Below, piece after piece: positions 1 to 64,000 of a stretch of 64,000 nt of DNA (positions within the stretch are counted from its first letter, which is position 1; every line of letters starts with the position of its first letter). The position numbers and the translations under genes were made by a program. Where the stretch lies: contig CP099605.1 of NCBI GenBank assembly GCA_024372625.1, positions 2,046,001-2,110,000 on the forward strand, in the 5' to 3' direction. The notes beneath the pieces are model-generated. The model worked only from the letters and a program-made list of their open reading frames with translations, was not told where the DNA came from and did not search any database. The stretch is from Comamonadaceae bacterium OTU4NAUVB1 (lineage in GTDB: Bacteria > Pseudomonadota > Gammaproteobacteria > Burkholderiales > Burkholderiaceae_C).

Positions 1-837
1 CATCGCGCCGGCTTCAAGAGCGACGGCAATCCCAGCAGCCTGCACGTCGTGCGCTCCATGCGCGGCGCGCTCGCGCGGCGCATCGCCCTGGGTGGCGCCG
101 AGCGCATCGCGCTGCACCGCATGGAGGCCGAGCTGCTGCGCCTGGAACTCGAACCCGGCGCCGACGCGCCGCCGTTGTCCGAGCGCGTCGAGGCGCTGAA
201 GGCCGAGATCGCCGAGGCGCGCCGCACCGCCAAGCACGTGCCCTACATCGACCCGATCGACCTGCGCTTTCGCAACCGCGTGCGCGTCCCGGTGCCCAGC
301 GCCAAGGCGGTGATGTTCTGCCTGATGGACGTCTCGGGCTCGATGGACGAGTCGCGCAAGGACATGTCCAAGCGCTTCTTCATGCTGCTCTATCTGTTCC
401 TTACGCGGCACTACGAGAAGATCGAACTGGTCTTCATCCGCCATCACACGCAGGCGCAGGAAGTCACCGAGGAGGAGTTCTTCCGCGCCACCGAGACCGG
501 CGGCACGGTGGTCTCCAGCGCGCTGGTGCTGATGGAGGAGATCGCGCGCGCGCGCTATCCGAGCGGCGAATGGAACATCTACGGCGCGCAGGCCAGCGAC
601 GGCGACAACTGGCACCAGGACAGCGGGCGCTGCCGCAAGGTGCTCGACGAATCGATCCTGCCCCTGGTGCGCTACTACGCCTATGTGCAGGTGGCCGAGG
701 CGGAGCAGAACCTGTGGCAGGAATACGCCCAGCTCGCCGCCATCAAGACCAACTTCGCGATGCGCAAGGTCGCGAGCGCGCAGGACATCTATCCGGTGTT
801 CCGCGATCTGTTCAAGAAGGAAGGAACGCACGCATGA
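1..837 (+). CDS. yeaH: YeaH/YhbH family protein (DUF444), 5' end outside window
   Basis: Partial gene. The reading frame is open from base 1, and its first visible residues (AGFKSDGNPSSLHVVRSMR) are internal to the DUF444 family, so the true start lies upstream. The remaining 278 residues carry the family's von Willebrand A-like part, including DVSGSMDESRKD at roughly residues 106-117 of the visible part, a MIDAS-like metal-binding signature. In other proteobacteria DUF444 proteins are encoded beside the PrkA serine kinase and a SpoVR protein and are linked to stress and nutrient responses; the biochemical role is not established. Here the gene overlaps the SpoVR gene by an ATGA junction, so the two are probably translationally coupled. 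prkA would be expected just upstream, outside the window. Confidence 0.9.
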   Translation, partial: HRAGFKSDGNPSSLHVVRSMRGALARRIALGGAERIALHRMEAELLRLELEPGADAPPLSERVEALKAEIAEARRTAKHVPYIDPIDLRFRNRVRVPVPSAKAVMFCLMDVSGSMDESRKDMSKRFFMLLYLFLTRHYEKIELVFIRHHTQAQEVTEEEFFRATETGGTVVSSALVLMEEIARARYPSGEWNIYGAQASDGDNWHQDSGRCRKVLDESILPLVRYYAYVQVAEAEQNLWQEYAQLAAIKTNFAMRKVASAQDIYPVFRDLFKKEGTHA

Positions 838-2369
838 CGACCGACCTGCGCTCCGCGTCCCGCGCACGGCAGTTGCCCAGTCCCTCGGACTGGACCTTCG
901 AGCTGATCGAGACCTACCACCAGGAGATCCGGCGCACCGCCGAGTCCTTCGGACTGGACACCTATCCCAACCAGCTGGAGGTCATCACCTCCGAGCAGAT
1001 GATGGACGCCTACGCCAGCGTGGGCATGCCGGTCATCTATCGCCACTGGTCCTACGGCAAGCAGTTCATCGCCACGGAGAAGAACTACAAGCGCGGCCAC
1101 ATGGGCCTCGCCTACGAGATCGTCATCAATTCCGATCCCTGCATCGCCTACCTGATGGAGGAGAACACGCTGGCGATGCAGGCCCTGGTGATCGCCCACG
1201 CGGCCTATGGCCACAACAGCTTCTTCAAGGGCAACTACCTGTTCCGCATGTGGACGGACGCCTCCTCGATCGTCGACTACCTGGTGTATGCGCGCAACTA
1301 CGTGCACGAATGCGAGGAACGTCACGGCCTCGACGCGGTGGAGGAACTGCTCGACTCCTGCCATGCGCTGATGAACTACGGCGTCGACCGGTATCGCCGC
1401 CCCCAGAAGCGCTCGCTGGCGCAGGAGGTGAGCCAGCGCGCGGAGCGCGAGCATCACCTGCAGCAGCAGGTCAACGACCTCTGGCGCACCCTGCCGAGGC
1501 GCGTCGAGGCAACCGCCGGCGTGGACGCGCTGCGGCGCTTTCCGGCCGAGCCGCAGGAGAACCTGCTGTATTTCATCGAGAAGAACGCCGCCCTGCTCGA
1601 GCCCTGGCAGCGCGAGATCGTGCGCATCGTGCGCAAGATCGCGCAGTACTTCTATCCGCAACGCCAGACCCAGGTCATGAACGAGGGCTGGGCCACCTTC
1701 TGGCACTACACCCTGCTCAACACCATGTACGACCGTGGCCTGCTGGCCGACGGCTTCATGATGGAGTGGCTCGCCTCGCACACCAGCGTGGTCCACCAGC
1801 CGCCCGTGGGCCATCGCGCCTACAACGGCATCAACCCGTACGCGCTGGGTTTCGCGATGTTCACGGACCTGCGCCGCGTCTGCGAGAAGCCGACCGAGGA
1901 AGACCGCCGCTGGTTTCCGGACTACGCCGGCAGCGACTGGCTCGCGACGCTCGACCATGCGATGCGCAACTTCAAGGACGAGAGCTTCGTCGGGCAGTTC
2001 CTGAGCCCCAAGACCATGCGCGACTTCCGCCTCTTCGCGGTGCGCGACCATGTCGATCAGCCCGAACTGGTGATCTCCGCCATCCACGACGACGGCGGCT
2101 ACCAGGCGCTGCGCGAATCGCTCTCGCGCCAGTACGACATCGGCAGCCGCGAACCCGACATCCAGGTCTGGAACGTGAACCTGCGCGGCGACCGCTCGCT
2201 CACGCTGCGCCACGTGCAGCGCAACGGCCAGCCGCTGCACGAGGGCACGCACGAGGTGCTCAAGCACGTGGCGCGGCTGTGGGGCTTCGACGTGCGGCTC
2301 GAGAACGTCGACGCGCAGGGCCGCGTCACCCTGCGCGACACGGCCCTCGGCCCGAAGCATCCGTTCTGA
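834..2369 (+). CDS. SpoVR family protein
   Basis: A 511-residue protein of the SpoVR/YcgB family, about the usual length. Recognisable family segments include LDTYPNQLEVITSEQMMDAY near the N-terminus, the YGHNSFFKGNYLF segment, and MNEGWATFWHYTLLNTMY in the middle. The start was placed at the ATG that overlaps the stop of the DUF444 gene (ATGA); longer in-frame extensions upstream lie inside that gene and are not family-like. In Bacillus, SpoVR affects spore cortex formation; in non-sporulating proteobacteria the role is unknown, but the prkA-DUF444-spoVR cluster is conserved. It meets the tag gene tail to tail after only 10 bases. Confidence 0.93.
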   Translation: MTTDLRSASRARQLPSPSDWTFELIETYHQEIRRTAESFGLDTYPNQLEVITSEQMMDAYASVGMPVIYRHWSYGKQFIATEKNYKRGHMGLAYEIVINSDPCIAYLMEENTLAMQALVIAHAAYGHNSFFKGNYLFRMWTDASSIVDYLVYARNYVHECEERHGLDAVEELLDSCHALMNYGVDRYRRPQKRSLAQEVSQRAEREHHLQQQVNDLWRTLPRRVEATAGVDALRRFPAEPQENLLYFIEKNAALLEPWQREIVRIVRKIAQYFYPQRQTQVMNEGWATFWHYTLLNTMYDRGLLADGFMMEWLASHTSVVHQPPVGHRAYNGINPYALGFAMFTDLRRVCEKPTEEDRRWFPDYAGSDWLATLDHAMRNFKDESFVGQFLSPKTMRDFRLFAVRDHVDQPELVISAIHDDGGYQALRESLSRQYDIGSREPDIQVWNVNLRGDRSLTLRHVQRNGQPLHEGTHEVLKHVARLWGFDVRLENVDAQGRVTLRDTALGPKHPF

Positions 2370-2379
2370 ACACGCCCGC

Positions 2380-3084
2380 TCAGGGCGGTCGCGGCACGCG
2401 CAGGTCCCGGCGCGCCCGCAGCGCCTGCTCGCGCGCCACGCAGCCTTCGACGTGGTCGTTGACCAGTCCCATGGCCTGCATGAAGGCGTAGGTCGTGGTC
2501 GGCCCGACGAAACGCCAGCCGCGCTGCTTCAGGTCCTTCGACAGCGCGGCCGCGGCCGCGGTCGCGGAAGCGGTCGGCGCCGCCAGCGCCCCGGCGATGG
2601 CCCGCGCCGGCCGCGCCGAGGTGTCGGGCTCGAAGCGCCAGACATGCGCCGCGAGCGAGCCGCACGCGTGGCGCAGTTCGATCGCCCGGCGCGCGTTGTT
2701 GATCGTCGCCTCGATCTTGCCGCGATGGCGCACGATGCCCGCATCCGCCAGCAGGCGCGCCACGTCCGCCTCGCCGAAGCGTGCGACGGCCTCGGCATCG
2801 AAATCGGCGAAGGCGCGCCGGAATTGCGCACGCTTGTTCAGGATGGTCAGCCAGCTCAGGCCGGCCTGGAAGCCCTCCAGGCACAGCTTCTCGAACAGCC
2901 GGCGGTCGTCGGTGACCGGGAAGCCCCATTCGTGGTCGTGGTAGTGGCGGTAGGCCGGTGTCGCCCGGCACCAGCGGCAGCGCGCCAGCCCGTCGTCCTC
3001 GGCGACGAAGAGTCCGTCGCCGACCTCGGGCGCCGTCGCGGCCGGCGACGGCGAGGGTGAAGGCGACGGATCCCGCGTCGTCAT
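2380..3084 (-). CDS. tag: DNA-3-methyladenine glycosylase I
   Basis: A 234-residue Tag enzyme, which removes 3-methyladenine from alkylated DNA to start base-excision repair. The N-terminal zinc-site motif CRWC (about residues 36-39) is followed by [20 protein letters not shown], the family hallmark with the catalytic-pocket glutamate. [11 protein letters not shown] and the C-terminal [18 protein letters not shown] with VNDHVEGC are also typical. The extra N-terminus holds a Ser-Pro repeat (SPSPSPSP) from a short GC-rich tandem repeat near 3046-3070 and is probably disordered. Its ATG overlaps the aroQ stop (ATGA), so it is likely co-translated with aroQ. Confidence 0.95.
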
Positions 3085-3533
3085 CGGTCGTCGAGTCGCG
3101 CCAGCGCCCCGATGGCCAGGGCATAGCCCTTGACGCCCAGGCCCACGATGATGCCGCGCGCCACCGGCGAGATGAACGAGTGGTGGCGGAAGGCCTCACG
3201 CGCGTGCACGTTGGAGATGTGCAGCTCGATCACCGGCACGTTGGCGCCCTTGATGGCGTCGTGCAGCGCGACCGAGGTGTGCGTGTAGGCGCCGGCGTTG
3301 AACACCACGCCCAGCAGGCGGCCGGCGGCCACCTCGCGGCCGGCCTCGTGGATCCAGTCGATCAGCGCGCCTTCGTGGTTGGACTGTCGGCATTCGACCT
3401 CGACGCCGAGCTCCGCGCCCGCCGCCTCGCACAGGCGCACCACGTCGGCCAGGGTTTCGTGACCGTACTGGGCCGGCTCGCGGGTACCGAGCAGGTTGAG
3501 GTTGGGGCCGTTGAGGACCAGGATCTTCTTCAT
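3081..3533 (-). CDS. aroQ: 3-dehydroquinate dehydratase, type II
   Basis: A 150-residue type II dehydroquinase, the normal subunit size. It converts 3-dehydroquinate to 3-dehydroshikimate in the shikimate pathway and is usually a dodecamer. The start [16 protein letters not shown] matches the family N-terminus exactly, so the 29 extra in-frame codons upstream were left out. Tyr23 is the expected catalytic tyrosine in its mobile loop; [19 protein letters not shown] and [11 protein letters not shown] carry the other active-site residues. It is the first gene of a two-gene unit with tag and is divergent from frmA. The minus strand upstream has a -10-like CATAAT near 3563, but no matching -35 element stands out. 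Confidence 0.96.
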
Positions 3534-3640
3534 GGGCAGTCTCCGATTGGGGCGGACATTATGTGGGTCGCCGAACCGTCTTAAGCTCTGCCGTCCACGA
3601 CGCGCGCCGTCGTCATCCACACCGCGAAGGAAACGCTTCC

Positions 3641-4742
<1,102 letters not shown>

Positions 4743-4750
<8 letters not shown>

Positions 4751-5678
4751 AGCGGCCGCGTCCCTGGGCAGCCTGCGCCGCGTGCGCGCCGGGGTGCTGG
4801 ACGTCGCCTTCCACGAGAGCGGCCCGGCCGACGGCACGCCCGTGCTGCTGATGCACGGTTTTCCCTACGACGTCCACGCCTATGCCGAGGTCGCACCGCT
4901 GCTGGCCGCGCGCGGCTGCCGCGTGGTCGTGCCGTACCTGCGCGGGTACGGGCCCACCTCCTTCGTCGACGCCGCGACGCCGCGCTCGGGCGAGCAGGCC
5001 GCGCTCGGCGCCGACCTGCTCGCGCTGCTCGATGCGCTGGGCATCGAGCGCGCCGTGCTGGCGGGCTTCGACTGGGGCGGCCGCGCGGCCTGCATCGTCG
5101 CGGCGCTGTGGCCGGAGCGCTGCATCGGCCTGGTCTCGTGCAACAGCTACAACCTGCAGCACATCGCCGCCGCCGGCCAGCCCGCTCCGCCCGCGAACGA
5201 GCACCGCCACTGGTACCAGTACTACTTCCATTCTGAGCGCGGCCGCGCCGGGCTGGCGCAGGACCGCGAGGGGTTCTGCCGGCTCCTGTGGTCGCTGTGG
5301 TCGCCCACCTGGGCGTTCGACGACGCGACCTACGCGCGCACGGCCGCCGCCTTCGCCAACCCGGACTTCGTCGACGTGGTGATCCATTCCTACCGCCACC
5401 GCCACGGCCTGGTCGATGGCGATCCGGCCGTGCGGGACATCGAGGCGCGTCTCGCCGCGCAGCCCGACATCGCCGTGCCGGCCATCACGCTCGACGGCGC
5501 CGACGACGGCGTGATGTCGGTCGGTGGCACCGCCAGCCACGCGCACCACTTCACCGGCCATCACGCGCACCGCGTCGTGCCCGGTGCCGGCCACAACCCG
5601 CCGCAGGAGAAGCCGCAGGCCTTCGCCGACGCCGTCCTCGACGTCATCGCGCCCGCGCCCCTGTCGACCGCCCCCTGA
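4743..5678 (+). CDS. alpha/beta hydrolase, epoxide hydrolase/dehalogenase-like
   Basis: A 311-residue alpha/beta-hydrolase fold protein. It has the oxyanion motif LMHGFPYD near residue 39 and a nucleophile elbow GFDWGGRAA with Asp110 rather than serine, as in epoxide hydrolases and haloalkane dehalogenases. The likely catalytic histidine is in [11 protein letters not shown] near the C-terminus. The start overlaps the end of frmA by 8 bases. It sits between frmA and fghA, so it may be co-expressed with formaldehyde detoxification. Its substrate cannot be read from the sequence. Confidence 0.85.
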
Positions 5679-5698
5679 CCGCCCCCCTTGATCACCTC

Positions 5699-6568
5699 AT
5701 GACCGACGCCCTCAAGACCCTCTCGGCGCACCGCTGCTTCGGCGGCACGCAGCAGTTCCTCGAACACGACGCGCGCGCGACCGGGCGGCCGATGCGCTGC
5801 TCGGTCTTCCTGCCGCCGCAGGCCACCCCGGACCGGCCGGTGCCCGCCCTGGTCTACCTCGCCGGACTGACCTGCAACGAGGAGACCTTTCCGACCAAGG
5901 CCGGCGCCCAGCGGCTGGCGGCCGACCTCGGCCTGGCGCTCGTCGCGCCCGACACCAGCCCGCGCGGCGCGAACGTGCCGGGCGAAGCCGACAGCTGGGA
6001 CTTCGGCGTCGGCGCGGGCTTCTACCTCGACGCCACCGAGGCGCCCTGGGCCGCCAACTGGCGCATGGAAAGCTGGCTGATCGACGAGTTGCTGCCGTTG
6101 CTGGGCACCGCGCTGCCGATCGACCGGTCGCGCCTGGGCGTGTTCGGGCACTCGATGGGCGGCCACGGCGCCCTGACCCTGGCGCTGCGGCATCCGGGCC
6201 TGTTCGGCTCGCTCTCGGCGCTGGCGCCGATCTGCGCGCCGATGCGCTGCCCGTGGGGCGAGAAGGCCTTCACCGGCTACCTGGGCGCCGACCGCACGCG
6301 CTGGCTCGAACACGACGCCACCGTGCTGATGGAGAACCAGCCGACGGCGCCCTACCCCGGCGGCATCCTGGTCGACCAGGGACTGGACGACAGATTCCTC
6401 GCCGCCGGGCAACTGCGGCCCGAACTCCTCGAAGCCGCCTGCGCGGCCGTCGGCCAGCCGCTGACCCTGCGCCGCCACGCGGGCTACGACCACGGCTACT
6501 ACTTCGTGCAGAGCGTCGTCGGCGACCACCTCGCGCACCACGCGCGTCAGCTGGGAGCGGCGGCATGA
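5699..6568 (+). CDS. fghA: S-formylglutathione hydrolase
   Basis: A 289-residue esterase-D-type enzyme that hydrolyses S-formylglutathione to formate and glutathione, completing glutathione-dependent formaldehyde oxidation begun by FrmA. Ser152 sits in the nucleophile elbow FGHSMGGHGA. VYLAGLTCNEETF and the C-terminal GYDHGYYFVQS, with the catalytic histidine, are classic for the family. The start chosen is MTDALKTLSAHRCFGG; longer in-frame versions overlap the preceding hydrolase and are not homologous. The stop overlaps the ATG of the following exonuclease gene (ATGA). Confidence 0.96.
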   Translation: MTDALKTLSAHRCFGGTQQFLEHDARATGRPMRCSVFLPPQATPDRPVPALVYLAGLTCNEETFPTKAGAQRLAADLGLALVAPDTSPRGANVPGEADSWDFGVGAGFYLDATEAPWAANWRMESWLIDELLPLLGTALPIDRSRLGVFGHSMGGHGALTLALRHPGLFGSLSALAPICAPMRCPWGEKAFTGYLGADRTRWLEHDATVLMENQPTAPYPGGILVDQGLDDRFLAAGQLRPELLEAACAAVGQPLTLRRHAGYDHGYYFVQSVVGDHLAHHARQLGAAA

Positions 6569-7239
6569 GCGATCGCCACGACACCCCCACGTCCCCCACG
6601 CGAATCCAGCAGTCCAACCGGCCGCAGGTGCCCACGCGCGAGGAGATCGCGCTGCTCGACGTCTTCGAGGGACTGGGCCCGCGCGACATCGAGGTCGTCT
6701 CGACCGCGCCGCAGGCGGCGGGCGCCCTGGCCGCCGTCGGCGCGCTGCGGGTCGTCGGCTTCGACACCGAGTCCAAGCCGACGTTCCTGAAGAACGAGGT
6801 CTCCACCGGCCCGCACGTGGTGCAGTTCGCCTCGCCCGACCGGGCCTGGGTGTTCCAGCTGCACGACCCCGAATGCCGCGCCGCCGCCGCGCACCTGCTC
6901 GCCTCCAGCGCGCTGACCAAGGTCGGTTTCGGCCTGGCCGGCGATCGCACGCAGATCCGCCACACGCTGGGCATCGAGCCGCAGGCGGTGGTCGACCTCG
7001 ACACCGTCTTCAAGCGGCGCGGCTACCGCAACTCGGTCGGCGTGAAGGGGGCCGTGGCGATGGTGTTCGGCCAGCGCTTCGTGAAGTCGCGCAAGCAGAC
7101 GACTTCGAACTGGGCCGCTAGGCACCTGTCCGAGGGCCAGGTCTGCTACGCGGCCAACGACGCCTACGCGGCGCTGCGCGTGTGCGAGGCGCTCGGACTG
7201 GACGCGCCGTCGCTGACGCCGCTGCCGCTGTCGGACTGA
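6565..7239 (+). CDS. 3'-5' exonuclease, RNase D/Werner-type DnaQ-like domain
   Basis: A 224-residue single-domain exonuclease of the DEDDy superfamily. The first metal-binding motif is VVGFDTESKP (Asp and Glu at about residues 70-72), the second acidic site is VGFGLAGDRTQI, and the third is CYAANDAYAALRV, with the tyrosine five residues before the final aspartate as in DEDDy enzymes. No HRDC domain is present, so this is not full RNase D. It starts within the fghA stop and is probably translated from the same message. Why it sits with formaldehyde genes is unknown; repair of damaged nucleic acid is only a guess. Confidence 0.88.
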   Translation: MSDRHDTPTSPTRIQQSNRPQVPTREEIALLDVFEGLGPRDIEVVSTAPQAAGALAAVGALRVVGFDTESKPTFLKNEVSTGPHVVQFASPDRAWVFQLHDPECRAAAAHLLASSALTKVGFGLAGDRTQIRHTLGIEPQAVVDLDTVFKRRGYRNSVGVKGAVAMVFGQRFVKSRKQTTSNWAARHLSEGQVCYAANDAYAALRVCEALGLDAPSLTPLPLSD

Positions 7240-7297
7240 GCGACGGCGCGTCGTCGCGCCGGCGTCGGAGCGGCTGCGGACCGGCCGCGGCCTCGAC

Positions 7298-7846
7298 TCA
7301 GACGGCCGCTTCCTCCAGCCACCGCACCACCGCCGCGACCGAACGCGACATCGTCGCCGTCGCCGGCACGTCGATGACGCCCGGCTCGCCGGTGGGCGCC
7401 TCCAGCGTGGCGAACTGGTTGGCCACCAGGCTGGCCGGGAACATGTGGTGCGACGAACGTGCCGCCACGCGGCGCTCGGCCTCGTCGCGCTCCAGCACCA
7501 GGAAGACGAAGCACAGGCCCGGCACCACCGCGCGCAGGCGCTCGCGATAGTCCCGCTTCAGGGCCGAACAGGTGAGCACCGCGCCCCCGCGCGCACCGTC
7601 CATCGCGCGCCCCAGGGTGTCGAGCCAGCCGGCGCGGTCGGCATCGGTCAGCGGGATGCCGGCACTCATCTTCTCGACGTTGGCCGGCGGATGGAAGTCG
7701 TCCCCCTCGATCAGCGGCAGCGCCAGGCGTTCGGCCAGCGCCGCGCCGAGCGTGGACTTGCCGCAGCCCGAGACGCCCATGACGACGAGCCAGCGGGCAC
7801 CGGGTGGGAGGGAGCGGACCGGTGCGGTTTCGGTGGGGTGGGACAT
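7298..7846 (-). CDS. gntK: gluconokinase
   Basis: A 182-residue GntK-type kinase that phosphorylates gluconate to 6-phosphogluconate. The P-loop GVSGCGKST is at residues 24-32. GDDFHPPANVEKMSAGIPLTDADR and LTCSALKRDYRERLR are diagnostic. The start MSHPTET gives a normal N-terminus; upstream in-frame codons look non-coding, and no strong ribosome binding site precedes this ATG. It is convergent with the exonuclease gene and divergent from the lipoprotein gene. No gluconate transporter is adjacent. Confidence 0.95.
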   Translation of the reverse strand: MSHPTETAPVRSLPPGARWLVVMGVSGCGKSTLGAALAERLALPLIEGDDFHPPANVEKMSAGIPLTDADRAGWLDTLGRAMDGARGGAVLTCSALKRDYRERLRAVVPGLCFVFLVLERDEAERRVAARSSHHMFPASLVANQFATLEAPTGEPGVIDVPATATMSRSVAAVVRWLEEAAV

Positions 7847-8053
7847 GGTGCGGACGTGGAAGCGGAATGAGGATCGGATGACGGCTGACTGCGCGGGCCG
7901 TCTTTGTACTGCGCCCGGTTCGGCGGAACGCCCGATTCTCGACACGTGCCGGACGATGGACAAGCCCAGGCACGCAGGAAGACCCTGCCTCGCTCCCACC
8001 ACCAGCTCGTCGACGGAGTCTGCGACCTTCATCCACCCATTGCTTCGACCGCC

Positions 8054-8680
8054 ATGACCACACTGCTTTCCCTCGCGCGTCCGGCCGCCCTCGCGCTGGC
8101 CGCCTCCCTGCTCGTCGCCTGCGCCTCGACGCCACGGCCCGAGGCCCAGTGGACCGATCCGGCCCTGGGCACCCAATCGCGTCTCCTCCAGGGCCAGAAG
8201 GTGCTGGTGGCCTGCGATGCCTACGACGTGGCGGTGCGCCAGCTCTGCCAGGACGCGTTGTTCCAGGAAGTCCTGGCCCGGGGCGCGCAGCCGGTCGTGC
8301 TGCCCGCCGGCGCCACCTTCATGACCGACCGCGAACTCGATGGTCAGCTGGTGGGCAGCGCCACGGGGCTGGGCGCCCGGGCGGTGATCGTGCTGGCGCT
8401 GACGCCGGCCACCGCCAGCGCGGGCTCGGGGGTGTCGCTGGGCATCGGCGGCTTCAGCTTCGGCCGGGGCGGCGGCGGCGGCATCGGCCTGGGCGTGCCG
8501 ATCGGCGGCTCGCAGGTCAGCACCGGCTTCTCCGCCAACGGCCGCGTGACGGACGCGCGCACCGGGCGGCTGGTGTGGACCACCAGCTTCGTCGCCTCGC
8601 CCTCGCAGGACCTGCGCGCGCAGTCGGCGGCGCTGGCCAAGTCGGTGGTCGACGCGGCGCAGGCGTCCGGCTTGTTCTGA
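8054..8680 (+). CDS. putative lipoprotein, glycine-rich
   Basis: A 208-residue secreted lipoprotein. It has a type II signal peptide with lipobox LVAC and the lipidated cysteine at residue 23. After that comes a core resembling curli-assembly-type or penicillin-binding activator-type lipoproteins in size, with a glycine run (FSFGRGGGGGIGLGVPIGG) near residue 138. The start is the ATG directly before the signal peptide; no clear Shine-Dalgarno was seen. The family was not identified. It ends 25 bases from the convergent radical SAM gene. Confidence 0.75.
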   Translation: MTTLLSLARPAALALAASLLVACASTPRPEAQWTDPALGTQSRLLQGQKVLVACDAYDVAVRQLCQDALFQEVLARGAQPVVLPAGATFMTDRELDGQLVGSATGLGARAVIVLALTPATASAGSGVSLGIGGFSFGRGGGGGIGLGVPIGGSQVSTGFSANGRVTDARTGRLVWTTSFVASPSQDLRAQSAALAKSVVDAAQASGLF

Positions 8681-8705
8681 ACCCGGCGGCCCGGCCCGCG
8701 CCGGC

Positions 8706-9794
8706 TCAGAACAGGTTGCCCTGGCCCGCCGCCGACGGCGGCCGGAACGCCCCCAGGTCCAGCGCGATGCGCTCGCGGCCGAAGCCGATGCGTCGGGTGG
8801 CCTTCTCGAAACGCTGCCGGATCAGGTCGGCCCACGGACCGCTTCCCTTCATGCGCGTGGCGAAGTCGGCGTCGTAGTCCTTGCCGCCGCGCAGGTCCTG
8901 GATGCGCGCCATGACGCGCGCGGCGCGCTGCGGATGGTGCAGGTCCAGCCATTGCCGAAACAGCGGCGCCACCTCCCACGGCAGACGCACCACCGTGTAG
9001 AAGGCGCTGCGCGCCCCGGCCTCCCAGGCGGCATCCAGCACCTGCTCCATGTCCTCGGTCAGGAACGGGATCTGCGGCGCCACGCTCACGCCGACCGGCA
9101 CCCCGGCCTCGGCCAGCGCCCGGATGGTGCGCAGCCGCCGGTGCGGCGCGGCGGCACGCGGCTCCAGCGCGCGGGCCAGCACCGGATCGAGCGTGGTGAC
9201 GGTGACGTAGACGGCGGCCAGGCGGCGGGCCGCCATCGGCGCGAGGAGGTCGAGGTCGCGTTCGACCGCGCTCGACTTGGTGACGATGCCCAGGGGATGG
9301 CGCGCCTCCTGCAGCACCTCCAGGATGGCGCGCGTGAGCCGCAGTTCGCGCTCGATGGGCTGGTAGCAGTCCGTGGCGGTGCCGATCGCGATCTGCCCGG
9401 GGCGGTAGGCCTTGCGGCCGAGTTCCGCGCGCAGCACCTCGGCGATGTTGCGCTTGGCGACCAGGCGGGTCTCGAAGTCCAGGCCCGGCGACAGCCCGAG
9501 GTAGCTGTGCGTGGGGCGGGCGAAGCAATAGATGCAGCCGTGCTCGCACCCCCGGTAGGGATTGAGCGAGCGATCGAAGGGAATGTCGGGCGAGTCGTTG
9601 TGGCTGAGCGCGGACTTCGCGTCCTCGAAGCGGACGTGCGTCTCGGGCGGCGGCGGACCGTCGGCCACACCGTCCTCCAGCGTGCCCCAGCCGTCGTCGA
9701 AGGCGTCGCGCGCGTCGCGCTCGAAGCGGTGCGGGAGGCGCGTCGCCGCGCCGCGGCCCTTGAGGGCGTGCAGGGGAATGAATGCGTCGGCCAT
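8706..9794 (-). CDS. PA0069/Rv2578c-type radical SAM protein
   Basis: A 362-residue radical S-adenosylmethionine protein. The 4Fe-4S ligands are Cys83, Cys87 and Cys90 in YRGCEHGCIYCFARP, the CxxxCxxC motif, directly after the SLNPYRG segment typical of the PA0069/Rv2578c group. The GTATDCYQPIER segment is also characteristic. Members resemble spore photoproduct lyase-like repair enzymes, but their reaction is not established. It is divergent from glgB across about 200 bases. Confidence 0.9.
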   Translation of the reverse strand: MADAFIPLHALKGRGAATRLPHRFERDARDAFDDGWGTLEDGVADGPPPPETHVRFEDAKSALSHNDSPDIPFDRSLNPYRGCEHGCIYCFARPTHSYLGLSPGLDFETRLVAKRNIAEVLRAELGRKAYRPGQIAIGTATDCYQPIERELRLTRAILEVLQEARHPLGIVTKSSAVERDLDLLAPMAARRLAAVYVTVTTLDPVLARALEPRAAAPHRRLRTIRALAEAGVPVGVSVAPQIPFLTEDMEQVLDAAWEAGARSAFYTVVRLPWEVAPLFRQWLDLHHPQRAARVMARIQDLRGGKDYDADFATRMKGSGPWADLIRQRFEKATRRIGFGRERIALDLGAFRPPSAAGQGNLF

Positions 9795-10001
9795 CAGGAC
9801 TGTGGTTATACACAGTCTTCGAGCACGGGAAAACGAGGACGACGGAATCGGACGCCCGGGCGCGCGAAGTGAGGACTGAAGTTAGCCATCGTCCGACACG
9901 CCAAAGCGCGCGCTGTCACCGGAGTGCCAACGCCCATGCGTTCCAATGGTTCGACAAGCAGTTGCCGGAATGGTCCGGCACGGTTTCGAGGAATTCCACC
10001 C

Positions 10002-11897
10002 GTGCACATCGAACAATCGCGCCTGAGCGAGCAGGACGTCTGGCTTTTCCGCGAGGGTCGGCATGCCCGGCTCCACGACACCATGGGCTGTCAGCTGCAC
10101 GAGGGCGGGGGTGCCTCCTTCGCCGTCTGGGCGCCCAATGCCTGGGCCGTCTCGGTCATCGCCGACTGGAACCACTGGAACGACCAGGCGACGCGGCTCA
10201 CGCTGCGCGACGACGGCAGCGGCATCTGGGAGGGCCACGCGCCCGAGGCCACGCGCGGCGCGGTCTACAAGTACCGGATCTTCTCGACCCAGAACGGCTA
10301 CGTGGTCGACAAGGCCGACCCCTTCGCCTTCTACGCCGAGCAGGCGCCCGCGACCGGCTCGCGCGTCTGGTCGCTCGAGCACGAATGGAACGACGCCGAG
10401 TGGATGGCCGGGCGGGGACCGAAGAACGCCCTGGACGCCCCGATGTCCATCTACGAGCTGCATCCGGGCTCCTGGCAGCGCGAGGACGGCGCGATGCTCG
10501 GCTGGGCCGAACTCGGCGAGCGGCTGGCCGACTACGTGGTCGAGATGGGCTTCACGCACATCGAGCTGATGCCGGTGACCGAGCACCCCTTCTACGGCTC
10601 CTGGGGCTACCAGACCACCGGCTACTTCGCCCCGACCTCGCGCTACGGCACGCCGCAGGAGTTCATGGCGTTCGTCGACCACCTGCACCAGCGCGGCATC
10701 GGCGTGCTGCTCGACTGGGTGCCGTCGCACTTTCCCACCGACCAGCACGGCCTGGGCTATTTCGACGGCACGCACCTCTTCGAGCACGCCGATGCGCGCC
10801 AGGGCTTCCACCCGGAGTGGAACTCGAGCATCTTCAACTACGGGCGCAACGAGGTCCGCAGCTTCCTGATCTCGTCGGGCCTGTTCTGGCTGGAGAAGTA
10901 CCACCTCGACGGCCTGCGGGTCGATGCCGTGGCCTCCATGCTCTACCTCGACTACGCGCGCAAGCACGGCGAATGGATCCCCAACAAGTACGGCGGCCGC
11001 GAGAACCTCGAGGCCATCGAGTTCCTGCAGGACCTCAACCGCGCGGTCTACCGCGAGCACCCCGACACCGTGTCCATCGCCGAGGAGTCGACCGCCTGGC
11101 CGATGGTCTCGCGTCCTACCGACATGGGCGGCCTGGGCTTCGGCATGAAGTGGAACATGGGCTGGATGCACGACACGCTCAAGTACTTCTCGCGCGACCC
11201 GCTGCACCGCCGCCATCACCAGGGCCAGCTCACCTTCTCGATGGTCTACGCCTTCGACGAGAACTTCGTGCTGCCCCTCTCGCACGACGAGGTGGTGCAC
11301 GGCAAGGGTTCGCTGATCGACAAGATGCCCGGCGACGACTGGCAGCAGTTCGCCAACCTGCGCGCGCTGTTCGGCCTGATGTGGGGCCATCCCGGCAAGA
11401 AGCTGCTCTTCATGGGCTGCGAATTCGGCCAGCGGCGCGAATGGACGCACGACGGCGAACTGCAGTGGTGGGCCCTGGGCGACCCGAAGCACGCCGGCCT
11501 GCAGCGCTTCGTGCGCGACCTCAACCGGCTCTACCGCGACGTGCCGGCGCTGTACGAGGTCGATTTCTCGGCCGCCGGCTTCGAGTGGATCACCGCCGAC
11601 GACAGCGAACACAGCGTGATCGCGTTCCTGCGCAAGCCGCGCGATGGCGGCGCGCCCGCGCTGGTGGTGTGCAACCTGACGCCGCTGCCGCGCGTGAACT
11701 ACGTGGTGGGCGTGCCGCACGGTGGCGTCTGGGACGAGCGCCTCAACAGCGACGCCGCCGTGTACGGCGGCTCGGGCTGGGGCAACCTCGGCGACGTCAC
11801 CGCCGCGCCGCTGCCCGCGCAGGGCCGGGCGCACTCGCTCACCCTCACCCTGCCGCCGCTGTCGACCCTCATCCTCACGCCCGCCCAGACCCTCTGA
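10002..11897 (+). CDS. glgB: 1,4-alpha-glucan branching enzyme
   Basis: A GH13 branching enzyme that makes alpha-1,6 branches in glycogen-like glucan. With the GTG start it has 631 residues, the short form that lacks the first of the two N-terminal beta domains of E. coli GlgB. A CBM48 domain (FAVWAPNAWAVSVIADWN) precedes the catalytic barrel, with nucleophile Asp308 (GLRVDAVASML), acid/base Glu361 (VSIAEESTAW) and PLSHDEVVHGKGSL. The GTG was chosen because GAGGA lies 8 bases upstream and homology begins there; an in-frame ATG at 9924 would add 26 residues that look non-coding. It is the first gene of the glucan-trehalose cluster. Confidence 0.95.
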   Translation: MHIEQSRLSEQDVWLFREGRHARLHDTMGCQLHEGGGASFAVWAPNAWAVSVIADWNHWNDQATRLTLRDDGSGIWEGHAPEATRGAVYKYRIFSTQNGYVVDKADPFAFYAEQAPATGSRVWSLEHEWNDAEWMAGRGPKNALDAPMSIYELHPGSWQREDGAMLGWAELGERLADYVVEMGFTHIELMPVTEHPFYGSWGYQTTGYFAPTSRYGTPQEFMAFVDHLHQRGIGVLLDWVPSHFPTDQHGLGYFDGTHLFEHADARQGFHPEWNSSIFNYGRNEVRSFLISSGLFWLEKYHLDGLRVDAVASMLYLDYARKHGEWIPNKYGGRENLEAIEFLQDLNRAVYREHPDTVSIAEESTAWPMVSRPTDMGGLGFGMKWNMGWMHDTLKYFSRDPLHRRHHQGQLTFSMVYAFDENFVLPLSHDEVVHGKGSLIDKMPGDDWQQFANLRALFGLMWGHPGKKLLFMGCEFGQRREWTHDGELQWWALGDPKHAGLQRFVRDLNRLYRDVPALYEVDFSAAGFEWITADDSEHSVIAFLRKPRDGGAPALVVCNLTPLPRVNYVVGVPHGGVWDERLNSDAAVYGGSGWGNLGDVTAAPLPAQGRAHSLTLTLPPLSTLILTPAQTL

Positions 11898-11911
11898 CGC
11901 CCGACGACGCC

Positions 11912-14341
11912 ATGCCCAAATCCGACCTGCCCAAATCCGCCAAGCCAGCCAAAGCCGCCAAGAACGCCAAGGACACCGCCGTCGCGGCGGCACCGGCACC
12001 GAAGAAGTCCGCCCGTCGTGCGGCCGAGGCCGCGGCCAAGCCGACGCCGGCCGTGCAATCGACCCTGATCGAGGAGACGCCGCCCGCGCTGGTGTCGATC
12101 CCGGCCAAGGCCGCGCCCGCCGCCAAGGCGCCCCGCGCCTCGCGCGCCAGGAAGCCGAAGCCGGCCGCCGTGGTGGACGGCACGCTCGAAGCGGGTGCCG
12201 ATCCGGGGCCCGCCGGCGGCGCCGTGGTCGCCGAGGCGGCGCCCTCGGTCTTCGCCGACGCCGCCACGGCGGTCGTGCCGGTCACGCCCTCGCCGAAGCC
12301 GGCCACGGCGCCCGTCGCGCCCGCGCCCGCTTTCGCCAACATGCCCGAGGACGGGCACGTCCGCGCCGTCGTCGACGCGGTGCTGCCGGCCGTCGACGGC
12401 GGGCGTTTCGCCGTCAAGCGCGTGGCCGGCGAGCGTTTCGACGTCACGGCGCACTGCTTCGCCGACGGCCACGACGTGCTGCGGGTGATCCTGCAATGGC
12501 GCGCCGAGGGCGATGCCGAGGTCACCGAAGTGCCGATGACGCTGCTCAACAACGACATCTGGGAGGCCTCCTTCACGCCGCCGGTGCCCGGACGCTACGG
12601 CTACACGGTGGTGGCCTGGGTCGACGGCTTCGCGTCGTGGCGACACGAACTCACGCGACGCGTCGACGAGGACGACATCCGCATCGCCGCGCAGGTCGGC
12701 GCGATCGAGCTGCTGGCCGCCGCCGGCCGCGCGCGTGGCGCGGACGCCGACGCGCTGAGCCGGTTCGCCCGCGAGCTGGAGCAGGCCGCGCTCGACCGGT
12801 CCATGGAAGCCGCCGCCATCAAGGCCCTCGCGCTGGACGCCGACACCGAGGCGCTCGCCGCCCGCTATCCGGACCGTCGCGCCGAGGCGCGCCACGCGGT
12901 GGAACTGCCGCTGGTGGCCGACCGCGAACGCGCGCGCTTCAGCAGCTGGTACGAACTCTTCCCGCGCTCGGCCGGCGACACGCCGGGCGTGCACGGCACC
13001 TTCAAGGACGTCGAGAAGCGCCTGCCGGCCATCGCCAAGATGGGCTTCGACGTGCTGTATTTCCCGCCCATCCATCCGGTGGGCCGGGTGCAGCGCAAGG
13101 GCAAGAACAACGCGCTCGTGGCCGGTCCCGACGACGTCGGCAGCCCCTGGGCCATCGGCTCGACCGAAGGCGGCCACAAGTCGATCCTGCCGGCACTGGG
13201 CACGCCCGAGGACTTCCGCCACCTGGTCGCGCAGGCCAGGGCGCTGGACATCGACATCGCGCTGGACATCGCGTTCCAGTGCGCGCCGGACCACCCCTAC
13301 GTCACCGAGCACCCGGGCTGGTTCCGCTGGCGTCCGGACGGCAGCGTGCAGTACGCCGAGAACCCGCCCAAGAAGTACCAGGACATCTACCCGTTCAACT
13401 TCGAGTGCGAGGAATGGCGCGGCCTGTGGGCCGAACTCAAGAGCGTGTTCGACCACTGGATCGGCGAGGGCGTGACGGTGTTCCGCGTCGACAACCCGCA
13501 CACCAAGGCGTTCCCGTTCTGGGAATGGGCCATCACCGAGATCAAGCGCGAGCACCCGGAGATCATCTTCCTGGCCGAGGCCTTCACGCGCCCGAAGGTG
13601 ATGCACCGCCTGGCCAAGCTGGGCTATTCGCAGTCCTACACCTACTACACCTGGCGCAACACCAAGGCCGAGCTGGAGGCGTACTTCACCGAGCTGTCGC
13701 AGGGCCCGGGCCACGACTACTTCCGCCCGAACGTCTGGCCCAACACGCCCGACATCCTGCACGAGCAACTCCAGGAAGGCGACGCGGCCACCTACCGCGC
13801 GCGCCTGGTGCTGGCGGCCACGCTGGCGGCGAGCTACGGCATCTACGGCCCGGCCTACGAACTCCTGGAGCACCGCCCGCGCCATGCCGGCAGCGAGGAA
13901 TACCTCGACTCCGAGAAGTACCAGTTGCGCACCTGGGACCACGACCAGCCCAAGAGCCTGGCGCCCTTCATCGAGCGCGTCAACCGCATCCGCCAGGACA
14001 ACGAGGCCCTGCGCGCGAACGGCAGCCTGCGCTTCCTGGCGGTGCAGAACGACCAGCTGATCGCTTACGCCAAGGCCTCCGAAGACGGCCTGAACGTGAT
14101 CGTGACCGTGGTCAACCTCGATCCGCACCACGCGCAGGAAGGCTGGATCGGGCTGGAACCCGACTCGATCGACGTCGAGCCCGGCCAGCCCTGGCAGATG
14201 CACGACCTGCTGAGCGACCAGCGCTTCACCTGGAACGGCGACTGGCACTACGTGCGGCTCGACCCGCAGCGCGCGCCGGCGCACGTCTTCGTGGTGCGCC
14301 GCAAGGCGCGCGACGAGAACGACTTCGAATACTTCGTCTGA
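11912..14341 (+). CDS. glgE: alpha-1,4-glucan:maltose-1-phosphate maltosyltransferase
   Basis: An 809-residue GlgE, which adds maltosyl units from maltose-1-phosphate to the end of alpha-1,4-glucans. GH13_3 features are clear: KRLPAIAKMGFDVLYFPPIHPVG, nucleophile Asp527 in FRVDNPHTK, acid/base Glu556 in FLAEAFTRP. The family is usually about 650-700 residues. Here about 150 extra N-terminal residues are rich in Ala, Lys and Pro (KSAKPAKAAKNAK and similar), likely disordered. Homology starts near residue 150 (GHVRAVVDAVLPAVDGG). The start is the first ATG after glgB, 14 bases downstream. Its substrate would come from the TreS-maltokinase fusion encoded next, and GlgB would branch the product. 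Confidence 0.95.
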   Translation: MPKSDLPKSAKPAKAAKNAKDTAVAAAPAPKKSARRAAEAAAKPTPAVQSTLIEETPPALVSIPAKAAPAAKAPRASRARKPKPAAVVDGTLEAGADPGPAGGAVVAEAAPSVFADAATAVVPVTPSPKPATAPVAPAPAFANMPEDGHVRAVVDAVLPAVDGGRFAVKRVAGERFDVTAHCFADGHDVLRVILQWRAEGDAEVTEVPMTLLNNDIWEASFTPPVPGRYGYTVVAWVDGFASWRHELTRRVDEDDIRIAAQVGAIELLAAAGRARGADADALSRFARELEQAALDRSMEAAAIKALALDADTEALAARYPDRRAEARHAVELPLVADRERARFSSWYELFPRSAGDTPGVHGTFKDVEKRLPAIAKMGFDVLYFPPIHPVGRVQRKGKNNALVAGPDDVGSPWAIGSTEGGHKSILPALGTPEDFRHLVAQARALDIDIALDIAFQCAPDHPYVTEHPGWFRWRPDGSVQYAENPPKKYQDIYPFNFECEEWRGLWAELKSVFDHWIGEGVTVFRVDNPHTKAFPFWEWAITEIKREHPEIIFLAEAFTRPKVMHRLAKLGYSQSYTYYTWRNTKAELEAYFTELSQGPGHDYFRPNVWPNTPDILHEQLQEGDAATYRARLVLAATLAASYGIYGPAYELLEHRPRHAGSEEYLDSEKYQLRTWDHDQPKSLAPFIERVNRIRQDNEALRANGSLRFLAVQNDQLIAYAKASEDGLNVIVTVVNLDPHHAQEGWIGLEPDSIDVEPGQPWQMHDLLSDQRFTWNGDWHYVRLDPQRAPAHVFVVRRKARDENDFEYFV

Positions 14342-14380
14342 CCCCGTCGACCCGACATCCTCCCTAAGAAGTCTCTCGCC

Positions 14381-17707
<3,327 letters not shown>

Positions 17708-17746
17708 TCCGGCATCAGGCCCCACCCCTCACCGGAGAACGACGAC

Positions 17747-18619
17747 ATGGAAAATTTCGGCATCCACCTGGAGCCCTTGCGGGCCATCCTCTATCAGATC
17801 GGCATCTTCCTGCCGCGCCTGCTGTTCGCCGTGGCGGTCATCATCGGTGGCTGGCTGCTGGCCAAGGTGGTGCGCTTCGCCGTCATCAAGGCGCTGCGGG
17901 CGGTCAACTTCAACGTCCTGACCGAGCGCTCGGGCATGGACAACTTCCTGCGCCAGGGCGGCATGGTCGGCGACACGACCAGCATCTTCGGCATCCTGGC
18001 CTACTGGCTGGTGGTGCTGGCGGCGCTGCTCATGGCCTTCAACAGCCTGGGGCTGACCTACATCACCGACCTGCTGGTGCGCGTGGTGTGGTTCGTGCCC
18101 AACGTGTTCGTGGCGCTGCTGGTGCTGGCCTTCGGTGCCTACTTCGCGCGCTTCATCGGGGACACCGTCACCACCTACGGGCGCAACGTCAAGCTGCAGG
18201 ACGCGCGCGTGCTCGGCAAGCTGGCCCAGTACGCGGTGATGGCGTTCGTGGCGCTGATCGCGCTCGACCAGATCAAGGTCGGCGGCGACATCATCCGCGA
18301 GAGCTTCCTGATCCTGCTGGCGGGCGTGGTGTTCGCGGTGGCGCTGGCCTTCGGCCTGGGCGGCCGGCTCTGGGCGCAGGAGCGCATCGAGCACTGGTGG
18401 CCGCGCGACTCGGCCTCCAGCCGCCGCACGCAGGACCTGAAGGACGCGCTGCGCGAGGCCGCCGCGAGCACGCCCACGCCGTCGTCGCCCACGCCGGGCC
18501 CGACCCCCGGCACCGGTGCCCCGGTGCGCGACGCGACCCGTTCCGATCCGTTCAAGGACAGCGGCCGCGACCCGGCGCGCGACCGCCCGCGCGGCCCGTT
18601 CGACGGCCGCCTGCCTTGA
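17747..18619 (+). CDS. membrane protein with conserved TM-helix repeats (CmpX / mechanosensitive-channel-like)
   Basis: A 290-residue inner-membrane protein with about five hydrophobic segments, near residues 10-40, 80-105, 110-138, 160-178 and 185-207. The segments FAVAVIIGGWLLAKVVR and VFVALLVLAFGAYFARFIGD match the conserved TM-helix repeat found in CmpX and some small mechanosensitive-channel relatives. The beta-domain of true MscS is missing. The C-terminal 80 residues are charged and rich in Pro and Asp/Arg, probably cytoplasmic and unstructured. A GGAG ribosome site precedes the ATG. It lies between treS and glgX in the same direction, so it may be co-transcribed with trehalose genes. 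An osmotic or membrane-stress role is inference. Confidence 0.75.
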   Translation: MENFGIHLEPLRAILYQIGIFLPRLLFAVAVIIGGWLLAKVVRFAVIKALRAVNFNVLTERSGMDNFLRQGGMVGDTTSIFGILAYWLVVLAALLMAFNSLGLTYITDLLVRVVWFVPNVFVALLVLAFGAYFARFIGDTVTTYGRNVKLQDARVLGKLAQYAVMAFVALIALDQIKVGGDIIRESFLILLAGVVFAVALAFGLGGRLWAQERIEHWWPRDSASSRRTQDLKDALREAAASTPTPSSPTPGPTPGTGAPVRDATRSDPFKDSGRDPARDRPRGPFDGRLP

Positions 18620-18635
18620 CCGCACCGGCCCGACG

Positions 18636-20830
<2,195 letters not shown>

Positions 20831-20834
<4 letters not shown>

Positions 20835-22744
20835 CCCATTCCCATTCCATGCCTTTCGGCGCCACCGTCCTCGCGGACGGCGCCGGCGTGCTGTTCCAGC
20901 TCTGGGCGCCCGGCGTCGCCCACGTCGAACTCGACCTCGCCCACCGCGCCACCGCCGACGCCGACGCCGACGACACCGCCCGCGCCACCCAGCGCGCGAT
21001 GGCGCGCGGCGACGACGGCTGGCACCGCCTGAGCGTGAGCGATGCCCGCGCGGGCGACCGCTACCGCTTCGTGCTGCCCGACGGCCTGCGCGTGCCCGAC
21101 CCGGCCTCGCGCCGCAATCCCGACGACGTGCACGAGGCCAGCGAGGTTGTCGACCCGAACGCCTACGTCTGGCGCGACGGTGCCTGGACCGGCCGTCCCT
21201 GGCGCGAGGCGGTGATCTACGAACTGCACGTCGGCGCCTTCACGCCCGAAGGCACGTTCGCCGCCGCGCAGCGCCGCCTGCCGGAGCTCGCCGCGCTCGG
21301 CATCACGGTGATCGAACTGCTGCCGGTGGCCGACTTCCCCGGCCAGCGCGGCTGGGGCTACGACGGCGTGCTGCTGTTCGCGCCGGACGCCGTCTACGGC
21401 ACGCCCGACGAACTCAAGGCCCTCGTCGACGCCGCCCACGGCCTGGGCCTGATGGTGCTGATGGACGTGGTCTACAACCACTTCGGCCCCGAAGGCAACT
21501 ACCTGCACGCCGGCACGCCCGAGTTCTTCAACCCGGCGCACCAGACGCCCTGGGGCGCCGCCATCAACTACGACGGCGACCATTCACCGATCGTGCGCGA
21601 CTTCTTCGTGCACAACGCGCTCTACTGGGTCGAGGAATTCCACTGCGACGGCCTGCGCATGGACGCCGTGCACGCCATCCGGGACGATTCGGAGATCGAC
21701 ATCGTCGCCACCATCTGCCATGCCCTGCGCGACGGTCCGGGGCGCGAGCGCCACGTCCACGTGGTGCTGGAGAACGACGCCAACGGTGCCCATTACCTGA
21801 TGCGCGACCCCGCCACCCAGGCGCCGCTCACGGCCACCGCGCAATGGAACGACGACCTGCACCACGCCGCGCACGTCATCGTCACCGGCGAGACCGACGG
21901 CTATTACGCCGACTACGCCGACGACGCCGACGACGCCGTGGGCAGCTTCGGTGTGGCGCTGGCCGAGGGCTTCGTCTTCCAGGGCCAGCCCTCGCCCTTC
22001 CGCAACGGGGAGACGCGCGGCGAGCCCAGCGCGGCGTTGCCGCTGGCGGCCTTCGTGTCGTTCCTGCAGACCCACGACCAGGTCGGCAACCGCGCCTTCG
22101 GCGACCGCATCTCGGCCCTGGCCGACCCGGTGCTGCTGCGCGCGGCCTACGCCTGCCTGCTGCTGTCGCCGCACGCGCCGATGCTGTTCATGGGCGAGGA
22201 GTACGGCGCCTCGACGCCGTTCCAGTACTTCTGCGACTTCGGCCCCGAACTGGCGGCCGCCGTCTCCGAGGGCCGGCGCGGCGAGTTCGGCGGCTTCGCG
22301 GCGTTCAAGGACCCGGCCATGCTCGACCGCATCCCGGACCCGAACGCCGAGTCGACCTTCCTGGCCTCGAAGATGAAGTGGGAGGAGCGCACCGAGGGCG
22401 AGCACGCGGTGCTGCTGGCCCACATCGGCGAGCTGCTGGCGATCCGCCACCGCGCGCTGGTGCCGCGCCTGGCGGGCAACCACCACGGCGGGCGCTGGTC
22501 GCGCGAGGGCGAGGCGCTGCGCGTGGAGTGGACCGTCGGCGGCGCCGACGCGTCCGGCGCATCGACCCCGTCGGCCACCCTGCGCCTGCTGGCGCATTTC
22601 GGCAAGGCGCCGGTCGAGGGCGTCGCGCCATCGGCGGGCACCGTCCTGTATTCCAGCCGGACCGAGTCCGGCGACGCGACCGCGACCTGGCGCCTGCTGC
22701 CGGGCGCCGTCCACATCAGCATCGAGGAGAACGAGCTTGCCTGA
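20831..22744 (+). CDS. treZ: malto-oligosyltrehalose trehalohydrolase
   Basis: A 637-residue GH13_10 enzyme that releases trehalose from maltooligosyl-trehalose made by TreY. The N-terminal CBM48-like domain contains VLFQLWAPGVAHVELDL. The barrel has GLRMDAVHAI with nucleophile Asp278 and HVVLENDAN with Glu314, and TAQWNDDLHHAAHV is the hallmark of TreZ. The ATG overlaps the glgX stop. The 3' end overlaps the TTG start of the malQ-treY gene by 8 bases, so glgX, treZ and malQ-treY are tightly coupled. Confidence 0.96.
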
Positions 22745-25700
22745 CGAGACCCCGCACGGAGAGCACGAAGCCCTCCAGCGCCTGAGCGCCTACTACGGCA
22801 TCGCCACCGAATACGCCGACATCTTCGGCAAGCGCCACGTGGCGCCGGCCGCCAACCTGGTGTCGCTGCTCACGAGCTTCGGCGTCGATCCGGACGTGCT
22901 GCCCCACGAGAGCCTGCAGCGCGCGCACGCCGCCACCTGGCGCGAGCACCTCACGCCCGTGGTCGCCATCGACGCGGAGTCGCCGCGCTGGCTGCTGCGC
23001 GTGCGGGTGCCGGCCGCGCAGGCCGAAGCCACCTGGACGGTGCGTGCCGAGGACGGCACGGCGCACCACGGCCGCCTGGCGCTGCACGCGGTCTCCGAAC
23101 TGCACCGCACCGAGATCGACGGCGTCGCCTGGTGCGAGCGGCTGGCGGAGGTCGCGCTCGCGCTGCCCATGGGTTACCACCGGCTGACGGTCGAGGGTCT
23201 CGCGGGCGAGACGCTGGTCATCGCGGCGCCGGCGCATTGCTACCGGCCCGACTCGCTGCGCGGCGACGCGCGCGTCTGGGGCCCGGCGGTGCAGCTCTAC
23301 GCGCTGCGCTCGCGGCGCAACTGGGGCATCGGCGACTTCGGCGACCTGGCCCTGCTGGCGCAGCAGGCGGCCCAGCGCGGCGCCGGCATCATCGGCCTGA
23401 ACCCGCTGCACGCCCTGTTCCCGCACAACCCGGCGCACACCAGCCCCTACAGCCCGTCGTCGCGCCTGCACCTGGACGTGCTCTACATCGACGTCGAGGG
23501 CGTGGACGAGTTCCGCGACTGCGAACCGGCCCAGCGGCTGGTGCAGTCGCCCGACTTCCAGGCCCGCCTGGCGGCGCTGCGCGAGGTGCCCCTGGTCGAC
23601 TACCGCGGTGTCGCGGCGGCCAAGTACGAGGTGCTGGAGCTGCTCTACGCGCACTTCCGCGCGCAGCGCGAGGCCGCCGGAGACGCGAAGTCGGGCGACG
23701 CCTTCGACGCGTTCCGCGCCGCGCGCGGCGCCTCGCTGCGCCGGCATGCCGTCTTCGAGGCCCTGCAGGCGCACCTCTTCGCCGCCGACGCGTCGATCTG
23801 GGGTTGGCCGGCGTGGCCCGAGGCCTACCGCGACCCGGCCTCCCCGGACGTCGAACGGTTCACGCGCGATCACCTCGAACGCGTCGAGTACTTCGAATAC
23901 CTGCAGTGGCAGGCCGCGCGCCAGCTCGAACGCGCCGGCGCCCAGTGCGAGGCGCTGGGCATGGCCGTGGGCCTGTACCTCGACCTGGCGGTGTCGGTCG
24001 ATCGCGCCGGCGCCGACGCCTGGAGCGCCCAGGACCTGTTCGTGCACGGCGCCAGCGTCGGCGCCCCGCCCGACGAGTTCAACCCCAACGGACAGGGCTG
24101 GGGCCTGCCGCCGCTGCGGCCCGACCGGCTGCGCCGGGACGGCTACCGCTTCTTCATCGAGACGCTGCGCGCCAACATGCGCGGCGCCGGCGCGCTGCGC
24201 ATCGACCACGTGATGGGCCTGATGCGGCTGTTCTGGATCCCGCCGGGCAAGACGCCGCAGGACGGCGCCTATGTCCACTATGCGCTCGACGAGATGCTGG
24301 CGGTGGTGGCCATCGAGAGCCAGCGCGCGCGCTGCATGGTGATCGGCGAGGACCTGGGCACGGTGGCCGACGAGATGCGTGGCGCGCTGGCGCGCTTCGA
24401 GGTGCTGTCGTACCGGCTGGTGTACTTCGAGCGCCATGCCGACGGCCAGTTCAAGGCGCCCTCGGAATACCCGCGCAACGCGCTGGTGGCCATCAGCACG
24501 CACGACCTCGCCACGCTCGCGGGCTGGTGGAGCGGCCACGACCTGCGCCTGCGCCTGTCGCTGGGCCTGTTCCCGGACCAGGCGCTGTTCGAGAAGCAGC
24601 TCTTCGACCGCGCCCAGGAACGCATCCGGCTGCTGCTGGCGGTCCAGCGCGAGGGCCTGCTGTCGGCCGACGCCGTGGCGCACGCCACCGGCGCGCAGAC
24701 CCTGTCGAGCGAGGTCATCGCGGCCATCCACGCCTTCGTCGCCGGCACGCCGTCGCAGGTGATGATGGTGCAGCTGGAGGACGCCCTGGGCATGACCGAG
24801 CAGGCCAACATGCCCGGCACCACCGACTCCCACCCCAACTGGAGCCGCAAGCTCTCGCTCGACCTGCGCGAGATCGCCGCCGACGAGCAGACCGACCTGC
24901 TGTGCCGCACGCTGGCCGCGATCCGCCCGCACCCGGTGCTGCGGGCGCTGCCGCGCCGCACGGTCGAGACGCTAGTGCCGCGCGCCACCTACCGCCTGCA
25001 GTTCCACAAGGACTTCGACTTCGACGACGCGATCGCCATCCTGCCCTACCTGGCACGCCTGGGCGTGAGCCACGTCTACTGCTCGCCGATCCAGCGCGCG
25101 CGGCCGGGCAGCATGCACGGCTACGACGTGGTGGCGCACGACCAGATCAACCCCGAGCTGGGCGGCGCCGAGGGCTTCGAGCGCTTCTCCGCGGCCCTGC
25201 GCGCCAACGGCATGGGCCAGCTGCTGGACCTGGTGCCCAACCACATGGGCGTGCTGGGCGCGGACAACGCCTGGTGGCTCGACGTGCTGGAGAACGGCCC
25301 GGCCTCGCCCTACGCGCAGCACTTCGACATCGACTGGCAGCCGCTGAACGTCGAGCTGCGCGGCAAGGTCCTGCTGCCGGTGCTGGGCGACCACTACGGC
25401 GACGTGCTGGAGCGCGGCGAACTGGCCCTGGCCTTCGACGCCGGCAAGGGCAGCCTGGTGGTGAACTACCACGAGCACCGTTTCCCGCTCGCCCCCGAGA
25501 CCTACACGCGCGTGCTGGAGCGCGGACTGTCGCGCCTGTCGGACCCCGACGTGGTGGCCAGCCTGGCGAGCATCGCGACCTCGTTCGGCCACCTGCCGGC
25601 GCGCTACGAGACCGAGCCCGAATCCGTGGCCGAGCGCGCGCGCGACAAGGAGGTCATCAAGGGGCGGCTCGCCCGCCTGGTGGCGCGCCAGCTCGACGTG

Positions 25701-27935
25701 GCGCAGGCCATCGTCGCGGCGGTCGCCGACTTCAACGCCGCGTCCGAACGCGACGCGCTGCACGCGCTGCTCGACGCGCAGGCCTACCGCCTGGCCTACT
25801 GGCGCGTCGCGGCCGACGAGATCAACTACCGCCGCTTCTTCGACATCAACGAGCTCGCCGCCCTGCGCATCGAGCGCGAGGAGGTGTTCGAGGCGACGCA
25901 CGCCATGGCGCTGGACTTCGCCGCCTCGGGCGCCGTCGACGGCCTGCGCATCGACCACCCCGACGGCCTCTTCGATCCGGCCGAGTACTTCGAGCGCCTG
26001 CAGCAGGGCTACGCGCGGCGTGCCGGCCTGGTGCTGCCCGGCGTCGACGCCCAGGGCCGCGGTGCCCGGCCGCTGTACGTGGTGGCCGAGAAGATCGCCG
26101 CGTCGCACGAGGAAGTGCCGGTGCAGTGGGCGATCCACGGCACCACCGGCTACCGCTTCGCCACCGTCGTCAACGGGGTGCTGGTCGACACCGAGGCGGC
26201 CGAGCGCTTCGACCGCATCTGGCGCGGCTTCACCGGCGTGCAGCAGCCGTTCGACGAGCTGGCCTACGAGGGCAAGCGCGCCATCATGCGCAACGCCCTG
26301 GCCTCCGAGCTCACCGTGCTGTCCACCGAGCTGCTGCGCATCGCGCGCGCCGACCGCCGCACGCGCGACTACACGCTCAATTCGCTGCGCCGCGCCCTGA
26401 GCGAGATCGCCGCGTGCATGGCGGTCTACCGCAGCTACATCGTGGAGGCACCGTCGCCGCAGGACCTGGCTTACATCGACCAGGCGGTGGACGAGGCGCG
26501 CCAGCGCAGCCACGACGCCGACGGCTCGGTGTTCGACTTCGTGCGGCTGACGCTGCTGGGCGAGACGGTGCCGGGCGCCTCCAGCGGCCTGCGCGCCCGT
26601 GCCCTGCGCCTGGCCATGCGCTTCCAGCAGTTCAGCGCGCCGGTCACGGCCAAGGGCGTGGAGGACACGGCGTTCTACCGCTACTTCCCGCTGAGTTCGC
26701 TCAACGAGGTCGGCGGCGAGCCGGCGCACTTCGGCATGACGCTGGCGGACTTCCACGTCGCCAGCGCCGACCGCGCCGCGCGCTGGCCGCACACCATGCT
26801 GGCCACCTCGACGCACGACAACAAGCGCTCCGAGGACGTGCGCAACCGCATCGACGTGCTCTCGGAGATGCCCGCGACCTGGCGCCTGGCGCTGCGGCGC
26901 TGGCGCGCGATGAACCGCGTCTGCGAGCCGCTTGCGGACGATGTCGAGGGCGACGTCGAGGTCGGCCTGCAGGTGCCCTCGGCGGCCGACGAGTACCTGC
27001 TCTACCAGACCCTGCTGGGCACGCTGCCGGCCGGGGGACTGGACGACGACCGGCGCGAGACCTATGGCGAGCGCATCGAGCGCTACGCCCTGAAGGCGGC
27101 GCGCGAGTCGAAGGCCCACACCAGCTGGGTCAACCCCGACGAGGCGTACGAGACGGCGCTGACCGGCTTCGTGCAGCGCCTGCTGGGCGCCGACCAGGAC
27201 GGCCGGGGCGACGGCCGGGACGTGCCCGAGGGTGGGTTCCTCACCGACCTGCATCACTTCGGCGCCACGCTGGCGTGGTTCGGCGCGCTCAACAGCGTGT
27301 CGATGGTGCTGATCAAGTACGCCTCTCCCGGCGTGCCCGACCTCTACCAGGGCAACGAGCTGATGGACCTGAGCCTGGTCGACCCCGACAACCGTCGGCC
27401 GGTGGACTACGCGATGCGCTCGCGCTGGCTCGACCGCCTGGAGGCCATCGCCGCGGCGCCGGCGCACGGCACGGCCGACGCGGTGCGCGAGCTGGCGGCC
27501 GAGCCGCACGACGGGGGCGCCAAGCTGTGGGTGCTGTGGCGCCTGCTCGGCCTGCGCACCGCGCAGCCGGCGCTGTTCCGCGACGGCGGGTACGAGGCGG
27601 TCGAGGCGCACGGGTCGAGGGCGCGCCACGTGGTGGCCTTCGCGCGGCGCCAGGGCGAGGAGTCCCTGATCGCGGTGGCCGGACGGCTGTTTGTCGGTTT
27701 GGCCACGACCACCGAATCCGAGGCGGCGCAGAAGGCCGCGGCGCACTGGCTGCCGCTGGGCGCGGCCGTCTGGGACGACACCACCGTCGCGCTGCCGGAC
27801 TGGGCCGGTGGCGACGGGGCGCGCTGGGAGAACATCCTCACCGGCGAGACCCTGACCGTGCGCTCGGGCGGCCTGCGCATGGCCGAGCTCTTCGCGAGCT
27901 TCCCGGGCGCGGTGCTGCGGCGGGTGGCGGACTGA
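22737..27935 (+). CDS. treY: 4-alpha-glucanotransferase / malto-oligosyltrehalose synthase fusion (MalQ-TreY)
   Basis: A 1732-residue two-enzyme fusion with no internal stop. Residues 1 to about 745 are MalQ (GH77), which transfers glucan segments between maltodextrins: GALRIDHVMGLMRLFWIP with Asp490, VIGEDLGTV with Glu538 and STHDLAT with Asp590. From about residue 750 (ATYRLQFHKDFDFDDAIAIL) it is TreY (GH13_26), which turns the reducing end of a maltodextrin into trehalose: GLRIDHPDGLFDP with Asp1073, VVAEKIAASHEE with Glu1118 and STHDNKRSEDVR with Asp1361. The start is TTG; GAGGAG lies 7 bases upstream inside treZ, which supports it. The two halves are normally separate proteins. Confidence 0.93.
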   Translation: MPDETPHGEHEALQRLSAYYGIATEYADIFGKRHVAPAANLVSLLTSFGVDPDVLPHESLQRAHAATWREHLTPVVAIDAESPRWLLRVRVPAAQAEATWTVRAEDGTAHHGRLALHAVSELHRTEIDGVAWCERLAEVALALPMGYHRLTVEGLAGETLVIAAPAHCYRPDSLRGDARVWGPAVQLYALRSRRNWGIGDFGDLALLAQQAAQRGAGIIGLNPLHALFPHNPAHTSPYSPSSRLHLDVLYIDVEGVDEFRDCEPAQRLVQSPDFQARLAALREVPLVDYRGVAAAKYEVLELLYAHFRAQREAAGDAKSGDAFDAFRAARGASLRRHAVFEALQAHLFAADASIWGWPAWPEAYRDPASPDVERFTRDHLERVEYFEYLQWQAARQLERAGAQCEALGMAVGLYLDLAVSVDRAGADAWSAQDLFVHGASVGAPPDEFNPNGQGWGLPPLRPDRLRRDGYRFFIETLRANMRGAGALRIDHVMGLMRLFWIPPGKTPQDGAYVHYALDEMLAVVAIESQRARCMVIGEDLGTVADEMRGALARFEVLSYRLVYFERHADGQFKAPSEYPRNALVAISTHDLATLAGWWSGHDLRLRLSLGLFPDQALFEKQLFDRAQERIRLLLAVQREGLLSADAVAHATGAQTLSSEVIAAIHAFVAGTPSQVMMVQLEDALGMTEQANMPGTTDSHPNWSRKLSLDLREIAADEQTDLLCRTLAAIRPHPVLRALPRRTVETLVPRATYRLQFHKDFDFDDAIAILPYLARLGVSHVYCSPIQRARPGSMHGYDVVAHDQINPELGGAEGFERFSAALRANGMGQLLDLVPNHMGVLGADNAWWLDVLENGPASPYAQHFDIDWQPLNVELRGKVLLPVLGDHYGDVLERGELALAFDAGKGSLVVNYHEHRFPLAPETYTRVLERGLSRLSDPDVVASLASIATSFGHLPARYETEPESVAERARDKEVIKGRLARLVARQLDVAQAIVAAVADFNAASERDALHALLDAQAYRLAYWRVAADEINYRRFFDINELAALRIEREEVFEATHAMALDFAASGAVDGLRIDHPDGLFDPAEYFERLQQGYARRAGLVLPGVDAQGRGARPLYVVAEKIAASHEEVPVQWAIHGTTGYRFATVVNGVLVDTEAAERFDRIWRGFTGVQQPFDELAYEGKRAIMRNALASELTVLSTELLRIARADRRTRDYTLNSLRRALSEIAACMAVYRSYIVEAPSPQDLAYIDQAVDEARQRSHDADGSVFDFVRLTLLGETVPGASSGLRARALRLAMRFQQFSAPVTAKGVEDTAFYRYFPLSSLNEVGGEPAHFGMTLADFHVASADRAARWPHTMLATSTHDNKRSEDVRNRIDVLSEMPATWRLALRRWRAMNRVCEPLADDVEGDVEVGLQVPSAADEYLLYQTLLGTLPAGGLDDDRRETYGERIERYALKAARESKAHTSWVNPDEAYETALTGFVQRLLGADQDGRGDGRDVPEGGFLTDLHHFGATLAWFGALNSVSMVLIKYASPGVPDLYQGNELMDLSLVDPDNRRPVDYAMRSRWLDRLEAIAAAPAHGTADAVRELAAEPHDGGAKLWVLWRLLGLRTAQPALFRDGGYEAVEAHGSRARHVVAFARRQGEESLIAVAGRLFVGLATTTESEAAQKAAAHWLPLGAAVWDDTTVALPDWAGGDGARWENILTGETLTVRSGGLRMAELFASFPGAVLRRVAD

Positions 27936-27974
27936 GCGGTCCGGCGGGCGGGCGCGGGGACGCCCGGCGGCCGG

Positions 27975-28445
27975 TCAGTTCGGGCGCGCCGGCGCCTCGG
28001 CGCCGTCCGCTTCGGCCGGCCAGTCGCGGATGTAGGCCTTGAGCATCTTGTTCTCGAAGTTCTGGCTGTCCACCACGGCCTTGGCCACGTCGTAGAAGCT
28101 GATCACGCCCATCAGCATGCCGCGGTCCATCACCGGCATGTAGCGCGCATGGCGCTCCAGCATGATGCGGCGGATCTCGTCGAGGTCGGTCTCCAGGGTG
28201 CAGGTGACCGGCGCGTCGTCCATGGCCTTGCGCACCAGCGCGCCGCCGATCTGGCCGCCGTTGCCCACGATGGCGACGATCACCTCGCGGAAGGTCAGCA
28301 TGCCGACCAGGTCGCCGTGCTCCATGACGACCAGCGAGCCGATGTCCTTCTCGGCCATCGCGGTGGCCGCGGCGGTCAACGGCTCGTCGGGCGTGACGGT
28401 GTAGAGCGTGTTGCCCTTGACACGCAGGATGTCGCTGACTTTCAT
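27975..28445 (-). CDS. CBS domain-containing protein
   Basis: A 156-residue protein made of two CBS repeats, about residues 8-65 and 77-135, which usually bind adenosine nucleotides or sense energy state. Visible motifs are EKDIGSLVVMEHGDLVGMLTFREV and RHARYMPVMDRGMLMGVISFYDV. The start MKVSDILRVKGN is preceded by a purine-rich stretch; an upstream in-frame ATG adds 26 unlikely residues. It is divergent from metY across 112 bases and convergent with the malQ-treY gene. Stand-alone CBS pairs of this type are common in Burkholderiales; the partner is unknown. Confidence 0.9.
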   Translation of the reverse strand: MKVSDILRVKGNTLYTVTPDEPLTAAATAMAEKDIGSLVVMEHGDLVGMLTFREVIVAIVGNGGQIGGALVRKAMDDAPVTCTLETDLDEIRRIMLERHARYMPVMDRGMLMGVISFYDVAKAVVDSQNFENKMLKAYIRDWPAEADGAEAPARPN

Positions 28446-28557
28446 GGGGGTTCTCCGTGGGGAAGCGCGCCGTTCGGCGGGGATGTGCATTTTTACACGG
28501 CCGCGCGGCGCCCACCCACACAATGGCGGACCCGAATTCCTCCATGAGACACCCCCG

Positions 28558-29868
28558 ATGCCCGGTTACTCCGACCCTGGTTTCGACACGCTGGCGCTGC
28601 ACGCCGGCGCGTCGCCCGACCCCGCCACCGGCGCGCGCGCCGTGCCGATCCACCTCACCACCTCGTTCGTCTTCGAGTCCAGCGACCACGCCGCGGCGCT
28701 CTTCAATCTGGAGCGCGCCGGCCACGTCTACAGCCGCATCAGCAACCCGACCAACGCCGTGCTGGAGCAGCGCGTGGCGGCGCTCGAAGGCGGCATCGGC
28801 GCCATCGCCACGGCCAGCGGACAGGCCGCGCTGCACCTGAGCGTGGCCACGCTGATGGGCGCGGGCTCGCACATCGTGGCGAGCACGGCGCTCTACGGGG
28901 GCTCGCAGAACCTGCTGAACTACACGATGCGGCGCTTCGGCATCGACACCACCTTCGTCGCGCCCGGCGACCTCGACGGCTGGCGCGCCGCGATCCGCCC
29001 GGACACCAAGCTGCTGTTCGGCGAGACCGTGGGCAACCCCGGCCTTGACGTGCTGGACATCCCGGCGGTGAGCGACATCGCCCACGCGGCCGGCGTGCCG
29101 CTGCTGGTCGACTCCACCCTGACCTCGCCCTACCTGATCAGGCCCTTCGATCACGGCGCCGACCTGGTCTACCACTCGGCGACCAAGTTCCTCTCCGGCC
29201 ACGGCACCGTGATCGGCGGCGTGGTGGTGGACGGCGGCAGCTTCGACTGGGAACGCTCGGGCCGCTTCGCCGAGCTGACCCAGGCCTACGACGGCTTCCA
29301 CGGCATGGTCTTCAGCGAGGAGAGCACCGTCGGCGCCTTCCTGCTGCGCGCGCGCCGCGAGGGGCTGCGCGACTTCGGCGCCTCGATGAGCCCGCACACG
29401 GCCTGGCTGATCCTGCAGGGCATCGAGACCCTGCCGCTGCGCATGGAGCGCCACATCGACAACACGCAGAAGGTGGTCGAGTTCCTGGCCGAGCACCCGT
29501 TCGTCGCGCGCGTGGGCCATCCGCTGATGCCCTCGCACCCGAGCCACGCGCTGGCCGGCAGGCTGCTGCGCCACGGCGCGCGCGGGGCCGGCGCGGTGTT
29601 CAGCTTCGACCTGAAGGGCAGCCGCGCGCAGGGCAAGGCTTTCGTCGAGGGGCTGCGCCTGTTCAGCCACCTGGCCAACGTCGGCGACTGCCGCAGCCTG
29701 GTGATCCATCCGGCGAGCACCACGCACTTCCGCATGACCGACGCGGCGCTGGCCGGCGCGGGCATCTCGCAGGGCACGATCCGCCTGTCGATCGGGCTGG
29801 AGGACCCCGCCGACCTGATCGACGACCTGAAGCGCGCCTTGAAGGCCGCCGAGAAGGCGGAGGCCTGA
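28558..29868 (+). CDS. metY: O-acetylhomoserine aminocarboxypropyltransferase (sulfhydrylase) family
   Basis: A 436-residue pyridoxal-phosphate enzyme of the Cys/Met metabolism family, probably making homocysteine from O-acyl-homoserine and sulfide. The PLP-binding lysine is Lys210 in YHSATKFLSGHG. YSRISNPTNAVLEQRVAALEGG and the C-terminal SLVIHPASTTH are typical; length and the STLTSPYLIRPFDHGADL segment favour MetY over the shorter MetZ. The acyl donor cannot be told from sequence. No riboswitch was recognised in the short upstream gap. The downstream hydrolase starts one base after its stop. Confidence 0.88.
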   Translation: MPGYSDPGFDTLALHAGASPDPATGARAVPIHLTTSFVFESSDHAAALFNLERAGHVYSRISNPTNAVLEQRVAALEGGIGAIATASGQAALHLSVATLMGAGSHIVASTALYGGSQNLLNYTMRRFGIDTTFVAPGDLDGWRAAIRPDTKLLFGETVGNPGLDVLDIPAVSDIAHAAGVPLLVDSTLTSPYLIRPFDHGADLVYHSATKFLSGHGTVIGGVVVDGGSFDWERSGRFAELTQAYDGFHGMVFSEESTVGAFLLRARREGLRDFGASMSPHTAWLILQGIETLPLRMERHIDNTQKVVEFLAEHPFVARVGHPLMPSHPSHALAGRLLRHGARGAGAVFSFDLKGSRAQGKAFVEGLRLFSHLANVGDCRSLVIHPASTTHFRMTDAALAGAGISQGTIRLSIGLEDPADLIDDLKRALKAAEKAEA

Positions 29869-29869
29869 G

Positions 29870-30682
29870 ATGCACTTCATCGTCCAGGGCCACGCCACCT
29901 ACGCCTACACCGGCGGCAAGGCCTTCGATGCCGGCCGGCCCACGGTGGTGTTCGTCCACGGCGTGCTCAACGACCACAGCGTGTGGATCCTGCAGAGCCG
30001 CTGGTTCGCCAACCACGGCTGGAACGTGCTGGCGATCGACCTGCCCGGGCACTGCCGCAGCGCCGGCGCGCCGCCCGAGAGCGTGGCGGCGGCTTCGCGC
30101 TTCGTCGTCGAGCTGCTGGACGCCGCGGGCATCGACCGGGCGGCGCTGGTGGGCCACAGCTTCGGCTCGCTGATCGCGCTGGAGACCGCCGCGCGCGCGC
30201 CGGCTCGGGTCACGCACCTGGCGATGGTCGGCACGGCCTATCCGATGAAGGTGTCGCCGGCGCTGCTGGCGGGGTCGCTGGCGACGCCGCTGCGTGCCAT
30301 CGACCAGATCAACGTCTTCTCGCATTCGTCATTGGCGCCGCCGCCCTCCTCCGGCCCCGGCAACTGGCTGCAAGGCGGCTCGCGCGCCCTGATGCGGCGG
30401 GTGCTGGCCTCCAACCGCGAGACCAACGTCTTCCACACCGGCTTCAAGGCCTGCGACGACTACGCCGGCGGCGAAGCGGCCATGGACGCGGTGGCGGCGG
30501 CCGGCTGCCCGCTGCTGTTCCTGCTGGGGGCGGCCGACCAGATGACGCCGCCGCGCGCCGCGCGCGACCTCGCCGCCCGGGCGCCGCAGGCGAAGGTGGT
30601 GACGGTGGCGGCGGGTCACGCGCTCATGAGCGAGGCGCCCGACGCGGTGCTGTTCGCGCTGCGCGACTTCCTAGGCGCCTGA
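29870..30682 (+). CDS. alpha/beta hydrolase
   Basis: A 270-residue alpha/beta-hydrolase fold enzyme with the oxyanion motif VFVHGVLNDHSVW, nucleophile Ser97 in VGHSFGSLIALE, an acid-loop region LLGAADQMTPPRAAR and the catalytic histidine in VAAGHALMSEAP. The substrate is unknown. It begins immediately after metY, so the two may form an operon. Its last 12 bases overlap the end of the convergent thioredoxin-like gene. Confidence 0.87.
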   Translation: MHFIVQGHATYAYTGGKAFDAGRPTVVFVHGVLNDHSVWILQSRWFANHGWNVLAIDLPGHCRSAGAPPESVAAASRFVVELLDAAGIDRAALVGHSFGSLIALETAARAPARVTHLAMVGTAYPMKVSPALLAGSLATPLRAIDQINVFSHSSLAPPPSSGPGNWLQGGSRALMRRVLASNRETNVFHTGFKACDDYAGGEAAMDAVAAAGCPLLFLLGAADQMTPPRAARDLAARAPQAKVVTVAAGHALMSEAPDAVLFALRDFLGA

Positions 30683-31063
30683 GCCGGTCACCTCGAAACG
30701 CGCCGGCGCCGCCGCCAGCGCGTCGAGCAGCGCGGCCACGCCGGCGTCCGACGGGCGGGCCGCCCGCAGGGCCGCGAGCGTGCGCGCCAGCGTCGCGGCG
30801 TGCGGCAGCAGCGGGCCCATGAAGCGGGTGCCTCCGGCGTCGGCCACCAGCACGGTCGGAAAGGTCTCGATGTCGAAGTCGCCGGCGATGTCGGCGTCGT
30901 CCTCGATGTCGACCCAGGCGAAGCGCAGGTGCGGATGCGCGCGGGCCACCGACTCGAACAGCGGCCGGTAGTCGCGGCAGGTGCCGCACCACTGCGCGCA
31001 CAGGCACACCACCCAGGACGACGGATCGCGGGACGGAACGGCGGGCGGCGGAGCGGCGGTCAT
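30671..31063 (-). CDS. thioredoxin-like protein
   Basis: A 130-residue single-domain thioredoxin-fold protein. The redox motif is CGTC at residues 26-29 in CAQWCGTCRDYRPLFE, followed by RFAWVDIEDDADIAGDFDIETFPTVLV with the conserved cis-proline. No signal peptide is present, so it is predicted to be cytoplasmic. The start MTAAPPPAVPSRD was chosen because upstream in-frame codons are proline-rich and not thioredoxin-like. It is convergent with the hydrolase gene and divergent from the DUF2069 gene. Confidence 0.85.
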   Translation of the reverse strand: MTAAPPPAVPSRDPSSWVVCLCAQWCGTCRDYRPLFESVARAHPHLRFAWVDIEDDADIAGDFDIETFPTVLVADAGGTRFMGPLLPHAATLARTLAALRAARPSDAGVAALLDALAAAPARFEVTGSGA

Positions 31064-31259
31064 GGGCGCGGAGGGGCCGGAGGCGGCGGACGGGGAAACA
31101 GGAAGCACGAAGCAGAAGGCGGGAGGCGGCGGTCGGGGGAGTCGCGCCCCGGGGACTCGGCCGCGCATTGGGCGCGTCGGCGCGGGGGTCGGAACGCGGC
31201 CGGTATCATGCCACCGGACCTTTCTCGCGGCCGCTCCAGGCCCTTTCCCCCCTCCCCGC

Positions 31260-31673
31260 ATGCAACCCTCCACCCGCCCGACCGCCTCCGTCGCCGCCAC
31301 CCGCGCCCTGGCGGTGGGCAGCCTGATCGGGCTGATCGTGCTGGGCCTGGCGTGGGAGATGTGGCTGGCGCCGCTGCGCCCGGGCGGCTCGGTGCTGGCG
31401 CTCAAGGTGCTGCCGCTGGTGGTGCCGCTGGCCGGGCTGCTCAAGCACCGCATGTACACCTACCGCTGGGTCAGCCTGATGGTCTGGCTCTATTTCACCG
31501 AGGGCGTGGTGCGCGCCTGGAGCGACGCCGTGCCGCTGAGCCGCGCCCTCGCCGGGCTGGAGATCGCGCTGTGCCTGGCGCTGTTCGCCGCCTGCGCCTG
31601 GCACGTGCGGCTGCGCCTGCGCCACGGCATCGACCCGGTGGCCGCGCCCCGACTGGAAACCCCGAACCCATGA
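31260..31673 (+). CDS. DUF2069 family membrane protein
   Basis: A 137-residue inner-membrane protein with about four hydrophobic segments, near residues 15-35, 42-58, 66-82 and 96-116. The [24 protein letters not shown] region is typical of DUF2069. Function is unknown. The stop overlaps the start of the FAD-linked dehydrogenase gene (ATGA). Confidence 0.85.
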
Positions 31674-33139
31674 CCTCCTCCTCGTCCCATTCCCTCCTGC
31701 TCGACGCCCTGCGCGCCATCGTGGGCGCGTCTCACGTGCTCACCGACGACGGCGGCAGCGACCTCACCGCCTACGAACGCGAGTGGCGCGGCCGCCTGCG
31801 CGGCAAGGCGCTGGCCGTCGTGCGCCCGGCCACGGCGCGCCAGGTCGCCGACGTCGTCAAGGCCTGCGCGGCGGCCGGCGCCTCGCTGGTGCCCCAGGGC
31901 GGCAACACCGGCCTGGCCGTGGGCTCCACGCCCGACCAGAGCGGCACCCAGGTCGTGCTGACGCTGCAGCGCATGAACGCGATCCGCGCCATCGACGCCG
32001 CCAACCTGACCGTCACGGTGGAGGCCGGCTGCGTGCTGCAGACCCTGCAGGAAGCCGCCGAGCGCGCGGGCTTCCTGTTCCCGCTGAGCCTGGCGGCCGA
32101 GGGCAGCTGCACCATCGGCGGCAACCTGGCGACCAACGCCGGCGGCACGCAGGTGCTGCGCTACGGCAACGCGCGCGACCTGTGCCTGGGGCTGGAGGTG
32201 GTGACGCCGCAGGGCGAGGTCTGGGAAGGCACCAGCGGCCTGCGCAAGGACAACACCGGCTACGACCTGCGCGACCTGCTCATCGGCAGCGAGGGCACGC
32301 TGGGCGTCATCACCGCCGCGACGATGAAGCTCTACCCGCGTCCGGCCGCGCGCCTGACCGCCTGGGCCGCCGTGCCCTCGCTCGACCACGCCGTCACGCT
32401 GCTGGGCCTGGCGCACCGCCAGCTCGGCGCCGGGCTGACGGGTTTCGAGGTGATGGGCCGTTTCGCCCTGGGGCTGGTCGGCAAGCACATGCCGCAACTG
32501 CGCGTGCCGTTCCTGGACGACGAGGCCGTGCCGTACTGCGTGCTGCTGGAGAACTCCGACAGCGAGTCGGAGGCGCACGCGCGCGAACGCTTCGAGGCCC
32601 TGCTGGAGACCGCCTTCGAGGACGGCTGCGTGAGCGACGCCGTGGTGGCCGAGAACATCGCGCAGGCGCGCTCGCTGTGGCACGTGCGCGAGAGCATCCC
32701 GCTCGCGCAGGCCGAGGAAGGCCTCAACATCAAGCACGACATCTCGATCGCGGTCTCGCGCATCCCGGCCTTCGTCGCCGAGACCGACGCCCTGCTGCGG
32801 CGCGAGATCCCCGGCGTGCGGCTGGTCAACTTCGGCCACCTGGGCGACGGCAACCTGCACTACAACGTGCAGGCGCCGGCCGAGGGCGACACACGGGCCT
32901 TCCTGCGCGAGCAGGAGGACCGCGTCAACACCCTGGTCTACGACGCGGTGGAACGCTTCGGCGGCTCGTTCTCGGCCGAGCACGGCATCGGCGCGCTCAA
33001 GCTGCACAAGCTGGAGAAGCACAAGTCGCCGGTCGCGCTGGCCATGATGCGGGCCATCAAGCAGGGGCTCGATCCGCTCAACACCCTCAACCCGGGCCGC
33101 GTGCTGCGCGCGGCCGACCACGCGGAGGTGGTGCGATGA
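31670..33139 (+). CDS. FAD-binding oxidoreductase, D-lactate/D-2-hydroxyglutarate dehydrogenase type
   Basis: A 489-residue flavoprotein of the GlcD/D2HGDH group, which oxidises D-2-hydroxyacids. The PCMH-type FAD domain has [12 protein letters not shown] near residue 78 and [19 protein letters not shown]. The C-terminal cap has [14 protein letters not shown] and [12 protein letters not shown], the metal- and substrate-binding region. The exact substrate is uncertain. It is coupled by overlapping start and stop codons to the DUF2069 gene before and thyA after it. Confidence 0.9.
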
Positions 33140-33996
33140 GCGACACCGGCAACCCCGGCGGCGGCGCGGGCCGCCCGGTCCGCTCGCAGTACGAGGATTT
33201 CATGCGCCTGGTCGCGACCACCGGCGTCCACAAGGCCGACCGCACCGGCACCGGCACGACGAGCGTGTTCGGCCACCAGATGCGCTTCGACCTGAACGAG
33301 GGCTTTCCGCTGGTGACGACCAAGAAGGTCCACCTGCGCTCCATCGTCCAGGAGCTGCTGTGGTTCCTGACCGGCTCCAGCGACAACAACTGGCTCAAGG
33401 CGCGCGGCGTCACGATCTGGGACGAGTGGGCCGGCGAGGACGGCGACCTCGGCCCGGTCTACGGCGTGCAGTGGCGCAGCTGGCCGACGCCCGACGGCGG
33501 CCACATCGACCAGATCGCCGAGGTGATCCGCACCCTGAAGACCAACCCCGATTCGCGCCGCATCATCGTGAGCGCCTGGAACGTGGCGGACCTGTCGAAG
33601 ATGGCGCTGATGCCCTGCCACGCCTTCTTCCAGTTCTACGTCGCGCCGGCGGCCGAGTCCGGCGGGCGCGGAAAACTCAGCTGCCAGCTCTACCAGCGCA
33701 GCGCCGACATCTTCCTGGGCGTGCCCTTCAACATCGCCAGCTACGCCCTGCTCACGCACATGGTGGCCCAGCAGTGCGACCTCGACGTCGGCGACTTCAT
33801 CTGGACCGGCGGCGACTGCCACATCTACAGCAACCACGCCGAGCAGGTCGCGCTGCAGCTCACGCGCACGCCCCACCCCTACCCGGTGCTGGAGATCAAG
33901 CGCCGGCCGGAATCGATCTTCGACTACCGCTTCGAGGACTTCGAGGTCCACGACTACGTGCACCATCCGGCCATCAAGGCGCCGGTGGCGGTCTGA
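33136..33996 (+). CDS. thyA: thymidylate synthase
   Basis: A 286-residue ThyA that methylates dUMP to dTMP using methylene-tetrahydrofolate. The active-site Cys161 is in [54 protein letters not shown] and [12 protein letters not shown] are classic. It is slightly longer than E. coli ThyA because of a Gly-rich N-terminus and an insertion after the catalytic region (AAESGGRGK). It overlaps the preceding gene and is followed 14 bases later by folA, the enzyme that recycles its dihydrofolate product. Confidence 0.97.
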
Positions 33997-34010
33997 GGGG
34001 CGGTGCGACG

Positions 34011-34517
34011 ATGGCCGGCCCGACGCCCCGCGTCCACCTCATCTACGCCCGCGCCGCCAACGGCGTGATCGGCCGCGACGGCGACCTGCCCTGGCACCTG
34101 CCGGAGGACCTGGCGCACTTCAAGCGCACCACCGCCGGCGCGCCGGTGATCATGGGCCGGCGCACCTGGGATTCGCTGCCGCCGCGCTTCCGGCCGCTGC
34201 CGGGGCGCGACAACATCGTCGTGACGCGGCAGGCCGGCTGGAACGCCCCCGGCGCCCGGACGGCCGACGGCCTCGAAGCCGCCCTGGCGCTGTGCGCCGG
34301 CGCGCCCGAGGCCTGGGTGATCGGCGGCGCGCAGGTCTACGCCCAGGCCGCCGGGATGGCACGGCGCGCCGTCGTCACCGAGATCGGCCGCGACTTCGAG
34401 GGCGACGCCCACGCGCCGGTGCTCGACCCCGCGCGCTGGCGCGAGACCGCGCGCGAGCCGCACGTCTCGGCCGACGGCCTGCCGTTCGACTTCGTCACCT
34501 ACGACGCCCACCCATGA
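34011..34517 (+). CDS. folA: dihydrofolate reductase
   Basis: A 168-residue DHFR that reduces dihydrofolate with NADPH. The motifs RAANGVIGRDGDLPWHLPED, with the catalytic acidic residue Asp33, GRRTWDSLPPRFRPLPGR and WVIGGAQVYAQA are clear. The ATG follows thyA closely, giving the common thyA-folA pairing. Its 3' end overlaps the nitronate monooxygenase start (ATGA). Confidence 0.97.
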   Translation: MAGPTPRVHLIYARAANGVIGRDGDLPWHLPEDLAHFKRTTAGAPVIMGRRTWDSLPPRFRPLPGRDNIVVTRQAGWNAPGARTADGLEAALALCAGAPEAWVIGGAQVYAQAAGMARRAVVTEIGRDFEGDAHAPVLDPARWRETAREPHVSADGLPFDFVTYDAHP

Positions 34518-35578
34518 CCGGCACCCACCGCACCCACCGCCCCGACCTGCGCGACCTGCTGTCGATCGAGCACCCGCTGGTCCAGGCGCCGATGGCCGGC
34601 GTGCAGGGCGCGGCGATGGCGATCGCGGTCTCCAACGCCGGCGGCCTGGGCTCGCTGCCGTGCGCCATGCTCGCGCCCGACGCGCTGCGCGCCGAACTGC
34701 AGGCCATCGCCGCGGGCACGTCGCGCCCCTACAACGTCAACTTCTTCTGCCACGTCCCGCCCACGCCCGACGCCGCGCGCGAGGCGGCCTGGCGCGTGGC
34801 CCTGGCGCCCTATGCCGCCGAGCTGGGGGTCGACCTCGCGGGCGTGCCGGCCGGCGGCGGACGGCGGCCCTTCGACGACGCGATGGCCGACGTGCTGGAG
34901 GACTTCCGTCCGCCGGTCGTGAGCTTCCATTTCGGGCTGCCGGACGCCGCGCTGCTCGCGCGCGTCAGGTCCTGGGGCGCCCGGGTGCTGGGCTGCGCGA
35001 CCACCGTGGCCGAGGCCCGCTGGCTGGTGGCCCACGGCGCCGACGCCGTGATCGCCCAGGGCCTGGAGGCGGGCGGCCATCGCGGCCTGTTCCTGAGCGA
35101 CGACCTGTCGACGCAGATCGGCACGCTGGCCCTGGTGCCGCAGGTCGCCGCGGCCGTCGATGCGCCGGTGATCGCCGCCGGGGGCATCGCCGACGCGCGC
35201 GGCGCGACGGCGGCATTGGCGGTCGGCGCGGCGGGCGTGCAGATCGGCACGGCCTACCTGCTGTGCCACGAGGCCACGACCACCGCGCTGCACCGCGCGG
35301 CGCTGCGCGGACCGCGCGCCGAACACACCGTGCTGACCAACCTCATCAGCGGACGGCCCGCGCGCGGCCTGCGCAACCGGCTGCTCGACGAACTCGGGCC
35401 GCTGAGCGCCCTCGCGCCCGCGTTCCCGCTGGCCACCGCCGCGCTCGCGCCGCTGAAGGCCGCCGCCGAGCGGCTCGGACGCGACGATTTCTCCACGCTG
35501 TGGGCGGGGCAGAACGCCACCGGCTGCGACGCGGTGTCGGCCGCGGAGATGACGCGGCGCCTGGCCGAAGCGTTCTAG
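34514..35578 (+). CDS. nitronate monooxygenase
   Basis: A 354-residue FMN-dependent TIM-barrel enzyme of the 2-nitropropane dioxygenase family, oxidising toxic nitronates. The N-terminal [29 protein letters not shown] and the flavin/phosphate-binding [10 protein letters not shown] and [10 protein letters not shown] are characteristic. The ATG overlaps the folA stop, so it probably shares the thyA-folA message. The natural substrate is not defined. Confidence 0.92.
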
Positions 35579-35585
35579 GTCGCAC

Positions 35586-35621
35586 CCCGGGCCGGCCGCC
35601 GTCGGCCGACCGGGCCCCGGG
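35586..35621 (+). terminator. GC-rich inverted repeat downstream of nitronate monooxygenase gene
   Basis: The sequence around CCCGGGCCGGCC and the following GGCC..CCGGGCCCCGGG forms an imperfect, very GC-rich inverted repeat just after the stop. There is no U-tract, so if it ends transcription it is not a textbook intrinsic terminator. Confidence 0.3.
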
Positions 35622-35708
35622 TCATCCGGCGCGCGGGCGACGCTGCGCCATCGAAGGACGATAGGATGTTTGGTTCCATCCCAACTTCCTGGAAAGACGC
35701 AAGCGAAC

Positions 35709-37148
35709 ATGACCAGCTACACCGACACCCGGCTTCTGATCAACGGCGAGTGGTGCGATGCCGCGAGCGGCAAGACCATCGATGTGGTCAATCCGGCCAC
35801 GGGCCAGCGCATCGGCAAGGTCGCCCACGCCGGCATCGCCGACCTCGACCGCGCCCTGGCCGCCGCGCAGAGCGGCTTCGAGGCCTGGCGCAAGATCCCC
35901 GCCAACGAGCGTGCCGCGACCATGCGCAAGGCCGCCGGCCTGGTGCGCGAGCGCGCCGACGCCATCGCCCGCCTGCTGACGCAGGAGCAGGGCAAGCCCT
36001 TCGTCGAGGCGCGCGGCGAGGCGCTGGCCGCCGCCGACATCCTCGAGTGGTTCGCCGACGAGGGCCGCCGCGTCTACGGGCGCATCGTGCCCTCGCGCAA
36101 CCTCGCGGCGCAGCAGCTGGTGCTCAAGGAGCCGATCGGCCCCGTGGCCGCCTTCACGCCCTGGAACTTCCCGGTCAACCAGATCGTGCGCAAGCTCGGC
36201 GCGGCCCTGGCCTGCGGCTGCTCGTTCCTGGTCAAGGCGCCGGAGGAGACGCCCGCCTCTCCCGCCGCCCTGCTCCAGGCCTTCGTCGACGCCGGCCTCC
36301 CGCCGGGCACGGTCGGCCTGGTGTTCGGCGATCCGGCGGAGATCTCGTCCTACCTCATCGCGCATCCGATCATCCGCAAGGTGACCTTCACCGGCTCGAC
36401 GCCGGTGGGCAAGCAGCTCGCCGCGCTGGCCGGCTCGCACATGAAGCGCGCGACGATGGAGCTGGGCGGCCACGCCCCGGTCATCGTGGCCGAGGACGCC
36501 GACGTCGCGCTGGCGGTCAAGGCCTCGGGCGGCGCCAAGTTCCGCAACGCCGGCCAGGTCTGCATCTCGCCCACGCGCTTCCTGGTCCACAACAGCCTGA
36601 AGGACGAGTTCGCGCGCGAACTGGTCAAGCACGCCGAGAGCCTCAAGCTCGGCGACGGCCTGACCGAAGGCACCACGCTCGGCCCGCTGGCCAACGACCG
36701 GCGCGTCGCGGCGATGGGCAGGATCCTGGAGAACGCGCGCGCCACCGGCGCCAAGGTCGCCACCGGCGGCGAGCGGGTCGGAACCGACGGCAACTTCTTC
36801 GCGCCCACCGTGCTGACCGACGTCTCGCTCGACGCGGACGTGTTCAACAACGAACCCTTCGGCCCGATCGCGGCCATCCGCGGCTTCGACACGCTCGACG
36901 AGGCGATCGCCGAGTCCAACCGCCTGCCCTACGGCCTGGCCGGCTACGCCTTCACGCGGTCGATCGCCAACGCGCACCTGCTGTCCCAGCGCGTGGAGGT
37001 CGGCATGCTGTGGATCAACCAGCCCGCCACCCCGACGCCGGAGATGCCCTTCGGCGGCGTGAAGGACTCGGGCTACGGCTCCGAGGGCGGCCCGGAGGCA
37101 CTGGAGGGTTACCTGGTGACGAAGTCGGTCTCGATCATGTCGGTCTGA
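35709..37148 (+). CDS. NAD(P)-dependent aldehyde dehydrogenase, succinate-semialdehyde dehydrogenase-like
   Basis: A 479-residue aldehyde dehydrogenase. The catalytic cysteine is Cys285 ([12 protein letters not shown]) and the general base Glu251 ([11 protein letters not shown]). [27 protein letters not shown] and NEPFGPIA are family signatures. Overall it is closest in appearance to GabD-type succinate-semialdehyde dehydrogenases, but substrate assignment from sequence alone is weak. The start [15 protein letters not shown] fits family N-termini; an upstream ATG at 35670 would add 13 residues. No GABA aminotransferase gene is adjacent. Confidence 0.85.
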
Positions 37149-37251
37149 CAGCCGGCGGGGCGAACGCCGTCGCGAGGCGGCGTCTGCGACACCCCGGCAA
37201 GCGGCGTGCCGTCCCACCCGGGACGCGCGGCGCCGCCGGCAACTTGCGTGC

Positions 37252-37410
37252 ATGACCGATCCACGCAATGTCGCGCACGACAAAAAAGTGCAACAGGAAA
37301 AGAAGCATCGCGGCGAGGAGATCGCCCCCGGTGCGGAACACGCTCCCCAGCCCGGCCTGAAGCCGGCGCTCAAGCACGACGAGCCCAAGGCCGAAGACCA
37401 GCAGGACTGA
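37252..37410 (+). CDS. small charged hypothetical protein (52 residues)
   Basis: A short reading frame beginning MTDPRNVAHDKKVQQEKKH and ending DEPKAEDQQD. It is very rich in Lys, Glu, Asp, His and Gln, has no hydrophobic segment, and looks soluble and disordered. Support: the ATG follows a plausible start context, the amino-acid composition is unlike that of a random frame in this GC-rich DNA, and a good intrinsic terminator lies 41 bases after the stop, so the unit is bounded. Function is unknown. Confidence 0.6.
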   Translation: MTDPRNVAHDKKVQQEKKHRGEEIAPGAEHAPQPGLKPALKHDEPKAEDQQD

Positions 37411-37451
37411 GCGTCCCGCTCGGACTTCCGCCCGACGGGACTCCGACCCAG

Positions 37452-37474
37452 GCACCGCGTTCGCGCGGTGCTTT
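37452..37474 (+). terminator. intrinsic terminator after the 52-residue gene
   Basis: A perfect 8-bp stem, GCACCGCG/CGCGGTGC, closed by a TTCG tetraloop and followed by TTTC. It separates the small protein gene from the LOV kinase gene. Confidence 0.7.
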
Positions 37475-37575
37475 CACGTGTCGCCCCCTCTTTTTCCGGA
37501 TCGGACGCGCGCCGACCGGTTCCATCCCTCCAACTTTCTATTTCGGCGACGTTGCTTCGGCGCCGACCGAAGACC

Positions 37576-39231
37576 ATGGCCCAGTCGGAAAAACCGAAGA
37601 TCAGGAACTCGCTTCCCCCCGAGGTGTCGGTCGAGCACTCCCGGCACGACTCGATCGGCCAGCACCGCGACGACATCTTCTTCGCCGCCATCGAGACCAC
37701 CCGCATGCCCATGCTGGTCACCGATCCGCGCCAGCCCGACAATCCGATCGTCTTCGCCAACCGCGCCTTCCTCTCGATGAGCGGCTATGCCGCCGAGGAA
37801 ATCATGGGCCACAACTGCCGCTTCCTGCAGGGCCCGGACACCGACCGCGCCACCGTCGCGGCGGTGCGCGAGGCCGTGCGCGACCGCCGCGAGATCAGCA
37901 CCGAGATCCTCAACTACCGCAAGGACGGCACGTCGTTCTGGAACGCGCTGTACGTCTCGCCGGTCTACAACCAGAACAAGGAACTGGTGTATTTCTTCGC
38001 CTCGCAGCTCGACGTGAGCCGGCGCCGCGACGCCGAGGAGGCGCTGGGCCAGGCGCAGAAGATGGAGGCCCTCGGCCAGCTCACCGGCGGCATCTCGCAC
38101 GACTTCAACAACCTGCTGCAGGTGATGTCGGGCCACCTCGACCTGCTCGACCACCGCCGCAAGGCCGGCAAGGTCACCGACGACGCGGTGAGCCGCGCGG
38201 TCGACAGCATCCGCAGCGCCGTGCAGACCGCCTCCACCCTCACCCAGCAGCTCCTCGCCTTCTCGCGCAAGCAGCGCCTCGAAGGCCGGCTGGTCAACCT
38301 CAACGCCCTCGTGGGCGGCATCACCGACCTGGTGCGCGAGACGCTCGGCCAGGGCATCGCGCTGCACGTGGAACCGCAGGCGGACCTGGGCAACTGCCAG
38401 CTCGACGCGACCCAACTGGAGATGGCCGTGCTCAACGTCCTGGTCAACGCGCGCGACGCGATGCCCGAGGGCGGCACCGTCACGCTGCGCACCCACGCGG
38501 TCGAGGTGGACGGCGAGGACACGGACACCTTCGTCGGCCTGATGCCGGGGCGCTACGTGGCGCTGTCGATCACCGACACCGGCACGGGCATCGCCCCGGA
38601 AATCGTCGGCCGCGTCATGGACCCCTTCTTCACCACCAAGGAGGAAGGCAAGGGCACGGGCCTGGGCCTGTCGATGGTCCACGGCTTCGCCAAGCAGTCC
38701 GGCGGAACCGCGAGCATCGAGTCCAGGCTCGGTGCCGGCACCACGGTGCGCATGTACTTCCCGGCCAGCGACATGGCGGCGCCGCACGCCGCCGAGACGG
38801 CCGGCCGCACCACCCGCCGCGCGGCCGACCACGGCGGCAACGAGACCATCCTGGTGGTGGACGACCGCATCGAGGTGGCCCAGCTCTCGCGCGACATGCT
38901 CCAGGACCTGGGCTACGAGGTGCGGGTCGCGGGCAACGCGCGCGAGGCGCTGGCGCTGATCGAGGACCCGCGGGACGCCTGGACGCCCGACCTGCTGTTC
39001 TCCGACCTCATCATGCCGGGGGGCATGAACGGCTTCGGGCTCGCGCGCGAGATGCGCGGCCGCCTGCCGGACCTCCGCGTCCTGCTGACGACGGGCTTCG
39101 CCGGCTCGGCCGACGGCAAGAATTCCGATCAGGGTACCGAATTCGAGGTGCTGAAGAAGCCCTACCGGCTGGCGGACCTCGCGCGCCGCGTGCGCATGGT
39201 GCTCGACGACCCGGTCGCCCGGCCGGACTGA
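37576..39231 (+). CDS. LOV-domain hybrid sensor histidine kinase with C-terminal receiver
   Basis: A 551-residue predicted blue-light receptor kinase. The PAS/LOV domain is at about residues 36-150 and contains the flavin-binding signature GHNCRFLQGPDTDRATV with photo-reactive Cys81. A HisKA domain follows, with phospho-acceptor His175 in GGISHDFNNLLQ, then a HATPase domain (NARDAMPEGG, GTGIAPEIVG, GTGLGLSMVHGFAKQSGG), then a receiver domain with phospho-acceptor Asp477 (FSDLIMPGG) and Lys528 (LKKPY). No membrane segments, so it is cytoplasmic. The start MAQSEKPKIR was chosen over an upstream in-frame ATG at 37468 because the extra residues look non-coding. It converges on the HDOD gene after 25 bases. 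No separate output regulator is adjacent. Confidence 0.93.
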   Translation: MAQSEKPKIRNSLPPEVSVEHSRHDSIGQHRDDIFFAAIETTRMPMLVTDPRQPDNPIVFANRAFLSMSGYAAEEIMGHNCRFLQGPDTDRATVAAVREAVRDRREISTEILNYRKDGTSFWNALYVSPVYNQNKELVYFFASQLDVSRRRDAEEALGQAQKMEALGQLTGGISHDFNNLLQVMSGHLDLLDHRRKAGKVTDDAVSRAVDSIRSAVQTASTLTQQLLAFSRKQRLEGRLVNLNALVGGITDLVRETLGQGIALHVEPQADLGNCQLDATQLEMAVLNVLVNARDAMPEGGTVTLRTHAVEVDGEDTDTFVGLMPGRYVALSITDTGTGIAPEIVGRVMDPFFTTKEEGKGTGLGLSMVHGFAKQSGGTASIESRLGAGTTVRMYFPASDMAAPHAAETAGRTTRRAADHGGNETILVVDDRIEVAQLSRDMLQDLGYEVRVAGNAREALALIEDPRDAWTPDLLFSDLIMPGGMNGFGLAREMRGRLPDLRVLLTTGFAGSADGKNSDQGTEFEVLKKPYRLADLARRVRMVLDDPVARPD

Positions 39232-39256
39232 GGCGCCCGGCGCCCGGTGCCGGTCG

Positions 39257-40504
39257 TCAGGCCGTCCCGCCGCCCTGGCGGCCCAGTGCCGCCAGCGTGC
39301 GCAGCAGCGCGCGGTTGACGTCCTCGGGCTCCATCTCGTAGGTCTGGCGCAGCGCGCGCACGGCCGCCGGGTCGTCGGATTCCAGGGCGCAGGCGACCTG
39401 CAGGGTCGGCGCGTAGGGGCCGTCGTCGGCCAGCAGCGCCATGGCGATGCGGTCGGGCAGCGGGATGCGCGCCAGGCTCGCGCGCATCGGCTCGTCCATC
39501 ACCAGATCGAGCTGCGAGAACAGCCCGCACAGGTAGATCTCGCGCCGCAGGTCCTCCTCGATGCCGACGTCCATCAGGTGGTGCATGAGCTGGCTGCGCA
39601 CCACGATCGACGTGTTGACCGGCCGCAGGCTGGCGTCGTCGCTGGCGTGCGTGAGCTGCTCGGCCAGCCAGCGGTTGAGCGTGCGGAAACCCAGCATCAT
39701 GAAACCGTGGCGCAGCGACGCGATGCCGCTGCGCAGCCCCAGGCCGGCCGAGTTGAGGTAGATCAGCAGGCGGTAGGCCAGCGCCGGTTCCTGGGCGAAG
39801 GCCAGCTCGATGCGGTCGAGCGACTGCTCGGCGTCGAGCGCGTTCATGGTCTGCACGATGGCGCGCCGCGTCGGCGGCAGCGGCTGGCCCCGGTAGCGGT
39901 GCAGCATGTCCTCGACCGGCCAGCCGGCCACCGCCCAGGCGCCCTGCTGGTCGAGCGCGTGCTCGGCGAGGTCGCGGCTGGCGACGCCGTCGACCAGCGT
40001 GTCGGGGCCCACCGGGCTGTCGGCCGCGCGCCCGGCCATGCGGGCGCCGGCGGCGGTGCTGCGCGCGCGCCGGGCCGCCTGCAGCGCGGTGGCGGCATCG
40101 GTGGGCGTGAGCTGCACGGCGCGGCGCACCGCCCAGCGTTCGGCCTCCAGCGGCCGCAGTTCGTCGGGCGTACCGGCCAGCACCAGTTGCGCGCCCCGCG
40201 CGTGGGCCCCGCGCACCGCCGCGCGCAGGGTCGCGTCGCCGAGCCACGCCGCGGGCACCTCCAGCGCCGCGTCGGCGCGCGTGGCGTGCCCGAGCAGCCC
40301 GGCGAGCAGTTCGCGCGAACTGGAGGCCAGCAGCAGGCCGGGCGACTCGGCCGACCACAGCTCCTCCAGCGTGCGCAGGAGGTGCAGGCCGTCGACGCCG
40401 GGGTCATCCGCGTGCACGTGGAGCCGCACGCCCGCAAGCGAGCGGGCGCGATTCCAGAGGGGGCGGTAGCCGAAGGTCAGGCTGCCGAGAACCGATTGCG
40501 CCAT
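39257..40504 (-). CDS. EAL-like/HDOD signalling protein (YuxH type)
   Basis: A 415-residue protein. The N-terminal 200 residues resemble the degenerate EAL-like half of YuxH-type proteins and lack the catalytic EVL-type glutamate motif, so no c-di-GMP hydrolysis is predicted. The C-terminal part, from about residue 215 (TRRAIVQTMNALDAEQSLDRIE), is an HDOD domain: AFAQEPALAYRLLIYLNSAGLGLRSGIASLRHGFMMLGF. HDOD proteins are signalling adaptors. The start lies 19 bases after the flgL stop on the same strand, so it may be the last gene of the flagellar operon. Confidence 0.85.
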   Translation of the reverse strand: MAQSVLGSLTFGYRPLWNRARSLAGVRLHVHADDPGVDGLHLLRTLEELWSAESPGLLLASSSRELLAGLLGHATRADAALEVPAAWLGDATLRAAVRGAHARGAQLVLAGTPDELRPLEAERWAVRRAVQLTPTDAATALQAARRARSTAAGARMAGRAADSPVGPDTLVDGVASRDLAEHALDQQGAWAVAGWPVEDMLHRYRGQPLPPTRRAIVQTMNALDAEQSLDRIELAFAQEPALAYRLLIYLNSAGLGLRSGIASLRHGFMMLGFRTLNRWLAEQLTHASDDASLRPVNTSIVVRSQLMHHLMDVGIEEDLRREIYLCGLFSQLDLVMDEPMRASLARIPLPDRIAMALLADDGPYAPTLQVACALESDDPAAVRALRQTYEMEPEDVNRALLRTLAALGRQGGGTA

Positions 40505-40523
40505 GGCGTCCTCGCTCCCCCGG

Positions 40524-41723
40524 TCAGCCGATGTAGTTGAACAGCGACAGCTTCTGGACCTGGGCGTAGGAGCTCAGCGCGGCCGAATACACCGTCTCGT
40601 TGGTCTTGAATTCCGAGATCGCCTTGACCATGTCGAGGTCCTCCGCGCGCGAGCGGTCGGCTTCGAGCTGCACGCCGCGCGCCTCCTGGCGGCTGGAGAT
40701 GCTGTCGACGCGGTTGAGCAGGTCGCCGGCCCGCCCGCGCGAGGACGACAGGCGCGAGGACGCGGCGTCGAGCTGCGCCAGCGACTGCGCCACGCCCTGC
40801 GTCACGGCGCCGGGGGTGGCGCTGTCGCGCACGCTGGCGATGGCCTGGTCGAGCACGCCGAACAGGCTCGAGCGGGTGCTCGGGGCGACGACCAGGCTGT
40901 CGCCCGCCGCCGGCTTGCCGCTGGCCGACAGCGACAGGCCGTCGAACGCGATGGCCTGGCCGCTGCGGTAGGGCTGGGCGGCCTTCACCGTGGCCTGCGT
41001 GACGCTGTCCTTGACGTCGTAGGTGGTGGCGCCGGCGGCGTCGACAGAGAACGTGATGCGGTAGCCGTGGCCGGTCAGCGCAGCCGGGTCGTCGACCTGG
41101 CCGGCGTTGCTCCAGACGCCGCTGGTGCCCGCGTCCTGCGCGACGGTGAACACGCCGTTGCCGGTGGGCACGTCCATCCAGGTGGCGTGGCCGTCGAGCG
41201 CGGCGGGCACGCCGACCTCGCTGGCGCCCGGCTGGCCGGGGATGCCCTGGTAGCTGACGCCCGCGCCGTTGTCCACGAAGGGCGCGCCCGTGCTGCCCAG
41301 GCCGCCGAACAGCGGCTGTCCGTTGGTGTCGCGGGTGTTGGCGTGGCCCACCAGTTCGTCGCGCAGGGTCGTCATCTGCTGCGCGATGCTGGCGCGGTCG
41401 GTGGCCGACAGGCCCACGCCCCCGGCCTGCACGACCAGCGTGCGGAAGGTCTGCATCGCGCCCATCGCGTCGCCCAGGGTCGACTCGGCCGTGGCGACGG
41501 CGTTGCGCTGGACCTCCAGCGCGCGCTGGTCGGTGGCCACGCGCGCCTGGCGCGTGGTGGCGCGCTCGGCCTGCGCCGCGGCGGTCGGGTCGTCGCTCGG
41601 GCGCAGCACGCGCCGGCTGGCGCTGATCTGCTCCTGGAGCGTGGACATCTGCGCCTGGCGCGAGCCGATGCGGGCGATGGCGTTGTCGTAGGCGTTGGCG
41701 GTCGCGAGCCGGATGCTGGACAT
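40524..41723 (-). CDS. flgL: flagellar hook-filament junction protein FlgL
   Basis: A 399-residue hook-associated protein 3 (HAP3). The N-terminus MSSIRLATANAYDNAIARI with SRRVLRPSDDPTAAAQA is flagellin-like, and the C-terminus DMVKAISEFKTNETVYSAAL and KLSLFNYI matches the terminal helices. These ends form the D0/D1 coiled-coil; the middle is variable. A GGAAGGA ribosome site precedes the ATG. It follows flgK on the minus strand. Confidence 0.95.
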   Translation of the reverse strand: MSSIRLATANAYDNAIARIGSRQAQMSTLQEQISASRRVLRPSDDPTAAAQAERATTRQARVATDQRALEVQRNAVATAESTLGDAMGAMQTFRTLVVQAGGVGLSATDRASIAQQMTTLRDELVGHANTRDTNGQPLFGGLGSTGAPFVDNGAGVSYQGIPGQPGASEVGVPAALDGHATWMDVPTGNGVFTVAQDAGTSGVWSNAGQVDDPAALTGHGYRITFSVDAAGATTYDVKDSVTQATVKAAQPYRSGQAIAFDGLSLSASGKPAAGDSLVVAPSTRSSLFGVLDQAIASVRDSATPGAVTQGVAQSLAQLDAASSRLSSSRGRAGDLLNRVDSISSRQEARGVQLEADRSRAEDLDMVKAISEFKTNETVYSAALSSYAQVQKLSLFNYIG

Positions 41724-41790
41724 GAATCGGTTTCCTTCCTCTGTGCGGGTGGGCGTGCGTGGCGGGCGTCGTCGGGGCGCGGGGCGGCGC

Positions 41791-43674
41791 TCAGCGCATG
41801 TTCTGCAGCAGCGTGTCGAACAGGTTCTGCGCCACCTGGATCATCTTGGCCGAGGCCTGGTAGGCCTGCTGGAACTGCAGCAGGTTGGCGGCCTCCTCGT
41901 CGAGGTTCACGCCGTCCTGGTTGGCGCGCTTGGTCTCGGTGCTGGTGGCGATGGACTTGGAGACGTCGGCGGCGTACTGCGCGCTCTGGGAGCGCACACC
42001 GACCTGCGCGATCAGACCGGCGTAGCCGTCGACCATCGGCGCGCCGTCGAACACGGCCTTGTCGCGCAGCGCGAGCACCGCGTTGGCGTTGCCCGCGTTG
42101 AGCGTCGTGTAGCCGGTGGTGGTGGCCTGCACGGTGATGGTGTCGCCGGCCTTGGGCGTGCCGCCCAGGGCGAGCGTCCAGCCGTTGTAGCTGATCGGCT
42201 GGCCCGCCGCGTAGGCCACTCCGGCGGGGTTGCCGGTGCCGGTGCCGGCGACGTTGAAGGTGCCGTTGGCGTTGAAGGTCAGGGTCACCGGTGCCCGCAG
42301 GTTGGCGTCGGGCCGGGTGGCCGCGAGCGCGCCGATGGCGACGCTGCCGGTGTTGGTGGCCGCCGGGCGCGCCTCGACCGGGCTGGCCGCGGCCAGCTCG
42401 CGCGGCGAGGTCAGCGCCACGCCCATGGCGCCGGCCGCCGCCGCGTAGGGCTTGAGCGTGAAGGTGTCGCCCGCCGCCGTGCCGCCGGCGAGGTCCAGCC
42501 GCAGGCCGTCGACCACCGTGGGCATCGGCCCGGCGTGCTGCGTGGTCTTGCCGTCGGACAGGCGCTTGACCTCGAAGGAGCCGGCGGCGCCGAACTTGAT
42601 CTCGTAGGACGAGGCGACCAGCGCGCTCGCGTCGCTCACGCCGGCCTTGACGGCCCCGCCGCCGGCGTTGGCCAGACCGGGCGTGGCCGCGGGAATGGCG
42701 ATGTCCTGGAACAGGGCGTTGCCGGCGTTGCCGTCGAGGTCGATGCCCAGCCGGTTCTGCGTGTTGACCTCGGAGGCGATGGCGAGCGCCATGCGGCCCA
42801 GGCCGTCGCGCGCGGCCGCGAGGTCGCTGTTCTGGAACCGCAGCATGCCGGCGACCTTGCCGCCGGCGAGCGTCGACTCGTCGATCGGGCTGGCCAGCGT
42901 GCCGCGCTCCAGCATCAGGGCGCTGGTGCTGCCCTCGGCGGTGCGCAGCGTCATGGTCGAGGTGCTGGTGCCGAGCACCAGGGCCTGGCTGCCGATGAAG
43001 ACGCTGAGGCTGCCGTCGTCGGCCGGCACGGTGGACACGCGCACGTGCGTGCCGATCTCGCGCACCATCTGGTCGCGCTGGTCGAGCAGGTCGTTAGGGG
43101 CGTGGCCGGTGCCCTGCGAACGGGCGATCTGCTCGTTGAGCGCGGCGACGCGCCCGGCCAGGCTGTTGACCGACTTCACCGAATCGGCCAGCCCGGAGTT
43201 GACCCCGCGCTGCAGGTCGTCGAGCTGCGTCTGGGCGTTGACGAAGCGCGCGGCCATCTCGTCGGCGCGCGAGAGCACCACGTTGCGCGCGGTGGTGTCG
43301 TTGGGCGTGGCGGCGACGTCGGAGAAGGCGTTGAGCATGTCGCTCACGGCCGCGCCCAGGCCGCTCTTGCCGCTCGGGAACACGTCCTCCAGCGCCTCGA
43401 GGCGGTCGGCGCGGGTCGAGTCCATGGCCGCCACCGACTGCGACTGCACCGCCTGGCGGGCCAGGAACTCGCCGTGCGAGCGCTCGATGTCGGCCACCTC
43501 CACGCCCTTGCCGATGTAGCCGCTGCCGGAGTACTGGCCCGGCACGGACTGCAGCACCGCGTTCTGGCGCGAATAGCCCACCGTGTTGGCGTTGGCGATG
43601 TTGTGTCCCGTGGTCGACAGGGCGGTCTGGTTCGCCATCAGGGCCCGGGAGGCGACGTTGAGCAGGTTACTCAT
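41791..43674 (-). CDS. flgK: flagellar hook-associated protein FlgK
   Basis: A 627-residue HAP1, the junction protein between hook and filament. The N-terminal NVASRALMANQTALSTTGHNIANANTVGYSRQ contains the rod/hook family signature. The C-terminal GVNLDEEAANLLQFQQAYQASAKMIQVAQNLFDTLL is the conserved FlgK end. The middle contains Thr/Gly-rich repeats typical of surface-exposed domains. It lies between flgJ and flgL. Confidence 0.96.
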   Translation of the reverse strand: MSNLLNVASRALMANQTALSTTGHNIANANTVGYSRQNAVLQSVPGQYSGSGYIGKGVEVADIERSHGEFLARQAVQSQSVAAMDSTRADRLEALEDVFPSGKSGLGAAVSDMLNAFSDVAATPNDTTARNVVLSRADEMAARFVNAQTQLDDLQRGVNSGLADSVKSVNSLAGRVAALNEQIARSQGTGHAPNDLLDQRDQMVREIGTHVRVSTVPADDGSLSVFIGSQALVLGTSTSTMTLRTAEGSTSALMLERGTLASPIDESTLAGGKVAGMLRFQNSDLAAARDGLGRMALAIASEVNTQNRLGIDLDGNAGNALFQDIAIPAATPGLANAGGGAVKAGVSDASALVASSYEIKFGAAGSFEVKRLSDGKTTQHAGPMPTVVDGLRLDLAGGTAAGDTFTLKPYAAAAGAMGVALTSPRELAAASPVEARPAATNTGSVAIGALAATRPDANLRAPVTLTFNANGTFNVAGTGTGNPAGVAYAAGQPISYNGWTLALGGTPKAGDTITVQATTTGYTTLNAGNANAVLALRDKAVFDGAPMVDGYAGLIAQVGVRSQSAQYAADVSKSIATSTETKRANQDGVNLDEEAANLLQFQQAYQASAKMIQVAQNLFDTLLQNMR

Positions 43675-43740
43675 GGGGAAATGTTCTCGGGTGCGGGACC
43701 GTGGGATGGAAGGGGAACGGCGTGGGCGGCGGCGCGGGCG

Positions 43741-44637
43741 TCACACCTGCTGCGCGCGCTGGAGCATGAGCGTCGAGTTGATCGCGCGACTGAGCTTGGC
43801 CGCGTAGGCCGGGTCGGTGGCGTAGCCGGCCTGCTGCAGCTCGCTCGCGTACGCGCTGGCGGCGGCGGTGCCGGCGCCGGCCGTGGCGCCGGCCGCCACG
43901 GCCTTGGCCTGCGCGTAGCGCGGGCTCTCGCCGATCAGGCGCGCGTAGTCGCGGAACGACGCCTCGTAGGAGTCGTAGGCGCGGAAATTGGCCTGCACCT
44001 TGCGCGGCTCGCCGTCGACGTACTCGGTGGTGGTGATGGTGGCGACCTTGCCGGTCCAGCCGGCGCCGGCCTTGATGCCGAACAGGTTGTGCGAGGTGCT
44101 GCCGTCGGCGTTGCGGATCTCGCTCCTGCCCCAGCCGGTCTCGTGACCGGCCTGGCCGACCATGAACGCGGCCGGGATGCCCGTGGCCTGCGCCACGCGC
44201 TCGGCCGCGGCGGTGTGCTGGGAGACGAAGCCGCTCTGGCTGGCGCCGGGGTTGACCACCGTCGAGGCCGCGGGCATCGACACCGTCGGCAGGCTGCCGC
44301 GCGCCTCGCCCGTCATCTTCTGGCTCAGCTGGCGGGTGATGGCCTCGGTCAGCCCGCCGGGCATGCCCGAGAGCTGCACCGAGAACTGCTGGTCGAGCAG
44401 GTCGGTGCCGAGCTTCTCGCCCTCGCTGTCCATCAGGCCGGACTTCATGGTCGCCTCGCGCATGCTTTTCAGCAGCTCGCGCATGAACAGCGACTCGAAC
44501 TGCTTGGCCGCCTCCTTGACCGCCTTGGGGTCGTTGGTGCCGGCGGCGAGCTTGAGCGCGTCGAGCGAGCGAGCGTCGGCCGCCAGCGCGTTGCCGTTGC
44601 TCGCGGACAGGGAATTGGCGGTGCGGGAGATGGTCAT
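43741..44637 (-). CDS. flgJ: flagellar rod assembly protein / muramidase FlgJ
   Basis: A 298-residue bifunctional FlgJ. The N-terminal rod-binding domain has AAKQFESLFMRELLKSMREAT near residue 43. The C-terminal glucosaminidase domain has AFMVGQAGHETGWGRSEIR with the likely catalytic glutamate, used to open the peptidoglycan for the rod. NLFGIKAGAGWTG is typical. It follows flgI by four bases. Confidence 0.95.
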   Translation of the reverse strand: MTISRTANSLSASNGNALAADARSLDALKLAAGTNDPKAVKEAAKQFESLFMRELLKSMREATMKSGLMDSEGEKLGTDLLDQQFSVQLSGMPGGLTEAITRQLSQKMTGEARGSLPTVSMPAASTVVNPGASQSGFVSQHTAAAERVAQATGIPAAFMVGQAGHETGWGRSEIRNADGSTSHNLFGIKAGAGWTGKVATITTTEYVDGEPRKVQANFRAYDSYEASFRDYARLIGESPRYAQAKAVAAGATAGAGTAAASAYASELQQAGYATDPAYAAKLSRAINSTLMLQRAQQV

Positions 44638-44641
44638 GGCG

Positions 44642-45754
44642 TCAGATCACTTCGAGTTCGGCGTTCATGGCGCCCGAGGCCTTGATCGCCTGCAGGATCG
44701 CGAGCAGGTCCTGGGGCGTGGCGCCCAGGGCGTTGAGGGCGCGCACCACGTCGGAGAGCTGGGGCGAGTTGGGCACCTGGATCAGGATGCCGGGCTCCTG
44801 CTTGATCTGGATGCTGGCCTGCTCGGCCACCACCGTGCGCCCGCCCGACAGCGGCGCGGGCTGGCTGATCACCGGCGTCGAGCTGATCGTCACCGACAGG
44901 TTGCCGTGGGCGATGGCGCACGGCCCGAGCGTGACCGACTGGTTCAGCACGATCGAGCCGGTGCGCGCGTTGATCACCACCTTGGCCGACGGCGCGGCCT
45001 GGTCGAGCGTGATCTCCTCCAGCTCGGCGAGGAAGCCCACGCGGGCGTTGGATTCGGTCGGCGCCCTCACCTCGATGGTGCGGCCGTCGATGGCGCGCGC
45101 GGTGCCGGTGCCCATCTTGCGGTCGATGGCCAGCGCCACGCGGCGCGCGGTCTGGAAGTCCGAGCTGTTCAGGCCCAGGCTGACGCTGTCGCCCTCCAGC
45201 AGCGGCGAGGGCACCGCGCGCTCGACCTGCGCGCCGCCCGGCACGCGCCCGGCGCTCAGGTGGTTGATCTGCACCTTGCTGCCGCCGGCCGAGGCGCCGG
45301 CGCCGCCGATCACCAGGTTGCCCTGGGCCAGCGCGTAGATCTCTCCGTCGGCGCCGCGCAGCGGCGTCACCACCAGCAGGCCGCCCTTGAGCGACTTGGC
45401 GTTGCCCATCGAGGACACGTTCACGTCCAGCATCTGACCCGGCTGCGCGAAGGCCGGCAGCTGCGCCGTGACGATCACCGCCGCCACGTTCTTCAGCTGC
45501 AGCTGCGCGGCCCGGTTGTCCGGCAGCACGATGCCCAGCTGCTGCAGGTAGTTGGCCACGCTCTGCGTCGTGTAGGGCATCTGCGTGGTCTGGTCGCCGG
45601 TCCCGTCGAGGCCCACCACCAGGCCGTAGCCGGTCAGCTGGTTGGACCGCACGCCCTGCACGGACGCCAGTTCCTTGATGCGGATGGCATGCGCCGGCGC
45701 GGTGAGCGCGGCGCCGAGCGCGAGGGCGCACAGGAGACGGAGGATCGTTGTCAT
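44642..45754 (-). CDS. flgI: flagellar P-ring protein FlgI
   Basis: A 370-residue periplasmic protein that forms the P-ring around the rod. The signal peptide LLCALALGAALTAPAHA ends near residue 23. RIKELASVQGVRSNQLTGYGLVVGLDGTGDQT and GTPQ-type C-terminal segments (LGATPQDLLAILQAIKASGAMNAELEV) are diagnostic. It is separated from flgH by seven bases. Confidence 0.97.
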   Translation of the reverse strand: MTTILRLLCALALGAALTAPAHAIRIKELASVQGVRSNQLTGYGLVVGLDGTGDQTTQMPYTTQSVANYLQQLGIVLPDNRAAQLQLKNVAAVIVTAQLPAFAQPGQMLDVNVSSMGNAKSLKGGLLVVTPLRGADGEIYALAQGNLVIGGAGASAGGSKVQINHLSAGRVPGGAQVERAVPSPLLEGDSVSLGLNSSDFQTARRVALAIDRKMGTGTARAIDGRTIEVRAPTESNARVGFLAELEEITLDQAAPSAKVVINARTGSIVLNQSVTLGPCAIAHGNLSVTISSTPVISQPAPLSGGRTVVAEQASIQIKQEPGILIQVPNSPQLSDVVRALNALGATPQDLLAILQAIKASGAMNAELEVI

Positions 45755-45761
45755 GGCGGGT

Positions 45762-46544
45762 TCAGAAAGGCAGGACGTTCATGAAGAAGCGGCCGAGCCA
45801 GGGCATGACCTGGGCTTCCTGCTGCGCGCCGCGGCCGCGCGACTCGATGCGCACGTTGGCCACCTGCAGGGAATTGACCACGCTGTTGGCCTGGATGGCG
45901 CGCGGGTCGACGGTGCCGGAGAAGCGCAGCACGTCGACGTTCTGGTTCACGCCGATCTGCTTCTCGCCCGTGACCACCAGGTGGCCGTTGGGCTGCACGT
46001 CCACCACCGTGGCGGTGATCGAGCCGGTGAAGGTGTTGGCGCTCTCGGTGCCGCCCTTGCCCGCGAAGTCGTACTTCGAGTCGGCCGCCGCGCTGGCGCG
46101 CGTGAACGAGTTGGCCGAGAGGAACGGCACCGCCGAGATGCTGGTGGCGACGCCGTTCTTCTTGTCGAGCGTGGAGGTCGACTTCTGGCTCGCGCTGACG
46201 TTCTCCACGATCAGGATGGTGACCGTGTCGCCCTGCATGCGCGCGCGCCGGTCCTCGAACAGCGGCCGGTAGCGCACCGGGTTGAACAGGCTTCCCGTGG
46301 CCGGGCGCACCGCCGCCACCGGCAGCTGCGGCGCCAGCGCGGCGACGTTCGTGCGGGGCATCTCCACCTCCGGCGTCTGCGCCAGGGTCGAGCACCCGGA
46401 CACCACCACGCTGCCGAGCACCAGGGCCAGCGAGGCGAGGCCCGTGCGCGAGACGCCGCACGGCCGGCCGCGGCGCGCCGCCGGCGCCGCCCCCCGGAAG
46501 GGCGTCGGCGCGGCGACACGCGGTGCGCGAGGACGGGAGGCCAT
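45762..46544 (-). CDS. flgH: flagellar L-ring lipoprotein FlgH
   Basis: A 260-residue outer-membrane L-ring lipoprotein. The lipobox VVSGC gives the lipidated cysteine near residue 51, after an unusually long, arginine-rich N-region. LFNPVRYRPLFEDRRARMQGDTVTILIVENVSASQKSTS and the end VNVLPF-type segment match the family. The ATG shares one base with the flgG stop. A shorter start nearer the lipobox is possible, but no good ATG or GTG was found there. Confidence 0.93.
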   Translation of the reverse strand: MASRPRAPRVAAPTPFRGAAPAARRGRPCGVSRTGLASLALVLGSVVVSGCSTLAQTPEVEMPRTNVAALAPQLPVAAVRPATGSLFNPVRYRPLFEDRRARMQGDTVTILIVENVSASQKSTSTLDKKNGVATSISAVPFLSANSFTRASAAADSKYDFAGKGGTESANTFTGSITATVVDVQPNGHLVVTGEKQIGVNQNVDVLRFSGTVDPRAIQANSVVNSLQVANVRIESRGRGAQQEAQVMPWLGRFFMNVLPF

Positions 46545-47326
46545 CAGAGCTGCCCCAGCTTCTGCAGCATCTGGTCGCTGGTCTGGATCGCCTTGGAGTT
46601 CATCTCGTAGGCGCGCTGCGTCTGGATCATCGAGACCAGTTCCTGCACCACGTTCACGTTCGACGTCTCCAGGAAACCCTGCATGACCGTGCCCAGGCCG
46701 TTGGTGCCGGCGGTGCCGCCGTTGGGCTGGCCGGAGGCGGCGGTCTCGGCGTAGAGGTTGTCGCCGCGCGGCTCCAGGCCGGCCGGATTCACGAAGTTGG
46801 CCAGCGCCAGGGAGCCGATGTTCTGCGGCGTGGGGTTGTTGGGCAGCGTGGCCGACACCGTGCCGTCGGCGGCGATGCTGACGTTGGTGGCCGAAGGCGG
46901 CACCGTGATGCCGTTGGCCACCGGCAGGCCCGAGGACGTCACCAGCCGGCCCTGCGCGTCGACCTGGAACGAGCCGTCGCGGGTGTAGCCGATGGTGCCG
47001 TCGGGCTGGGTCACCTGGAAGAAGCCGTTGCCCTTGATGGCGACGTCGAGCTGGTTGCTGGTCTGCTGCATGCTGCCCTGCGTGAACGAGCGGCTGGTGG
47101 CCACGGTGCGCACGCCCAGGCCCAGCTGCAGCCCGGTGGGCAGCTGCGACTGCTCGGAGCTGTTGGCGCCGACCTGGCGCAGGTTCTGGTACATCAGGTC
47201 CTCGAAGACGGCGTTGGAGCGCTTGAAGCCGGTGGTCGAGACGTTGGCCAGGTTGTGCGAGATGACGTCCAGTTGGGTCTGCTGGGCTTCCATGCCGGTC
47301 TTGGAGATCCAGAGCGAATTGATCAT
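46544..47326 (-). CDS. flgG: flagellar distal rod protein FlgG
   Basis: A 260-residue distal rod protein. The N-terminus [41 protein letters not shown] and C-terminus [32 protein letters not shown] are near textbook. [27 protein letters not shown] is typical of FlgG rather than FlgF. It sits between flgF and flgH. Confidence 0.97.
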
Positions 47327-47369
47327 GGCGGGCGGTTCCTTGGAATGCGGGGTGCGCGGGGTGCGGGCC

Positions 47370-48110
47370 TCAGCCCTGGATGTTGAGGAGCTGCGAGGCC
47401 GACTTGTCGGAACTCTCGGCGGTCTGCAGCAGGCGCATCTGCTGCTCGAACTGGCGCGCCGCGGCGATCATGCCGACCATGGTCTCCACGGCGTTTACGT
47501 TGGAGCCCTCGAGCGCGCCGGTCTCTAGGCGGCCGGTCGGGCTCGCGGGCAGCGGGTCGAGCGTGGCGGTGCGGAACAGGCCGTCGTCGCCGCGCGCGAG
47601 CCGGTCCTCCGGCGTCGCCGCGGCGAGCTTGATGCGCCCGATGGTCGAGGCCGGCGTGCTGCCGGTCTGCGCGCTCACCGTGCCGTCGCCGCCCACCGTG
47701 AGCGTGGCGCCGGGCGGCACGTCGATCGGCGCGCCGCCGTCGGACAGCACCATCAGGCCGTTGGTGGTCGTCAGGGTGCCCTCGGGCGAGACCTGGAACG
47801 AGCCCGAGCGCGTGTACGCCTCGGTGCCGTCGAGGCCCTGCACCGCGAACCAGGCGTTGCCCTGCGCGGCCATGTCCAGCGTGCGGCCGGTGCGCTGCAT
47901 GGCGCCGGGCTTCTCGTCGTGGCCCGAGGTGGCCTCCATCGCGAACACGCGGGTGGAGGCGCCGTCGCCGCGCAGGGGCACCGCGCGGTAGGTCGAGAGT
48001 TCGGCGCGGAACCCCTGCGTCGAGACGTTCGCCAGGTTGTTGGCGAGCACGCTCTGGCGCGCGGCGGCGGCGCTCGCGCCGCTCATGGCGGTGTAGATCA
48101 GGTGGTCCAT
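47370..48110 (-). CDS. flgF: flagellar proximal rod protein FlgF
   Basis: A 246-residue proximal rod protein. [39 protein letters not shown] is the family N-terminus, and [31 protein letters not shown] the C-terminus. Shorter than FlgG and placed before it, as is standard. Confidence 0.96.
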
Positions 48111-48141
48111 CGCTGCTCGGGCTCCGTCCGGGGGGTCGCGT

Positions 48142-49359
48142 TCAGCGCAGGTTCACCAGGGTCGACATGACCTGGTCCTGGGTCTTGATGGTCTGCGCGT
48201 TGGCCTGGTAGGCGCGCTGCGTGGTCATCATGTTGACCAGCTCGGCCGTCAGGTCGACGTTCGATTCCTCCAGCGCGCCCGAGCGCAGCTGGCCCAGGGT
48301 GCCGTCGCCGGGGGCGCCGCGCGTGGGCTGGCCGGAGGCGAAGGTCTGGCTCCAGTAGCCCGCGCCGGTCGGCGACAGGCCCTGGGCATTCCTGAAGTTC
48401 ACCAGCGCGACCTGGCCGGCCGACTGCGTCTGGCCGTTGGAGTAGGTGGCGGTGATGACGCCGTTGTTCTCGATGGCGATGCCGGTGAGCTGGCCGGAGG
48501 TGTAGCCGTCCTGGGACAGGTCGGCCACCGCGAAGCGCGAGTTCACCTGCGTCATCTTGCCCAGGTCGAGCGAGGCGGTGAAGGTCTGCGCCGGGTTGTT
48601 GGGCGAGGCCAGCGTGATGGGCGGCACGGGCGAGTTGGTCGTGTCCAGGCTGCCGTCGGTCTTGAAGTTCAGCTGGAACGGGGTCGAGGCGGCCGGGTCG
48701 GCGCCGTTGACGCTGGTGTAGACGTTCCAGGTGTTGTTGGCGGTCTTCTGGAAGTACAGGCCCACGGGCACTTCCAGGCCCTGCGGGTCGTAGGCGGTCA
48801 GCGACGTGCCGTACTTCACCAGCGGCGTCGGCGGATTCGCGCTGGCGGCGACGGTGGCGGTCGCGTCCAGGGTGATTTCGGCGGTCATCTTGGTGGTCGG
48901 CTTGGCCGGGATCGGGGTGCCGGTGGGCAGCCGGAGCGGCTGCGCGTTGAAGCTCTGGCGCACGCCCTTGACGTCGGTCGGGTAGCCCATCAGGTTGGCG
49001 CCGTTGTTGGTGATCAGGTTGCCTTCCTTGTCGAGCTTGAAGTTGCCCGAGCGCGTGTACGCGGTGCTGCCGTCGTTGGTCTGCACCTGGAAGAAGCCGC
49101 CGCCGTTGATGGCCACGTCCAGCTCGTTACCGGTGATGTTGATCGAGCCCTGGGAGAACTGCTGCGACACGGTGCCCACCTCCACGCCCAGGCCGACGTT
49201 GGTGCCGCCGATGCCGCCCGCGGCGCTGGCGTAGACCTCGGAGAACTCGGCGCGCGAGGACTTCATGCCCACCGTGTTGGCGTTGGCGATGTTGTGGCCG
49301 ATGACGTCGAGGCTGCGGCTGGCGGCGTTCAGGCCGGAGAGGGCTTGCTGGAAACTCAT
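48142..49359 (-). CDS. flgE: flagellar hook protein FlgE
   Basis: A 405-residue hook subunit. MSFQQALSGLNAASRSLDVIGHNIANANTVGMKSSRAEF is the N-terminal signature and ESNVDLTAELVNMMTTQRAYQANAQTIKTQDQVM the C-terminal one; the middle forms the variable surface. A strong AGGAG ribosome site precedes the ATG, fitting a protein made in many copies. Confidence 0.97.
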   Translation of the reverse strand: MSFQQALSGLNAASRSLDVIGHNIANANTVGMKSSRAEFSEVYASAAGGIGGTNVGLGVEVGTVSQQFSQGSINITGNELDVAINGGGFFQVQTNDGSTAYTRSGNFKLDKEGNLITNNGANLMGYPTDVKGVRQSFNAQPLRLPTGTPIPAKPTTKMTAEITLDATATVAASANPPTPLVKYGTSLTAYDPQGLEVPVGLYFQKTANNTWNVYTSVNGADPAASTPFQLNFKTDGSLDTTNSPVPPITLASPNNPAQTFTASLDLGKMTQVNSRFAVADLSQDGYTSGQLTGIAIENNGVITATYSNGQTQSAGQVALVNFRNAQGLSPTGAGYWSQTFASGQPTRGAPGDGTLGQLRSGALEESNVDLTAELVNMMTTQRAYQANAQTIKTQDQVMSTLVNLR

Positions 49360-49396
49360 GGAAGTTGCTCCTGGGAATGGAAGGTCTGGGGCGCGT

Positions 49397-50086
49397 TCAG
49401 AGGACCGAGCGCACGCTGGAATAAGGCTTCACGCCGCTGCCCTGCAGGGTCAGCGTGAGGCCGTCGGTGCCGCTGCCCACGGCGGTGACCCTGTCCTGCA
49501 TCAACAAGGTGGAGGTGACGGCCGTGGCGCCGTTGGAGGCCACGGCCTGGAAGGTGAGTTCGGTGTCGCTCGGGTAGGCCGAGGCGTCGACCTGGAAGCT
49601 GTGCTGGCCGGCGTCGAGCGCGCCCAGCGAGATCGTGTCGACCACGCGGCCGGCCGGCGTCAGCACCTGCACCTTGACGTCGGAGGCCTTGCCGGCGAGG
49701 TCGAAGGCGCCCGCGCCGGTCTTGCCGTCGGCGCTGAAGGCGACCTTGTTGCCTTCCACCAGCACGCTGTGGCCCACCAGGTTGCCGGCCTGCAGCACCT
49801 GCATGGCGGACATCTGCGTGGACATGCTCTTCATGGTGTCGTTGAGCTGGGCGATGCCGCTGACGGTGTTGATCTGCGCGATCTGCGAGGTCATCTGCGC
49901 GTTGTCCATCGGGCTCATCGGGTCCTGGTTGTTCATCTGCGCGACCAGCAGCTTCAGGAACTTGTCCTGCTGCTCGGACGCGCCGGTGGCGGTGAGCGAG
50001 GACGTCGCCTCGGCGCCGGCGCTCGAGGTCGGCGCGTAGGTCTTGGTGCTGCCGGTCAGGGTGTTGGTCGCGATGGTGGCGGTCAT
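49397..50086 (-). CDS. flgD: flagellar hook capping protein FlgD
   Basis: A 229-residue hook-assembly scaffold. The N-terminal QQDKFLKLLVAQMNNQDPMSPMDNAQMTSQIAQINTVSGI is diagnostic. The later FlgD tudor/Ig-like part includes KVQVLTPAGRVVDTISLGALDAGQHSFQVD. It lies between flgC and flgE. Confidence 0.96.
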   Translation of the reverse strand: MTATIATNTLTGSTKTYAPTSSAGAEATSSLTATGASEQQDKFLKLLVAQMNNQDPMSPMDNAQMTSQIAQINTVSGIAQLNDTMKSMSTQMSAMQVLQAGNLVGHSVLVEGNKVAFSADGKTGAGAFDLAGKASDVKVQVLTPAGRVVDTISLGALDAGQHSFQVDASAYPSDTELTFQAVASNGATAVTSTLLMQDRVTAVGSGTDGLTLTLQGSGVKPYSSVRSVL

Positions 50087-50138
50087 GGGGGTGAGGTCCG
50101 GGTGAAGGGCGTGGGCGTGGGCGTGGATGAGGGCCGGC

Positions 50139-50543
50139 TCAGGCGCCGATCTGCAGCGTCTTCTGCAGCAGGCTCTTGGCGGTGTTCATGACCTCGACGT
50201 TGTTCTGGTAGGAACGCGAGGCCGAGATCATGTTGACCATCTCCTCGACCGCGTTGACGTTGGAGTGCGTCACGTAGCCCTGGGCGTCGGCCATCGGGTT
50301 GGCCGGCTCGTGGACCTTGCGCCCGGCCGTCTGGTTCTCGGTGACGGCGTCCACGCGCACCCCGGCGTTGCCCTCCCCGCCCATGTCGAGCGTCTGGAAG
50401 ACCACCTGGCGCGCCTTGTAGGCCTGGCCGTCGGGACCGGCGACGGCGTCGGCGTTGGCCAGGTTGCTGGCCACCACGTTGAGGCGTTGCGACTGGGCGC
50501 TCACGGCGCTGCCGGAGATGCCGAAGATGGAGAACATGGACAT
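50139..50543 (-). CDS. flgC: flagellar proximal rod protein FlgC
   Basis: A 134-residue rod protein. [34 protein letters not shown] and the C-terminal [37 protein letters not shown] are typical. It starts three bases after the flgB stop. Confidence 0.97.
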
Positions 50544-50546
50544 GGC

Positions 50547-50972
50547 TTATTGACCCTGGATCGCGGCGAGCATGGTCTTGCCCTCGCCATTGATGAAGCG
50601 CAGCGTGGCCTCGTAGCGCACGGCGTTGTCGGCGAAGGCGGCGCGCTCGCGGTCGAGGTCGACGCTGTTGCCGTCGAGCGTGGGCTGCGTCTGCACGGCG
50701 TAGCCCACGGCCGCGGAGGCACCGCCCGCCGCGCCGATGGCCCCGCCCAGCGGGATGTGGCGCGCGTCGGCCGCACCGCGCGCGGCCGCGCCGCGCAGGC
50801 CGTTGCCCCCGCCGGTGGCGTCGCGCAACGCGTCGGAGAACGAGAAGTCGCGCGCGGCGTAGCCGGGCGTGTCGGCGTTGGCGATGTTGGCGGCGATGGT
50901 CCGCTGGCGCTCCGCGCGCAGCATCAGGGCCTTGGCATTGAAGTCCAGCGAGTTCGTCAGTCGATCGAGCAT
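50547..50972 (-). CDS. flgB: flagellar proximal rod protein FlgB
   Basis: A 141-residue rod protein and first gene of the leftward flg operon. LTNSLDFNAKALMLRAERQRTIAANIANADTPGYAARDF is the hallmark. An Ala/Gly-rich insertion lies near residues 53-85. The start MLDRLTNSL was chosen; in-frame codons further upstream overlap the divergent flgA leader and are not homologous. It is divergent from flgA across 220 bases, which should hold both promoters. Confidence 0.95.
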   Translation of the reverse strand: MLDRLTNSLDFNAKALMLRAERQRTIAANIANADTPGYAARDFSFSDALRDATGGGNGLRGAAARGAADARHIPLGGAIGAAGGASAAVGYAVQTQPTLDGNSVDLDRERAAFADNAVRYEATLRFINGEGKTMLAAIQGQ

Positions 50973-51192
50973 GGCGGCGGTGGGACGGATGGAGGTGGCG
51001 GGAGGGCGTGGCCCATGGCGGGGCGTGCGGAAATTGTCCGGTCGCAGCCACCGTCGGAAAGGCGGAGTAAGGGGGGGTTTGTCGGCCTGTTTCCGGCTTT
51101 GGGCGACGCCGTCGTGCCTACAGTGCAGGGCATGGCGAGGGCCCCTCGCCGTCCTTCGCAGCTCCCCCCACCGACCTCCAGGACCTCTCCGC

Positions 51193-51933
51193 ATGCGCTT
51201 CCTCCATCTGCTCGCCGCCGTCCTCTGCGCCACCGGCCTCGGCCTGGGCGCGGCGCCGGCGCGGGCACAGCAGGCGCCCTCCGACGGCGCCGAGGTCGGC
51301 CCCGAATTCATCGCCTCCACCCAGCAGTGGCTCGACGACGCGGTCTCCCGGGTGCAGTCGGGCAATCCCGCGCCGCTGCGCATGGAGGTCGCCATCGGCG
51401 CGCTCGATTCGCGCCTGCGGCTCGCGCCCTGCTCCCATGTCGAGCCCTACATCCCGGTGGGCTCGCGCCTGTGGGGCCGCACCCGCCTGGGCCTGCGCTG
51501 CACGCAGGGCGGCGGGCGCTGGAACGTGTTCCTGCCGGTGACGGTCAAGGCCTTCGGTCCGGCCTGGGTGCTGCGCGACAACGTCGTCGCCGGCAGCGTG
51601 CTCACCGCGGCCGACGCCGTGCAGACCGAGGCCGACTGGGCCGCCGAGCCCTCGCCCGTGATCGCCGAGGCCGGCGCCTGGGTCGGCCAGGTGGCGTCCC
51701 GCTCGCTGATGGCCGGTCAGCCGCTGCGCCAGTCGATGGTCAAGGCGGCGCAGGCCTTCGCCGCCGGCACGCCGGTGCGGGTCGTGGCGCAGGGGCCGGG
51801 CTTCGAGATCTCCTCGGACGCCGAGGCCGTCACGCCCGGCGTGGTGGGCCAGCCGGTGCGCGTGCGCATGGAGAACGGCCGCATCGCCAACGGCATCGTG
51901 CTCGACCTGCGTACCGTCCGTCTGCCTCTCTGA
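51193..51933 (+). CDS. flgA: flagellar P-ring assembly chaperone FlgA
   Basis: A 246-residue periplasmic chaperone for FlgI ring formation. The signal peptide LLAAVLCATGLGLGAAPARA ends near residue 25. The C-terminal SAF domain includes RDNVVAGSVLTAADAVQTE and GQPLRQSMVKAAQAFAAGTPVRVVAQGPGFEI. It is transcribed away from flgB and followed by flgM. Confidence 0.95.
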   Translation: MRFLHLLAAVLCATGLGLGAAPARAQQAPSDGAEVGPEFIASTQQWLDDAVSRVQSGNPAPLRMEVAIGALDSRLRLAPCSHVEPYIPVGSRLWGRTRLGLRCTQGGGRWNVFLPVTVKAFGPAWVLRDNVVAGSVLTAADAVQTEADWAAEPSPVIAEAGAWVGQVASRSLMAGQPLRQSMVKAAQAFAAGTPVRVVAQGPGFEISSDAEAVTPGVVGQPVRVRMENGRIANGIVLDLRTVRLPL

Positions 51934-51968
51934 TGCCGGTCATCTGGCGACCCCCGTTCAAAAATGGC

Positions 51969-51995
51969 TCAAGTTCTCTCCGGCACCGCCGAAAG
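51969..51995 (+). promoter_or_regulatory. sigma-28 (FliA) promoter upstream of flgM
   Basis: TCAAGTTC, 11 bases, then GCCGAAAG. This matches the flagellar sigma-28 consensus TAAAGTTT-N11-GCCGATAA at 6 of 8 positions in each half with exact spacing. It lies about 40 bases before the flgM ATG, so flgM and flgN should be late flagellar genes, which fits FlgM as the anti-sigma-28 factor. Confidence 0.7.
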
Positions 51996-52037
51996 AAAAC
52001 CCAAGGACCCTGCGACAGGGTCGTCGGAGAGCCAGCC

Positions 52038-52358
52038 ATGAAGATCAATTCCCTCAACGATGCCGCCCACACGGCCGCCACGGGCGCCGTCCGCGGCGAG
52101 CGCGGCGCCACGTCCGCCACCCGTTCGGCGACCACCGGCCCGGTCGCGCCCGTGGCCCCCACGTCCGGCGTGCCGGTGACGGTGTCGGCCGGCGCGCGCG
52201 CCCTCGAAGGCGTCTCGGCCGGCAGCGGCATCGACGAAGCCAAGGTCAAGGCGGTCAAGGCCGCCATCGCCAACGGGAGCTTCATGGTGGATTCCGGCGC
52301 CATCGCCGACAAGCTCCTGGCCAACGCACAGGAATTCTTCACCCACAACCGGAGCTGA
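52038..52358 (+). CDS. flgM: anti-sigma-28 factor FlgM
   Basis: A 106-residue FlgM. MKINSLNDAA at the start and, in the C-terminal half, SGIDEAKVKAVKAAIANGSFMVDSGAIADKLLANAQEFF form the sigma-28-binding region. It holds FliA inactive until the hook is complete and FlgM is exported. A sigma-28 promoter stands upstream. flgN begins five bases after the stop. Confidence 0.95.
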   Translation: MKINSLNDAAHTAATGAVRGERGATSATRSATTGPVAPVAPTSGVPVTVSAGARALEGVSAGSGIDEAKVKAVKAAIANGSFMVDSGAIADKLLANAQEFFTHNRS

Positions 52359-52363
52359 ACCCG

Positions 52364-52723
52364 ATGCCCGACACCCTCGATTCCACCCAGCGCCTGCTCG
52401 CCGCCGTCGAACGCCAGCTCGATCTCGTCGACGCCGTGCTCGTCGATGGCGACGCCGTGCGCCTGGGCGCCGCCTGCACCGACATCCGCATCGCCTCGCT
52501 GGCGTTCGCCGGCGCGCTGGAATCGGCGCTGTCGGCCGAGGCCTTCGACCGCGAATTCCGCGAGCGCATCGAATCGGTGGCACGGCGCCTGTCGCTGCAG
52601 CGCACCGGCCTGGCACGGCGCAGCGTCGTGGTGGAGCGCGCGCTCGCCTCCCTGATCAAGCCGCGCGCGAGCGCCACCTACGTCATGCCCGGCTCGCCGG
52701 CCGCCTCCGCCATGGCGCACTAG
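52364..52723 (+). CDS. flgN: flagellar export chaperone FlgN-like
   Basis: A 119-residue, mostly helical protein in the normal flgN position after flgM. The sequence is weakly conserved: an N-terminal helix LDSTQRLLAAVERQLDLVDAVLV and a central arginine-rich helix. FlgN escorts FlgK and FlgL to the export gate. The assignment relies largely on position, size and helical character. Confidence 0.75.
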   Translation: MPDTLDSTQRLLAAVERQLDLVDAVLVDGDAVRLGAACTDIRIASLAFAGALESALSAEAFDREFRERIESVARRLSLQRTGLARRSVVVERALASLIKPRASATYVMPGSPAASAMAH

Positions 52724-52782
52724 CGCCTTCGCCTGCCGTCCCCCACGTCCTTTCCTCACCCTGACTTTCCGGGAGCGCCACC

Positions 52783-53016
52783 ATGAACCCGCTGCTGATC
52801 CTCTTCGGTCTGGACATCGGACTGCTCGCGCTGGCCTACTGGGCCGGCTCCCTGATCGGGCTGATGCTGGTGATGGCCCTGTGCATGGCCGTCGCGCTCG
52901 GGCTGATCGTGTTCTCCACCGCCCCGCCGGAGTCCGACGACGTCCTGTGGCGCGACGACGAACTGCCCACCGCGCTCGGGCCGAATTTCTCGTCCTTCGC
53001 CACGCTCGAGCGCTGA
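52783..53016 (+). CDS. small two-helix membrane protein
   Basis: A 77-residue hypothetical protein. Two hydrophobic segments cover about residues 3-24 and 26-46 (LALAYWAGSLIGLMLVMALCMAVALGLIVF), followed by an acidic, soluble tail (SDDVLWRDDELPTALG). GGGAG lies 9 bases before the ATG. It is followed by a strong terminator. Whether it belongs to the flagellar unit is unclear. Confidence 0.65.
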   Translation: MNPLLILFGLDIGLLALAYWAGSLIGLMLVMALCMAVALGLIVFSTAPPESDDVLWRDDELPTALGPNFSSFATLER

Positions 53017-53140
53017 AGCGCCGCGCGCCACGCCGGGGCGTCCTCCTCCCCGCCGCGCCGCCGCGTTCCTGGTCCCCGTTCCTCCGTCTTCCTCTTTCTC
53101 CCTTTCGTTCGCGAGTTCCCGATGGTTGCGGGATTTGACG

Positions 53141-53175
53141 GCCGGCGGCGCATGCCCTGCGCCGCCGGCTTTTTC
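53141..53175 (+). terminator. strong intrinsic terminator after flgM-flgN region
   Basis: A perfect 12-bp stem GCCGGCGGCGCA/TGCGCCGCCGGC with a TGCCC loop, followed directly by TTTTTC. It ends rightward transcription from flgA/flgM before the MDR dehydrogenase gene. Confidence 0.88.
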
Positions 53176-53249
53176 TTGGGGCGCGCGCGGCGGTGGATCG
53201 AACCGTGCGATGCTGGACGCGATCCGAGTGCCATCCCCAGAGGAATCCC

Positions 53250-54413
53250 ATGCCGACCGAGACCGTTCCCACCGCCCTCCAGCTGCGCTCCCTCGTCACG
53301 CCCGCGGGCGAACTCCAGGTGACGCTGGCCAGCGTGCCGATCCCCGTTCCGGGCGACGACGAGGTGCTGGTGCGCCTGGAGGGCGCGCCCATCAATCCGT
53401 CCGATCTGGGCCTGCTGTTCGGTGCGGCCGACCTGGGCACGGCCACGGTCGCGGGCACCCCGGCGCGGCCGGTGGTGACCGCCCGCGTGAGCGAAGCCGG
53501 GATGAAGGCCATGGCCGGGCGCGTCGGCCAGTCCCTGCCCGTGGGCAACGAGGGCGCGGGGCGGGTGGTGCGCGCCGGCGCGTCGCTGGCGGCGCAGGCG
53601 CTGCTGGGCCGGAACGTCGCGGTGCTCGGCGGCGCGATGTACGCGCAGTACCGCGCGCTGCCGGCCGCGCAGTGCCTTCCGCTGCCCGAGGGCGCCACGG
53701 CCGCGGACGGCGCATCGTCCTTCGTGAACCCGCTGACCGCGCTCGGCATGGTCGAGACGATGCGGCGCGAGGGCCACACGGCGCTGGTCCACACGGCCGC
53801 CGCCTCCAACCTGGGCCAGATGCTCAACCGCATCTGCCTGAAGGACGGCATCGGCCTGGTGAACATCGTGCGCCGCCCGGCGCAGGTCGCCCTGCTGAAA
53901 TCGATCGGCGCGGCGCACGTGTGCGACGCCAGCGCGCCCACCTTCGTCCAGGACCTGACCGACGCCCTGGCGGCGACCGGCGCGACCCTCGCGTTCGACG
54001 CCACCGGGGGCGGCCCGCTGGCCGGACAGATCCTGGGCTGCATGGAAGCCGCGCTCAACCGCACGACCGGGGCGTACAGCCGCTACGGCTCGACGACGCA
54101 CAAGCAGGTCTACCTCTACGGCCGTCTCGACACCCGCGTCACGGAGGTCGACGTCAACTTCGGCATGGCCTGGGGCATCGGTGGCTGGCTGCTGTTCCCG
54201 TTCCTGGAGAAGATCGGGCCGGACGCCGTGGCGCGGCTCAAGCAGCGCGTGGCCGACGAACTGAAGACGACCTTCGCGAGCCGTTACGCCCGCGAGGTGT
54301 CGCTCGCGGAGATGCTGCAGCCGGGAATGATCGAGGTCTACGCCCGGCGCGCGACGGGCGAGAAGTTCCTGCTGAATCCCGCCCGGGACCTGACGCCGCC
54401 CGCCGGCTTCTGA
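53250..54413 (+). CDS. MDR-superfamily zinc-binding-type dehydrogenase
   Basis: A 387-residue medium-chain dehydrogenase/reductase. The GroES-like half has DDEVLVRLEGAPINPSDLGLLFG and GNEGAGRVVRAG. The nucleotide-binding half has ALVHTAAASNLGQMLNRICLKDG. The cysteines and histidines of the zinc ADHs are absent, so despite its common name it is probably zinc-free and quinone-reductase-like. The start MPTETVPTALQ follows an AGAGGAA ribosome site; an upstream in-frame ATG adds 19 unlikely residues. Substrate unknown. Confidence 0.87.
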   Translation: MPTETVPTALQLRSLVTPAGELQVTLASVPIPVPGDDEVLVRLEGAPINPSDLGLLFGAADLGTATVAGTPARPVVTARVSEAGMKAMAGRVGQSLPVGNEGAGRVVRAGASLAAQALLGRNVAVLGGAMYAQYRALPAAQCLPLPEGATAADGASSFVNPLTALGMVETMRREGHTALVHTAAASNLGQMLNRICLKDGIGLVNIVRRPAQVALLKSIGAAHVCDASAPTFVQDLTDALAATGATLAFDATGGGPLAGQILGCMEAALNRTTGAYSRYGSTTHKQVYLYGRLDTRVTEVDVNFGMAWGIGGWLLFPFLEKIGPDAVARLKQRVADELKTTFASRYAREVSLAEMLQPGMIEVYARRATGEKFLLNPARDLTPPAGF

Positions 54414-54445
54414 CGGCACGGCCGCTCGGGACGCCGCTCGCGACG

Positions 54446-54479
54446 AAAAAAACGGCCCGGAGGCTTTCGCGTCCGGGCC
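54446..54479 (-). terminator. intrinsic terminator reading leftward
   Basis: On the minus strand, GGCCCGGA and TCCGGGCC form an 8-bp stem around a 10-base loop, followed by G and a run of seven U. The poly-U side is on the left, so it terminates minus-strand transcripts. On the plus strand the stem follows the MDR gene but has no U-run, so it is poor as its terminator. No minus-strand protein gene ends here. Confidence 0.7.
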
Positions 54480-54741
54480 AAGTTCCGCATGAACACCTCG
54501 TCGACACGCCCCGGGAACCGCGCTTTCCCGTTGGCCGTGCTTCGCCTCAGTGGGTGACCGGTCGCGTCGTCGTGCTGTAGGGATTTCACCCGTCCCGGTG
54601 CGGTCCCCGGTTCACGAGGGGCCGCCGGCGGCTGTCGCCGCCTGGCTTCCAGGCCTACGCGCGGGCCCGGTCGGCGCCTGGATATTGCGAACGATCCGCA
54701 TCGCGGCGGTGCCCGGTCGCCGCCACAGCCAACCGACACGC
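54446..54741 (-). ncRNA. candidate structured small RNA
   Basis: The gap between the MDR dehydrogenase and patatin genes is about 330 bases with no recognisable protein. The minus strand ends in a strong intrinsic terminator with U7. Upstream on that strand several compact hairpins are readable: CCTGG-aag-CCAGG, GGCGGC-gaca-GCCGCC, CCCC..GGGG around TCGTGAACC, and CGGGAA..TTCCCG. The sequences GUUCGCA and UGCGGAAC could also pair across the whole region. It does not carry the signatures of RNase P RNA, tmRNA or SRP RNA, and 6S RNA could not be confirmed. The 5' end is not defined. Confidence 0.35.
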
Positions 54742-55737
54742 ATGACCACGAAACTCAACCTCGCCCTGCAGGGGGGCGGCGCCCACGGCGCCTTCACCTG
54801 GGGGGTGCTCGACCGCCTCCTGGAAACGCCCGGCATCGACATCCGGCGCATCAGCGGCACCAGCGCCGGGGCCCTGAACGCCGCCGCGCTGGCCACCGGC
54901 CATGCCCATGGCGGCCCCGAAGGCGCCAAGGCCAACCTCGCCCGGCTCTGGCAGCGCGTGGCCACGGTGGGACTGCCCTTCACCATGCTGTTGCTGCCGC
55001 TGCGCAAGCCGGGCTGGGGCATCTGGGACGACGCGATCCCCCTGGTGTCGCCTTACATGGCCAATCCGCTGGGCATGGGGCCGCTGCGCTTCGTCCTCGA
55101 CGAGGTCATCGACATCGAGGCCCTGCGCAGCGCCAGCGCGCCGGCGGTCCACGTGAACGCCATCGGCGTCAACAGCGGCCGCCACCGCGTCTTCGGCCCC
55201 GACGAGCTGTCGATCGACGCCCTGCTGGCCTCGGCCTGCGCGCCGATGGTGTTCCAGGCGGTGCAGATCGGCGACGAGGCCTACTGGGACGGCAGCTACG
55301 CCGCCAATCCCGCGCTGCGGCCGCTGTACGAGGGCGAGACCGACGCGGACGTGCTGATGGTCGAGCTGACGCCGCTCGCGCGCGCGGAGACGCCCATGAC
55401 GGCGAAGAACATCCTCAACCGCATCAACGAGCTCGCCTCGACCCAGGGCCTGCTGGCCGAGATGAAGGACCTCGCCGCCTACAACACGCGCCGGGGCCAC
55501 GACATCCGCATGCACGTGCTGAGCCTGCCGGACGCGTCGTCGGGGCTGGAGACGGAGCCCTCGATCAAGCGCAGCGTCGGCATGGAGCTGTTCGAGTCGC
55601 TGCGGCGCAAGGGACGCGCCACCTGCGAATCGTGGCTCCAGGCGCACCACCGGTCGCTCGGCGTCGCCGCGTCGATCGACATCGAGGCGCACTACCTGTC
55701 GAGCCTCGATCACCACCAGCACGCGAGGTCCGCATGA
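54742..55737 (+). CDS. patatin-like phospholipase
   Basis: A 331-residue patatin-family acyl hydrolase. The oxyanion motif is ALQGGGAHGAFTWG near residue 8, the nucleophile Ser41 is in ISGTSAGALNAAAL, and the catalytic Asp183 is in YWDGSYAANPALRPL. No signal peptide is seen, so it is probably cytoplasmic unless secreted by a specialised route. The stop overlaps the start of the OBAP lipoprotein gene (ATGA), coupling the two. Confidence 0.92.
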   Translation: MTTKLNLALQGGGAHGAFTWGVLDRLLETPGIDIRRISGTSAGALNAAALATGHAHGGPEGAKANLARLWQRVATVGLPFTMLLLPLRKPGWGIWDDAIPLVSPYMANPLGMGPLRFVLDEVIDIEALRSASAPAVHVNAIGVNSGRHRVFGPDELSIDALLASACAPMVFQAVQIGDEAYWDGSYAANPALRPLYEGETDADVLMVELTPLARAETPMTAKNILNRINELASTQGLLAEMKDLAAYNTRRGHDIRMHVLSLPDASSGLETEPSIKRSVGMELFESLRRKGRATCESWLQAHHRSLGVAASIDIEAHYLSSLDHHQHARSA

Positions 55738-56636
55738 ACGCCCCACGCCATCCCCGTGCGCGCCCGCGCCTGTCGCATCTGTCGCGCCCGTCGCCTGCAT
55801 CGCTCCTGCCGGCGCTGGTCCTGGCGGTGTGTGTCGCCGGCTGCGACGGTGGCGGCTCGGCCTCCAACGTGCGGGTGCCGGGTGCCGAGACCTCGCCCAC
55901 GACGAAGGCGCTGGACGCCGGCGCCGCCGCGCTCCAGAACCGGGCGCCGATCGAGGCCATCAACGCCTACCTCGACGGCTTCCACTTCTACGCGGGCCGC
56001 ATGGAGGAACAGATGGAGGCCCACCACTACTGCGCCATCCTCAACGAGGACGTGATCCAGTGCGTCATCTACGACGGCAACGTCAAGGACGCCAAGCTGA
56101 TGGGCGTGGAGTACATCGTCACCGAGCGCCTCTTCAAGGACCTGCCCGATGCCGAGAAGGCGCTCTGGCACAGCCACGTCCACGAGGTGAAGTCCGGGCA
56201 GCTCGTCGCGCCGGGCATTCCCCAGGTCGCCGAGAACGAACTGATGAAGAAGCTCGTCGGGACCTATGGCAAGACCTGGCACACGTGGCACACCGACCGG
56301 CAGAAGACGCTGCCGCTGGGCGTGCCGCAACTCATGATGGGATTCACCGCCGACGGCCAGGTGCACGCAGACATGGTGGAGGCCCGCGATCGGCGCATGG
56401 GCATCCGCAGCGCGGACAAGAAGCAGGAACGCGAGTCCATCGCGGCCCCCGCCATCGCCCCGGGCGCCGACGCCTGGAAGAACGGTGGCGCCGTGCAGCT
56501 CCAGGATCCGACCGGACAGGAGCACCATGGCCAGGGGAGTCCGGGCGCTCAGGGTCATCGCGACGGTCAGGCCGTTCAAGCCGGTACTGCCGGTAATGCC
56601 GCTCAGGGCGGTCACGCCGGGCACGGCGGGAAGTGA
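55734..56636 (+). CDS. OBAP family (DUF1264) lipoprotein
   Basis: A 300-residue protein of the oil-body-associated protein family. The core includes EAINAYLDGFHFYAGRMEEQMEAHHYC, QCVIYDGN and LWHSHVHEVKSGQLVAPG. Unlike plant members it begins with an arginine-rich lipoprotein signal, lipobox VAGC, with lipidated Cys37. The C-terminal 45 residues are rich in Gly, Gln, Ala and His (GQEHHGQG, GGHAGHGGK). It is translationally coupled to the patatin-like phospholipase, suggesting a shared lipid-related role. Biochemical function in bacteria is unknown. Confidence 0.87.
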   Translation: MNAPRHPRARPRLSHLSRPSPASLLPALVLAVCVAGCDGGGSASNVRVPGAETSPTTKALDAGAAALQNRAPIEAINAYLDGFHFYAGRMEEQMEAHHYCAILNEDVIQCVIYDGNVKDAKLMGVEYIVTERLFKDLPDAEKALWHSHVHEVKSGQLVAPGIPQVAENELMKKLVGTYGKTWHTWHTDRQKTLPLGVPQLMMGFTADGQVHADMVEARDRRMGIRSADKKQERESIAAPAIAPGADAWKNGGAVQLQDPTGQEHHGQGSPGAQGHRDGQAVQAGTAGNAAQGGHAGHGGK

Positions 56637-57086
56637 CACGCCTGCGGGTGTCTTGACGCCCGGCACCCGGTGGGGCACCGGGATCGGCACGGCCACCCGC
56701 CCTCGCCATCGCCATCCCCATCGCGAGCAGGTGCGCGGCGGCGCATCTGAAGAACGCCAACCGCATCGGACGCATCGACGCCGATCCGTCGGGCCCGCGG
56801 TTCGGCTCGACCCCGCGAAGTCGCCGGTGCGGCGTTCATTTGCTCCTGGCATCGGATCGTCGGGCGACGTCGCTTCCTGATCGGTCGGATCCGGAATCGA
56901 TCGTTCGGCCCGAGCGGCTGAAAGCCGAGTTTTTGAACAATCACGTCATCCGGCCGGGGCCCGGGTCCTGCGCTTGGCAAACTCGTTCGGCCGAACCGGA
57001 CTCGCCTGCGCACCGTTTTGCCGAACGCCAGCGGTGATGCCTTCGCCACCCGGACGGCTTCCGATAACACCCCATCAAACCGCCCC
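56637..57086. other. 450-base intergenic region
   Basis: No convincing gene on either strand. It marks the approach from GC-rich backbone to the AT-rich island. Near 56915-56934 a short hairpin CGGCT-GAA-AGCCG is followed by AGTTTTTG and could be a weak plus-strand terminator. An in-frame ATG at 57018 would extend the DUF6402 gene by 23 residues. Confidence 0.5.
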
Positions 57087-58355
57087 ATGACCGAACGCAT
57101 CCCTTACGCCAGGAAAGAATTCAAAGGCAATTTCTCGATTCATCAGGAATGGAGGATCTTCGATGGCCCGCAGGGTTGCACGCCCTTGGCCATCGATGGC
57201 TTCGGTCTGCGGATGGACCGGCTTCCCCCGCCCCTGCCGGTTTCCGTGCCCCCGCCCGATCCGACGATGGCGCCGCCGAGTCACTCCGAGCATCCGGCGC
57301 ACGTCGAAGCATCGAAGGGATTCAAGGGTTGGCTGGAAAAAGCCGCAGCCAGACCCGCGCCACCCTCCACGCCCGAAAAAGGTCCCGTATTGGTCGAGGC
57401 CTTCAAGGAGATCAAGGAATGGGTGAATGCGTCCAACGCGAACGACAAGCCGAAGGCGCAACCGTTCGACATGCTGGACATTCCTCAGGGAATGGCGGCG
57501 ATGGGCTTTTCAAAGGGAAGGATCCTTGCGGAGCGCTGGTTCAACGGACGGGCGTTCTTTGGGCCGACGAAGGCAGAAGAATTGAATGGAGCTATTTATC
57601 CAGAAGATATGATCGACAACAAAACGATCAAAACCTCTTGGTTACTCGGTTTCAAAGATATGGAAGAAAAATACGATGACTTGGAAAAAATCCTGATCTA
57701 TTCACCAGCCGCAAGAAAAATTGCCAAAAAATGTCTCGCAGGATTCATTTTAAACAATCCTAGATTTAATGGGACTTTGCTCACGAAACAGTACTGCAAT
57801 GGAGATATACAAAAACTGCATCATCAATTTCAATTTCAAAGAAACATGATTACCGATCTGGATACACTGAAGAATCTTGCACCCACCGATTTGACGGCAT
57901 CACTTGGAAGTTTTAGTTTTCTTGCCGCAATTGCAAGCGCAGATATAGCGACAAAGGTCTACAACAGATACATATCTCCTTCAAACACACTTCACTGCAC
58001 TCAATCAACAGCCACAATAACTCATATATGGATTTATGCGAAGGACAGCTATTCTTTTCAAGACGACGACAACACATCGCAATATCTTGGCCACTGGAAT
58101 AAAAGCGGCCTGATTGTCCTGCCGGCAGCAGCAGCCACCGCAAAAATAGGCAATCTTTTGAAAAATTATACGAAGCTTGGAAGAAAACTCAGCTTTGAGG
58201 CTGGCGACGCAGACATCGTGTCAATCCGACCGACTCTAGAGATACGCCGACTGATGGAAACAGAAATTTATACCTCGATAAGAAACAAAAATTATATTGA
58301 TTGGAGAAAGAAGCACAACCGCGGAGGAGACTTCGTCATCTATTCAGACCTTTAA
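57087..58355 (+). CDS. DUF6402-type protein, candidate effector-associated gene
   Basis: A 422-residue protein that resembles the DUF6402 family by eye: FDMLDIPQGMAAMGFSKGRILAERWFNG from about residue 130, IDNKTIKTSWLLGF, the segment QFQFQRNMIT, DLTASLGSFSF and WIYAKDSYSFQDDDN...YLGHWNKSGLIVLP. No signal peptide or membrane helix is evident. The first 110 residues are a proline-rich linker with two similar amphipathic segments (VEASKGFKGWLEKA and VEAFKEIKEWVNAS). Codons up to about 57560 are GC-rich; after that the gene is strongly AT-rich. The start is the ATG at 57087 (MTERIPYARKEF); 57018 is an alternative. Four small paralogous genes follow. Function unknown; an effector or toxin role is inference from layout. 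Confidence 0.7.
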   Translation: MTERIPYARKEFKGNFSIHQEWRIFDGPQGCTPLAIDGFGLRMDRLPPPLPVSVPPPDPTMAPPSHSEHPAHVEASKGFKGWLEKAAARPAPPSTPEKGPVLVEAFKEIKEWVNASNANDKPKAQPFDMLDIPQGMAAMGFSKGRILAERWFNGRAFFGPTKAEELNGAIYPEDMIDNKTIKTSWLLGFKDMEEKYDDLEKILIYSPAARKIAKKCLAGFILNNPRFNGTLLTKQYCNGDIQKLHHQFQFQRNMITDLDTLKNLAPTDLTASLGSFSFLAAIASADIATKVYNRYISPSNTLHCTQSTATITHIWIYAKDSYSFQDDDNTSQYLGHWNKSGLIVLPAAAATAKIGNLLKNYTKLGRKLSFEAGDADIVSIRPTLEIRRLMETEIYTSIRNKNYIDWRKKHNRGGDFVIYSDL

Positions 58356-58399
58356 AAAATAGAACTTGACGAACCCATTTCGATCTCCTTGGACGAAAT

Positions 58400-58837
58400 A
58401 TGCATTTGAACTTTTTCTTTAGATATAAATTATCAGCAATACTAGTTGTTATTGCTTGCATGGCCGCGCTGTGTTATTTATTTATTCCGATAGACTACAA
58501 ATATAGCCAATGCAAAGAATGTACAAAGAGATTTCAAGGCGGAGTCCGCTATTTTCACGGCATTGAGTATTACCTAGAAGTGTGCAATGTCGGGTCCTTT
58601 GAAAATGCAAACTTCATGATTTTGAAAGTCTTCGATGCAGAAAGAAAACTCTTGGCTCGCAAAGCATTCACCGACGATTCGCACATCCCCTTTCCAATGG
58701 AGTTTGAATTTTCGGATGATGGATTTACATACTTCACCTCAAAGGACCTGAGAACCTATGACTTCGATGAGTTGTTTGTCTCCTTTCCACCCACACAGTG
58801 GGACAAGTTCAAAGCCAATTACACGAATTTGGATTGA
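58400..58837 (+). CDS. membrane-anchored paralogue, copy 1 (intact), immunity-like
   Basis: A 145-residue protein. One hydrophobic segment (LSAILVVIACMAALCYLF, residues about 10-28) serves as a signal anchor. The core has QCKECTKRFQGGVRYFHG and YYLEVCNVGSFENANFMILKVFD, with conserved cysteines, then a C-terminal segment ending PPTQWDKFKANYTNLD. It starts 44 bases after the DUF6402 stop, and an upstream element (GAACTTGAC..TTGGACGAAATATG) recurs before copies 2 and 3. Its 3' flank also resembles that of copy 4. The family was not named with certainty. The tandem array beside a DUF6402 gene suggests an immunity or partner role. Confidence 0.75.
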   Translation: MHLNFFFRYKLSAILVVIACMAALCYLFIPIDYKYSQCKECTKRFQGGVRYFHGIEYYLEVCNVGSFENANFMILKVFDAERKLLARKAFTDDSHIPFPMEFEFSDDGFTYFTSKDLRTYDFDELFVSFPPTQWDKFKANYTNLD

Positions 58838-59072
58838 ACGTCTCTTGTCAGGAAGATCGCGCCCGACGTGAAATTTGCGAGTGAGATGTCGATCACGCTC
58901 GATCACCTGCAAATTGAATGAACCGACAGAAAGAGAACTAAATACATCCATAAGAAATAAATAATCATGTTGAATGGCGCAGCAAGCAAGATCTGGACGG
59001 TTATTTGGTTATTTATTCTTATTTGAAAAGAATCGAACTCGATACTTAAATTCACGTTCAGTTGGACGAAAC

Positions 59073-59506
59073 ATGTCGCTGAAATTGGCCTTGATCATCA
59101 AGATGGTGATCTTCTTTCCTATTCTCAACGGCGTGCTGTCTTTCTTTTTTACCTCTAAGAAGTTTGAGCCCGTTCAGTACGAAGCACATACAAAACAATG
59201 CAAAGGCGGAAAGCATGTTTTCAAGGGCACCGAGTACTTCATGGAAGCGTGCACCATGGGCTCATAAGACGTTCAAGAATTCTTGCTTTTCAGAGTTTTG
59301 ATTGTCGAAAAGAAAATCTTTTGATTTGAAGAGAATTCAGCATCAATCTTTATATCTACATGCCGTTTAAAATCAAGATCTCGGAAAACGGGTTCAGCCG
59401 TTTCAATTCTCCGGATTTCACCACCGTGGAATTCGAGGAGATATTTATCGAAATGCCACCCACATGGCGGGATCAATTCCAAGCCAATCACACGAGCCTG
59501 AACTGA
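59073..59506 (+). pseudogene. paralogue copy 2, broken
   Basis: By alignment with copies 1 and 3 the gene starts MSLKLALIIKMVIFF and reads to CTMGS, where TAA (59265-59267) stands in place of a conserved tyrosine or phenylalanine codon. About 50 bases later one base is missing relative to copy 4, changing the frame, and TGA at 59327-59329 interrupts the restored frame. After that the frame still encodes the family C-terminus (MPPTWRDQFQANHTSLN) up to the TGA at 59504-59506. A 35-base run from the internal TGA is identical to copy 4. Upstream, ATG at 58967 opens an unrelated 19-codon hydrophobic frame. Confidence 0.8.
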
Positions 59507-59734
59507 TCTGCCATGATCGGGTTGACTCAAGGATAAAGCAGGAAAATTTATGTTTGGTGAATCAATCATTGCAAACCAGAGTTTGCTTTCGAAGTCGCCC
59601 TGACGCCGGCGGTGACAACGGAACTGATTGGTTCGTGAGAATTTTTCTCGAGTGGAGGCTTTTGGTAACATTGCTCTTTGAATTTCTACAAAAGTTGAAC
59701 TCGACCGCCCGATCCACCTCGATTTGGAAGAAGC

Positions 59735-60166
59735 ATGTTTTTGAAATCTTCATCTTTTCTCAAATTGGCAATCTTCTTTTCTGCATTTTTTATGCTGGTG
59801 TCTCTTTTATTTCCCCAAAATCTGAAACCTAGAAAATGTCAAGAATACACCAAGGAATTCAGTGGGGGAAATCATTCTTTCAAAGGAATTGATTATTTCA
59901 TAGAAATTTGCAACATAGGAATGTACGAAAACGCGGATTTTTTGCTTCTCAGCGTTTACGACTCAAACAGAAATGATCTTTTGGTTCAGAGAAAATTCAA
60001 CGACAATTTGTATGCCCAATCCATCTTTAAAATCAAATTTTTTGACAATGGATTCAAATACTACAACGCTTCAGACCTCACCAAAGTTCAATATGATGAA
60101 ATATTCGTCGAGGTTCCACCGAATTGGTGGGAAAAGTTCAAAGCGAATCACATGAATCCAAATTGA
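59735..60166 (+). CDS. membrane-anchored paralogue, copy 3 (intact), immunity-like
   Basis: A 143-residue intact member. The hydrophobic anchor (LKLAIFFSAFFMLVSLLF) spans about residues 9-26; the core has KCQEYTKEFSGGNHSFKG and YFIEICNIGMYENADFLLLSVYD, and the C-terminus PPNWWEKFKANHMNPN. The position equivalent to the shared stop of copies 2 and 4 encodes LLVQRKF here, showing the ancestral reading. The GAACTCGACC..TTGGAAGAAGCATG element precedes it, as in the other copies. Confidence 0.75.
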   Translation: MFLKSSSFLKLAIFFSAFFMLVSLLFPQNLKPRKCQEYTKEFSGGNHSFKGIDYFIEICNIGMYENADFLLLSVYDSNRNDLLVQRKFNDNLYAQSIFKIKFFDNGFKYYNASDLTKVQYDEIFVEVPPNWWEKFKANHMNPN

Positions 60167-60503
60167 ACCATCAAGATTGACTTTTTGAGGATCGGGGCTG
60201 GATTGAAGTGTCACATTATTTTTTCATCAAGACACGAATGGACTGGCGATCCCGCTCGTCGTGCAGAAAAATTTGAATTCTGCAAGGCGGCATGAAGCAA
60301 GAGTTAGTTTAAAGATGGCATCAAGAAACATTTTTCTTTTCGAACTTTTGCAAAGATGCAGCGATTGAAAAACAGGTATCTGCACCACCAGCAAAAACTA
60401 CGCCAAATGCCTCAAAGAGTATGACGGGTGCAGAAATCCAGTCATTTATTTCAATCTGGAGATAATATGGCTTGACAATCCAATTGATGCCGAATCGAGA
60501 ACA
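60167..60503. other. AT-rich spacer between copies 3 and 4
   Basis: No full gene. The frame 60313-60465 is open for 50 codons after a TAA and reads KDAAIEKQVSAPPAKTTPN then MTGAEIQSFISIWR before TAA. It has no obvious start and may be a remnant of another small gene. An alternative overlapping frame reads NYAKCLKEYDGCRNP. Neither is claimed as a gene. Confidence 0.4.
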
Positions 60504-60941
60504 ATGTAATTGAAATTTTCACCATTTACTAAAAAAGCAACGGTCCTGCTTTTCTTGCTCTACGGGCTGCTGCCGTTCTTTTTCAACTATATAAAATCTG
60601 AGCCCGATCGATGCGAAGAATATACAAAGAAATACAATGGTGGAAAGCATTCTTTCAAGGGCTCTGAGTATTTTATAGAAGTGTGCAACATGGGCACATA
60701 TGAAAATCAAAAATTCTTGATCTTCAGAATCTTCGATTTTCAGAAACAAAATCTTTTGATCTGAAGAGAATTCAGCATCAATCTTTATATCTACATTTCG
60801 TTCGAAATCAAGATCTTCAAAAACGGTTTCAGCTATTTCGATTCTTCGGATTTCACCACTGCGCAGTTCGAAGAAATATTTGTCGAAATGCCACCCACAT
60901 GGTGGGACAAGTTCGAAGCCAATCACACGAATCTGGATTCA
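60504..60941 (+). pseudogene. paralogue copy 4, broken
   Basis: The homologous ATG at 60504 is followed at once by TAA; the frame then reads LKFSPFTKKATVLLFLLYGLLPFFF (partly) and CEEYTKKYNGGKHSFKG, YFIEVCNMGTYENQKFLIFRIFD, up to TGA at 60762-60764, the same stop as in copy 2. Past it, the same frame gives REFSINLYIYISFEIK and the family C-terminus MPPTWWDKFEANHTNLD. The expected final TGA has become TCA, so the frame runs on. A TTG at 60510 could start an 84-codon truncated product. At least three separate lesions mark it as a pseudogene. Confidence 0.8.
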
Positions 60942-61286
60942 ATGCTTTTTGTCAGCGGAATCGCGTCCGATTCGATCGCGCGAGCGATGTCCCGGCAGCG
61001 GTGCACAGACGACAGGATCGATGCGGTGTCCAACGCCGCCGGACACCGCGGCCTGCCACATCCCGCCACCCTGGGAGGCACGTCGAGCCGCTGGCCGACG
61101 ATGCGCAGTCCCGCCGGAGCGACGGCAGCGTTCGGGGCGATTGGCGAGTCCGGCACCGGCCTCGCGCTGGGGACTGCGGTCTTCAGCCAGGGATCGTGCC
61201 GGCGCAGTCGCCAAGTACGGTCGTGGCGGGTCTTGGCACGACGTGACGTGACGTGACGTCCGATGCGGCTGCGGCTGCGCGAGAAC
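60942..61286. other. 345-base region between island and exopolysaccharide genes
   Basis: GC-rich, with several overlapping short frames on both strands, none recognisable. Its first 40 bases still resemble the 3' flank of copy 1. At 61241-61259 there is a short tandem repeat of ACGTG units. Confidence 0.45.
61241..61259. repeat. short tandem repeat (ACGTG)n
   Basis: About four units of the 5-base motif ACGTG in a row, just downstream of the stop of the glycosyltransferase gene, which reads in from the right. Confidence 0.7.
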
Positions 61287-62432
61287 TCACCCGGGCCGCG
61301 CCGGCTGCGCGGACGATGGCTGCGGTCCGGACGGGACGTACGCGTCCAGCAGGCTGGCGCGGAAGCGCGCCGGCCCGAAGCGCGCGCGGGCCTGGTCGCG
61401 GGCCGCGTCGCCCATCGCCTTGCGCAGCGCCGGCTCGTCGATCAGCCGCGCCACCGCGCCGACCATCTCTCCGACCGAGCGGCACAGCAGGCCGGTCCTG
61501 CCGTGCTCGACCACCTGGCGATGGCGCGGGCAGTCCAGGACGACGCCGGGCAGGCCCGCCGCCATGGCCTGGATCAGGGACATCGGGTGGCCGCGCGGTC
61601 GCCACGGAGCGACGTACAGCCAGCCCCGCGCCAGCGCGTCGACGTGGTGCTCCGGCCCGATGCCGGTGCTGCGGATGCCGGCGGCCTCGAAGCGGCTCGC
61701 CAGGCACCGCCCCATGTCGCCGATCCAGGTGAACGCGATGTTCAGTTCCCGGGCGCCCAGCAGCACCGCGATCTGCGAGAGCACCTCGACCGGCGGCGTG
61801 CCGCGGTGCGCGCCGCCGCTGAGCACCAGTGGGTGGGACGCCTCCTCGCGCGGGACCTCCAGGAAGCGGCCGTTCACCGGACGCTCGACCAGGTGGCGGC
61901 TGCCGCCCCAGCCCCCCGGGACGGCGGACTCGGCGCGGGAGGTGAGGATGGCGACGCTGCGGACCGGGTGGATCAGGGCGCGCGCCATGGCGAGGACCAG
62001 CCAGTCCACCGCGCGCGCCGCTCCCGGGACGCCGCAGCCGGGCGACGCGCCACCGCCGTGCGGCGAATAGAAGACCGTGGCGCGCGGCGCGCACCGCCGC
62101 AGGGCCACGGCGCCGATGGCGCAGGACGCGAGACCGTGGAAATGGAGCGTGGCCGGACGGCGCTCGACGATCTCCCTGCGGCAGGCCTCGTAGAACGCCC
62201 GGTGCCGCGTCCGGCCGTCTCCTTCGCCGTCGCCGTCGCCGTCGCCCCGCACCAGCACCACGCGGGCATGCCGCTGAAGCCCCGGCAGGTGCCCGCGGGC
62301 CGCCGCGTCGTCGAGCAGGATCACCGACTGGGACTGCCCCAGCGACGCGAGTTCCCGCGTCGCGGGGCCCAGGAAGCCGTGCACCGCGTCGTTCGACGCG
62401 AACACCACGTGCAGCACGCCGGCGGGCGTCAT
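61287..62432 (-). CDS. glycosyltransferase, GT4 family-like
   Basis: A 381-residue GT-B fold transferase. The C-terminal donor-binding part has IGPEHHVDALARGWLYVAPWRPRGHPMSLIQAMAAGLPGVVLD, typical of exopolysaccharide transferases, with Gln where many GT4 enzymes have the EX7E second glutamate's neighbour region. The N-terminal half has HFHGLASCAIGAVAL and VFYSPHGGGASPG. A low-complexity acidic patch RGDGDGDGEGDG lies near residue 62. The start MTPAGVLHVVF shares one base with the stop of the sugar transferase gene (TGATG), so the two are coupled. Acceptor and sugar are unknown. Confidence 0.82.
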   Translation of the reverse strand: MTPAGVLHVVFASNDAVHGFLGPATRELASLGQSQSVILLDDAAARGHLPGLQRHARVVLVRGDGDGDGEGDGRTRHRAFYEACRREIVERRPATLHFHGLASCAIGAVALRRCAPRATVFYSPHGGGASPGCGVPGAARAVDWLVLAMARALIHPVRSVAILTSRAESAVPGGWGGSRHLVERPVNGRFLEVPREEASHPLVLSGGAHRGTPPVEVLSQIAVLLGARELNIAFTWIGDMGRCLASRFEAAGIRSTGIGPEHHVDALARGWLYVAPWRPRGHPMSLIQAMAAGLPGVVLDCPRHRQVVEHGRTGLLCRSVGEMVGAVARLIDEPALRKAMGDAARDQARARFGPARFRASLLDAYVPSGPQPSSAQPARPG

Positions 62433-63118
62433 CAGCGGGCCCCCTTCCTGCGCAGCACGATCCCGACCGTCCTGAACAGGATGGCCAGGTCGCGGACCAT
62501 CGACCGGCTCTCGACATAGCGCCGGTCCAGCGCGACGCGCTCCTCGTAGGAGGTGTCGTTGCGGCCGCTGACCTGCCACAGGCCGGTCATGCCGGGCCGG
62601 ACGCTGACGTAGTGCCAGCGGCTGCCGCCGTACTTCTCGAGTTCGGCCACCGTCACCGGACGCGGACCGACCAGGCGCATGTCGCCCCGGACGACGTTGA
62701 ACAGCTGGGGCAGTTCGTCCAGGCTGGTGCGGCGCAGGAAGTCGCCCACCGCCGTGACGCGCGGGTCGCGGGTCAGCTTGCGGTCGCGTTCCCACTCCAT
62801 CGCGGCGTGCGGATCGCGCGCGAGCAGCGCGGCCAGCACCGCGTCCGCGTCCCGGCGCATGGATCGGAACTTCAGGCAACGGAAGAGCCCGCCGTTCCTG
62901 CCGACGCGGTAATGGCCGAAGAGGATCGGCGCGCCGTCCGCGCGCCAGACCAGGGCCGCGACGGTCACCAGCACCGGCGTCAGCAGCACCAGCAGGACGC
63001 CGGCGAGCAGCCGGTCGAACCCCGCGCCGAGCGCGTCCGCGACGACCTCCGTTCGCCGCCCCGACCTGCCCGCGCCGACCCGCGCCTGCGCGGAGATGAA
63101 AAGCGCCACGTTCGACAT
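62432..63118 (-). CDS. exopolysaccharide sugar transferase (undecaprenyl-phosphate phosphosugar transferase)
   Basis: A 228-residue bacterial sugar transferase that primes polysaccharide synthesis by moving a phosphosugar to undecaprenyl phosphate. One membrane segment at about residues 42-62 (AGVLLVLLTPVLVTVAALVW), then KFRSMRRDAD, RRTSLDELPQLFNVVRGDMRLVGPRP and RPGMTGLWQVSGR, the catalytic core motifs. It is the short form without the multi-helix N-terminus of WcaJ. The start MSNVALFISAQ has GGGAAGG just upstream; a longer in-frame start at 63199 lacks one. The rest of a polysaccharide locus is not in view. Confidence 0.92.
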   Translation of the reverse strand: MSNVALFISAQARVGAGRSGRRTEVVADALGAGFDRLLAGVLLVLLTPVLVTVAALVWRADGAPILFGHYRVGRNGGLFRCLKFRSMRRDADAVLAALLARDPHAAMEWERDRKLTRDPRVTAVGDFLRRTSLDELPQLFNVVRGDMRLVGPRPVTVAELEKYGGSRWHYVSVRPGMTGLWQVSGRNDTSYEERVALDRRYVESRSMVRDLAILFRTVGIVLRRKGAR

Positions 63119-63337
63119 GCTGACCTTCCCTTCGTTGAGTCCGATGGCTGCGACCGGAATCCAGTTTGGCGTCGGGGTCGGGCGACGCCTGCGCGCCATC
63201 GTCTGAAAGCCGGTTACGTCATGCCGCGCGGCGCCGTAGCGTCACGACTGACAGAGACAGCACGCCTCGACGCACGCCAGGGGTTTCGGCGGAGGAATTG
63301 AGTGATCCCACCAGGCCAATTTTTGCGAAGGATCCGA

Positions 63338-64000
63338 ATGCTTGCCTTGAACTACCGGGGACCCTACCGGGTGCGTGTCTCGGAAAAACCCGACCCCGTC
63401 ATCGAACACCCCAACGACGCCATCGTCCAGGTGCTGCGCGCCTGCATCTGCGGCTCCGACCTGCACCTCTACCACGGGCTGGTGCCCGACACGCGCGTGG
63501 GCACCACCTTCGGTCACGAGTTCGTCGGCACCGTGGTGGACGTCGGCAACTCGGTGCGCAACCTCAAGCGCGGCGACCGGGTGATCGTGCCTTTCAACGT
63601 CTTCTGCGGCAGCTGCTATTTCTGTCGCCGCGAGCTGTACGGCAACTGCCACAACACCAACCCGCAGGCCACCGCCGTCGGCGGCATCTACGGCTACTCG
63701 CACACCGCTGGCGGCTTCGACGGCGGGCAGGCGCAATTCGTGCGCGTGCCCTTCGCCGACGTCGGACCGACCCGCATTCCCGACGAGCTGCTGCTGGAGG
63801 ACGCGGTGATGCTCACCGACGCCTTCCCCACCGGCTACCAGGCCGCCGAGATGGGCGGCATCCGCGAGGGCGACACCGTGGTGGTCTTCGGCGCCGGCCC
63901 GGTGGGCATCTTCGCGGCGAAGTCGGCCTGGCTGATGGGCGCCGGACGGGTGATCGTGGTCGATCACCTGGAGTACCGGCTGGCCTTCGTGCGGCAGTTC
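63338..64000 (+). CDS. zinc-dependent alcohol dehydrogenase, 3' end outside window
   Basis: Partial: 221 residues are visible and the frame runs off the window. The GroES-like domain carries catalytic zinc ligands in CICGSDLHLYHG and TFGHEFVGTV, and the structural zinc cluster CGSCYFCRRELYGNC. The nucleotide-binding domain starts with VVVFGAGPVGIFAAKSA and IVVDHLEYRL. It resembles formaldehyde/threonine-dehydrogenase-like ADHs. GAAGG precedes the ATG. It is divergent from the sugar transferase gene. Confidence 0.88.
   Translation, partial: MLALNYRGPYRVRVSEKPDPVIEHPNDAIVQVLRACICGSDLHLYHGLVPDTRVGTTFGHEFVGTVVDVGNSVRNLKRGDRVIVPFNVFCGSCYFCRRELYGNCHNTNPQATAVGGIYGYSHTAGGFDGGQAQFVRVPFADVGPTRIPDELLLEDAVMLTDAFPTGYQAAEMGGIREGDTVVVFGAGPVGIFAAKSAWLMGAGRVIVVDHLEYRLAFVRQF

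What the first reader, a model, noticed from the sequence alone, without database searches (positions are those of the whole stretch)
57087..60960. AT-rich DUF6402 gene followed by a tandem array of four membrane-anchored paralogues
Seen: one DUF6402-like gene and four related small genes in one direction, all far more AT-rich than the rest of the window; each small protein has one N-terminal hydrophobic segment, conserved cysteines and a C-terminal PP-x-x-W/QW-D motif. Known: effector or toxin genes are often followed by duplicated immunity genes of foreign composition. Inference: the array could be a set of immunity or partner proteins acting at the membrane or in the periplasm, with DUF6402 as the effector or its adaptor. 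No such function is established here.
Basis: partly seen in the sequence, partly recalled or inferred. Interest (0 to 1): 0.78.

Follow-up and report, generated by a model that had tools for sequence, protein, structure and literature searches.

The report
Toxin gene with layered immunity array
An AT-rich island holds a gene that looks like an injected antibacterial toxin (DUF6402) followed by four copies of its likely antidote gene, two intact and two decayed, apparently left by repeated toxin swapping or antidote duplication; the toxin's predicted shape matched no solved structure and no paper in the library searched names its family.

Summary
The DUF6402 gene (57087-58355) and the small membrane-anchored family downstream are real, but only copies 1 and 3 are intact; copies 2 and 4 carry stop codons. 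DUF6402 and the small gene form a conserved module: the small gene starts within 400 nt downstream in 81 of 82 loci with room, and in 349 order-level genomes all 7 genomes with the small family also carry DUF6402. Delivery evidence comes from relatives: one ORF fuses PAAR to DUF6402; in four other genomes a PAAR gene directly precedes DUF6402, two of them 2.6 kb from TssB. Best reading: DUF6402 is a type VI secretion effector without a PDB fold match, and the small protein is its inner-membrane-anchored, periplasm-facing immunity protein. Small-gene arrays with detached DUF6402 3' tails occur in relatives, and tail-like sequence precedes window copies 2 (strong), 4 (fair) and 3 (weak); this fits published sequential effector displacement, with tandem duplication contributing. 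No TssB, TssC or TssF was found in the window's genome, so the effector may have no delivery machine there. Toxicity, secretion and protection are inferred, not shown.

The parts
57087..58355 (+). DUF6402 protein, 422 aa, proposed antibacterial effector; stop TAA 58353-58355
   Evidence: PF19940 E 1e-64; genome match 2103465-2104388 passes one TAA
57096..57242 (+). N-terminal PYY/GC/PP module (about 45 aa) before a Pro-rich linker; found only on DUF6402 genes in the sample
   Evidence: A5 alignment; 9 of 9 hits with E<1e-5 in 399 genomes lie at DUF6402 genes
57465..58349 (+). DUF6402 domain, confident AlphaFold2 model, no PDB match at E<=0.001
58356..58399 (+). sequence after the stop codon that resembles the C-terminal tail of relatives; runs into the start of copy 1
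   Evidence: weak tail-profile match E 0.018; DNA alignment
58400..58837 (+). small membrane-anchored protein copy 1, intact, 145 aa, proposed immunity protein
   Evidence: AlphaFold2 model: helix 3-26 then six strands, pLDDT 88
58952..59071 (+). DUF6402 3'-end remnant directly upstream of copy 2
   Evidence: Smith-Waterman score 77.5, 0 of 2000 shuffles as high; tail-profile match E 0.004
59073..59506 (+). small protein copy 2, broken (TAA 59265-59267, then a frame change and a TGA)
59617..59732 (+). weak DUF6402 3'-end remnant upstream of copy 3
   Evidence: score 36.5, 20 of 2000 shuffles as high; tail-profile match E 0.021
59735..60166 (+). small membrane-anchored protein copy 3, intact, 143 aa
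60390..60485 (+). probable DUF6402 3'-end remnant upstream of copy 4
   Evidence: score 46.5, 3 of 2000 shuffles as high; tail-profile match only E 0.34
60510..60950 (+). small protein copy 4, broken (TGA 60762-60764; no stop at the usual end)

Best explanation
DUF6402 is a family of antibacterial effectors delivered by a type VI (PAAR-tipped contractile) secretion system: a short N-terminal module or a PAAR protein loads the protein, and the DUF6402 domain is the toxin. The small downstream protein is its cognate immunity protein, held in the inner membrane by an N-terminal helix with a disulfide-type beta domain in the periplasm, so the toxin most likely acts in the periplasm or on the inner membrane or cell wall of the target. 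The four-copy array is a layered immunity locus: older immunity genes pushed downstream when incoming effector-immunity cassettes replaced the effector, plus tandem duplication, with two copies now decayed. Shown: conserved pairing, PAAR fusion and adjacency in relatives, 3' effector remnants, orphan copies matching other strains' cognates. Inferred: secretion, toxicity, site of action, protection.
For: Pairing: small gene within 400 nt downstream in 81 of 82 loci with room (37 of the 45 profile rows come from these loci); the commonest spacing is a 4-base overlap, 32 of 84 picks. Co-occurrence 7 of 7 in 349 genomes. Delivery: PAAR (E 1e-17) and DUF6402 (E 3e-24) in one 383-aa ORF, L020; PAAR proteins (E 1e-14 to 1e-19) directly upstream in L014, L015, L016, L018; in L014 a TssC C-terminal domain (VipB_2, 1.6e-45) and a gp25/TssE-type protein (3.2e-17) precede PAAR; TssB 2.6 kb away on the same strand in G404 (L014) and G513 (L018); VgrG 4.2 kb away on plasmid pINT23; a Peptidase_M23-DUF6402 fusion, L089. 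Covariation: Mantel r 0.749 over 76 pairs (largest of 500 permutations 0.095), higher for DUF6402 positions 101-250 (0.752) than for the N-terminal module (0.387). Arrays: 14 of 84 loci have two or three copies (some partial), four with detached DUF6402 tails between copies; L102 copy 2 is 28% identical to its own first copy but 72% to the first copy of L096, and that DNA match starts 55 bases inside the L096 DUF6402 gene. Published model: Kirchberger et al. 2017, PMC5361080 (passages seen).
Against: No hit for TssC, TssF or TssB in the window's genome; G441 and G434 also carry DUF6402 without a TssB hit. VgrG is rarely near: two VgrG queries found one VgrG (L028) among 109 loci, 69 of them 15 kb or longer (the query does detect the window genome's two VgrGs). 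No toxin activity, catalytic motif or known fold is recognised. No Pfam family matches more than 1 of 45 small proteins at E 0.01. Several extra copies resemble their own first copy (L057 91%, L035 80-82%, L094 copy 2 81%, L080 75-88%), so tandem duplication explains part of the arrays without displacement, and a match that starts inside DUF6402 does not by itself tell the two apart. Window copy 3 has no close cognate elsewhere (best 26%). The small-family search scored at most 11 first-look candidates per genome, so independent occurrences could have been missed.
Confidence: 0.78

Rival explanations
1. DUF6402 is a T6SS adaptor or structural tip protein rather than the toxin, and the small protein is a membrane partner of the apparatus.
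For: Adjacency to PAAR; the best BFVD match is a 668-aa phage 'Tail protein' (E 5e-9); a fusion to Peptidase_M23, which could be the real toxin.
Against: There is no room for an effector gene between DUF6402 and the small gene in 81 of 82 loci; the pair sits on two plasmids with no VgrG listed within 8 kb; an adaptor would not be expected to need a diverging, duplicated membrane-anchored partner (inference).
Confidence: 0.1
2. The pair is a prophage- or plasmid-borne moron with another purpose, such as superinfection exclusion, plasmid surface exclusion or abortive infection, not an injected toxin with immunity.
For: Five viral contigs carry DUF6402; phage baseplate, tail-fibre, endolysin or integrase genes lie beside it in the four checked, L113, L114, L115 and L117; 22 Burkholderia and Caballeronia records of the plasmid collection, some of them megaplasmids, carry it.
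Against: PAAR-DUF6402 fusion and a copy inside a T6SS cluster; no PADLOC family match at E<=1 for five proteins; no tblastn match of P0001 in 50,697 phage records.
Confidence: 0.08
3. The array is only tandem gene amplification for immunity dosage; the tail-like sequences are simply the ribosome-binding leader duplicated with each copy.
For: Some extra copies are closest to their own first copy (L057, L094, L080); window copies 2 and 4 share a stop codon and 79% identity.
Against: L102 copy 2 and L086 copy 2 match other strains' first copies far better than their own (72% against 28%, 68% against 46%).
Confidence: 0.3

Closest known systems
T6SS effector-immunity modules and immunity gene arrays of Vibrio cholerae (Kirchberger et al. 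2017, PMC5361080; passages seen)
   Same: One effector followed by several immunity homologues; older immunity genes shifted downstream; orphan copies similar to cognates of other strains; effector 3' end shifted back with an older unit
   Different: Different protein families (recalled); most loci here have no VgrG within the stretch held; no TssB, TssC or TssF found in the window's genome
DUF6402 (PF19940)
   Same: Window protein is a member above the cut-off
   Different: The family has no stated function; no paper in the library names it
Colicin M with its membrane-anchored periplasmic immunity protein Cmi (recalled, not fetched)
   Same: Recalled layout: periplasm-acting toxin and immunity protein with one N-terminal anchor and a disulfide
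   Different: No match of the DUF6402 model reaches E 0.001 in the PDB and none of the 50 shown of 92 weak matches is a colicin M
PAAR-fused specialised T6SS effectors
   Same: L020 is a PAAR-DUF6402 fusion in one ORF
   Different: No PAAR was found in the window protein; its N-terminal module is specific to DUF6402 in the sample

Membership tests
DUF6402 (PF19940) | Profile score above the curated cut-off over the domain | tested here: met
   218.9 bits against 26.4, profile positions 1-264 of 278
T6SS cargo effector | Physical link to PAAR, VgrG or T6SS core genes | tested here: inconclusive
   Met in some relatives (L020 fusion; L014, L015, L016, L018 PAAR-adjacent; L014 beside TssC and TssE-type genes; G404 and G513 near TssB); not met at the window locus, nearest PAAR 10.7 kb downstream
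T6SS cargo effector | Host encodes a T6SS | tested here: not met
   No TssC, TssF or TssB in G000, which is 98.8% complete; TssB present in 8 of the 11 DUF6402 genomes among the 12 searched
T6SS cargo effector | Secretion and toxicity | not testable with these tools
   needs bench work
Cognate immunity protein | Adjacent, covarying gene found with the effector | tested here: met
   81 of 82 loci; 7 of 7 genomes; Mantel r 0.749. Exceptions: G471:C2:786590 (small gene without a DUF6402 place), L076 (DUF6402 without small gene), and G671, G763, G706, G586 (DUF6402 without small-family hit)
Cognate immunity protein | Binds and neutralises the toxin | not testable with these tools
   no complex prediction was on offer; no bench data
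Immunity array by effector displacement | Effector 3' remnants before the downstream immunity copies | tested here: met
   L035, L078, L080, L094; DNA matches starting 17 to 136 bases inside the other strain's DUF6402 in L102, L086, L050, L035, L078; window copy 2 strong, copies 4 and 3 weaker
Immunity array by effector displacement | Orphan copies resemble cognates of other strains | tested here: inconclusive
   Met for L102 and L086 copy 2; not met for window copy 3 (best 26%)
Colicin M-like toxin | Colicin M fold | tested here: not met
   no PDB match at E<=0.001 for the DUF6402 model; 50 of 92 weak matches were shown; that colicin M entries are in the library was not checked

The most novel reading that the evidence does not exclude
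DUF6402 is a new-fold periplasm-acting T6SS toxin superfamily carried as AT-rich cassettes on chromosomes, plasmids and prophages, and in a host that has lost its T6SS the array persists as a stand-alone acquired defence: immunity genes 1 and 3 kept intact against T6SS-armed kin while the effector, the other immunity copies and the delivery machine decay.
Probability: 0.3. Interest if true: 0.72.

Novelty: new member of a known kind. Interest (0 to 1): 0.55.

Why it matters
A family of unknown function gains a testable role: an antibacterial effector whose predicted fold matched no solved structure, with a defined partner. The array and its effector remnants give a readable record of toxin replacement, and a host without a detected T6SS offers a natural test of whether orphan immunity genes are kept for defence alone.

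Tried and rejected
General T6SS marker: the N-terminal module was searched in 399 order-level genomes (at most 18 candidates scored per genome); all 9 hits with E<1e-5 are at DUF6402 genes, the other 21 places listed have E 0.003-0.05. A tblastn of the module on plasmids gave 19 records: 17 Burkholderia, of which 15 are annotated DUF6402 under the match, LR890526 has no annotation but carries the DUF6402 match, and one place in B. arboris, read in L154, is an N-terminal piece joined to a DUF6402 C-terminal piece beside a small-gene relic; the other two are Agrobacterium hits at E 10. Anti-phage system: no PADLOC match. Phage families: only one weak match to copy 1 (E 0.055). Known toxin by sequence or fold: none. 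Weak Pfam matches below the cut-off (VATC 0.013 for copy 1, GIT_CC 0.07 for DUF6402) and two Pfam matches each hitting one of 45 small proteins were taken as chance. VgrG neighbourhood: only L028. A PAAR profile iteration drifted onto DUF6402 through the fusion L020 and was discarded; the plain phmmer and the Pfam scans replaced it. The picks contain mis-picks (L028, L082, L020, L018 and others); the profile-based count replaced them. Duplicate loci: L012, L017 and L011 carry the same DUF6402 as L033, L073 and L069 and were left out of the counts, which used L033-L117 without L070. The GC count did include L070.
Full report
What is there. Window 57087-58355 encodes a 422-aa DUF6402 protein. 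It is followed on the same strand by four copies of a small family: copy 1 (58400-58837) and copy 3 (59735-60166) are open; copies 2 and 4 are interrupted by stop codons. GC is 39.5% over 58356-60960 against 71.2% for the window outside the island. In the DUF6402 gene, third-position GC falls from 0.72-0.75 (residues 1-150) to 0.33-0.50 (steps from residue 151 on), so this copy looks chimeric. Only 12 of 69 relatives have an N-terminal part more than 0.1 above the rest, so this is not a general family trait. Low GC is one: in 84 of 84 loci with enough flank (the window's and the genome's second locus among them, and one near-duplicate) the unit has lower GC than its flanks (mean 52.4% against 65.8%, 83 of them by more than 5 points).

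The pair is a module. The same genome has a second DUF6402 gene overlapping a small gene by four bases. A scan of named bacterial genomes with a 14-row DUF6402 alignment kept the best 80 of 107 relatives, and one of viral contigs gave 5. Of 84 loci (one duplicate dropped), 82 have more than 400 nt downstream and 81 of these have the small family there; the exception is L076. The small-family profile has 45 rows, 37 of them from these loci, so this count is partly circular. In an order-level draw it found 7 of 349 genomes; DUF6402 was found in 11 of 349, apparently the same draw, 10 over the cut-off; the 7 are all among the 11. At most 11 candidates per genome were scored for the small family, so 7 is a lower bound. 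Fifteen of the 16 small-family places lie within about 2.2 kb downstream of a DUF6402 place on the same strand; G471:C2:786590 stands alone. G671, G763, G706 and G586 (below cut-off) have DUF6402 without a profile hit; in G671 a 121-aa ORF with one hydrophobic segment overlaps DUF6402 by four bases all the same, while in G763 I saw no such ORF.

Anatomy of the small protein. Over 45 members C38, Y57, C62, P130, P131 and A139 (copy 1 numbering) are nearly or fully invariant. The AlphaFold2 model of copy 1 (pLDDT 88, pTM 0.76) is one helix (3-26) followed by six strands. Several relatives have up to three hydrophobic segments. With basic residues before the helix and two conserved cysteines, the domain most likely faces the periplasm (inference). 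No Pfam family matches more than one of the 45; no solved structure matches convincingly by sequence (best E 0.2) or fold (best E 0.1).

Anatomy of DUF6402. The model has pLDDT 84.6 and pTM 0.80 with a low-confidence linker. No PDB match reaches E 0.001. One predicted viral protein does, a 668-aa protein named 'Tail protein' (E 5e-9), which I could not fetch. Near-invariant polar residues (D268, Y317, D320, Q332, N400, D415) suggest an enzyme, unproven. An N-terminal module of about 45 aa precedes a proline-rich linker; in 399 genomes its 9 significant hits are all at DUF6402 genes.

Delivery. In L020 one ORF holds PAAR (E 1e-17) and DUF6402 (E 3e-24). In L014, L015, L016 and L018 a PAAR gene (E 1e-14 to 1e-19) directly precedes DUF6402. 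In L014 the order is TssC C-terminal domain (VipB_2, 1.6e-45), a gp25/TssE-type protein (3.2e-17), PAAR, DUF6402, small gene. TssB lies about 2.6 kb from DUF6402 on the same strand in G404 (L014) and G513 (L018). One Comamonadaceae protein fuses Peptidase_M23 to DUF6402. These are marks of a T6SS effector. Against this, VgrG was found in one of 109 loci, 69 of them 15 kb or longer, and the window's own genome has no TssC, TssF or TssB hit although it has two VgrG-like and four PAAR matches. A congener, G122, has two TssB genes, so loss of the machine in the window's lineage is the simplest reading. Three of the 11 DUF6402 genomes tested lack TssB.

How the array arose. Fourteen of 84 loci have two or three small-gene copies, some partial; in L035, L078, L080 and L094 detached DUF6402 C-terminal pieces lie between copies. 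In L102 the second copy is 28% identical to the first but 72% to the first copy of L096, whose DUF6402 is only 47% identical, and the DNA match starts 55 bases inside the L096 DUF6402 gene. L086 copy 2 is similar (46% against 68% to L082), its match starting 17 bases inside; L050, L035 and L078 start 66 to 136 bases inside. This is what Kirchberger et al. 2017 describe (PMC5361080, passages seen): a new effector-immunity cassette displaces the effector and shifts the old immunity gene downstream. Some extra copies are closest to their own first copy, so tandem duplication contributes. In the window, sequence like the DUF6402 3' end lies upstream of copies 2, 3 and 4, ending 1, 2 and 24 bases before their start codons: strong for copy 2 (0 of 2000 shuffles), fair for copy 4 (3 of 2000), weak for copy 3 (20 of 2000). 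Copies 2 and 4 share a stop codon, so at least one later duplication or conversion involved a broken copy (inference).

Cognate pairing. Over 76 loci the identity matrices of DUF6402 and of the first small protein correlate (Mantel r 0.749; largest of 500 permutations 0.095), more for DUF6402 positions 101-250 (0.752) and 250-405 (0.674) than for the N-terminal module (0.387). Shared ancestry of the hosts contributes to this number and was not removed.

Mobility. DUF6402 is on 22 records of the plasmid collection, Burkholderia and Caballeronia, some of them megaplasmids, and on five viral contigs; in the four whose neighbours I scanned, baseplate, tail-fibre, endolysin or integrase genes lie beside it. 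The window's genome belongs with Xenophilus (Comamonadaceae): G071, listed as same family, has a DUF6402 ORF identical to that of Xenophilus sp. E41 (L011 and L069).

Verdict. Two searches of the open library found no paper naming DUF6402 or PF19940; papers outside that library were not searched.

Noticed in passing
L128:8596-9168 (G000:C3, about 10.7 kb downstream of the array, outside the window): A stand-alone PAAR-like gene (27.0 bits, 25.2 bits, cut-off 27) among genes that read by eye as flagellar; it might be a tip for an effector in trans.
   Followed up: partly
L126:6871-7962 (G000:C3:1346871-1347962): Another pair of lower GC in the same genome: a PAAR protein followed by a protein with a weak Lnb_N periplasmic-domain match.
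   Followed up: partly
L124:7238-11798 and L125:8470-12435: Two VgrG genes followed by a lipase-like (PGAP1) gene and a DUF2515 gene, in a genome with no TssB, TssC or TssF hit.
   Followed up: partly
L089:7485-9266: Peptidase_M23 fused to DUF6402 in a Comamonadaceae bacterium.
   Followed up: partly
L029:6612-6914 and L032:7123-7422: H-NS family genes next to DUF6402 on two Burkholderia plasmids, perhaps silencers of the AT-rich cassette.
   Followed up: no
L032:11116-11484: A tlde1-domain gene close to the DUF6402 pair on a Burkholderia aenigmatica plasmid.
   Followed up: no
L134:2137-3371: A transposase (rve and HTH_21 domains) between DUF6402 and the small gene in G696.
   Followed up: partly
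54550-56636: Upstream of the island: a patatin-like protein and a lipoprotein-like gene, by eye ordinary chromosomal genes.
   Followed up: no
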